This document shows positions 1 through 37,854 of a stretch of 37,854 bases of DNA, in pieces. The notes under the pieces are model-generated. The model was not told where the DNA came from. It saw only the letters and a list, made by a program, of their open reading frames with translations, and searched no databases. The translations under genes were made by a program, and so were the position numbers. The first letter of the stretch is position 1. Every line of letters starts with the position of its first letter. This stretch comes from Vulcanimicrobiota bacterium (GTDB taxonomy: Bacteria; Vulcanimicrobiota; Vulcanimicrobiia; Vulcanimicrobiales; Vulcanimicrobiaceae), in NCBI GenBank assembly GCA_030038215.1, contig JASHPI010000220.1, forward strand, positions 1 to 37,854. The letters are read 5' to 3'.

Positions 1-1193
1 GCTTCGTAGGCGACGCGCTCGTGTGCGGCGTGCTGGTCGATGAGAATCAGCGCATCGCCGTCGCTAGCAAGGATGAAGGTATTCGCAAGCTGCGCCAGCA
101 CCCGCAGCCCGCGAGACGCCGTCTCGGCGTCACCGGGAGCCGCTCCGAAGAGCGAGATGGCTGCCGCACCACCGGCAATGTCACGAACGCGCGCCGCGGC
201 GTGATCGTTCAGCGTGGCTGCGATCGCGCGGCGAACTGCGTCGAAGACTTGGTTGCCGTAGCGCAGACGGACGTCGCTCTTGGTGGGATGCACGTTCGGG
301 TCGACTTGCTCCGCCGGCAGGTCGAGAAAAATCGCACCGTACGGATGGCGCCCGATCATCGCGAAGGTCGAGTATCCGCTCGTCCACGCGCCGGCCAGCA
401 GCGCGCTGCGCAGCAGCCGGCCGTTCACGAAGAGCATCTGCATGCGCCGGTCGGAACGATCGTGCCCCGGGGCGCTGATGAAGCCGCGCAGTTCGCCATC
501 AAGCACGCGCCCTGGCGCAACATTGAGGGCCAAAAGCCGCGCGGCCGCGTCGCGCCCAAAGACCATCGCAAGCCGCTCGCGTACCTCATCGCTGGCCGGC
601 ATCGCCCAGACCTCCTTGCCGTCATGGCGTAGCGCGAACGATATCTGCGGATAGGCAAGCGCGAAACTCGAAAGCCAGGACGAGATGCGATTGAACTCGG
701 CGCTCGGCGAGCGCAGGTACTCGCGCCGCACCGGTACGTTTTCAAACAGCGCCGCGGCGCTCACGCGCGTTCCTTCCGGCGCGGCCGCCGGCTCGACGGG
801 TCCGATCCGCTCGGCATGCGCCGTGACGCGCCGGCCGATCGGTGCGTGCGGCTCGCGTGAAACGATTTCAAGCTGCGAGACCGCCGCGATCGACGCCAAA
901 CCCTCACCGCGAAAACCAAGCGTGGCGATCGACTCCAGATCCGCGGCGGCAATCAACTTGCTCGTCGCGTGGCGTCGCGCCGCCAAGTGCAGCTCCCCGG
1001 CCGAAATTCCCGCACCGTCGTCGACAACCTCGACCAAATCAAGTCCACCGCGCCGCAGGTTGACGCTGATGCGGGTTGCACCCGCGTCGACCGCGTTCTC
1101 AACCAACTCCTTGACGACCGAGGCGGGCCGATCGATGATCTCGCCGGCGGCGATCTGGCCGATCGTTACCGCGTCAAGTTCGCGAATGCTCAC
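1..1193 (-). CDS. mutL: DNA mismatch repair protein MutL (N-terminal part; C-terminus runs off the window start)
   Basis: Minus-strand reading from a GTG at 1193 gives [44 protein letters not shown]...[14 protein letters not shown]..., the GHKL/MutL signatures; continues open to position 1. Not listed in the ORF track because it is open at the edge. Confidence 0.95.
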   Translation of the reverse strand, partial: [397 protein letters not shown]

Positions 1194-1258
1194 GAAGCGA
1201 GGAAGTTGACGCCCTGAAGCCTGAGTCCTGGCGCGCGGTTTCGCGCACGAACCAGAGT

Positions 1259-1885
1259 TTAGGCGAGCGGCCAAACCAGAAAGACGATGCCGACGGCAGC
1301 AATCACGGCTCCGCTCAATACCTCGCCGTAACGCTCCAGCGGTCCGATCGACACGGATTCTAAGACGGCGTGGGACGAGACGCAGAGTATAACGTACGTC
1401 GAAATCGTCGCGATCGCAAAGCATGCTGCCATCACGGCTAAGAGCGTCGCGCCGAATCGGCCGGCGGCAAAGAAGGCCGGCATGCCTTCGAGCATCGGCG
1501 ACGAGCCGAGGATGAACAGCAACGGCGTTCGAGCCTTCCGCGTTCCTGCGGATTGTAGACGCCTCTCGCTCCGTAACTCGGGCATCGAGGCGATCATCAT
1601 CCACAAACCAAAGGCGATCAGCCCGGCACTCGACAGGATCGACACCGCATTGCCGAACCGTAACGCCAGCGCCAGCCCGGCGAGCCAAACGATCGCTCCG
1701 ATCCCCAGGGTTGAGAGCGTGTGACCCAGGCCGGCAATCGAGGCGGCGCGGGCCGTTTGCAGGCGCGACCAGCGTGCGCCACGCGCCACCACCGCGATCG
1801 GCACCCAGTGATCCGGCACCAGCGTGTGCAGAACACCGACGGCGATCACGCCTACGATCAGGAACAGCTCCGGCCCGGAGCTCAT
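1259..1885 (-). CDS. Nickel/cobalt transporter-like membrane protein (NiCoT/RcnA/UreH superfamily)
   Basis: ATG at 1885 (MSSGPELFLIVGVIAVGVLHTLVPDHWVPIAV...); HX4DH motif (HTLVPDH) in an early TM segment; several TM segments; overlaps the stop of an RcnR-like regulator. Confidence 0.7.
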   Translation of the reverse strand: MSSGPELFLIVGVIAVGVLHTLVPDHWVPIAVVARGARWSRLQTARAASIAGLGHTLSTLGIGAIVWLAGLALALRFGNAVSILSSAGLIAFGLWMMIASMPELRSERRLQSAGTRKARTPLLFILGSSPMLEGMPAFFAAGRFGATLLAVMAACFAIATISTYVILCVSSHAVLESVSIGPLERYGEVLSGAVIAAVGIVFLVWPLA

Positions 1886-2151
1886 CGCAAGTAGGTCTTT
1901 ACCACGTCGATGAGCTCTTGGGCCGCGCTCACGGTGGCGCGGGCTTTCGATGTGAGCACATGCGTCTTGACGTGGTCTTCCAGCACCTCGGACATCAGCG
2001 CGTTCATTGCCCCGCGCGCGGCCGCGATACGCTGAAGCACGACGCCGCAGCCGGCCTCGGCCTCCAGCGCGCGCTCCACCGCTTCGATCTGTCCGCGAAT
2101 TCGCCGGACGCGGTTGAGCAGCACCGCCTTGTTTTCGATCGTGTGACTCAT
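1882..2151 (-). CDS. Metal-sensing transcriptional repressor, CsoR/RcnR/FrmR family, RcnR-like
   Basis: MSHTIENKAVLLNRVRRIRGQIEAVERALEAEAGCGVVLQRIAAARGAMNALMSEVLEDHVKTHV...; H3, C35, H60 and H64 all present by counting. Confidence 0.88.
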   Translation of the reverse strand: MSHTIENKAVLLNRVRRIRGQIEAVERALEAEAGCGVVLQRIAAARGAMNALMSEVLEDHVKTHVLTSKARATVSAAQELIDVVKTYLR

Positions 2152-2177
2152 GGAGGTTTCTTCGTCCGGGACCCATG

Positions 2178-2194
2178 ATACCCTATGGGGGTAT
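2178..2194. promoter_or_regulatory. Candidate CsoR/RcnR-family operator, 17-bp inverted repeat ATACCC-N5-GGGTAT
   Basis: ATACCCTATGGGGGTAT has perfect 6-bp arms, 26 bp upstream of the rcnR-like start codon; resembles the G-tract operators of the family. Confidence 0.65.
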
Positions 2195-2225
2195 TGGTAT
2201 CGGTTAAAAATCCGGCGCTGAGGGG

Positions 2226-2254
2226 TTGACCAAAGCCGCGGGCGCGAGTATCCT
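2226..2254 (+). promoter_or_regulatory. Sigma70-type promoter for the M-box operon
   Basis: TTGACC (2226-2231), 17-bp spacer, TATCCT (2249-2254); predicted start about 2261, just upstream of the M-box. Confidence 0.65.
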
Positions 2255-2263
2255 GTATCCGGA

Positions 2264-2437
2264 TTCCTCGTTAGGTGAGGCGTCTGCACGATGAGGTGCC
2301 GCTGCCCGGAAAGGTCGAGAGACCCCAACGGGTAACCAGATCCCGCCGAATCAAGGCGGAATCTAATGCGGCCGGCCTTCGACACCTGAGGGTAACGATG
2401 GCCAAGGCGTGCAGTGCTAAAACTCGACATTGAGGGA
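2264..2437 (+). ncRNA. M-box (ykoK leader) Mg2+ riboswitch
   Basis: Recognisable M-box blocks in order: CTCGTTAGGTGAGGC, GCTGCCCGGAAAGGTCGAGAGACCCCAACGGGTAACCAGA, AATCTAATGCGGCCGGCCTTCG, GTGCAGTGCTAAAACTCGACATTGAGGGA. Outer helix TTCCTC (2264-2269) with GAGGGA (2432-2437). Confidence 0.93.
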
Positions 2438-2469
2438 GATCGCGCGAAAGCTGCGCGGCATTTCTCGAA

Positions 2470-2506
2470 CTGTCGGCCTGCGAGGAGCAGCGACAGTTTT
2501 TTATTT
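2470..2506 (+). terminator. Rho-independent terminator of the M-box leader
   Basis: CTGTCG-gc-CTG-cgaggag-CAG-CGACAG followed by TTTTTTATTT. Confidence 0.85.
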
Positions 2507-2534
2507 GTACGAGAGATGTCGGGAGGTACGTGTC

Positions 2535-2678
2535 ATGAAGAAGATTCTGGTGTTTCTGCACGATTTCGCATTCGGGCGGATTGGGCGCGGGCCGGCATCG
2601 CATGACGACAACCTGCGCGCGAATCGGTTTGCGGATCCGCGCCATGCATTCAGCTATTGGCGCGCTCTGGTCAGTTAG
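2535..2678 (+). CDS. Small ORF (47 aa) directly downstream of the M-box terminator
   Basis: ATG at 2535 preceded by GGGAGG (SD-like); MKKILVFLHDFAFGRIGRGPASHDDNLRANRFADPRHAFSYWRALVS. No family recognised. Confidence 0.5.
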   Translation: MKKILVFLHDFAFGRIGRGPASHDDNLRANRFADPRHAFSYWRALVS

Positions 2679-2765
2679 CCGAAGGCACGCCCGGCGTCGC
2701 GTGACGAACTAATTGGCGTCGTTCGCCTCCTTCAATCGACCTTAATCTCAGGATAATGAAGGCGC

Positions 2766-4667
2766 ATGCTGTTTGCAGTTGTCCTACTCGCGACACTCCA
2801 ACCCGCTGCGGCGACGACGCCTTCGGCGCTGCCTACCGCTGCGCCGGCGCGGCCGGCGTCACCGGCACCGACCCAAACGCCGTCGCCCGCTCCCACGCCA
2901 CGCTTCGAACTCTCCGGCAGCGGCTCGAACGTCTTCATCAACCAATCGACGGACGGCCCGGGAACGACGCCGCCTGAAGGACCCGGTTTCATACACGGCT
3001 CGCCGATCTCGCCGATGTCTCCGTATGACTGGTTCACGAACGCGCCGATCACCCCGGGCGTCGCCGGCGTCGCGCAATACGAAGTATCGGGCGTCTATCA
3101 CGCGACCGGCTTTGATTTCGCAGCCTCGCTTGGTCTGGGCTTACTGACGGGCAGCACGACCAACGCATTGTACTGGGGCGAACCCTTAATCCCGAACCTG
3201 AACAGTCACGCGCTCTCACGTCTGATCCCGTACGCGATCGTCTTCCCGACCCACGCGGGACAAGACGACGCCAGCGTCGCGAACCTAAGCTTACTCCAAG
3301 CGTCGGTCGCTGCGGCCGACGGCAGCTGGAGGGTCCGTGGCGGCTACTTCGATCTCGAGCAGACCGACCGTTTCGTCTTCGCACCGCCGGCAGTGACCAA
3401 TGCCTCGCCCTCGCTCGGCGTCCAGACTGCGGAAACCCTCGGGCCAGGTATACCATCGATCGACGCCTGGCTTGCGAGCCCTTCGACGTTACCCTTGCTC
3501 GGCGCCGACGGCGTCTGGCATTACGGCAGCGCGACGCTCGAGCTCACCGACGCGCTGTTGCCGTCGCTGGTGAACACAAACGTGCGCCTGACGATGGGAT
3601 CGCTTGTCTTCGATCGCGGCGATTTCGGACGCTTCTCCTTCCAGATCGCGCACCTTTGGACGACCGGTGACCCGATCTCGACGACCAGCTTCTTCGGCGT
3701 CGATCAAAAGATCTACGAGGGGCCGGAGGGGCGCCTCTACACGAGCGTGCTCGCCGATCAAGAGCAGACGATCGGCGGCGCTCGCGCGTTCTTCCATCCC
3801 TTCGCAAAATGGGACGCGCTGGCGGAGCTCGGTCGCGCTTGGTACGATGCCGGCCTCGTCAGCTATCCGGGTACGTCGCGATACGGCAACTTCGAGCACT
3901 TCAGCCTCGCGCGCCATCTCGGCGACGATGTCGCGACGATCGAGTACCATCGATTCGATCCGACCTACGCCACGATGATCCTGCCCTACGGAATACCCGA
4001 GAACGTCTGGAGCGTTGCGTGGTCGTGGCCCGGCGTCTGGCTGAAGTCGAACTATCAACTAGTGGATAACAGCGTGATCGGTGCGAACCGCGCCGGGTAT
4101 CGTTTCAAGTACGATCACAACAACAAGCGGTTGGAGATGCACGTTAGCTACGGTGATTGGAGGCAGCTCGTCCCCGAAACCGAGGCCAATGCCTCGCAAG
4201 CGGGTTTCGTCGACGGCTTCTTCCTCTTGCAGCGCAATGGCTTCGGAACTCTTGGACGGGACCGCCAGATCGGGCTCTACGTCGCGTGCCATCTACAGCG
4301 GGACGATCTCTCCTTCGATGCCGTGAATGACTACCTCAGCCGCCCCGCCGACCCCGGCCAACCGCTCGACCTGGTCAACGATCATCTGCCACAGTTCGTC
4401 GCCACATGGGGCCATCATTTCAGCAACACGTTGCTGGCCATGGGCGGCTACGGCCGGTATCAGGCGATCGGAACCTGGGCGATCACGCCGCTCAACGCGA
4501 TCTACGGCGTTGCCTTTGCCGGCGTACAGTTCGCGACGGGTCCAAAGAGCGCAATTCTGATTCAAGGCCGGCGCTACGCGCTGGTGGGATTTCCATCGAT
4601 GCCCGATGGGCCTCCGCCCACGATGAAGGGAACGGCCTTGATCGTCGACCAGAAATTCAGCATATGA
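2766..4667 (+). CDS. Putative outer-membrane beta-barrel protein, 633 aa, with signal peptide and Pro/Ala/Thr-rich linker
   Basis: N-terminal hydrophobic segment ending AAA, P/A/T-rich linker, then many alternating aromatic/polar strand-like stretches; no family recognised; ATGA overlap with the NRAMP-related gene. Confidence 0.65.
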   Translation: MLFAVVLLATLQPAAATTPSALPTAAPARPASPAPTQTPSPAPTPRFELSGSGSNVFINQSTDGPGTTPPEGPGFIHGSPISPMSPYDWFTNAPITPGVAGVAQYEVSGVYHATGFDFAASLGLGLLTGSTTNALYWGEPLIPNLNSHALSRLIPYAIVFPTHAGQDDASVANLSLLQASVAAADGSWRVRGGYFDLEQTDRFVFAPPAVTNASPSLGVQTAETLGPGIPSIDAWLASPSTLPLLGADGVWHYGSATLELTDALLPSLVNTNVRLTMGSLVFDRGDFGRFSFQIAHLWTTGDPISTTSFFGVDQKIYEGPEGRLYTSVLADQEQTIGGARAFFHPFAKWDALAELGRAWYDAGLVSYPGTSRYGNFEHFSLARHLGDDVATIEYHRFDPTYATMILPYGIPENVWSVAWSWPGVWLKSNYQLVDNSVIGANRAGYRFKYDHNNKRLEMHVSYGDWRQLVPETEANASQAGFVDGFFLLQRNGFGTLGRDRQIGLYVACHLQRDDLSFDAVNDYLSRPADPGQPLDLVNDHLPQFVATWGHHFSNTLLAMGGYGRYQAIGTWAITPLNAIYGVAFAGVQFATGPKSAILIQGRRYALVGFPSMPDGPPPTMKGTALIVDQKFSI

Positions 4668-6016
4668 CGAGTGGGGAGAAAACTTTGAGCACCGAGACGC
4701 TCCCAGTGGCTGCGCGCCGCGCCCGACCAAACATCTGGCGATCGGTGGTCATGTTCCTGTCGATCGTCGGCCCCGGTATTATTACGGCAAACGCCGACAA
4801 CGACGTGGGCGGGATCTTGACGTACTCGCAAGCCGGAGCGCAGTTCGGGTATTCGCTGCTCTGGCTGCTCGTGCCGATCACCATCGCTTTGGTGGTCGTG
4901 CAGGAGATGTGCGCGCGGATGGGCGCCGTCACCGGCAAGGGGTTGGCGGACCTCATTCGTGAGAACTTCGGCGTCAAGGTGACCTTCTGGTGCCTGCTGC
5001 TCTTTGTGTTCGGGGACATCGGCAACACCGCGACCGAGTTCGCCGGCGTCGCCTCCTCGGCCCCGATCTTCGCCGGATACCTGCATTTTTCGCAGGCCGA
5101 GCTCTTCAAGATCGTGCTGGTCATCTTGTCGGCCGTCTTCGTCTTTACCACCGTGACCCGCGGCACGGCTAAGGCCATCGAGCGTGTCTTCTTCGTCTTC
5201 TGCTTCGTCTACGTCGCTTATGTGATCAGCGCGTTTCTCGTCCGGCCCAACTGGAGCGACGTTCTCCATCAATCGATCGTCCCGCACTGGCAGCCGACGA
5301 AAGCCTACATCATCATGATCATCGCAGTGATCGGGACGACGATCTCGCCGTGGATGCAGTTCTACATCCAGGCAGCCGTAGTCGATAAGGGCGTGCGCAA
5401 GGGCGACTATGCCTTTTCCCGCCTGGACGTCGTAACCGGCGGCATCTGGACCGACGTCATCGCGTACTTCATCATCGTCTCTTGCGCGGCTACGATATAC
5501 ATTCACAACCTCCACGTTCCCGCGGCCCATCAGATCCAAGTCAACGACGTGGGCGACGTTGCCGTAGCGCTAGAGCCGCTTGCCGGCCAGTTCGCGGCCC
5601 TGCTCTTCGCCCTGGGGCTCCTCAACGCGGCCGTCTTTACCGCTTCGATCCTTCCGCTCTCCACCGCGTACTACGTCTGCGAAGCGTTCGGCTTCGAGCG
5701 AGGCGTCGATCACCGCTTCCGCGAGGCGCCGATCTTCTATACCTTCTACCTCGCGCTGATCGTGATCGGCGCCGGTGCCGTGATCGTTCCCGGGGCGCCG
5801 CTGCTGGCAATCATCTTCTACTCGCAAGTGCTCAACGGCGTGCTGCTCCCCATCGTGCTCGTCCTGATGCTTCTGCTGATCAACAATAAGAAGCTGATGG
5901 GCACATGGACGAATAGCGTGCTCTTCAACGTCATCGCCTGGGCGACGGCGATCATCGTCGGTGTTCTCACCTTGGTCTCGACGGCGCAGATCGTCTTCCC
6001 CTCGCTCGGAAGTTAG
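4664..6016 (+). CDS. NRAMP-related divalent metal transporter, NRMT-like (predicted Mg2+)
   Basis: MTSGEKTLSTETLPVAARRARPNIWRSVVMFLSIVGPGIITANADNDVGGILTYSQAGAQFGYSLLW...; NRAMP fold signatures, with TM1 DPGN replaced by DVGG and TM6 MPH-type motif replaced by TISPWMQF; downstream of an M-box. Confidence 0.88.
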   Translation: MTSGEKTLSTETLPVAARRARPNIWRSVVMFLSIVGPGIITANADNDVGGILTYSQAGAQFGYSLLWLLVPITIALVVVQEMCARMGAVTGKGLADLIRENFGVKVTFWCLLLFVFGDIGNTATEFAGVASSAPIFAGYLHFSQAELFKIVLVILSAVFVFTTVTRGTAKAIERVFFVFCFVYVAYVISAFLVRPNWSDVLHQSIVPHWQPTKAYIIMIIAVIGTTISPWMQFYIQAAVVDKGVRKGDYAFSRLDVVTGGIWTDVIAYFIIVSCAATIYIHNLHVPAAHQIQVNDVGDVAVALEPLAGQFAALLFALGLLNAAVFTASILPLSTAYYVCEAFGFERGVDHRFREAPIFYTFYLALIVIGAGAVIVPGAPLLAIIFYSQVLNGVLLPIVLVLMLLLINNKKLMGTWTNSVLFNVIAWATAIIVGVLTLVSTAQIVFPSLGS

Positions 6017-6031
6017 CGAGGCCCGGCAGCC

Positions 6032-6751
6032 TTGTCAAGTGCCGTCTTCACCGAACGCATTTTGATCGCGCTACTGCTGGGCGTCGTCATCGGAATCGAA
6101 CGGCAGTGGCGTCAACGCATGGCAGGGCTGCGCACCAATGCGCTGGTCGCAGTCGGGGCCGCGCTCTTCGCGTCGATCTCCATCCTGATGGACGCCAAAG
6201 TCAATCCGACGCAAGTGGCGGCTTACGTCGTCTCCGGCATCGGCTTCCTCGCTGGCGCCGTTATCTTCAAGGAAGGCTTGAGCGTGCGCGGCCTCAACAC
6301 GGCCGCGACGCTTTGGGCGACCGCGGCGGTCGGAACGCTCAGCGGCTCCGGCTTCGTCGTGGAAGCTGCGATCGGCGCCGCGGCTATCGTGGGTGCCAAC
6401 GTGCTGCTGCGACCGATCGTGCAGCGCATTAACCGCCAGCCGCTCGACCAGAGCGACCTTTCGCTTCCGTATGATATTTCCGTTACGTGCCACGAAGGGG
6501 ACGAAGAAACATGCCGCGCAAACGTGCTCGCGCAAATCCGCGCCACCGCGCTCATGCTTCGCTCGATAGAGAGTCACAACATCGACGCCGAGCACGTGCA
6601 AGTCAAGGCTCGGGTGGTAACCCAGAGCCGGGCCGACACCAAGCTCGAGCGCATCGTCGGCCGCTTGAGCCTTGATCCGAAGATCGTCGCCGCGAGCTGG
6701 ACGCTCGCCGGCGACGTCGGGGAAGCCACAGAGGCCGAGACCGAGGAATGA
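6032..6751 (+). CDS. mgtC: MgtC/SapB family protein
   Basis: ILIALLLGVVIGIERQWRQRMAGLRTNALVAVGAALF... is the MgtC N-terminal signature; C-terminal ACT-like domain; TTG at 6032 or GTG at about 6040 as start. Confidence 0.88.
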   Translation: MSSAVFTERILIALLLGVVIGIERQWRQRMAGLRTNALVAVGAALFASISILMDAKVNPTQVAAYVVSGIGFLAGAVIFKEGLSVRGLNTAATLWATAAVGTLSGSGFVVEAAIGAAAIVGANVLLRPIVQRINRQPLDQSDLSLPYDISVTCHEGDEETCRANVLAQIRATALMLRSIESHNIDAEHVQVKARVVTQSRADTKLERIVGRLSLDPKIVAASWTLAGDVGEATEAETEE

Positions 6752-6766
6752 CCCCTGCGTACCCGC

Positions 6767-6958
6767 TTATTTCAGCAGCGATTTTACGAACGCGTAGACG
6801 ACCACTCCGACCGCGAGCAGGACGTAGATTCGCAGCGTCCAGAGCAACGTGAGGATGCCCGGACCGAGCTGCCGGCGGGGCAGGGGCGTTTGGAGCGCCG
6901 ACCGGCGCTGATCCGGATCGAGGGCTTCGAGGAGCTGGCGCGGCTGATTCTCACTCAT
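6767..6958 (-). CDS. Small single-TM protein (63 aa) coupled to the NRAMP paralogue
   Basis: ATG at 6958 overlaps the stop of the upstream gene (ATGA, 6955-6958); MSENQPRQLLEALDPDQRRSALQTPLPRRQLGPGILTLLWTLRIYVLLAVGVVVYAFVKSLLK. Confidence 0.65.
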   Translation of the reverse strand: MSENQPRQLLEALDPDQRRSALQTPLPRRQLGPGILTLLWTLRIYVLLAVGVVVYAFVKSLLK

Positions 6959-8325
6959 TGCGCCAGCAACTGCGGAAAGGCCGTGACGACTCCGTAGACG
7001 GCACCGACAACCGCGATTCCGATCGTAACGGCGCCGCCCGCGACGTTGGCGATGCGTGAGTTTGCTAAGTTCCCCATGATCTCGCGGTCGTTGACGAGCA
7101 GCAAGAGGAAGAGCAACGCCGGCGCCATCAGCAGCGTGGCGATAACGTTGACCGCGATCGTAATCGCGAGGAGCGGAGCGCGCGGAATGAGCACGACCGC
7201 GGCCGCGACGACGATTGACGCCAGATTGATGGCATAGAAGAACGGTTCCTGGCGTAGCGTGAGATTGAGACTGTGTCCGCGCCGGAGCACTTCTCCAACC
7301 GCGTAGGACGAGCTCGTGGAGATGGTCATCGTCGCTACGAGCCCGGCCTCGATCATCCCCAAGGCAAAGAGCGTCACGCCCGTCGCGCCGAGAAACGGCC
7401 GTAACGCGGTCGCGAAGTCGGCGCTGTTCGCTAATCCGGCGACGCCGACGTGGTGCGTGAAGAGCGGCGCGCTGGCGACCACCGCGGCGATCGCGACGAT
7501 TGCGGCGAGGCACATGCCGAGCGCCGTATCGATGCGTCCTTGCGGAAGGTCGAGCCGCGTTAGGCCTTTGTCGACCGTTGCGCTCTGCTGAAAGAAGATC
7601 ATCCACGGCGTTACGGTCGCTCCGATATTCGCCAAGACCAGCGTTAAGAACGCGCCATGCGCACCGCCCGGAAGCGGTTGCCACGTCCCGAGGGCTCGCG
7701 TCAGCGCAGCGAAGTCCGGATGGCTGAACGCTGCGGCCGGAATGAACAGCAGGTTGGCGGTAGCCAAGAGCAGCACGATGCGCTCCCAGGCAAAATATCG
7801 TCCCGAGAGCAGAACGGCAACCGAAAAAACCACTGCCATCGTGACCGCAACCCACGGCGCAATGCCGAAAAAGGCCGTGCCGGCGCGGATCGCGACAAAC
7901 TCGGTTATCAAGGTGAGCACGTTTCCGACGCTCAAGTCCAGCATGGCGAAGTTGCCCCAGAAAGGTCCAAAGCGTTGGTAGATCAGCTCCGCATGCCCGC
8001 GGTGCGTTACGATCCCGATCCGAACCGTCGCCTCTTGCACGATGTAAGCCATTGCGAACGTCAGAATGATGAATGGAACGAAAAAGCCGATGCCGTACGT
8101 AGCGCCGGTCGTGGCGTACGAGAGCATGCTCGGTCCATCGTTCTCGCCCAGCATCACGAGAACGCCGGGACCGACCAGCAAAAAGAGCAGCAGGAACGGC
8201 CGGCGTCGCGCGCGCGCGCGCAGCACACGCGCGCGGTCATCCGCGCGTTTGCGATCCTCGTCCCAACCCTGAGGCGCCCAGGGACGAATCCACAGCGCCC
8301 GGAGGCGCTCTTTAGAGAGGAGCAA
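6955..8325 (-). CDS. NRAMP-family divalent metal transporter with non-canonical TM1 motif (predicted Mn2+-responsive)
   Basis: TTG start at 8325; ...LLFLLVGPGVLVMLGENDGPSMLSYATTGATYGIGFF... and ANIGATVTPWMIFFQQSATVDKG; overlaps the end of the mntR-like gene. Confidence 0.85.
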   Translation of the reverse strand: MLLSKERLRALWIRPWAPQGWDEDRKRADDRARVLRARARRRPFLLLFLLVGPGVLVMLGENDGPSMLSYATTGATYGIGFFVPFIILTFAMAYIVQEATVRIGIVTHRGHAELIYQRFGPFWGNFAMLDLSVGNVLTLITEFVAIRAGTAFFGIAPWVAVTMAVVFSVAVLLSGRYFAWERIVLLLATANLLFIPAAAFSHPDFAALTRALGTWQPLPGGAHGAFLTLVLANIGATVTPWMIFFQQSATVDKGLTRLDLPQGRIDTALGMCLAAIVAIAAVVASAPLFTHHVGVAGLANSADFATALRPFLGATGVTLFALGMIEAGLVATMTISTSSSYAVGEVLRRGHSLNLTLRQEPFFYAINLASIVVAAAVVLIPRAPLLAITIAVNVIATLLMAPALLFLLLLVNDREIMGNLANSRIANVAGGAVTIGIAVVGAVYGVVTAFPQLLAQ

Positions 8326-9010
8326 CTCGAACCATTGCCGCGTAGCCGGCCCGCAGGGCGATCGTGCGGTCCCCTAAACGGACGCGCAGCCGGCGGGCGT
8401 CTTTGCTTTCGACCAGCAGCGATGTGCCGGGAAGCACGCGGGCGGCCGCCAGGGCCTCGATCGCATCGTCGTCGCGATCGTCGAGACTGACGACGCGAGC
8501 GCGCGTGCCGACGGGCACGCTCGCGAGCGACTTGGTCGGGCGTGCGCAAGCGTCGCGATCGCCATAAGGGATCGGATGACCGTGCGGATCGCACTCCGGA
8601 AGTCCCAGCAGCTGCGCGATGCGCAGGGCGATGTCGTCGGAGATGACGTGCTCGATTCGCTCGGCTTCAGCGTGAACGCGTTCCAACGGCACGTCCAACA
8701 GGCGGTGCAAGAACGTCTCCAACAGACGATGGCGCCGCACCATTGCGATCGCGAGCTTGCGCCCGCGGCCGGTGAGATACAACGGGCTCAACGGCGTCGA
8801 GCTCGCTTCGAGCAAACCCTCGCGCTCTAGCAGGCGCTTCGCTTTACTCACCGAGACGCGACTGACACCGAGATAGCGCGCCAAGCTCGCAGCTTTCACC
8901 GGTCCGGTATCGCCCAGCTGATAGATCGCCTTGACGTAGTCTTCGCGCGCGCGCGATGCCGAGCGGTCGGATCCGACCGCGAGAACGAGCGGCACCGATT
9001 TGTTAGCCAT
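8312..9010 (-). CDS. DtxR/MntR-family metal-dependent regulator with FeoA-like C-terminal domain
   Basis: SRAREDYVKAIYQLGDTGPVKAASLARYLGVSRVSVSKAKRLLEREGLL...; VHAEAERIEHVISDDIALRIAQLLGLPECDPHGHPIP, with Glu at the DtxR Cys102 position as in MntR. Confidence 0.9.
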   Translation of the reverse strand: MANKSVPLVLAVGSDRSASRAREDYVKAIYQLGDTGPVKAASLARYLGVSRVSVSKAKRLLEREGLLEASSTPLSPLYLTGRGRKLAIAMVRRHRLLETFLHRLLDVPLERVHAEAERIEHVISDDIALRIAQLLGLPECDPHGHPIPYGDRDACARPTKSLASVPVGTRARVVSLDDRDDDAIEALAAARVLPGTSLLVESKDARRLRVRLGDRTIALRAGYAAMVRVAPL

Positions 9011-9012
9011 GG

Positions 9013-9038
9013 ATAACAGTAACCATGGTTAACGCTAT
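9013..9038. promoter_or_regulatory. Candidate MntR/DtxR-family operator (imperfect dyad with a 12-bp perfect core TAACCATGGTTA)
   Basis: ATAACAGTAACCATGGTTAACGCTAT lies 2 bp upstream of the mntR-like ATG; core 9020-9031 is a perfect palindrome. Confidence 0.6.
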
Positions 9039-9077
9039 CGGCGCCGCAGCTCGCTTCTCCTGCGCCGGCGGCGCCGG

Positions 9078-10199
9078 TTATTCGGTATCCGGAGCTAGGT
9101 CGGAGCCGATGACGAGCGTGGTCGTGGCCCCCGAGCGCAAGGTAGCTGCGAACGTTTTCGACAGTGCCTGAGCAGCCGGCGATGCACCGACCACGATGGT
9201 GGTTCGCCGCCGCGGTTCGTCGACGAACGTACGGACGTTCCAGCCCGCTCCACGGAGCGCGCCGATGATCGTCCGGTCGAACTGCGCGTTCCCGGTCGCA
9301 TTGGCGACGAGGACCTCGTCCTGCGGCGGATCGTTCTTCGTGAAGAGCACGCTGCCGATCAGCTTCGCCCAGCGCGGGTCGGCAAAGACCACCGACGCGT
9401 CGCCGACCCAGCCGGCCTTACTCGGGAGCGTGAAGGATCGAACGTTGTCGTCGGGGACGTTGCGGTAGATATTCAACAGCGCCAGCAGCTGCCGGTCGCT
9501 CAACGTCGTAACGATGTCCTTGCGCGCCAACTGCATGATTTGCGGCAGTTTGGCCCAGTTCTGCGGTTCGCTCAACTGGTCGATGAGAAGCTTGAGAACC
9601 TGTTGCTGGCGCTTCACGCGCCCGAAGTCCGAAGCCGGATCGTGACGAAACCGCACGTATCCCGCAACTTGGCTGCCGTTGAGATGCTGTTCCCCCTTCG
9701 ACAAATGGATGTGCAGGTCGCCGTTGTCGTCGTCGTAGTTCATATCTTCATCGACGTTGACGTCGAGGCCGCCCATGGCGTCGACGATTTGTGCCGCCCC
9801 TTCGGGCTGCAGCGCGACGATCCCATCGATCGGAATGTGTCCCATCAGCGCGCTGACCGTCTTGGCCGTCTTGTGGGCGCCGCCGTACGCGTAGGCGGCA
9901 TTGATTTTATCGGCCCCGTGTCCGGGAATCTGCGCCCACGTGTCGCGTGGAATCGAGACGAGCGTGGCCGTGCGCCGCGTGACGTCCAGGTGCGCGACGA
10001 TAATCGTGTCGGTCGTCGCCTCGTCGGACTGATATCCGAGGATGAGGAGGTTGAGCTTCACGTCGCCGAACGAGCGGCGAGCCTGTTCGGTGACGATCTG
10101 CTGCTTGATCGGAGCGCGAAAGGCAAAGAACCCGGCGGCAACCGAGATGAGACCCGCGGCCACCGCCGCGCTAATTCGAAACCATAACTTGGAAAACAT
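9078..10199 (-). CDS. LytR-CpsA-Psr (LCP) family protein with LytR_C-like C-terminal domain
   Basis: N-terminal TM; LNLLILGYQSDEATTDTIIVAHLD...TLVSIPRDTWAQIPGHGADKINAAYAYGG...VRFRHDPASDFGRVKRQQQVL. Confidence 0.92.
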   Translation of the reverse strand: MFSKLWFRISAAVAAGLISVAAGFFAFRAPIKQQIVTEQARRSFGDVKLNLLILGYQSDEATTDTIIVAHLDVTRRTATLVSIPRDTWAQIPGHGADKINAAYAYGGAHKTAKTVSALMGHIPIDGIVALQPEGAAQIVDAMGGLDVNVDEDMNYDDDNGDLHIHLSKGEQHLNGSQVAGYVRFRHDPASDFGRVKRQQQVLKLLIDQLSEPQNWAKLPQIMQLARKDIVTTLSDRQLLALLNIYRNVPDDNVRSFTLPSKAGWVGDASVVFADPRWAKLIGSVLFTKNDPPQDEVLVANATGNAQFDRTIIGALRGAGWNVRTFVDEPRRRTTIVVGASPAAQALSKTFAATLRSGATTTLVIGSDLAPDTE

Positions 10200-10223
10200 G
10201 GCTTACCTCCCTAAGAGTGCTGC

Positions 10224-10243
10224 GCGACCTCAATCGAGGTCGC
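10224..10243. repeat. Perfect 8-bp inverted repeat with 4-nt loop (GCGACCTC-AATC-GAGGTCGC)
   Basis: Directly readable; lies in the 5' leader of the LCP gene, no T-tract on either side. Confidence 0.8.
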
Positions 10244-10250
10244 TGTAACG

Positions 10251-10892
10251 TCAAGCACTCACAGGCGGCGGGGCACGTTCTCCGATACGGCAGAGGACCG
10301 GCGCCGGGCGTCTGAAGTTGACCGCGTCGCGGGTGCGGGTCGCGACCGATCCGGCCGGCTGCGGCGCAAACGTCGCGAGCGCGCGGATCAGTCGAATGAA
10401 GCGTAACGTCGTTGCGGTAAGCGCGCGCACCCAGCGAGCGATCGTGACGGCGACCGCGACGCAGATGATCGCGTGAACGGCGAGGCTCACGGGGAGCGGG
10501 CCGCCCAACCAGATCGTCGGGCCGAGCGAATGTCCCCAAACCGCGTACTGCTCGGCAGTCTCCATCGCATACAACGTGAGCATCTGCAAGCCGAAGATTG
10601 CGGGAAGCAGTCGCCAGACGCCCGAGCCGAGCGCGTACCCGGCCTGATGCCAAAGATCGTGATCCCGCCCGTTACCGTTCGCCAGCGCCGCTCGCGCCTT
10701 CAATACGAAGTGGGCCGCTAGCAACAGAACCCCAGCGAGCAGCACAGGCGCGACATCGAGATTGCTGTGGTCCGTGAAGAGGCCGGGGCCGAACCAGCCG
10801 GCATTCGAAGCGGACTCGACGAGCGGATCTGCGATCGCGGCCGCGATGACGGCGATGGCGGTGCAGAAGCCAAACCGGATCGGCCAACTCAT
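10251..10892 (-). CDS. Hypothetical integral membrane protein
   Basis: MSWPIRFGFCTAIAVIAAAIADPLVESASNAGWFGPGLFTDHSNLDVAPVLLAGVLLLAAHFVLKAR...; multiple hydrophobic segments. Confidence 0.7.
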   Translation of the reverse strand: MSWPIRFGFCTAIAVIAAAIADPLVESASNAGWFGPGLFTDHSNLDVAPVLLAGVLLLAAHFVLKARAALANGNGRDHDLWHQAGYALGSGVWRLLPAIFGLQMLTLYAMETAEQYAVWGHSLGPTIWLGGPLPVSLAVHAIICVAVAVTIARWVRALTATTLRFIRLIRALATFAPQPAGSVATRTRDAVNFRRPAPVLCRIGERAPPPVSA

Positions 10893-10934
10893 CGCGTGGC
10901 CTCTTCCGGCGCGGCGCGAGAGGCCCCTTTTACC

Positions 10935-13409
10935 TTAGAAATCGCTGAACGAGAGCTGACGTTCCGGGGCTGGGCGTTTCGAGATCTTCCGCCGCAGCGG
11001 AACCTGCGCCTCGACATCGGCATGACCGGAGAGCGCGTCGGCAATTTCCTGGGCGCGCTCGATCACCGGCTCGGGCAATCCGGCCATGCGCGCCACCTCG
11101 ATGCCGAAGGATCGCGAGGAGCTACCCGGCTGTACGCGGTGCGAAAAGACCGGCGCGCCGCCGCGCGCAGTGTTCTCAACGGCGGTAATGTGATAGTTCG
11201 CAACCAGACTCCAGTGCTCGGCGAGCGAGCAGAGTTCGTGGAAGTGCGTCGCAAAGAGAACCAGCGGTGCCTGTTCCTCGAGTCCGAGCAAAAACTCACA
11301 AACGGCTTGCGCGATCGCAAGCCCATCCAGCGTCCCCGTGCCGCGACCGATTTCGTCGATCAAGAGCAGCGAACGTTGCGTCGAGCTTCTCAGAATGTTC
11401 GCCGCTTCGGCCATCTCCATGTAGAATGTCGATTGTCCCGAAGCCAGATCGTCTCCAGCACCGATGCGCGTGAAGATGCGATCGATGACGCCAAGCTTCA
11501 TCTTCTTCGCCGGCACGAACGAGCCGATCTGCGCCATGATCGCCAACAGTCCGGCTTGGCGCAGATAGGTCGACTTGCCGCCCATATTCGGCCCGGTCAA
11601 GAGGATGAATCGGTGGTCGCCCGTTCGGAGCTGAAGATCGTTCGGTACGAAGTTGGTGCGTAAGACCGCCTCCATCACCGGGTGGCGTCCGTCTTCGATG
11701 GCCACCGCGCTGTCGTCGACGAACGTCGGCCGCACGTATCCTCGTTCGGCGGCCGCCTGCGCCAGCGCGGCGAGAACGTCGATCTCCGCTACCGCCGCTG
11801 AAGCGTGCAGCAACGCGTCGCTGCGAGCGGCGATCCGGCCGACCAGTGCATCAAACAGCTGCTGCTCGAGGCGCCCCTGGCGCGCCTGCGCGGTCGAGAT
11901 GGCGAGCTCGAGCTCCTTGAGCTCGGGCGTGCTGTAACGTTCGCCCGTCGTCAGCGTCTGTTTGCGCGTGTAGTCGGGCGGGACGCTTCCGGCATGACTC
12001 TTGCTGACTTCGATAGCGTAACCGAAAGCGCTCGCGTATTTGACCTTGAGCGTCTTGATGCCGGTTCGGTCGCGCTCGCGCTCCTCGAGTTCAGATAGCT
12101 TCGAACGCGCGTCACTCCGCAACGTGAGGCATTCGCGCAAATCGGGATCGGCCTCAGCGCGAATGACGCCGCCCTCGCCCAGTTGGGCGGGCGGATCGTC
12201 GACCAGCGTTCGCGAAAGATCGTCGCGCAGATCGTCGAAGTCGGCGATCTGCTCGAGCAACGGCGCGAGTGCGGGTGGCGCGACTTGACGTAAAGGAACC
12301 ATCACCTCGAGCGTGCGGCGCAGAGAGGCAAGATCGCGCGGCGTCGCACGGCGAATGCGCACTTTTTGTGCGATCCGTTCGAGGTCGAACGAACCCTTCA
12401 GTATCTCACGCATCGCCTCGCGACGCGCGTGCTCCCCGAGAAGCGCGCCGACACCGTCTTGCCGGACGGCGATTGCGCCCGGATCGACCAGCGGCGCGAG
12501 GATCCACCGCCCGAGCAAGCGAGATCCCATCGCGGTCGCGCAGACGTCGAGCGTCCCGAGCAGGGTCGCGCGCGGATTCTGACCTTGCGCCCGGGTTAGC
12601 TCGAGATGCTTGCGGGTCGATGGATCAAGCGCCAGGAAAGCCTGGCGCCGGTAAAGCTGCGGTTCGCCCAGACCGCGCTCGCCGTTGGTGACTCCCGTGC
12701 GTTTGATGAATGCGGCCAGCGCGTCGAGCGCGCGGTGAATCGCCAGCGACTCGTCAATCGAGAATCCCGCCAACACGCCTCGCTCACGCGCCTCGACGAC
12801 ACCCAAGTTGGGCGCCGCCAAGCGCGTGCCGCCCGCTTCAAGAGCGCTCGCCATCGCGGCCCGCAGCTCCGCGGGAAGATCCGCAACGATCTCGGCCGCG
12901 CTTATTCGTGCCAACTCGGTCAGCACGTCGTCATAGGAGTCCTCGCCGCTCATCGCCGTTGCGGCGCAGTAGCCCGTCGAAACGTCGCCGTGCGCGATCG
13001 CAAAGGTCTCGCCGACGGCGGCGACCGCGGCTAGATAGTTGTTCTGTTTTCCGTCGAGCAGCTGATCCTCGACGATCGTCCCCGGCGTCACCAGACGCAC
13101 GACCTCGCGGCGGACGAGTTTGTTCGGCTGCGGCACCTCCAGCTGCTCGGCCAGCGCGACGATGAAACGTTGCGCCACCAGGCGTGCCAGATACTGCGCC
13201 AGCGCGTGATGGGGCACGCCGGCCATCGCGACACGCTTTCCGGCGCCGGCCTCCTTGCTCGTTAGTGCGATCTGGAGTGCGCGCGCGATCGTCTCGGCAT
13301 CGTCGCCGTAAGCCTCATAGAAATCGCCGACGCGCGAGAGCAGAATCGCTTCGGGATGCTTGGCCTTCATCCCAAAGTACTGCTCGAGCATCGGCGAGTA
13401 TTTCACCAT
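10935..13409 (-). CDS. mutS: DNA mismatch repair protein MutS
   Basis: VKYSPMLEQYFGMKAKHPEAILLSRVGDFYEAYGDDAE..., Walker A TGPNMGGKSTYLRQ, LLIDEIGRGTGTLDGLAIAQA. Confidence 0.98.
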   Translation of the reverse strand: MVKYSPMLEQYFGMKAKHPEAILLSRVGDFYEAYGDDAETIARALQIALTSKEAGAGKRVAMAGVPHHALAQYLARLVAQRFIVALAEQLEVPQPNKLVRREVVRLVTPGTIVEDQLLDGKQNNYLAAVAAVGETFAIAHGDVSTGYCAATAMSGEDSYDDVLTELARISAAEIVADLPAELRAAMASALEAGGTRLAAPNLGVVEARERGVLAGFSIDESLAIHRALDALAAFIKRTGVTNGERGLGEPQLYRRQAFLALDPSTRKHLELTRAQGQNPRATLLGTLDVCATAMGSRLLGRWILAPLVDPGAIAVRQDGVGALLGEHARREAMREILKGSFDLERIAQKVRIRRATPRDLASLRRTLEVMVPLRQVAPPALAPLLEQIADFDDLRDDLSRTLVDDPPAQLGEGGVIRAEADPDLRECLTLRSDARSKLSELEERERDRTGIKTLKVKYASAFGYAIEVSKSHAGSVPPDYTRKQTLTTGERYSTPELKELELAISTAQARQGRLEQQLFDALVGRIAARSDALLHASAAVAEIDVLAALAQAAAERGYVRPTFVDDSAVAIEDGRHPVMEAVLRTNFVPNDLQLRTGDHRFILLTGPNMGGKSTYLRQAGLLAIMAQIGSFVPAKKMKLGVIDRIFTRIGAGDDLASGQSTFYMEMAEAANILRSSTQRSLLLIDEIGRGTGTLDGLAIAQAVCEFLLGLEEQAPLVLFATHFHELCSLAEHWSLVANYHITAVENTARGGAPVFSHRVQPGSSSRSFGIEVARMAGLPEPVIERAQEIADALSGHADVEAQVPLRRKISKRPAPERQLSFSDF

Positions 13410-13430
13410 GCGTTGTGCGTTAAGAACCTC

Positions 13431-14858
13431 CTACGAGGCGAGCAGATTGACGACCGGGCGCGCGACCGGAGTAGCGGTATCGCTCAAACGCGCGCCGCGA
13501 CGGACGATCGTACCCATGCAGCCCCATACATGGGCGCTTTCGATCGCGACGTCGAGCCACGGCGTTTGCGCGTACGCGTCAGCTTGGTAGTTCGGGGGCT
13601 TGGGCGCGATCACCGTGACGTTGTCGAGCGTCTTACCCGACAGCCGTTCGGGATCTTTCTTTGACTGGCCGGCGATCAGCACGCGCACCGTCGTTCCGAC
13701 CTTGCTCGCGTGATACGCTCGCGTCACATGGTTTTGGGCCTCAAGGAGCCGGCGAAAGCGCGCCGCAGCGACGGCTTGCGGGACTTGCTCCCAACGGGCC
13801 GCGGGCGTGCCGCGGCGCATCGAATAGACGAACGTGAAGGCGTTGGCGAAGACGCCGGTGCGCACGTACGCGAGCGTGGTCTCGAAGTCTTCGTCGGTTT
13901 CACCCGGAAAGCCGACGATGAGATCGGTGGTGATTGCGGCATCGGGCAAATGGCGCCGGATCAACTCGACCTTTTCGCGAAACTGCCCCAGGGTATACTT
14001 GCGATTCATACGTCGCAGTAACCGGTCGCTCGCGGATTGCAGCGGTAAGTGAATCCGCGGATTCAGTTGCGGTACGCACGCCAGATCGGCGACGATCTTC
14101 TCGGTGAAGTCCTTGGGGTGCGGCGAGATGAAGGTCAACCGCTCGAGTCCTTCGAGGCGCGATGCAGTCGTGCAGAGATCGCCGAAGTCGTCGCCGGTAG
14201 CCGGGTCCTTCCAAGCGTTGACCGTCTGTCCGACCAGCATGATCTCGCGCGCTCCCTGCGCGAGCCGGTTCCGCGTCTCGTCGAGGATCGCGGCGGCAGG
14301 CCGGTGGTCGAAGCGGCCGCGTACGTGCGGCACGATGCAGAACGTGCAATAGTACGAGCAGCCGCGCTGTACGGTGACGAACGCCCGCAGCTGCGAGAAA
14401 GGTCCCCCGACGGCATCAGGCGTTCCGCCCAGCGCGAAGCCCAGCATGCTGTCGCGAGCGTCGCTCTCGGGTGCGCTGTCGCTACGCTCGTCCAGGCTCG
14501 GCTGCCAGGCGGCGAGCTGATCCCCGAGCTGGACGAGCTCTTTCGTGCCGAAGATCGCATCGACATGGCGTGCGATGCCGCGCATGCGGTCGCGATCCTG
14601 TTCCGCCAAGCATCCCATCACGACCAGGCGGACACTGGGATTGGCGTCTTTGAGCGCCTTGAAGTGATTCATCCTGCCGTAGGCGCGCTGTTGCGCGTTC
14701 TGGCGCACCGTACACGTGTTGAGCACGACGACGTTCGCCTCTTCCGGCGCGACGGCGATGGCGTAGCCGGACGCCAACGCGCGTTCCACGACGTACTGTG
14801 AATCGGCCTCATTCATCTGACAGCCGAACGTTTCGATGTAGATCCTGGGCATGGCCAA
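13431..14858 (-). CDS. miaB: tRNA-2-methylthio-N6-dimethylallyladenosine synthase MiaB
   Basis: MPRIYIETFGCQMNEADSQYVVERAL..., radical-SAM CSYYCTFCIVPHVRGRFDHRP, C-terminal TRAM-like region. Confidence 0.95.
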   Translation of the reverse strand: MAMPRIYIETFGCQMNEADSQYVVERALASGYAIAVAPEEANVVVLNTCTVRQNAQQRAYGRMNHFKALKDANPSVRLVVMGCLAEQDRDRMRGIARHVDAIFGTKELVQLGDQLAAWQPSLDERSDSAPESDARDSMLGFALGGTPDAVGGPFSQLRAFVTVQRGCSYYCTFCIVPHVRGRFDHRPAAAILDETRNRLAQGAREIMLVGQTVNAWKDPATGDDFGDLCTTASRLEGLERLTFISPHPKDFTEKIVADLACVPQLNPRIHLPLQSASDRLLRRMNRKYTLGQFREKVELIRRHLPDAAITTDLIVGFPGETDEDFETTLAYVRTGVFANAFTFVYSMRRGTPAARWEQVPQAVAAARFRRLLEAQNHVTRAYHASKVGTTVRVLIAGQSKKDPERLSGKTLDNVTVIAPKPPNYQADAYAQTPWLDVAIESAHVWGCMGTIVRRGARLSDTATPVARPVVNLLAS

Positions 14859-14958
14859 TTCGCGCAGGTTCGCCCAACGCGTCAGCTCTTCCGTCCGCGG
14901 AGGGGTCGAGCGACGGTCACCTCAAAGGTTCCCTTGCCCAACTTCGAAATGAGCCTGC

Positions 14959-16347
14959 GTGCAGGCAGTAAAAGCGCCCGCCGGCGGAATGCTCCGCCCG
15001 CCGACGGTCGCCATCGTGGGACGCCCGAACGTCGGCAAGAGCGCGCTCTTCAACCGCTTGATCGGCCGGCGCTTGGCGATCGTCGAGGATACGCCGGGCG
15101 TCACGCGCGACCGGCTGTACGCGCTCTGCGATTGGCGCGGTCGCGTCTTCAGCGTCGTCGACACGGCCGGAATCGATCCGGACGCGGATGTCGCCCACGG
15201 CCCGGAGCTGGCCGATGCGACCCGGCGCCAAGCTGAAGCCGCCGCCGAAGAGTCCGACGTCGTCGTCTTCGTCGTCGACGCGCAAAATGGACTTCATCCA
15301 CTCGACGATGACGTCGCAGCAATCTTGCGGCGAAAGCGCCGGCCGATCGTGCTCGTTGCCAACAAGGCCGAAGCGCCCGATGCCGCTTCCTCGATTCACG
15401 CTGAGTTCGCGGCGCTCGGTTTCGGCGAACCGGTCGCCGTATCGGCAATCCACGGTGAAGGTACGGGTGACCTGCTCGACCGCATCGTCGAGCGGCTGCC
15501 GGCACAAGAGCTGCCGGCCGCACCCGAAGGCGAGCTCGCGCTCGCCATCATCGGACGGCCGAACGTCGGCAAGAGTTCGCTCCTTAACGCGCTGTTAGGC
15601 GAAGAGCGCGCACTAGTCTCAGACCTGCCGGGAACGACTCGCGACGCAGTCGATACGCTTTTTCGCTGGCACGAGCGCACGATTCGGCTGATCGATACGG
15701 CCGGCGTACGCAAGAAACCGCAGGCCCACGGAGCGATTGAATACTACGCGGCGCTGCGCTCGCTCGCCGCTGTCGCGCGCTGCGATATCGCGCTGCTCGT
15801 GTTCGATGCGATGATTGGGGTGACGGCACAAGATCGCCGCCTGGCCGGGATTGCGATCGAGGAGCGCAAGGGCCTGATCATCGTCGGCAATAAGTGGGAT
15901 CTCGTTCGCGAGCAGGAAGGCGACTACAGTCAAGGTGAGCTTGCCAACGTCGTGCACGAGGCGATACCGTTCGCGCGTTTCGCGCCGATCACGTTTCTTT
16001 CGGCCAAGTCGCAGCGGCGTCTGGGAAGCTTAATGCCGTTGGTCGATCGCGTGGCACAGAATCTCGACCGGCGCATCGCCACCGCGCCGCTCAACGCCGC
16101 GGTGCGCGAGACCGTGCTCGCCCATCCACCCGCCGCGATCGGTGGGAGATTATTGAAAATCTACTACGTCTCACAGCCGGCGACGCACCCGCCCGTCTTC
16201 GTCTTTCACTGCAACGACCCGGATCTGGTTCAGCCCCATTACAAACGATTCATCGAGAATGCGATCCGGCAGCATTTCGACTTTGAGGGCGTGCCGATCA
16301 CACTCGGATTTCGTCCGCGCCGCGATCGTGAGGAGGGTCCCGAATGA
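14959..16347 (+). CDS. der: Ribosome-associated GTPase Der (EngA)
   Basis: Two G domains: VAIVGRPNVGKSALFNRL and LAIIGRPNVGKSSLLNALLG; NKAE/NKWD motifs. Start may be the downstream ATG near 14989. Confidence 0.96.
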   Translation: MQAVKAPAGGMLRPPTVAIVGRPNVGKSALFNRLIGRRLAIVEDTPGVTRDRLYALCDWRGRVFSVVDTAGIDPDADVAHGPELADATRRQAEAAAEESDVVVFVVDAQNGLHPLDDDVAAILRRKRRPIVLVANKAEAPDAASSIHAEFAALGFGEPVAVSAIHGEGTGDLLDRIVERLPAQELPAAPEGELALAIIGRPNVGKSSLLNALLGEERALVSDLPGTTRDAVDTLFRWHERTIRLIDTAGVRKKPQAHGAIEYYAALRSLAAVARCDIALLVFDAMIGVTAQDRRLAGIAIEERKGLIIVGNKWDLVREQEGDYSQGELANVVHEAIPFARFAPITFLSAKSQRRLGSLMPLVDRVAQNLDRRIATAPLNAAVRETVLAHPPAAIGGRLLKIYYVSQPATHPPVFVFHCNDPDLVQPHYKRFIENAIRQHFDFEGVPITLGFRPRRDREEGPE

Positions 16348-16946
16348 TTCCGCTCCTGACGTTCCTCGGTGCATTTCTGGTCGGATCGATTCCGTTCGGG
16401 TATCTCGTCGGCAAGTTTTTCTACCGCACCGACCTTCGCAAGCAAGGCTCCGGGAATATCGGCGCCATGAACGCGCTGCGTTCGCTGGGCAAAGCCGGTG
16501 CCGTGGCGGTATTGCTTGCTGACGCGCTCAAGGGACTCGCGCCTGCCCTGGTCGCGGTATCGCACTCGCAGCTCCTGGGCGCGATCGCCGCCGCAGGAGC
16601 TGTGCTGGGGCACTGCTTCACGCCGTGGCTTGGATTTCGCGGCGGCAAGGGCGTCGCGACCTCCTTCGGCGCGTTGTTCGCGCTCTGCTGGCCGGCCGGC
16701 CTGGTCGCCGCCGGCGGCTGGATAGCGGGCGCCGTCCTGACGCGGTATTCGTCGGTCGGCTCGATGCTCGGCAGCGTGCTCGCTCCGTTTGCGGTGTGGT
16801 TTTTTACCGGCTCGCCGGTCGAAACGCTCTATGCGATCTTCGCAGCACTTCTGATCCTCTACACGCATCGTGAGAATATCGGTCGCTTGCGCGCGGGAAC
16901 CGAGGGGCCGATCCGTTTGTCAGCGCGAAAGGACTTTCACGCATGA
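16344..16946 (+). CDS. plsY: Glycerol-3-phosphate acyltransferase PlsY
   Basis: GAFLVGSIPFGYLVGKFFYRTDLRKQGSGNIGAMNALRSLGK...LGHCFTPWLGFRGGKGVATSFG; ATGA overlap with der. Confidence 0.95.
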   Translation: MIPLLTFLGAFLVGSIPFGYLVGKFFYRTDLRKQGSGNIGAMNALRSLGKAGAVAVLLADALKGLAPALVAVSHSQLLGAIAAAGAVLGHCFTPWLGFRGGKGVATSFGALFALCWPAGLVAAGGWIAGAVLTRYSSVGSMLGSVLAPFAVWFFTGSPVETLYAIFAALLILYTHRENIGRLRAGTEGPIRLSARKDFHA

Positions 16947-17503
16947 TTTCCTCGAACGATCTCCGGAACGGCGTCACAATCATCGTGGACGGACAGCTCT
17001 GGACCGTCCTCGAGTTTCTGCACGTCAAGCCCGGCAAAGGGTCGGCCTTCGTGCGGACGCGCTTAAAGAACGTAAAGACCGGAACCACCTTGGAGCGCAC
17101 CTTTCGCGCCGGTGAAAAGCTCGAGCGAGCCACCGTCGACAACCGTCAGATGCAGATGCTCTACAACGACGCCGACGGCTATCATTTCATGGATCAGGAG
17201 ACGTTCGAGAACGTCACGCTTCAGCGCGACTTGATCGGCGATCCGGCCGACTTCTTGAAAGACGGCATGATCGTCGACGTGCAGTTCCATGATGGGGTAC
17301 CGATCGGCATCGATCTTCCGGCCCACGTCGAGCTGCGGATCGTTGAAACCGATCCGGGCTTCAGAGGTGACACGGCGACGAACACGACCAAACCCGCCAA
17401 GCTCGAAACGGGTGCGACCGTTCAAGTTCCGCTTTTCGTTGAAACGGGGGACGTCATTCGCATCGATACGCGCGACCGCCGCTACATCGGACGTTCCAAC
17501 TAG
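16943..17503 (+). CDS. efp: Elongation factor P
   Basis: MISSNDLRNGVTIIVDGQLWTVLEFLHVKPGKGSAFVRTRLKNVKTG...; Lys at the modified-loop position; overlaps plsY. Confidence 0.96.
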   Translation: MISSNDLRNGVTIIVDGQLWTVLEFLHVKPGKGSAFVRTRLKNVKTGTTLERTFRAGEKLERATVDNRQMQMLYNDADGYHFMDQETFENVTLQRDLIGDPADFLKDGMIVDVQFHDGVPIGIDLPAHVELRIVETDPGFRGDTATNTTKPAKLETGATVQVPLFVETGDVIRIDTRDRRYIGRSN

Positions 17504-17524
17504 CCTCGCGGGACCTTCGTCCGC

Positions 17525-18295
17525 GTGCATCACCTCGAGCTCTTCGCGGCAGCCTTCGTGGCGAGCATTTTCGGTTCGATGGTGGGTCTGGGCGGTGGCT
17601 TCATCCTCGTTCCGATCCTTCGGATCTTCTTAGGCTTCTCGCCAGCCGATGCGGCCGGCACCTCGCTCGTCTTGATCCTAGCAAACAGCGCCAGCGGCGC
17701 GTTCACCTATTTCCTGCATCGGCGCGTTCACCTGAAGATCGGGCTGTTGATCGCGCTCGGAGGCCTACCCGGCAGCATCATTGGAGCGATGCTCTCCTTG
17801 CACATTCCGGCGCGAATTTTCGACACGATCTTGGCGGTTCTGCTGATCGCGGTGGCGATCGACATGGCCGTGAACGCCAAGCGCCGGTTGGCCGACCGGC
17901 CCGAGTCCGAGAGCGTCGAAACGATCAAGGGCATGTCGTACCGGGGCGCGGTCGCGCTCGGCTTTGCGGTGGGACTCTTCCTCAGCCTGTTCGGCGTAGG
18001 CGGAGGAATCGTGCTGGTTCCAACGTTCCTTTATTTCTCCGAGCTGCCCGCGCACGCGATTAGCGCGACATCGCATTTTGCGATCCTGCTCACTACCCCG
18101 CCGGGTTTGATCACACACATCCTCCAGCGCGACGTGGTGGGCACCGACGTCATTCCGCTCGTTGCTGCCGGGCTGCTGGGCGGCCCGATCGGCGCGCGTC
18201 TTTCGCTTCGGCTGCGGTCGCCTCAGCTCCTGATCGCGGTTGCGACCGCGCTTGTCGTCGCGGCAGTAACCCTCGTTTGGAGGCAGATTACGTGA
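17525..18295 (+). CDS. TauE/SafE-family sulfite exporter-like (DUF81) permease
   Basis: FVASIFGSMVGLGGGFILVPILRIFLGFSPADAAGTSLVLILANSASG..., repeated GVGGGIVLVPTFLYF half. Confidence 0.88.
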   Translation: MHHLELFAAAFVASIFGSMVGLGGGFILVPILRIFLGFSPADAAGTSLVLILANSASGAFTYFLHRRVHLKIGLLIALGGLPGSIIGAMLSLHIPARIFDTILAVLLIAVAIDMAVNAKRRLADRPESESVETIKGMSYRGAVALGFAVGLFLSLFGVGGGIVLVPTFLYFSELPAHAISATSHFAILLTTPPGLITHILQRDVVGTDVIPLVAAGLLGGPIGARLSLRLRSPQLLIAVATALVVAAVTLVWRQIT

Positions 18296-19347
18296 GCGTA
18301 AAAGCCGCGCCGCTCGCGGCGGTGCTGCTCGCGTTTGCCATCCCGCGCGCGGCGGCAGCAAGTCCGGTCATTCGCATCTTGGCGCTACCCCACGACGCGA
18401 GCATCGACCCGTTCGGCGACCGGGCGCTGATGGCGACGAGCCGAGATGGGCAGATCGCGGCGACGCTCACCATCGGCGGCTTTGCCAAGCGCGCGATTCT
18501 CTGGCGCTCGGACGGTTCGTATCGGCTCTTCGGAGCGCCGAGCTCGCTGGCCGGATTCGACGCCTCGGACTCACTGCTCCTCAATGCCGGCCGGCCAGCA
18601 CGCGTCTGGCGCGATTCGCCGGTCGCTGCAATCGATACCAGCACGTGTGAGAGCTTTCCGCAGCTTTCGAGCGGGCCAGTCCTCACGGGTGCACTGCGAA
18701 ACGGAGCGCTGATCGCGACGATGCTTTCACCGCCGGTCGTTGATCTCGACGATACCAGCGGTTCGCGCGCGCCGGTCGCACTCTATCTGTGGAGCGGCCA
18801 TTGCTACAACATGGGCAACGGGATCGCGCTTGGAACCGACGGACTTTATACCGCGGGCTACGTCGGCTACATCGCGAACGTCCCGGCACCGTCAAACGCG
18901 GTTTCGGAGAAGGAACGATTCGTTGCTACCCGATGGCTGGTGCGCACCGGCCAAGCGCTGGGGAGCGGCGTCGCTCTTGCCGTGAACGCCGGCGGAACGA
19001 CCGTCGGGGCGGATGCGCCGCCGGGCGATCTTGGCTATGCATTCTCGCCGCACGCGCTGTTGTGGCAGCCTGGTCACGGCGCGCTCGAAGTCGCGCCGGA
19101 GAGCGCGCTGAGTGTCGCCTATGCGGTGGACGAGGACGGCCACGTCGCCGGGATGCTCGAGGACGCGCAGGGACGACACTACGCCTTCCTTTGGGAGAGC
19201 GGCCGCTTGCGGCGGCTCGACGACGTCGTCGGGTCGTCCGACTGGCGATTTGAATGCGCTTATGCATTCGCTCCCGACGGTGCGGTCGTCGGCATCGGAC
19301 GCTACCGCGGCCGGCCGAGCGCCTTCGTCATCGAAGGCATCGAGTAG
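18292..19347 (+). CDS. Secreted HAF-repeat / beta-propeller-like protein
   Basis: GTG overlapping the tauE stop (GTGA); signal peptide-like N-terminus; HYAFLWESGRLRRLDDVVGSSDWRFECAYAFAPDGAVVGIG HAF-like repeats. Confidence 0.65.
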   Translation: MSVKAAPLAAVLLAFAIPRAAAASPVIRILALPHDASIDPFGDRALMATSRDGQIAATLTIGGFAKRAILWRSDGSYRLFGAPSSLAGFDASDSLLLNAGRPARVWRDSPVAAIDTSTCESFPQLSSGPVLTGALRNGALIATMLSPPVVDLDDTSGSRAPVALYLWSGHCYNMGNGIALGTDGLYTAGYVGYIANVPAPSNAVSEKERFVATRWLVRTGQALGSGVALAVNAGGTTVGADAPPGDLGYAFSPHALLWQPGHGALEVAPESALSVAYAVDEDGHVAGMLEDAQGRHYAFLWESGRLRRLDDVVGSSDWRFECAYAFAPDGAVVGIGRYRGRPSAFVIEGIE

Positions 19348-19361
19348 GGTATAGGTAGCCA

Positions 19362-19784
19362 ATGCAGTTTGCGATTCCGGCCCTTCTCGTCGTCCACGTC
19401 TTCGCGGCAGTCTTCTGGTACGGTTCGGCGATGTTTCTCGTTCGTTTCGTCCTCCCGACCGCATCGGCCGCGGGCGAGAGCGGCGAGCTCTTCCTGTTGC
19501 GCATGGTCGAGCAGACGCGCTTTCCCTATGCACTGGTCGGAGCCGGCGCGCTAACGGTACTCACCGGCCTCGCACTGCTGGATTTGGTTTCCGGCAACTT
19601 CAGTCCGGCGTTCATGGGCACGAATATGGGAATCGCGCTATCCGCCGGCGGAGCGTGCGCGCTGGTGGCGTTCCTGCTGGCGATCCTGTTCGCTCGGGGC
19701 CTGCGCACGCGCGCCATCGGCGCCGCGCTGATCCTCTTTCTCGGTCTCGCGCTGTTGGCGATGGTGCTCAGCCACTACGTCTAG
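19362..19784 (+). CDS. Small integral membrane protein (about 4 TM), hypothetical
   Basis: MQFAIPALLVVHVFAAVFWYGSAMFLVRFVLPTASAAGE... Confidence 0.7.
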   Translation: MQFAIPALLVVHVFAAVFWYGSAMFLVRFVLPTASAAGESGELFLLRMVEQTRFPYALVGAGALTVLTGLALLDLVSGNFSPAFMGTNMGIALSAGGACALVAFLLAILFARGLRTRAIGAALILFLGLALLAMVLSHYV

Positions 19785-19788
19785 CGGG

Positions 19789-20781
19789 CTATGGCATGAA
19801 TCGTCCGATGCGGTTCTGATTGAGCTCGGTGAACCACAGCGCTTTGTCGGAGCCGAGCGCAATGCCCCACATTCCACGCGTCAGCGGCCCGGTCGTATAC
19901 TCGACGATCTCGCCACCGTGGATCGTGCCGATCTCGCTGTCCTCGTCGGCTGCGAACCAGATATTGTGGTCTGGACCGATCGTTATCGAGGTTATCGCAC
20001 CGCTCTCGCTCGCCGGAACCGCGTGTTCGGTAAAATGACCCGATGTGGTTACTTCGCCGACACCATCGCTTTCGCCGAACCATAAGGCGCCGCCGTGACT
20101 GACGATTGGTTGGGGCTCATCGTCCCCGTCGGTATTCTTGAAGAGACGAACCTGGCCCGAGATCGTAATGCGCCCGATTTGATTGGTTGAGAACTGCGTG
20201 AACCAGAGTGCGCCATCCGGGCCCGTAGTAATGCCGGACTCGGCGATGTTATTTTTCGATGGTACCTTGAACTCGGTCACCTTGCCGGCCGGGGTCATGC
20301 GCCCGATCCAATTGGCACCGTTTTCGTTCTCGGTGAACCAGAGCGCGCCGTCGGGGCCCTTGGTAATCGCGTAGGGAGGGTGCGCGACGGGGTACTCGGT
20401 GATGCGACCGGAAGTGGTGATGCGCCCGATCGCCCACTTGAACTGGGTCTGTGTAAACCACAGCGCCTTGTCGGGACCGGCAACGATCTCGGCTGGGTAA
20501 ACGTCCTTCGTCTTCGTTGGGTAGCTGCTCTGCTTTCCGGCGGTCGTGATTCGGCCGATGCGGCTGGCGTCGGTTTCGGTAAACCAGAGCGCTCCGTCGG
20601 GCCCACTCGCGATGTAGAGCACCCCCGCCGAGCGAGGCTTCACCGGGTAGAATCTAACGTTTGCGCCGGCCGCACCCTGCAGAACGTTGGGTTCGACCGG
20701 CGCGGTCGGAGCCGGTCCGTACGTTGCGGAGCAGCCGGCGAACGCGACCGCCAGCGCCAGCGAAAATCGACCCGATGCCAT
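19789..20781 (-). CDS. Virginiamycin B lyase-like (Vgb/streptogramin lyase family) beta-propeller lipoprotein
   Basis: Lipobox-like LALAVAFAGCSA; repeated GPDGALWFTE...IGRITTSG blades. Confidence 0.82.
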   Translation of the reverse strand: MASGRFSLALAVAFAGCSATYGPAPTAPVEPNVLQGAAGANVRFYPVKPRSAGVLYIASGPDGALWFTETDASRIGRITTAGKQSSYPTKTKDVYPAEIVAGPDKALWFTQTQFKWAIGRITTSGRITEYPVAHPPYAITKGPDGALWFTENENGANWIGRMTPAGKVTEFKVPSKNNIAESGITTGPDGALWFTQFSTNQIGRITISGQVRLFKNTDGDDEPQPIVSHGGALWFGESDGVGEVTTSGHFTEHAVPASESGAITSITIGPDHNIWFAADEDSEIGTIHGGEIVEYTTGPLTRGMWGIALGSDKALWFTELNQNRIGRFMP

Positions 20782-20829
20782 GGCGCCATTCTAGGCGCTC
20801 GAGCGTCAGCCGATCGTCAGCGCTCGCGG

Positions 20830-22263
20830 TTAGGCCTTGGGGCTGGTCATCTCCTTGGGCACGACGATCCGATCGTATTGCTCTTCGCTCACGTGCCCGA
20901 GCGCGAGGGCGGCCTTCTTCAACGTCGTCTTCTCTTTGTGCGCCTTCTTGGCAATCTCGGCAGCTTTGTCGTATCCGATGTGCGGTGAAAGGGCGGTAAC
21001 GACCATCAGCGATTCGTCGAGATATCGTTTGATCGCCTCTTCGTTGGCCTGCAAACCCTCGACGGCGTGTTCGCGGAACATCGTGCAGGCATCGCGCAGC
21101 AGCGTTGTCGAGTGCAGAAAGTTGTAGATCATCACCGGGTTGAAGACGTTCAGCTCGAAGTTTCCTTGTGAGGCCGCGAAGCTGATCGCGAGGTCATTGC
21201 CGTAGACCTGCACGCAGACCATCGTCATCGCCTCGGACTGCGTCGGATTCACTTTTCCCGGCATGATCGAGCTGCCCGGCTCGTTCTCGGGCAGGATCAG
21301 CTCGCCGATTCCGGCCCGTGGCCCCGAGGCGAGCCAACGGATGTCGTTGGCGATCTTCATCAACGCCGCCGCGAGCATCTTCAACGCGCCCGACGCGAAG
21401 ACGAAATCGTCGTGCGAAGCGAGCGCGGTGAATTTGTTCGGGTGCGAACGGAAGGGAAGACCCGTCAGCTCGGAGATCTTCTTCGCGGTGCGTTCCCCGA
21501 ACTCGGGATGCGCGTTGAGACCGGTGCCGACCGCCGTGCCCCCGATGGCAAGATCGTAGAGCGGCTTGAGCGCTTCCCGGCAGGCGGCGATCGCGCGGTC
21601 GAGCTGCGTAACGTAGCCCGAAAACTCTTGGCCCAGCGTCAGCGGCGTCGCATCCTGCAGATGCGTGCGCCCGACCTTCACCAGGTGGGACCATTGCTTG
21701 GCCTTGACGTCGAGCGCGTCGCGCAGCGCTTGCACCGCGGGCAGCATCGCCGCCATCGCTTCGGCTGCGGCCACGTGCATGGCGGTCGGAAAGGTATCGT
21801 TGGAAGACTGCGACATGTTCACGTGATCGTTGGGATGAATCGGCTTCTTCGATCCCAGCTCTCCGCCCGCGAGCTCGATGGCGCGATTGGAGATGACCTC
21901 GTTGACGTTCATGTTGGTCTGCGTCCCCGAGCCCGTTTGCCAGACGCGCAGCGGAAAATGCGCGTCCAGTTTGCCTTCGATCACCTCGTCGGCTGCGCGT
22001 ACAATTAGCCGGGCTTTCTCCTCCTCGAGCCGGCCAAGCTCGTGGTTCACCAACGCGGCCGCCTTCTTTAGTACGCCCATCGCGTGAATAACTTGGCGCG
22101 GCATCACGTCACGCGGCCAAGTGCCCTCGCCGATGTCGAAGTGAACGAGCGAGCGCGCGGACTGCGCGCCATAATATTTGTCGGCCGGCACCTCGATCGT
22201 GCCCATTGAGTCGCTCTCGGTGCGCGTCCTGGTGCTGTCCTTGGTGATGTCGGTCGTGGCCAT
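20830..22263 (-). CDS. fumC: Class II fumarate hydratase
   Basis: [28 protein letters not shown]..., [24 protein letters not shown]. Confidence 0.96.
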
Positions 22264-22313
22264 GGTTCTATTTTCGCTCCCCGCCGGCCGATTCAGCCCC
22301 GACGAAAGTCGCC

Positions 22314-22637
22314 CTACTCAGGGCAGCGCGCGTAGAGCACCGCGCCGGGCATGTGATAGCCCTGCGTGTTGTGGACGATCTTCTTCGTCGCGGCGATATA
22401 GACGAAGTTGTCCACGTTGCCCTCTTGCTTCCAGTGGATCGCGCCGTGCCCGTTGCCGTCGTCGTTGGGGTAGTAGACGATCGGCTCGGCCAGGTTCTTT
22501 CCAAGCTTGGCGGTCGTGGCCGTAATAACGAGCTGCGAGCTGGGATTGCTGCACCGGCCGCTCGACCAGGTGCCGATCATCGCGGACGGCACCGTCGACG
22601 CGGCGGCGACGACGAGGGCCGCGAGGAGCGCAAGCAC
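22314..22637 (-). CDS. Small secreted hypothetical protein
   Basis: GTG at 22637 shortly after the SprT-like stop; [46 protein letters not shown]... Confidence 0.55.
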
Positions 22638-22639
22638 CC

Positions 22640-23188
22640 TCAGGCTCCGCTCAAGGCGGCACGCGGCACGTCGATGGTCGTGCCGACCGCTTTCGTCTCC
22701 ACGATCTCGTAGATCGTAAGCGGATAACGGGCATCGAAGCGACGCTTGTTGCAGCGCGCGCAGCTCGAGGGCCTGCCTGGGCGCTTGCGCCGCAGCACTT
22801 CGAAGCCGCACTGCTCGCAGCGCAGGATATAGCGTTTGCTCGATTCATTGAGCGGCCGTACGTTGCCCAGCTCGTGGTGGATCGAGGTCAAACCGCACTC
22901 GCGAAGCTTGCGCCGAAAGCGTGCACCATGCCCCGTGTCGCGAAAGTTTGCGTAGCACCAAGCATGGATCATTTCGTGGAGCAGGGTCTCCTCGAGCGCG
23001 TCCGGATACTTGCGAAAATGTTTGGGCGACAGCTCGATGAGCATCGGATGCGCGCCGTATGTGATGCGCCCGGCAGAGTTCGAGAAGCGCTCGTTGTAGC
23101 GAATGCGGCAATCGGGAGCTTCACCGTTGAAGAACCGGCAGTTCAGGCGAGCAAAGAGCAGTTGCAGATCGGTTTCGGTAGGAAGCAC
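22640..23188 (-). CDS. SprT-like zinc metalloprotease domain protein
   Basis: ARLNCRFFNGEAPDCRIRYNERFSNSAGRITYGAHPMLIELSPKHFRKYPDALEETLLHEMIHAWCYANFRDTGHG; C-terminal CxxC zinc-ribbon pairs. Start GTG 23188 inferred. Confidence 0.88.
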   Translation of the reverse strand: MLPTETDLQLLFARLNCRFFNGEAPDCRIRYNERFSNSAGRITYGAHPMLIELSPKHFRKYPDALEETLLHEMIHAWCYANFRDTGHGARFRRKLRECGLTSIHHELGNVRPLNESSKRYILRCEQCGFEVLRRKRPGRPSSCARCNKRRFDARYPLTIYEIVETKAVGTTIDVPRAALSGA

Positions 23189-23195
23189 GCATGAT

Positions 23196-23648
23196 TTGAT
23201 TCGTCGCGCGTCCAAACGACTCTTCGTGCCGCCCGAGTCGCCGCGCGGGCTCCCGCCGCGCATCTATCTGCCGATCGTCACCCTCATCGCAGCCGTTTTT
23301 CTCTGCGTGATGGCGTATCTCGTCGCCGACGGATTCGGGGTTACCGGTTCGGTTTTCGGTAAGGCAGGCGCACCCCAAGCGTCGAGCGCGACGCAGGCGC
23401 AAGGTTCGCAAAACGCCGTCGAAGGCGGACCGCCGGCCCCCGTGATGGCGCAGCTGAAGAGCCTGCGCGAGCGAATTGCGGCACACCCCAACGACGACGT
23501 CGCGATGACGCAGCTGGCCGACATGTATCTGGCGGCCAATTTCTTCGCCCAAGCGATTCCGCTCTACGAACGCGCGCTGCGCGTCAACCCGCACAACGTC
23601 GCGGCACAGACCGGTTTGGCGCAGGCGCGAGAGGGACTGCATGAGTAG
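23196..23648 (+). CDS. Membrane-anchored TPR-repeat protein
   Basis: RIYLPIVTLIAAVFLCVMAYLVADG TM anchor then LADMYLAANFFAQAIPLYERALRVNPHNVAAQTGLAQAREG. Start (TTG 23196) uncertain. Confidence 0.65.
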   Translation: MIRRASKRLFVPPESPRGLPPRIYLPIVTLIAAVFLCVMAYLVADGFGVTGSVFGKAGAPQASSATQAQGSQNAVEGGPPAPVMAQLKSLRERIAAHPNDDVAMTQLADMYLAANFFAQAIPLYERALRVNPHNVAAQTGLAQAREGLHE

Positions 23649-24480
23649 CCTCTACATCTCCTGCGATATGGAGGGCACCGCCGGCGTCAGCTCCTGGAAG
23701 CAAGTCGACCCCGACGATCGCCACGAATACCCAATCTTCCGTCGCCTCATGACGCTCGAGGTCCGCGCCGCGATCGATGGCGCGCGCGAGGGCGGAGCCC
23801 GTCGCGTGCTCGTGAACGACTCGCACTGGTCGATGCGCAACCTGCTCTTTGACGAGCTCCCCGACGATGACGATTTGCGCGTCGTCTCCGGCGCGCCGAA
23901 ACCGTGGAGCATGATGCAGGGGCTCGAGTCGCGCTTCGACGGCGCCTTCTTTACCGGATATCATGCCAAGGCCGGTGATACCGCGACCCTGTCGCACACC
24001 TACAGCGAAGACGTCTACCGCGTCAGCGTCAACAGCACGGTGTGCAGCGAAGCGCTGCTCAACGCTGCGCTGGCCGGCAGTTACGGCGTCCCGGTTCTTC
24101 TGATCACCGGCGATCGCACGATCGTCGACGAGAGCATGCGCGCCATGCCTTGGGCCGTCGGCGTCCCAGTCAAAGACGCAATCGGTTTCTCGGCGATCGA
24201 ATCGCTGACGCCGCATGCGGCACGCGACGCGATTCGCGTCGGCGCGCGCGAGGCGATGGGGCGTATCGGGCAGGCGCGACCGTTTAGCTTCGGCCCCCCG
24301 CCGCTCGAGCTGACGATCGAGACGGCGGGCGTCGAGCACGCCGATTTCATCGAGCTGATGCCCGGCTTCGCTCGGATCGGCGCGCGCGCCGTACGCTTTG
24401 CCGCCGACGCGTATCCGGCGCTCTTCGAAGCCTTCCTCGCCGCCACGCGCATCGCCGCCGCTGCCGACACGCCCGCGTGA
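23641..24480 (+). CDS. M55-family D-aminopeptidase (DppA-like), copy 1
   Basis: LYISCDMEGTAGVSSWKQVDP...VLVNDSHWSMRNLLFDELP...GAFFTGYHAKAGDTATLSHTYS. Confidence 0.92.
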   Translation: MSSLYISCDMEGTAGVSSWKQVDPDDRHEYPIFRRLMTLEVRAAIDGAREGGARRVLVNDSHWSMRNLLFDELPDDDDLRVVSGAPKPWSMMQGLESRFDGAFFTGYHAKAGDTATLSHTYSEDVYRVSVNSTVCSEALLNAALAGSYGVPVLLITGDRTIVDESMRAMPWAVGVPVKDAIGFSAIESLTPHAARDAIRVGAREAMGRIGQARPFSFGPPPLELTIETAGVEHADFIELMPGFARIGARAVRFAADAYPALFEAFLAATRIAAAADTPA

Positions 24481-24481
24481 A

Positions 24482-24505
24482 CCCTTCGACAAGCTCAGGA
24501 TGACA
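24482..24505. repeat. Dispersed-repeat-like element CCCTTCGACAAGCTCAGGATGACA
   Basis: Exact match to the widely dispersed bacterial short repeat whose translations read VILSLSKG / FDKLRMT; single copy in this window. Confidence 0.75.
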
Positions 24506-24507
24506 GG

Positions 24508-25332
24508 GTGAGGCTCTATATTTCGGCCGACATGGAGGGTGTGGCGGGCATTTGCGGCTGGCAGCAGGTGGACGCCCGAACGCCCCATCCCGACTATGCG
24601 ATCTATCGCCGCTACTACACGCAGGAGGTAGCGAGCGCGATCGAAGGTGCGCGCGCCGGCGGCGTGACCGACGTGCTGGTCAACGACTCGCACGGCCCGA
24701 TGCGCAATCTCCTTCTGAACGAGCTGCCGTCCGGCGTGCGGGTCATCTTCGGCGCGCGCAAGCCGTTCTCGATGGTGCAAGGAGCCGATGCGGAGTTCCG
24801 GGGCGCATTCTTTATCGGCTATCACGGAGCTGCCGGCACCGCTAATGCGGTCCTGTGCCACACCTACACTCCCACGGTCGTCTACGACGTGCGCATTAAC
24901 GGAGTTCGTTGCGGCGAGGCTACGCTCAACGCTGCGCTGCTCGGGCATTATGGTGTCCCGCTCTTGCTCGTCACCGGCGATCGCACGACGGTTACCGGCG
25001 TCCAGGGACAGATGCCCTGGGTGCGCGGGGCCGTGGTCAAAGAATCGATCGGCAATTTCGCCAGCGACTCGATGGTGCCGGCGGCGGCGCAGCGCGCGAT
25101 CCGCCGCGAGGCCGAGACGGCCGTCGCGCAGGCCGCGGCTGCAAAACTCTTTACCTTTGCGCCGCCGATCGTGCTGGAGGTGGACTTTGTCACCGCCGCG
25201 CAGGCCCACCTCGTCGCGACCATTCCGAGTTTCGAACGCACCGGATCGCGCAGCGTGCGCTTTACGCACGACGACTACGCCGAGGTCTTCAAAGCGTTCG
25301 TCGCCACCTGGCGCCTGGGCGGCCAGGCCTAG
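24508..25332 (+). CDS. M55-family D-aminopeptidase (DppA-like), copy 2
   Basis: GTG start; LYISADMEGVAGICGWQQVD...VLVNDSHGPMRNLLLNELP...GAFFIGYHGAAGTANAVLCHTYT. Confidence 0.92.
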   Translation: MRLYISADMEGVAGICGWQQVDARTPHPDYAIYRRYYTQEVASAIEGARAGGVTDVLVNDSHGPMRNLLLNELPSGVRVIFGARKPFSMVQGADAEFRGAFFIGYHGAAGTANAVLCHTYTPTVVYDVRINGVRCGEATLNAALLGHYGVPLLLVTGDRTTVTGVQGQMPWVRGAVVKESIGNFASDSMVPAAAQRAIRREAETAVAQAAAAKLFTFAPPIVLEVDFVTAAQAHLVATIPSFERTGSRSVRFTHDDYAEVFKAFVATWRLGGQA

Positions 25333-25334
25333 TA

Positions 25335-26726
25335 CTACGAAGCTTTGGCGGGCGTTCCCAGCGCGATCGCGATCTCGACGACGTCATCCTCATTGAGCTG
25401 CAGGCCGCGCATCGCAGATTCGTAGGCTTCGATCGTCGCTTCGCCCTTGCTCGAGGCGGCGCGTTCCTCGCGCAGGCGCTTCACCTCGTTGGTTACGCGA
25501 TGCGCCAACTCGGTCGTTGGTTCGACGCCCGCGCGCGCCAGCTGCTCGCGCCGGCGGCGCAGCGTATCATCGACCAGCGCCGCGCCGGTGTGCTTGCCGA
25601 AGACCCAGCTGGTGCGCGCGCCGACCAGATCCGCAGGCACCGCCTCGTACATGCGGTGATCGATCAGCATCGCTTGCGTGTGGATGCCGGATTCGTGGGC
25701 GAAGACGCCGGCGCCGACGATCGGCTCGTGCTGCTGCATCGGAACGCCGCTCATGCGCTCCATGAAGCGCGCCAGCTCGCGCAGCTTGTCGTATTTGAAG
25801 CCGGGCAGGTCGATGCCGTAGAGCACGCGCAGCGCCACGACCAGCTCGTGCAGCTTCACGTTCCCGGCTCGTTCGCCGTAGCCGTTCGCCGTAACCGAAA
25901 TAACCTTGAATCCGCACGAGGCCGCGGCGATCGCGTTGATCGTTCCCAAGCCGTAGTCGTTGTGGAGGTGCGCGACGATCGGCAAACCTGCGGGCATCGC
26001 TTGCACGATGCGCGTACAGTACCAGCGCGTCGCCTCGGGTGTGAGCGTGCCGACGGTATCGGGCCACGCCGGACGCGTGCCGCCGGCTTTCAACCCGGCC
26101 TTAAAGTACTCGATGAAGTAGTCGACGTCGCCGCGGCTCCCATCTTCGGCGCCGAACTCGATCCGTTCTATCCCCGCGGCACGCGCGTGCGCAATGGCAT
26201 CGCATTGCATGTGAATGTTGGCGGCGCGATAGAAGTCGAGCGGAAGGTCAAGCCACTCGCTTTCATCGCGCCCTTCGTAACGCAACAAGGTCTTGCCGAT
26301 TTTGTACTTGAGGTGCAGATCGCTGCCGCTGGTAAAGATGAAGAAGGTTACCTCGCGCGGCTCGATCCCAACGTCGCGCAGCGTCTTGACGGTGATGTCG
26401 ATGTCGCCGCGGTTGCTGCGGCACATCACGACGATCTCGACGTCGCCGAGCTCGCCGCGCCGCTTGGCGTCCATCACCAGCTGCAAAGTGCGCCGGTCAC
26501 CCTCCGACGCGGCGGGGAAGCCGACGCTCATGATGTGCACGCCGATGCTGGCCAGTGCCCGAGCGATCTCGAGCTTTTGCGCCGGCGTGTAGCAGACGCC
26601 CGGCATCTGCTCGCCGTCGCGCAGGGTTTCGTCGTAGATACGGATCTCGCTCGGGTCGGGGAAGCCGACGTCGCGCGTGAACTCCTTCGGATCCCGGATC
26701 AAGCGCCCGATCGGCTCACGAAGCAT
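25335..26726 (-). CDS. Isopropylmalate/homocitrate/citramalate synthase-family enzyme (DRE-TIM)
   Basis: IRIYDETLRDGEQMPGVCYTPAQKLEIARALASIGV..., HLHNDYGLGTINAIAAA, TANGYGERAGNVKLHELV; substrate not assignable by eye. Confidence 0.88.
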   Translation of the reverse strand: MLREPIGRLIRDPKEFTRDVGFPDPSEIRIYDETLRDGEQMPGVCYTPAQKLEIARALASIGVHIMSVGFPAASEGDRRTLQLVMDAKRRGELGDVEIVVMCRSNRGDIDITVKTLRDVGIEPREVTFFIFTSGSDLHLKYKIGKTLLRYEGRDESEWLDLPLDFYRAANIHMQCDAIAHARAAGIERIEFGAEDGSRGDVDYFIEYFKAGLKAGGTRPAWPDTVGTLTPEATRWYCTRIVQAMPAGLPIVAHLHNDYGLGTINAIAAASCGFKVISVTANGYGERAGNVKLHELVVALRVLYGIDLPGFKYDKLRELARFMERMSGVPMQQHEPIVGAGVFAHESGIHTQAMLIDHRMYEAVPADLVGARTSWVFGKHTGAALVDDTLRRRREQLARAGVEPTTELAHRVTNEVKRLREERAASSKGEATIEAYESAMRGLQLNEDDVVEIAIALGTPAKAS

Positions 26727-26738
26727 GCTTTACGTCTT

Positions 26739-28025
26739 CTACGAGCGTAGCGCTATCTCTTCGCGCTCGCGGTCGCCGTAACGCAGCTCCGCGGTGTCGC
26801 GGGGGAAGAGCAGCTCGAGCGTCCAGTCAAATGCGACGCGCAGCTTGCGATCGAGCCCGGGCAGCCGCAACAGATAGTACGTTCGCCAGATAAACCAGGC
26901 GAGAAAACCGGTGATGACGCGGTCGCCCGGCAGCTGTGCAACGGCCTTGCGCGCGCCGAGCGCGGCCATCATGCCGAGCGCTTCAAATCGAAACGGTTTG
27001 GTCGCCTGGCCGCGCAAGACGGCGACGAGGTTATCAGCGAGGTGCGGCCCTTCGCGAATGGCGTGCTGCGCCGTCATCGGATAGGTGCCGCCTTTCCAGT
27101 ACGGTATCGACGCGCAGTCGCCGAGCGCCCACACGCCGGGAACTCCCGCAACACGCATGTCGCTCTCCGTTACGACTGCGCCGCGGCGCGTCAGCGGCAG
27201 CGTGGTCTTTGCAATCGTCGGCGACGGCTTTACGCCCGCGCTCCAGATGATCGTCTCGCTCTCGATGCGGCGGCCGCTCTGCAGCGTTAACCCGTGCTCG
27301 TCGGCGCCTGTGACGCCGTCGCCGGTCAGCACTTCGACGCCACGCCGCTCCAGAATCCGGCGCGCGTACTCTCCCATTTTCGGCGGGAGACCGAGAAGCA
27401 GCGAAGGAGCGGCTTCGATCAAGATCACCTTGATCTCGTCGCGCCGCAGGCTCGGGTAGAATCGGATGACGCTGCGAAAGAGCTCGACGATCTCGCCCGC
27501 GGTCTCAACGCCGGTGAAGCCGCCGCCGACCACGACGATCGTGAGCAGCCGCCGGCGGCGCGCCTCGTCGTTGATCGTGTCGGCAAGCTCGAGCAGCCAG
27601 ACCAGGTGATTGCGCAGCGCGTCGGCGTCGTCCAGCGTTTTAAGCGCCCATGTGTTCTCGGCGACGCCCGGCAGACCGAAGGTCGACGTTGACGAACCGA
27701 GCGCCAGAACGAGCTGATCGTAATGCAGCTCGACGACCAGACCGGTGAGCACGTGACGATAGGTCACGGTCTGCTGCTCGACGTCGATCTTTTCGACTTC
27801 AGCCAAGATGAAGCGCGTTCGGTGCAACTGTTCGCGGATCGGCGTCACGACGTGACGCACTTCCAGCTCGCCCGACGTGACCTCGGGCAGCATCGGCGTA
27901 AAAAGCACGAAGTTGTCGCGGCTGATCAGAACGATCTCGGCTTCGTTCTCATGCAAGCGCTGCTCGAGCCGGCGGGCGACGGCGACGCCCGCGAATCCCC
28001 CGCCGACGATCACGATGACCGGCAC
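26739..28025 (-). CDS. Type II NADH dehydrogenase (NDH-2)-like FAD/NAD oxidoreductase
   Basis: MPVIVIVGGGFAGVAVARRLEQ..., second GGGFTGVETAGEI nucleotide site, VWALGDCASIP. Confidence 0.92.
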   Translation of the reverse strand: MPVIVIVGGGFAGVAVARRLEQRLHENEAEIVLISRDNFVLFTPMLPEVTSGELEVRHVVTPIREQLHRTRFILAEVEKIDVEQQTVTYRHVLTGLVVELHYDQLVLALGSSTSTFGLPGVAENTWALKTLDDADALRNHLVWLLELADTINDEARRRRLLTIVVVGGGFTGVETAGEIVELFRSVIRFYPSLRRDEIKVILIEAAPSLLLGLPPKMGEYARRILERRGVEVLTGDGVTGADEHGLTLQSGRRIESETIIWSAGVKPSPTIAKTTLPLTRRGAVVTESDMRVAGVPGVWALGDCASIPYWKGGTYPMTAQHAIREGPHLADNLVAVLRGQATKPFRFEALGMMAALGARKAVAQLPGDRVITGFLAWFIWRTYYLLRLPGLDRKLRVAFDWTLELLFPRDTAELRYGDREREEIALRS

Positions 28026-28048
28026 AGCGCGCGGTTGAAGAAGGCTGC

Positions 28049-28882
28049 GTGGAATACCTCCCTCCGCCCGAGCCCGGCTCCGAGCCCGAGCCCACCAAGA
28101 CGGCGCAGCGGCGGCGCACCGGCGGAATCGGCGCGATCCTCGCGGCGCTCACCGCCTTTTTGGTGAAGTTTAAATTTCTCTTGTTTTTCGGAGCCAAGCT
28201 GGTCGGCCTAAGCTGGACCTTCCTACTCTCGCTGTGGATATACGTCGTCGTCTTCGGCTGGAAGCTTGCCGTGGTCATCATGCTTCTGCTTCTGGCGCAC
28301 GAGCTCGGTCACTACTTTGCCTTCCGCGCCTACGGCTTGCCTGCGCGCTTGCCGGCTTTCGTTCCGCTGCTGGGGGCCTTCACCGCCGGTACGCCGCCCC
28401 AGGACTTGGAACAAGAGGCGTACATCGCACTGGCCGGACCGTTGACCGGTCTGGGGCTCGCGGCGGCATGCTATGCGGTCGGCGATGCGACGCAAGACCG
28501 CTTTTGGTTTGCGTGCGCTGATCTCTCGGCGTTCCTCAATCTCTTCAATATGATTCCGATGCCGCCGTTCGACGGCGGGCGCATCATCGGCGCGCTCTGG
28601 CCTCCGCTGTGGTTCGCCGGCTTCGCGCTTTTCGTCGTCTTCGCAATCTTCTTTCACATTCCGATTCTCTTCGTCGCGATCATCGGTCTGCTCGGCCTGC
28701 CCGCGATGCTGGCAGCCTGGAGAGGGCGCCCCGATCCGCGCGCCGAGCATATGACCTTCGGGGCGCGGCTGCGCGTCAGCATTTGGTATCTGGCGACGGT
28801 GCTCGGCCTCTTCTTCGTTATGTCGCAGGCGCATCTGGTCGCGTCACCGGCTCAAGGCGCGAGCGGCTTCGGCGCCTGGTGA
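28049..28882 (+). CDS. Site-2-protease (M50) family membrane protein
   Basis: LLLAHELGHYFAFRAYGLPAR (HExxH) and NLFNMIPMPPFDGGRI. Confidence 0.88.
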   Translation: MEYLPPPEPGSEPEPTKTAQRRRTGGIGAILAALTAFLVKFKFLLFFGAKLVGLSWTFLLSLWIYVVVFGWKLAVVIMLLLLAHELGHYFAFRAYGLPARLPAFVPLLGAFTAGTPPQDLEQEAYIALAGPLTGLGLAAACYAVGDATQDRFWFACADLSAFLNLFNMIPMPPFDGGRIIGALWPPLWFAGFALFVVFAIFFHIPILFVAIIGLLGLPAMLAAWRGRPDPRAEHMTFGARLRVSIWYLATVLGLFFVMSQAHLVASPAQGASGFGAW

Positions 28883-30300
28883 CGCAGCGAAGGCTGCTCG
28901 CCGCGGCCTGCCTTGCAATCGCGGTCGCGCTGCTGTTCGCGCGTCCGGCGGCGACACCGGGTCCGCCGCTGCGCGACTTCGAGGCCTATTGGAGCGCGGG
29001 CGCAACCTGGTACGCGCGAGCCGATCCATACGAACGCGCGATCTGGAATGCCGAGCGCGAGGTTCCCGGCGTCGATGCGCGGCGCGACGAGCTCTTGCCA
29101 TTCATTGGTCCGCCCGCGACGCTGCTGCTCTGGGGTCTGCTGGGGCACCTTCCCTACGGGGTGGCCGCCGTGCTCTGGTGGAGCATCCTCGCGCTCTCGT
29201 TGCTCGCGCTCGTGCTATTGCTGATCCGCGCCGGCGGCGCATCCATCACACCCTTTTCGTTTCTCGCAACGCTCGCGCTGGCAGTCGCCTTCGGTCCGGT
29301 CACGAGCGATCTCGCGCTCGGACAGATCGCGCTGCCGGCATTGCTCGGCGCCGTCGCGCTCGCGATCTTGGCCGATCGTTCGCTCGCCGCCGCGACGGCG
29401 GGATCGTGCCTCGCCTTCGCACAACCCAACCTCGCGCTTGCGCTCACCTCGCAGCTCGGGCGCAACCGCGCAACGCTCGCGATCGCCGTCGGCGCCGCCG
29501 CGACGTACGTTCTCGGGACGCTCGCCGCCGGTCCGCAGTGGCCGCTCGCCTATGCGCGCGCCGCGTTCGCGCATGCTGCCGCGGAGCGCTTTGTCGCAAT
29601 ACAGCTCACGCCGGTCTCAATCGCTTACGGCTTCGGCGCACCCGCGCGCGGTGCGGAGGTCGTGGCGGCCGTCGCCGCGTTGGCGGCGATTGCGGCTGCG
29701 CTCGCGATCGCCGTCCGCGTGCGCGATCCTTTCGCGCGCCTCGCCGCATTTTCGGTGCTCCTTCCTTTTGCGAGCGGTTTCTTCCACGAACACAACTTAA
29801 CCGTAGCCTACCCCGCCGCGGCCTGGTGCGCGCTGCGCGCGCGGGGCAGCACGCGTGCGATCGCTCTGGCGGGAACCTTGCTGGTCGCGATCGACTGGCT
29901 GGGGTTGGCGCAACGACCAACGGGCATCGTGCAGAGTCTCTTGCTGGCGATCGCCGCGCTCTGCGCTTTCGCCGCCCTCAGCGAACAAAGGGATTCGCGC
30001 ATCAACTTGCCTGCAGCTATGACGTTGGCGGTCCTCTTCGCCGTTTCGGCTTGGCTTGCCGCGCACAATCCCATGCCGGTGTGGCCGGATTCGCTGGGGC
30101 CCTTCCGCGCCGTACCGAATGCAACGGTCGCTGCGGTGTGGATGGCCGAGCAGCACACCGCCGGGTTGTTACACGCCGATCCGCTCTGGGCGCTTCTGCG
30201 GTCGTTCTCGCTGCTAGGCTGCGCCCTGCTGGCCTATGCTATAGCGAGACATTCAGCATATCGTCGAACGGAGTCCACGCTCCCGGATTCCAACCGGTGA
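28879..30300 (+). CDS. GT87/DUF2029-like polytopic membrane glycosyltransferase
   Basis: GTGA overlap with the previous gene; DFEAYWSAGATWYARADPYERAIWNAER...; many TM segments. Confidence 0.78.
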   Translation: MTQRRLLAAACLAIAVALLFARPAATPGPPLRDFEAYWSAGATWYARADPYERAIWNAEREVPGVDARRDELLPFIGPPATLLLWGLLGHLPYGVAAVLWWSILALSLLALVLLLIRAGGASITPFSFLATLALAVAFGPVTSDLALGQIALPALLGAVALAILADRSLAAATAGSCLAFAQPNLALALTSQLGRNRATLAIAVGAAATYVLGTLAAGPQWPLAYARAAFAHAAAERFVAIQLTPVSIAYGFGAPARGAEVVAAVAALAAIAAALAIAVRVRDPFARLAAFSVLLPFASGFFHEHNLTVAYPAAAWCALRARGSTRAIALAGTLLVAIDWLGLAQRPTGIVQSLLLAIAALCAFAALSEQRDSRINLPAAMTLAVLFAVSAWLAAHNPMPVWPDSLGPFRAVPNATVAAVWMAEQHTAGLLHADPLWALLRSFSLLGCALLAYAIARHSAYRRTESTLPDSNR

Positions 30301-31855
30301 GACGGTTGTCGTAAGCATTTCCTGCCTTCTCCACATACAGCACGATGGTCGGCACGTTGGCGACGATGATTCGCATCTCTTGATCCAGCAGCTTGCGATG
30401 CGTCTCGGTGTCGTAGGTCATCTTGAACTCTTCCATCAGCCGGTCGAGCTCCGCATTGCAAAATCGCGTCACGTTCTGGCCGTTGGGTGGAATCTGGTTG
30501 CACTCCCAGAGGTTCGAAATCTCGCCGACAGGATCCGTTTGCCACGTAAACGTCGTCATGTCCCATTTGCCGCCGTAAGCGATGCCGTTATCTTGGTAAG
30601 GCGCGAAAAACGTGGCGGGCGCGTACTGACGCGTTCGGATCTCGATGCCGACCGTCTTGAGCTCCGCTCTGATCAGCTCGACCATGTCGTCGGCCGCCGA
30701 CGATCCCGTGAAGTAAGGAAACGACAACGACAGGCGCTGTCCGTTGCGTTGCCGGATGCCGTCGGGGCCGACCGTCCAGCCGGCTTGGTCGAGCAGCGTC
30801 ATCGCCTTCTTCGGATCGTACGGCGTGAGCGGAATGTCCCTCGGCGCGATCGGGACGACCGGCGAGATCGTGCTCTCCTGCACCAGCCCAAATCCGTGCA
30901 GGATCTTATCGACGATAGCCTGGCGGTCGATCGCGTAGCGAATTGCTTGGCGAACGCGAAGGTCGCTGACGAGAGGACGGGTGACGTTGAAGTCCAGGTG
31001 CACGTAGAGCGGCGTGACGATGACGTCGGTCTTCAGCCGACCGATGGCCTGAAGCCGCGGTATGTACGGCGGAGCAGCCTGCGGCCAGAGATCGACGTCG
31101 CCGGTTTGCATCGACGTCACCAGCGTATCGCGCGACGGAATAAACTTGTAGCTGATGTGCTTCAGTTTCGCCAGCCCGCGGAAGTAGTAGGGATTCGCCT
31201 CCAGGTCGACGGCGTCTCCGCGGCGCCAGTCAACGACACGAAAGGCGCCGATGCCGACCGGCTTGGAGTTATATGGAACGTGGTTGATGTTCGGATAGCC
31301 GGCCAACAGATGTTTGGGCAGGACCGACGGGTTTGCGCCCGCGCTGCCGAAAAAGGTGGGCAGGAACGACGCGTACGGATGCTTGAGGTGGTAGACGACG
31401 GTGTATTTGTCCGGCTCGTCGATCTTGGTGATGAGATTCCAGCCGTCGCGGCCGACTTCGTTATTGGCCGGATTGAGCACGACTTGGGTCGAGAAGACGA
31501 CGTCGTCGCCGTTGAAGGGCGCGCCGTCGGACCAGCGTACACCTTTGCGCAGGTGCCAAGTAATCGTCTTGCCGTCGGCGCTGATGCCGCCGTTGGCCTG
31601 GGTCGGCACGACCGTAACCAGCTCGGGATAGGGTTTGTTCTCGGCGTCGTACTTGACCAGGTATGCCTGCGTCATCTCGGAGATGAATCCCAACGGCAGC
31701 TCCGTGAACAGGTGCGGGTTAAGCGAGTCGATGTCTCCGCTTCCGTCGGCGATCGTGAGGTTACTGGTATTGGCCTCCGAACCGCCTTTGGTACACGAAG
31801 CCAAGACGGAAGCTGCGACGGCCATGGCAAGCGCGACCGGCAAAATTCTCAACAT
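30239..31855 (-). CDS. ABC-type peptide substrate-binding lipoprotein (SBP family 5, DppA/OppA type), copy A
   Basis: Lipobox VLASCTKG; KDLRKGVRWSDGAPFNGDDV-type motif (HLRKGVRWSDGAPFNGDDVVFS); VRQAIRYAIDRQAIVDKIL. Confidence 0.92.
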   Translation of the reverse strand: MLRILPVALAMAVAASVLASCTKGGSEANTSNLTIADGSGDIDSLNPHLFTELPLGFISEMTQAYLVKYDAENKPYPELVTVVPTQANGGISADGKTITWHLRKGVRWSDGAPFNGDDVVFSTQVVLNPANNEVGRDGWNLITKIDEPDKYTVVYHLKHPYASFLPTFFGSAGANPSVLPKHLLAGYPNINHVPYNSKPVGIGAFRVVDWRRGDAVDLEANPYYFRGLAKLKHISYKFIPSRDTLVTSMQTGDVDLWPQAAPPYIPRLQAIGRLKTDVIVTPLYVHLDFNVTRPLVSDLRVRQAIRYAIDRQAIVDKILHGFGLVQESTISPVVPIAPRDIPLTPYDPKKAMTLLDQAGWTVGPDGIRQRNGQRLSLSFPYFTGSSAADDMVELIRAELKTVGIEIRTRQYAPATFFAPYQDNGIAYGGKWDMTTFTWQTDPVGEISNLWECNQIPPNGQNVTRFCNAELDRLMEEFKMTYDTETHRKLLDQEMRIIVANVPTIVLYVEKAGNAYDNRLTGWNPGAWTPFDDMLNVSL

Positions 31856-31881
31856 AGCGCAGCGCTCCTGAGTAGAACGGT

Positions 31882-33552
31882 TTAGATCGAGTAGTTCCAG
31901 GGATCCCAGAATGCCGAGATGACTGGTGACCCTTTGAAGCCCTTCAGATCCGAGTTGTATACGTATGGGACGCGGACGAAGTTGATGATGATCGTCGGGA
32001 CATCCGCCGTAAGCTGTTGCTGGACGATGGCATAGTCACGCTTGCGGCGCGCCTGATCGACCGTGCTCAGCGCGTCTTTCATGGCGGCGGTTGCGACCGG
32101 ATTCTTCCAAAACATGGCGTTCTGGCCATGCGGCGCCAAATTGTCCGCCGAGTAGATCGGGTTGTCGTCAGGGTCGGCCGCGGCGATCCAGGAGAAGCCG
32201 GCCACATCGTAATGGCCTCCTTGGAGAATTCCGTTGCTGGAGTTTTCGAAAAACTGATCGGTCGGATAGTTCTTGATGTCGGCCTGAACGCCGACGTCGC
32301 GCCACTGACGCTGCAGCAGCGTCTGCAGGGCTTTTCCGTAGGTCGACTCGGTCTGCGTGCTGAGCGTGAACTCCAAGCGCTGGCCGTCCTTGACGCGAAC
32401 CCCGTCAGGCCCGACGGCCCATCCGTCGGCGTCGAGGGTTTCGCGCGCCTTCTGCGGGTCGTACGGGTAGTGCGTTACGTCGTTCGTGTAAGCCCACGAG
32501 AGTTTGGGACTTTGGTCGGTCTCGGCAGGCACTCCCGAACCGTGCAGCAGCTTCTGGATGATCTCCTGGCGATTGGTAGCGTAAGCGAGCGCTATCCGAA
32601 CCTGTCGATCGCTGACGATGGGATGGTCGAGATTGAAGTCGACGTGCGAGAACTGAAACGAATCGATGCGGGTCGCGATCAAACCGTTGCCCGGATTCGC
32701 GGCCATCTCGGCATATTGCGGCCACTTCATCCCCGAGCCTTGCGCCAGCATGTCGATTTCGTGGGTTTGCAGCTGCGTCTCGGCGGTGTTTTCGTCCGGC
32801 AGGATCTTGTAAATCACCTGTTTCAGCTTCGGCGCGCCGAGATAGAAGTCCGGATTGGCCACCATCCGCACTTCCTGTCCACGGTCCCAGGCAACTACTT
32901 TGAACGGACCACTGCCGACGGGGAGCGAGTTGTACGGAGCGGAGTTGAACGACCCCTTATCATCGTTGTACTTTGCCAGCAAATGCTCGGGCAGGATCGG
33001 GGCGTTCCCATTTACGCTCCAAAGCTGCTGCAGGAACGGAGCGTACAGCCTCTTCATGTGGATGACCGCGACATACGGATTCGAGCAGTCGATGCTGCCA
33101 ATGTCTTTGTAGCCGTCGGTCGTGACGACGTTGTTATGCGTGTTCATCACGACCTGCCAAGTGAACTTGAGGTCGTTGCAGGTAACCGGCGGACCGTCTT
33201 GCCACTTCATGTTCGTCCGCAGCTTGTATTTCAGCGTCAAACCATCTTTGGAGACGTCGCCGTTGGCGAGGGTCGGAATCTCGCGCAGGGCGTCGGGCAC
33301 CGGCTGGGCCTTGTCGTTGTACCGAATCGTCCACGAGTAGATGAACATGGACAGGCCCAGGGTCGGCTCAGCGGAATCGAGCACCGGATTCAGATTCTTG
33401 GGATCGGAAAACATCGTATAACGGAATACGCCTGGAACCGTCCACGGGTGCGTGTCGCCGGGAGTTGCGGTTCGGTCTGAGACCTTGCTGCACCCGGCGA
33501 AAAGCAGCGCGGCTCCGGCGGCGACAATCGCGCGGACCAATCCGATGTTCAT
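31882..33552 (-). CDS. ABC-type peptide substrate-binding lipoprotein (SBP family 5), copy B
   Basis: MNIGLVRAIVAAGAALLFAGCSKVSDR lipobox; KLRTNMKWQDGPPVTCNDLKFTWQ; VRIALAYATNRQEIIQKLL. ATGA overlap with upstream gene. Confidence 0.92.
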   Translation of the reverse strand: MNIGLVRAIVAAGAALLFAGCSKVSDRTATPGDTHPWTVPGVFRYTMFSDPKNLNPVLDSAEPTLGLSMFIYSWTIRYNDKAQPVPDALREIPTLANGDVSKDGLTLKYKLRTNMKWQDGPPVTCNDLKFTWQVVMNTHNNVVTTDGYKDIGSIDCSNPYVAVIHMKRLYAPFLQQLWSVNGNAPILPEHLLAKYNDDKGSFNSAPYNSLPVGSGPFKVVAWDRGQEVRMVANPDFYLGAPKLKQVIYKILPDENTAETQLQTHEIDMLAQGSGMKWPQYAEMAANPGNGLIATRIDSFQFSHVDFNLDHPIVSDRQVRIALAYATNRQEIIQKLLHGSGVPAETDQSPKLSWAYTNDVTHYPYDPQKARETLDADGWAVGPDGVRVKDGQRLEFTLSTQTESTYGKALQTLLQRQWRDVGVQADIKNYPTDQFFENSSNGILQGGHYDVAGFSWIAAADPDDNPIYSADNLAPHGQNAMFWKNPVATAAMKDALSTVDQARRKRDYAIVQQQLTADVPTIIINFVRVPYVYNSDLKGFKGSPVISAFWDPWNYSI

Positions 33553-34709
33553 GCAGATCCCCCTTGCTCGTCGTCGGCCAGCATCGACTCCGGATCGATT
33601 CCGCGCGCGCGACAGAATTCGCGGTAGGCCTCGGGCGCGATCTCCGAAGGCTTGATCTCGCTGCGGCCGCCCCAAAAGACGTTGGTATAACGAAAGCCGA
33701 TGCCCGCCCGTTGCAGGTGTTCGTCGATCGCGGCCTTGTGCGCCAGCACCGCGGACTTCTCCATGCCGTGCGCGACCGCCATGACGTTGACGTCGTGAAA
33801 CTCCGGTCCGCCCTCGCGCCAGTAGGCGTGGGTGATCACGTAGTGGCGCCCGACCTCGCAACCGGCGTCGATCTCGCGGCCCGCGGGCACCGCCCAGTGG
33901 AAGAGCGCGTTGTAGCGGGTCGCGCGTTCGTTACCCGCCGTCGCCTTGACGTGTTCGAGGAAGGTCGAGAAGCGACCGATGACGCGACGGCGGTCGAGCG
34001 CGCGCGCCGTTTCGACGAACGCATCGTAATCGACGTCGGCTTCGAGTGCGCGCGCGCGCCACAGGTCGCGCGCGATCTCGTCGGGCGCAAACTCGCGTTT
34101 GAGCGCGGTCAGCACGCGCCACTCAAGCTCCGAGAGCTCGACGATCGAGGTGTCCATCGGCTTGGCGGAGTGTTCGGCGCGCGCGCCGGGTTCGAGCCCG
34201 CGCCGCCGTACGTGGCCCACGCCCAGCGTGAAAAGCATCTTGGCGGGCATGAGCCGGAAGCGTTCGGCGCCCACCTCGCGGCGCAACAGCTCGGCGTGTT
34301 TACTCAGCGAGAATGCCTGCGGCACTTTGAGCGTCGTCCACAGCCGATAGGTACTGCCGGCCGAAATCGCATCGGTGGTCCGGATCACGACGTGCCCCGA
34401 GAACGGATCCTTCTCGAACATGTACTCGAACGCGGCGTCCAGCCGCTCGGGCGCGACCTCCCAAGCGCAGAGCGCGCCGCGAGCTAGGCTCGTCGAGAGC
34501 AGCGTCTGCCGCACGCGCCGGATCGTGCCTGCGCGCAGCATCGCGACGACGCGCTCGATGACCCGTTCGGCAGGAATGCCCGTGCGCTCGGCGATCTCAC
34601 CGAACGGATCGAGCGTAAAGCCAGAGAGACGGTCCTCGGAGACACTGAGGATCGCGGCGTTGACCGGGTCGGAAATCGCGGCCGGCACCGTAGCGGCGTC
34701 GGGAACCAT
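33549..34709 (-). CDS. AhbA-AhbB-like (siroheme decarboxylase / Lrp-AsnC-like) two-domain fusion protein
   Basis: N-half DPFGEIAERTGIPAERVIERVVAMLRAGTIRRVR and YRLWTTLKV...RLMPAKMLFTLGVGHV resemble AhbA/NirD-type proteins; C-half VIGRFSTFLEHVKA...NALFHWAVP...VITHAYWREGGPEFHDVNVMAVAHG resembles AhbB. Confidence 0.75.
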   Translation of the reverse strand: MVPDAATVPAAISDPVNAAILSVSEDRLSGFTLDPFGEIAERTGIPAERVIERVVAMLRAGTIRRVRQTLLSTSLARGALCAWEVAPERLDAAFEYMFEKDPFSGHVVIRTTDAISAGSTYRLWTTLKVPQAFSLSKHAELLRREVGAERFRLMPAKMLFTLGVGHVRRRGLEPGARAEHSAKPMDTSIVELSELEWRVLTALKREFAPDEIARDLWRARALEADVDYDAFVETARALDRRRVIGRFSTFLEHVKATAGNERATRYNALFHWAVPAGREIDAGCEVGRHYVITHAYWREGGPEFHDVNVMAVAHGMEKSAVLAHKAAIDEHLQRAGIGFRYTNVFWGGRSEIKPSEIAPEAYREFCRARGIDPESMLADDEQGGSA

Positions 34710-34748
34710 GCTGCGACCCTCTTTAACGCGCGGCCGGGTTAGCCCCCC

Positions 34749-36368
34749 CTAGAGCTGGACGTCGATGATGCCGGTCGCGTAAAGGTAGTTCTCTTGAGCG
34801 GTATAGACTCCGTAGAATGCAGTGATGTAGCCCGATTGTGCCGTCGTGAGGTTGGCTTCCGCCGTGACGACGTTGAGAATCGTCGTGGCTCCGACGCGAT
34901 ACTGCGCTTGCGTTGCATCGAGCGAAACCTGCGCCGAGGTCAGCTCGGAGCGCGCCTCGACCAGCGACGCGCGCGCCGAAATCAATGTCGCCAACGCCGA
35001 GCGAACGCTGGACTGGACCGCCAGTCTCGTTGCGTTGAGCGATGCGATCGCCTGATCCAGCTGCGACGCTGCCACCGCAACGTTGTAGTTGGTCACGCCT
35101 TGGTCGTAGATCGGGATGGTGAGATTCAAGCCGATCGCTTTGTCGTTGGACCAACCCTCCGGCCCTGGGCAGTAGGATACCGGGAAGACTATTCCGTTAG
35201 CATTGGTAGTCGTCGTGCTGTAGCAGTCCGTAAACGTGCGGCTGATGGTATCGCTCGCGGCGACCGAGAGGATGGGGAAGCGCGCGAGTTTGGCGTAGCG
35301 CAGGTTCGCTTCATCCGAGCTCACCGTATACGCGGAGGCAATGTAGTCGGGGCGCATGACGAGCGCACGCGCCAACGACTTCGCGTAGGTTGGATTTGGT
35401 GCCGCCGGTTGCGCCGCGATCGCCTTCGGGACGACGAGCACGTCGGCATCGAGTCCGAGCGTCGTCGCGAACGTGGCTTGCGCGCCGATAGCGGTCCCCT
35501 GCGCGACCACGAGATTGCCGCGCGCCTGCGCGGTCTGAAACTGTGCCGCGGCGATGTCGGAGCGCGCCGCCGCGCCGTTGCGGATCTGGGCCGCGACCGA
35601 GGCTTCATTGACCTCGAACTCGCGCACCAGCTGCGCGTCGGCTACCACCGTTGCATTGTCTTCGAGCACTGTATAGTAAGCGTTGGCGACGTTCAAAGCC
35701 AGCGTTTGCAACTGGTAGAGCAGCGTCGCGCGGCCGGCGAAGTCGGCCAGCTTGGCCGAACGAATCGCCGCGATCGTCCGTCCGCCGTCGTAAATCAGCT
35801 GCGTGACCATGAGCTCAACCGATTCTTGACTGAACGTGCCTTGGCTATAGACACCAAAGGGCGCCTTCGTCGGGATCGCAGTCGCTTGAGGCTGTACTCC
35901 GGACGCGCCGCTGCTGGAGATGGACGAAGAGCTGCTGGTGACCGAGCTGCTGCCGTTGGTGTAAGTCTTGCCCATTGAGGCGGTGGCACTCAGGCCCGGA
36001 TAGTATGCCTGGATCTCCGAGGTGTACTTGGCATGAATCGCATACCAGGCGGCGTTGTCGGAAGCGAAGGTTGGTGAGAGCGCGACCGCGATCTTGATCG
36101 CGTCCTCCAGCGAGATCGATTCGGGAACGCCCTTTTTCGGCCTGAGTTTTGCCACGTCGGGCGCCGGCGTTCCGAACGCTGGATACGGAAGCGGCGTGCC
36201 GCTGATGGTCGGCTGCGGCTGCGGCGAGGGCATTTGGATGGGCGCAACGCCGGGGATCTGGACTTGTGTGCTGCCCGGCGCATTCTGCGCAAAGGCCGAG
36301 CTGGTCACAAGGATCCCCAGCGCGACCGCCAGGACGAAGGCTCGCGCGGGAAGCTGCCCTTTCTTCAT
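34749..36368 (-). CDS. TolC-family outer-membrane efflux protein
   Basis: Signal peptide; SLEDAIKIAVALSPTFASDNA..., long heptad regions, RVGATTILNVVTAEANLTTAQSGYITAFYGVYTAQENYLYATGI. Confidence 0.9.
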   Translation of the reverse strand: MKKGQLPARAFVLAVALGILVTSSAFAQNAPGSTQVQIPGVAPIQMPSPQPQPTISGTPLPYPAFGTPAPDVAKLRPKKGVPESISLEDAIKIAVALSPTFASDNAAWYAIHAKYTSEIQAYYPGLSATASMGKTYTNGSSSVTSSSSSISSSGASGVQPQATAIPTKAPFGVYSQGTFSQESVELMVTQLIYDGGRTIAAIRSAKLADFAGRATLLYQLQTLALNVANAYYTVLEDNATVVADAQLVREFEVNEASVAAQIRNGAAARSDIAAAQFQTAQARGNLVVAQGTAIGAQATFATTLGLDADVLVVPKAIAAQPAAPNPTYAKSLARALVMRPDYIASAYTVSSDEANLRYAKLARFPILSVAASDTISRTFTDCYSTTTTNANGIVFPVSYCPGPEGWSNDKAIGLNLTIPIYDQGVTNYNVAVAASQLDQAIASLNATRLAVQSSVRSALATLISARASLVEARSELTSAQVSLDATQAQYRVGATTILNVVTAEANLTTAQSGYITAFYGVYTAQENYLYATGIIDVQL

Positions 36369-37675
36369 TAATGCACCGCGCCTGCCGTCGAGTTTCCGGC
36401 GCTTGCGTTATTCACGGCAACGAGGCTGCCGTCTCTGAGCGCATCAGGACGCGTCGTCACTACCATGGTTCCGGGCCGGATGTGCGGACTGATCACTTGC
36501 GAGAGCGTGTCGGTCTGCACGCCGACTTGCACCGGTACGGCTTGCGCCTTGCTCCCGTTCACGACGTAGACGATGTTGCCGTTCTCCGTCTGGGCGACGG
36601 CGGTGCGCGGAACGACCGTCGCGTTCGTCGCCCTTTGCCTCGTGACGGTCACCGAGACCAGCATGCCGCCGCGAAGAACGTAGCCCGGATTGTGCAGCTG
36701 AAGCCGCGCAAGATACGAAAGCGTGCCCGAGGTCGGAACTGCGTTCACGGTCTGGATCGGCGCGTTGAACGAACGTCCCGGTAGTGAGCCGGAGCGGAAC
36801 GTTACCGGCACCCCGGGACGCACGTAGGGGAGGTCGTTATCGGGCACGTTGACGTTGATCCAGATCTTGTCGATGCGCGCGACCTGCAATACGGGCTGCG
36901 AAGGCGATGCATACGCGCCCGGGTCGACGAGGCGGTTCGCGATCACCGCGTCGTAGGGCGAGTAGAGGTAGGTTTGCGAGAGCTGCGTGTTGAGCAGCTG
37001 TGCATTCGCCGCCGCCGAAGCTGCCTGCGCTTGCTGAGACTTGACGTTCTGCAAGCTCACGACGTTGTTGCGCATACCGACGACCGCGTTGTTATACGTT
37101 TGCTGTGCCTGGACGTAGTTGGCTTGCGACTGTTGCAGCGTCGTCTGCGAAACGTATCCTTGCTTGAAGAGCTGAAGATTTTGATTGTACACGAGCCTTG
37201 CGTTGTCGAGCGACGCTTTCGCGGTTTGCAGCGTCGCCTCGTTGTTCTGCGTCTGGATCGGGTATCCGACTACCGCGCCTTGTGCCGAGGCCGAATACTG
37301 CACGGCTTGGGCTCGTGCCTGTTGCAGCTGCGCCTGCAGAACGGACGGATCGATGGTGGCCAAGAGCTGTCCCCGGTGCACCATGTCGCCGATGTTCACG
37401 TTGATCTTCGTGATCATGCCGCTCTGCTGGAAAGCGAGCGTCGACTGCTCGAGTGGCGCAATTTGTCCGTCGAGCGTCACGAAGGTCGCGATGTTCTGCC
37501 GGGTGGCCGCGGCGGCATCGACGTTGAGCGGCATTGGGCCCGCGGCTGGTTTCTTGCCGCATGCGCTAAGGGCGAGCGACGCGAGCAACACGGCGATCGC
37601 CGTGCGTGCCGCCCGCAGGACTGTGGTAGGGTGCTGACGTTGCATGGGTTTCCTCACGAGGTCCTTCATCGTCAC
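36368..37675 (-). CDS. RND-type periplasmic adaptor (HlyD/MFP) lipoprotein
   Basis: LALSACGKKPAAG lipobox; VTLDGQIAPLEQSTLAFQQSGMITKINVNIGDMVHRGQLLATID; YLYSPYDAVIANRLVDPGAYASPSQPVLQVAR. Confidence 0.92.
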   Translation of the reverse strand: MTMKDLVRKPMQRQHPTTVLRAARTAIAVLLASLALSACGKKPAAGPMPLNVDAAAATRQNIATFVTLDGQIAPLEQSTLAFQQSGMITKINVNIGDMVHRGQLLATIDPSVLQAQLQQARAQAVQYSASAQGAVVGYPIQTQNNEATLQTAKASLDNARLVYNQNLQLFKQGYVSQTTLQQSQANYVQAQQTYNNAVVGMRNNVVSLQNVKSQQAQAASAAANAQLLNTQLSQTYLYSPYDAVIANRLVDPGAYASPSQPVLQVARIDKIWINVNVPDNDLPYVRPGVPVTFRSGSLPGRSFNAPIQTVNAVPTSGTLSYLARLQLHNPGYVLRGGMLVSVTVTRQRATNATVVPRTAVAQTENGNIVYVVNGSKAQAVPVQVGVQTDTLSQVISPHIRPGTMVVTTRPDALRDGSLVAVNNASAGNSTAGAVH

Positions 37676-37774
37676 TTATACGCTGCCGGGCGGTTTTTGA
37701 TTCAGAACCCTAGGCAGCCTCTGATTGAAACCTTGGCATGAGGTAATCGGCTGCAAGGCGTATCTCCTGGGGGC

Positions 37775-37854
37775 ATGAGCGCGAAACTCGATATCGGCCG
37801 CTCGTACAGCCTCCAGAGCCGCGTCGAGGAGTGGATGACTGCCGAAAAGGCTGG
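37775..37854 (+). CDS. Start of an unidentified ORF running off the window end
   Basis: ATG at 37775 after a purine-rich CTGGGGG; MSAKLDIGRSYSLQSRVEEWMTAEKAG; too short to identify. Confidence 0.4.
   Translation, partial: MSAKLDIGRSYSLQSRVEEWMTAEKA

Follow-up and report, generated by a model that had tools for sequence, protein, structure and literature searches.

The analysed window is the whole stretch of 37,854 nt (37.9 kb) and belongs to a genome of Candidatus Eremiobacterota (WPS-2), a poorly known phylum of soil bacteria, which carry LPS and BamA genes and are considered diderm (PMC6664022). An M-box leader with a promoter and an intrinsic terminator was located on the plus strand of the window. 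It is followed by a 47-aa ORF and the genes for a 633-aa putative outer-membrane beta barrel, an NRAMP transporter and MgtC, all in the same direction (Table 1). The start of the NRAMP gene overlaps the end of the barrel gene by ATGA, and the gene beyond mgtC lies on the opposite strand. The first-pass annotation, made from the letters alone, had named this promoter, this terminator and this co-directional, ATGA-coupled order of genes, and the coordinates and domains determined here agree with it.

Table 1. Features of the M-box operon in the window.
Feature	Position	Strand	Evidence
Sigma-70-like promoter, TTGACC-17-TATCCT	2226..2254	+	54/109 phylum M-box sites with a similar promoter
M-box Mg2+ riboswitch aptamer, RF00380	2260..2441	+	covariance model, 115.3 bits
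Intrinsic terminator, hairpin GAACTGTCG...CGACAGTTT and T-tract	2467..2506	+	-16.5 kcal/mol
Ribosome-binding context of the microprotein, GGGAGGTACGTGTCATG	2521..2537	+	conserved in genus
47-aa microprotein (MKKILVF...HDDNLRANRF...FSYWRALVS)	2535..2678	+	profile and direct scans, pN/pS
633-aa predicted outer-membrane beta barrel, acidic, N-terminal signal and PSP linker	2766..4667	+	AlphaFold2 model
NRMT-type NRAMP Mg2+ transporter (predicted), 450 aa	4664..6016	+	Pfam Nramp, E 1.9e-89
MgtC family protein, 239 aa, TTG start	6032..6751	+	PF02308, E 5e-35; PF21770, E 1e-21

The M-box that had been recognised from the sequence was matched by the covariance model over its full length (model positions 1-169) with an E-value of 2.9e-25, and the 115.3 bits obtained compare with a gathering score of 44. 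It was the single RNA family detected by cmscan in the window and is the only M-box of its genome. A promoter of this type was found just 5' of half of the M-box sites of the phylum (54 of 109), where shuffled sequences would give about one. The hairpin proper of the terminator spans 2467-2499 and has TTTATTT directly on its 3' side; the M-box thus possesses an expression platform in the form of a terminator 3' of the aptamer. At 90 of the 112 M-box sites scanned, a hairpin with a T-tract was present, mostly 20-75 nt 3' of the aptamer, and this count takes in a few hairpins at other distances. The shape frequently seen at the M-box sites of the phylum is CTGTCG..GCGAGGAG..CGACAG-TTTT. In the window, the loop GCGAGGAG of the hairpin can pair with the 5' P1 strand CCTCG. 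Duplexes between a site's own 5' P1 strand and its terminator reached -18.2, as against -17.5 for shuffled pairings (sd 0.17), and the same comparison gave no signal for pairing of the 3' P1 strand with the terminator. These values weakly suggest an antiterminator formed by the 5' P1 strand.

Altered leaders were observed in other genomes. In G038 (L249, G038:C29), a repeat-like insert near 20412-20830 on the minus strand takes the place of the aptamer core, and the promoter, P1 strands, terminator, microprotein and NRMT are still present; judged from the sequence, this is a natural loss of the Mg2+ sensor. In G080 (L257, G080:C50, 3049-3242, minus strand), the M-box is reduced to its 5' half and scores 40 bits, below the cut-off. 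The shortened leader has retained its promoter and terminator, with a gene for a 282-aa outer-membrane protein (OMP) 3' of it.

A profile search of the phylum gave 28 strong matches to the 47-aa ORF (E<1e-8), 24 of them just 3' of an M-box. A direct scan placed it at 26 M-box sites and revealed the conserved motifs HDDxLRANQ and FSxWRALV. The pooled pN/pS was 0.36, and the start context AGGAGGTAYGTGTCATG has one match per genome within the genus, each located at a microprotein start (12/12). On these data we regard the ORF as a real, conserved microprotein; the first-pass annotation had noted it and missed this conservation. The microprotein is also found at loci without the barrel, and at a few with remnants of NRMT only (G059, G065, G070), and therefore appears to be part of the M-box regulon itself. 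The bases 5' of its start in the window (2526-2537, GTGTCATGA) can be read as a mini-ORF, GTG-TCA-TGA (start-stop).

The window NRAMP aligned with EleNRMT (7qia), its best solved match, at 320.6 bits, as compared with 84.5 bits for the best classical NRAMP, which justifies the earlier wording "NRMT-like". Published NRMT motifs are DxxG on helix 1 and TxxA/T on helix 6, the latter in place of A/CxxM (PMC8806188). In the alignment, helix 1 of the window protein has DxxG as D47-V-G-G50. Helix 6 has TxxS; Met is absent as NRMT requires, but Ser stands for A/T. TxxS is common to 40 homologues in the phylum, and DxxG with TxxS is the commonest motif pair among the M-box NRAMPs of the phylum. In the MgtC protein, both the MgtC domain and the C-terminal domain scored above the cut-off.

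At 6955-9010 of the window (minus strand), convergent to the M-box operon, a second NRAMP with a DxxS/AxxT motif adjoins an MntR/DtxR-type regulator that carries a FeoA domain; the only PDB match of this NRAMP is EleNRMT (170 bits). Divergent to the operon, a CsoR/RcnR-family repressor (1882-2148, minus strand) is followed by an unannotated permease (1259-1885, minus strand) with the HX4DH-type motif HTLVPDH. Outside the barrel group, the commonest M-box operon consists of the M-box, a PRC-MgtE_N-CBS protein, which is an MgtE without the membrane domain, and an NRAMP (e.g., L186, L187, L191), often with PucR-like and GlnA-like genes downstream. In another gene group (L070, L071, L078, L111, L112, L256, L258, L259), etfB is usually accompanied by etfA, a TPR protein and a histone-deacetylase-like gene and sits 3' of the 633-aa barrel or of an unrelated 282-aa OMP, whether an M-box is present or not; we regarded these genes as secondary.

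The AlphaFold2 model of the 633-aa protein, built with 35 sequences, reached a pLDDT of 85.2 and a pTM of 0.83. Residues 1-41 (signal and PSP linker) are disordered in it, and 23 DSSP strands follow from residue 46 to 632. The model, in which barrel closure was assessed by the order of the strands and by the fold matches, confidently predicts about 22 barrel strands and no plug. No hydrophobic helix occurs beyond residue 40, and the family has no Cys. Amphipathicity lies only about 1.7 sd above that of shuffled sequences, and the model supersedes it as evidence for a barrel. The nearest PDB folds are almost all outer-membrane channels (OccD2/OprD, MOMP, chitoporin, maltoporin, AlgE, FrpB), with TM-scores of 0.3-0.4 normalised to the barrel. 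The predicted fold class is clear, though without a close solved relative: the nearest porins (OprD/OccD, maltoporin/chitoporin, Campylobacter MOMP, AlgE) have 16-18 strands and share about 8-10% identity with the barrel, which is larger. The sequence gave no match in Pfam (E<=10), NCBIfam (E<=1) or PDB profiles, and by this measure the barrel is assigned to a new family outside the known porin families (OprB, OprD, Porin_2, others). Net charge ranges from -4 to -26 in 35/35 members, and conserved acidic positions outnumber conserved basic ones. The acidic character is compatible with a cation-permeable pore, which is a fit and not a proof. A TonB-dependent transporter was rejected as a candidate on the model, where strand 1 begins at residue 46 and no N-terminal plug is seen. 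Homology to OprB was also rejected, because hhalign aligned the low-complexity PSP linker only.

We searched for promoter-like and terminator-like sites between the leader and the barrel gene, and none was found. The first-pass reading of a barrel under M-box control therefore held on three counts: the M-box was matched, nothing was found to separate the barrel gene from its leader, and a barrel was predicted whose fold search returned porins.

Homologues of the barrel were found in 63 of the 149 genomes of the phylum (E<=0.001; some are short distant matches). In a scan of 85,462 species with one genome each, nearly all matches were titled Eremiobacterota; the others were one Acidobacteriaceae bin, probably mis-binned, and a few records under other or no phylum names. 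The family thus appears confined to Eremiobacterota, as far as nearly all matches tell. The recurrence of homologues downstream of M-boxes, which had been suggested as a check, was confirmed. A same-strand M-box lies within 4 kb 5' (36-3645 nt) at 28 of the 58 barrel sites, where about 0.03 would be expected. With a rough chance expectation of 0.05% per site, the binomial probability is ~1e-75, a guide only, as relatedness is ignored. Gene calls in the related loci are our own ORF selections, and many of the genomes are fragmented bins. Linked barrels occur in three families of the phylum and in three gene orders, namely M-box-barrel-NRMT-MgtC, M-box-NRMT-barrel and M-box-barrel alone. The barrel can precede NRMT, follow it or stand by itself behind the M-box, so that its association is with the M-box regulon as opposed to any single neighbour.

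Of the 53 near-full-length barrels placed in a tree, 25 were linked to an M-box, 24 were unlinked and 4 could not be judged; one of the 24, from G028, is cut off by the end of its contig, directly behind an NRAMP gene, and in truth belongs with those 4. The deep-branching barrels are all without an M-box, and cmscan of the checked loci found no hidden or weak M-boxes near unlinked barrels. The distribution of linked and unlinked members indicates that the M-box link arose inside the family, with several gains or losses. Since about half of the judgeable barrels and the deep branches have no M-box, the family as a whole is not dedicated to Mg2+, and Mg2+ dedication is best read as a property of the window lineage. 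The transcription unit across both membranes proposed in the first-pass annotation is upheld in so far as M-box, barrel, NRMT and MgtC are linked far beyond chance in related genomes; a family-wide dedication to Mg2+ is not. Several genomes of the same genus (G042, G043, G049, G051) have retained the M-box and NRMT but lack the barrel, which the pathway can therefore do without. In G018 and G019, which have no M-box, and in G024, a permease with the HX4DH motif, of the same family as the permease at 1259-1885 of the window, begins 13-31 nt 3' of the barrel, which is again found beside a predicted divalent-metal permease. In G016, such a permease and a CsoR-type gene are divergent to the barrel.

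The place of the barrel in the operon can be taken by other outer-membrane proteins. In G047, a genome of the window's genus, the M-box and microprotein precede a 458-aa OprB porin, which stands at the barrel position ahead of NRMT. In G033, the M-box is followed by the microprotein, NRMT, OprB and MgtC, and in G127 by OprB, with a 180-aa predicted ORF between. OprB is scarce in the phylum (15 matches in 12/149 genomes), and three of its matches lie in M-box operons, far above chance. An unrelated 282-aa OMP follows the M-box and microprotein in G097, NRMT in G054 and the truncated aptamer in G080; it would thus occupy the barrel slot at two or three sites. As unrelated outer-membrane proteins replace the barrel, the function under selection should be passage across the outer membrane. 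We consider this the strongest argument, and the replacement by unrelated porins in the same slot also strengthens the channel part of the first-pass reading.

At high Mg2+, the M-box would fold, the terminator at 2467-2506 would form and transcription would halt. At low Mg2+, the terminator would pair with a leader segment, probably the 5' P1 strand, and RNA polymerase would read through. This direction of switching is inferred from known M-boxes. Read-through would supply the outer membrane with a large acidic pore and the inner membrane with the NRMT transporter, along with the microprotein and MgtC. The barrel would most likely act as a cation-permeable pore that raises the flux of Mg2+ into the periplasm for NRMT, and MgtC and the microprotein would most likely tune the response. 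We infer the passage of Mg2+ through the barrel, its selectivity and the roles of the microprotein and MgtC from these arrangements. On balance, we favour an Mg2+-starvation operon that spans both membranes, with the barrel passing Mg2+ through the outer membrane, and hold this to be probable, well short of certain. Rather doubtful as a whole is the fuller proposal of a trans-envelope Mg2+ import system built on a plan reached independently in mycobacteria, in which the Mg2+ channel, a plugless barrel with about 22 strands belonging to a new family, has the new 47-aa microprotein as an accessory and is repeatedly swapped for unrelated porins.

General porins are commonly credited with passing Mg2+ across the outer membrane. 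The barrel could be one of them, or a porin unspecific for the metal that admits any divalent cation or chelated Mg2+ (for example, as citrate); some lineages would have brought it under Mg2+ control, and it would aid uptake unselectively. The M-box-free half of the family, with all the deep branches, would fit such a porin, and the HX4DH permease next to the barrel in G018, G019 and G024, joined by the CsoR-type gene in G016, hints at other metals. The barrel can moreover be replaced by OprB, members of which elsewhere are sugar or inorganic-ion porins (PMC8707739). We nevertheless find this explanation unlikely for the window, in whose clade the link of the barrel with the M-box, NRMT and MgtC is very tight.

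A barrel that carries no Mg2+ may also be imagined. OprH of P. aeruginosa, a small barrel of 8 strands, has been proposed to strengthen the outer membrane at low Mg2+, and low Mg2+ loosens LPS packing in diderms. The 633-aa protein might, in the same way, strengthen the membrane when Mg2+ stops bridging LPS, and a loosened LPS layer would call for it. The LPS genes of the phylum speak for it as well (PMC6664022). Against such a role, however, stand a barrel of about 22 predicted strands, best fold matches that are channels, a charge that is acidic and not basic, and the replacement by OprB porins, which speaks for a pore; strengthening of the membrane is therefore improbable. Finally, the barrel gene might be an unrelated passenger downstream of the M-box, as M-box-NRMT operons without it exist in the same genus and some operons continue into etfBA, which has no known link to Mg2+. 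This is very improbable in view of a linkage at 28/58 sites in three families and three gene orders, and of the independent recruitment of other OMPs to M-box operons. The preferred reading remains that of an outer-membrane pore for Mg2+ in the window lineage.

The closest precedent is the pe20 operon of M. tuberculosis, which comprises an M-box, the uORF rv1805A, PE20/PPE31 ... and MgtC; growth at low Mg2+ and low pH depends on PE20/PPE31, which are held to import Mg2+ across the outer membrane (PMC12810186, PMC7312605). The operons are alike in the M-box leader, a conserved small ORF, proposed outer-membrane Mg2+ carriers and MgtC. They differ in that the PE/PPE proteins are no beta barrels and are located in the mycomembrane, the M. 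tuberculosis M-box uses a translational platform and Rho, and NRMT is absent from the operon as listed. Rv1805A has a conserved N terminus with Pro7, whereas the Eremiobacterota microprotein conserves HDDxLRANQ...FSxWRALV and has no Pro7. We rejected the placement of the microprotein in the Rv1805A uORF family since Pro7 is absent from the aligned microproteins, Rv1805A being known by description (PMC12810186). The parts being unrelated, the same plan was apparently reached independently. The first-pass annotation had called a dedicated Mg2+-responsive outer-membrane channel unusual, a statement that needs a qualifier in view of PE20/PPE31 (PMC12810186, PMC7312605).

Other known systems share single traits with the operon. 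Shin et al. (2014) described M-box-nrmT and M-box-mgtE-nramp operons, in which the M-box likewise precedes NRAMP-related Mg2+ transporters; they mention neither an outer-membrane protein nor a porin (PMC4072509). MnoP of Bradyrhizobium japonicum and RopAe of Rhizobium etli are outer-membrane porins for one divalent metal, but they serve Mn or Cu, belong to other porin families and have no riboswitch control described (PMC6011978). FmvB of Francisella tularensis is an outer-membrane protein induced by Mg2+ limitation, but it is a paralogue of iron-acquisition OMPs with no M-box operon described (PMC4981453). In the open-access literature, no paper was found that connects Eremiobacterota with riboswitches, and none of those listed for magnesium riboswitches and porins was relevant.

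The repeated recruitment of three unrelated kinds of outer-membrane barrel by one riboswitch regulon would mean that the outer-membrane step of Mg2+ uptake is regulated and can become limiting for growth. The microprotein gains a clear physiological context, and the operon provides a convergent parallel to the pe20 operon of M. tuberculosis. If the proposed reading is true, an outer-membrane gate for Mg2+ may be a general need of diderms.
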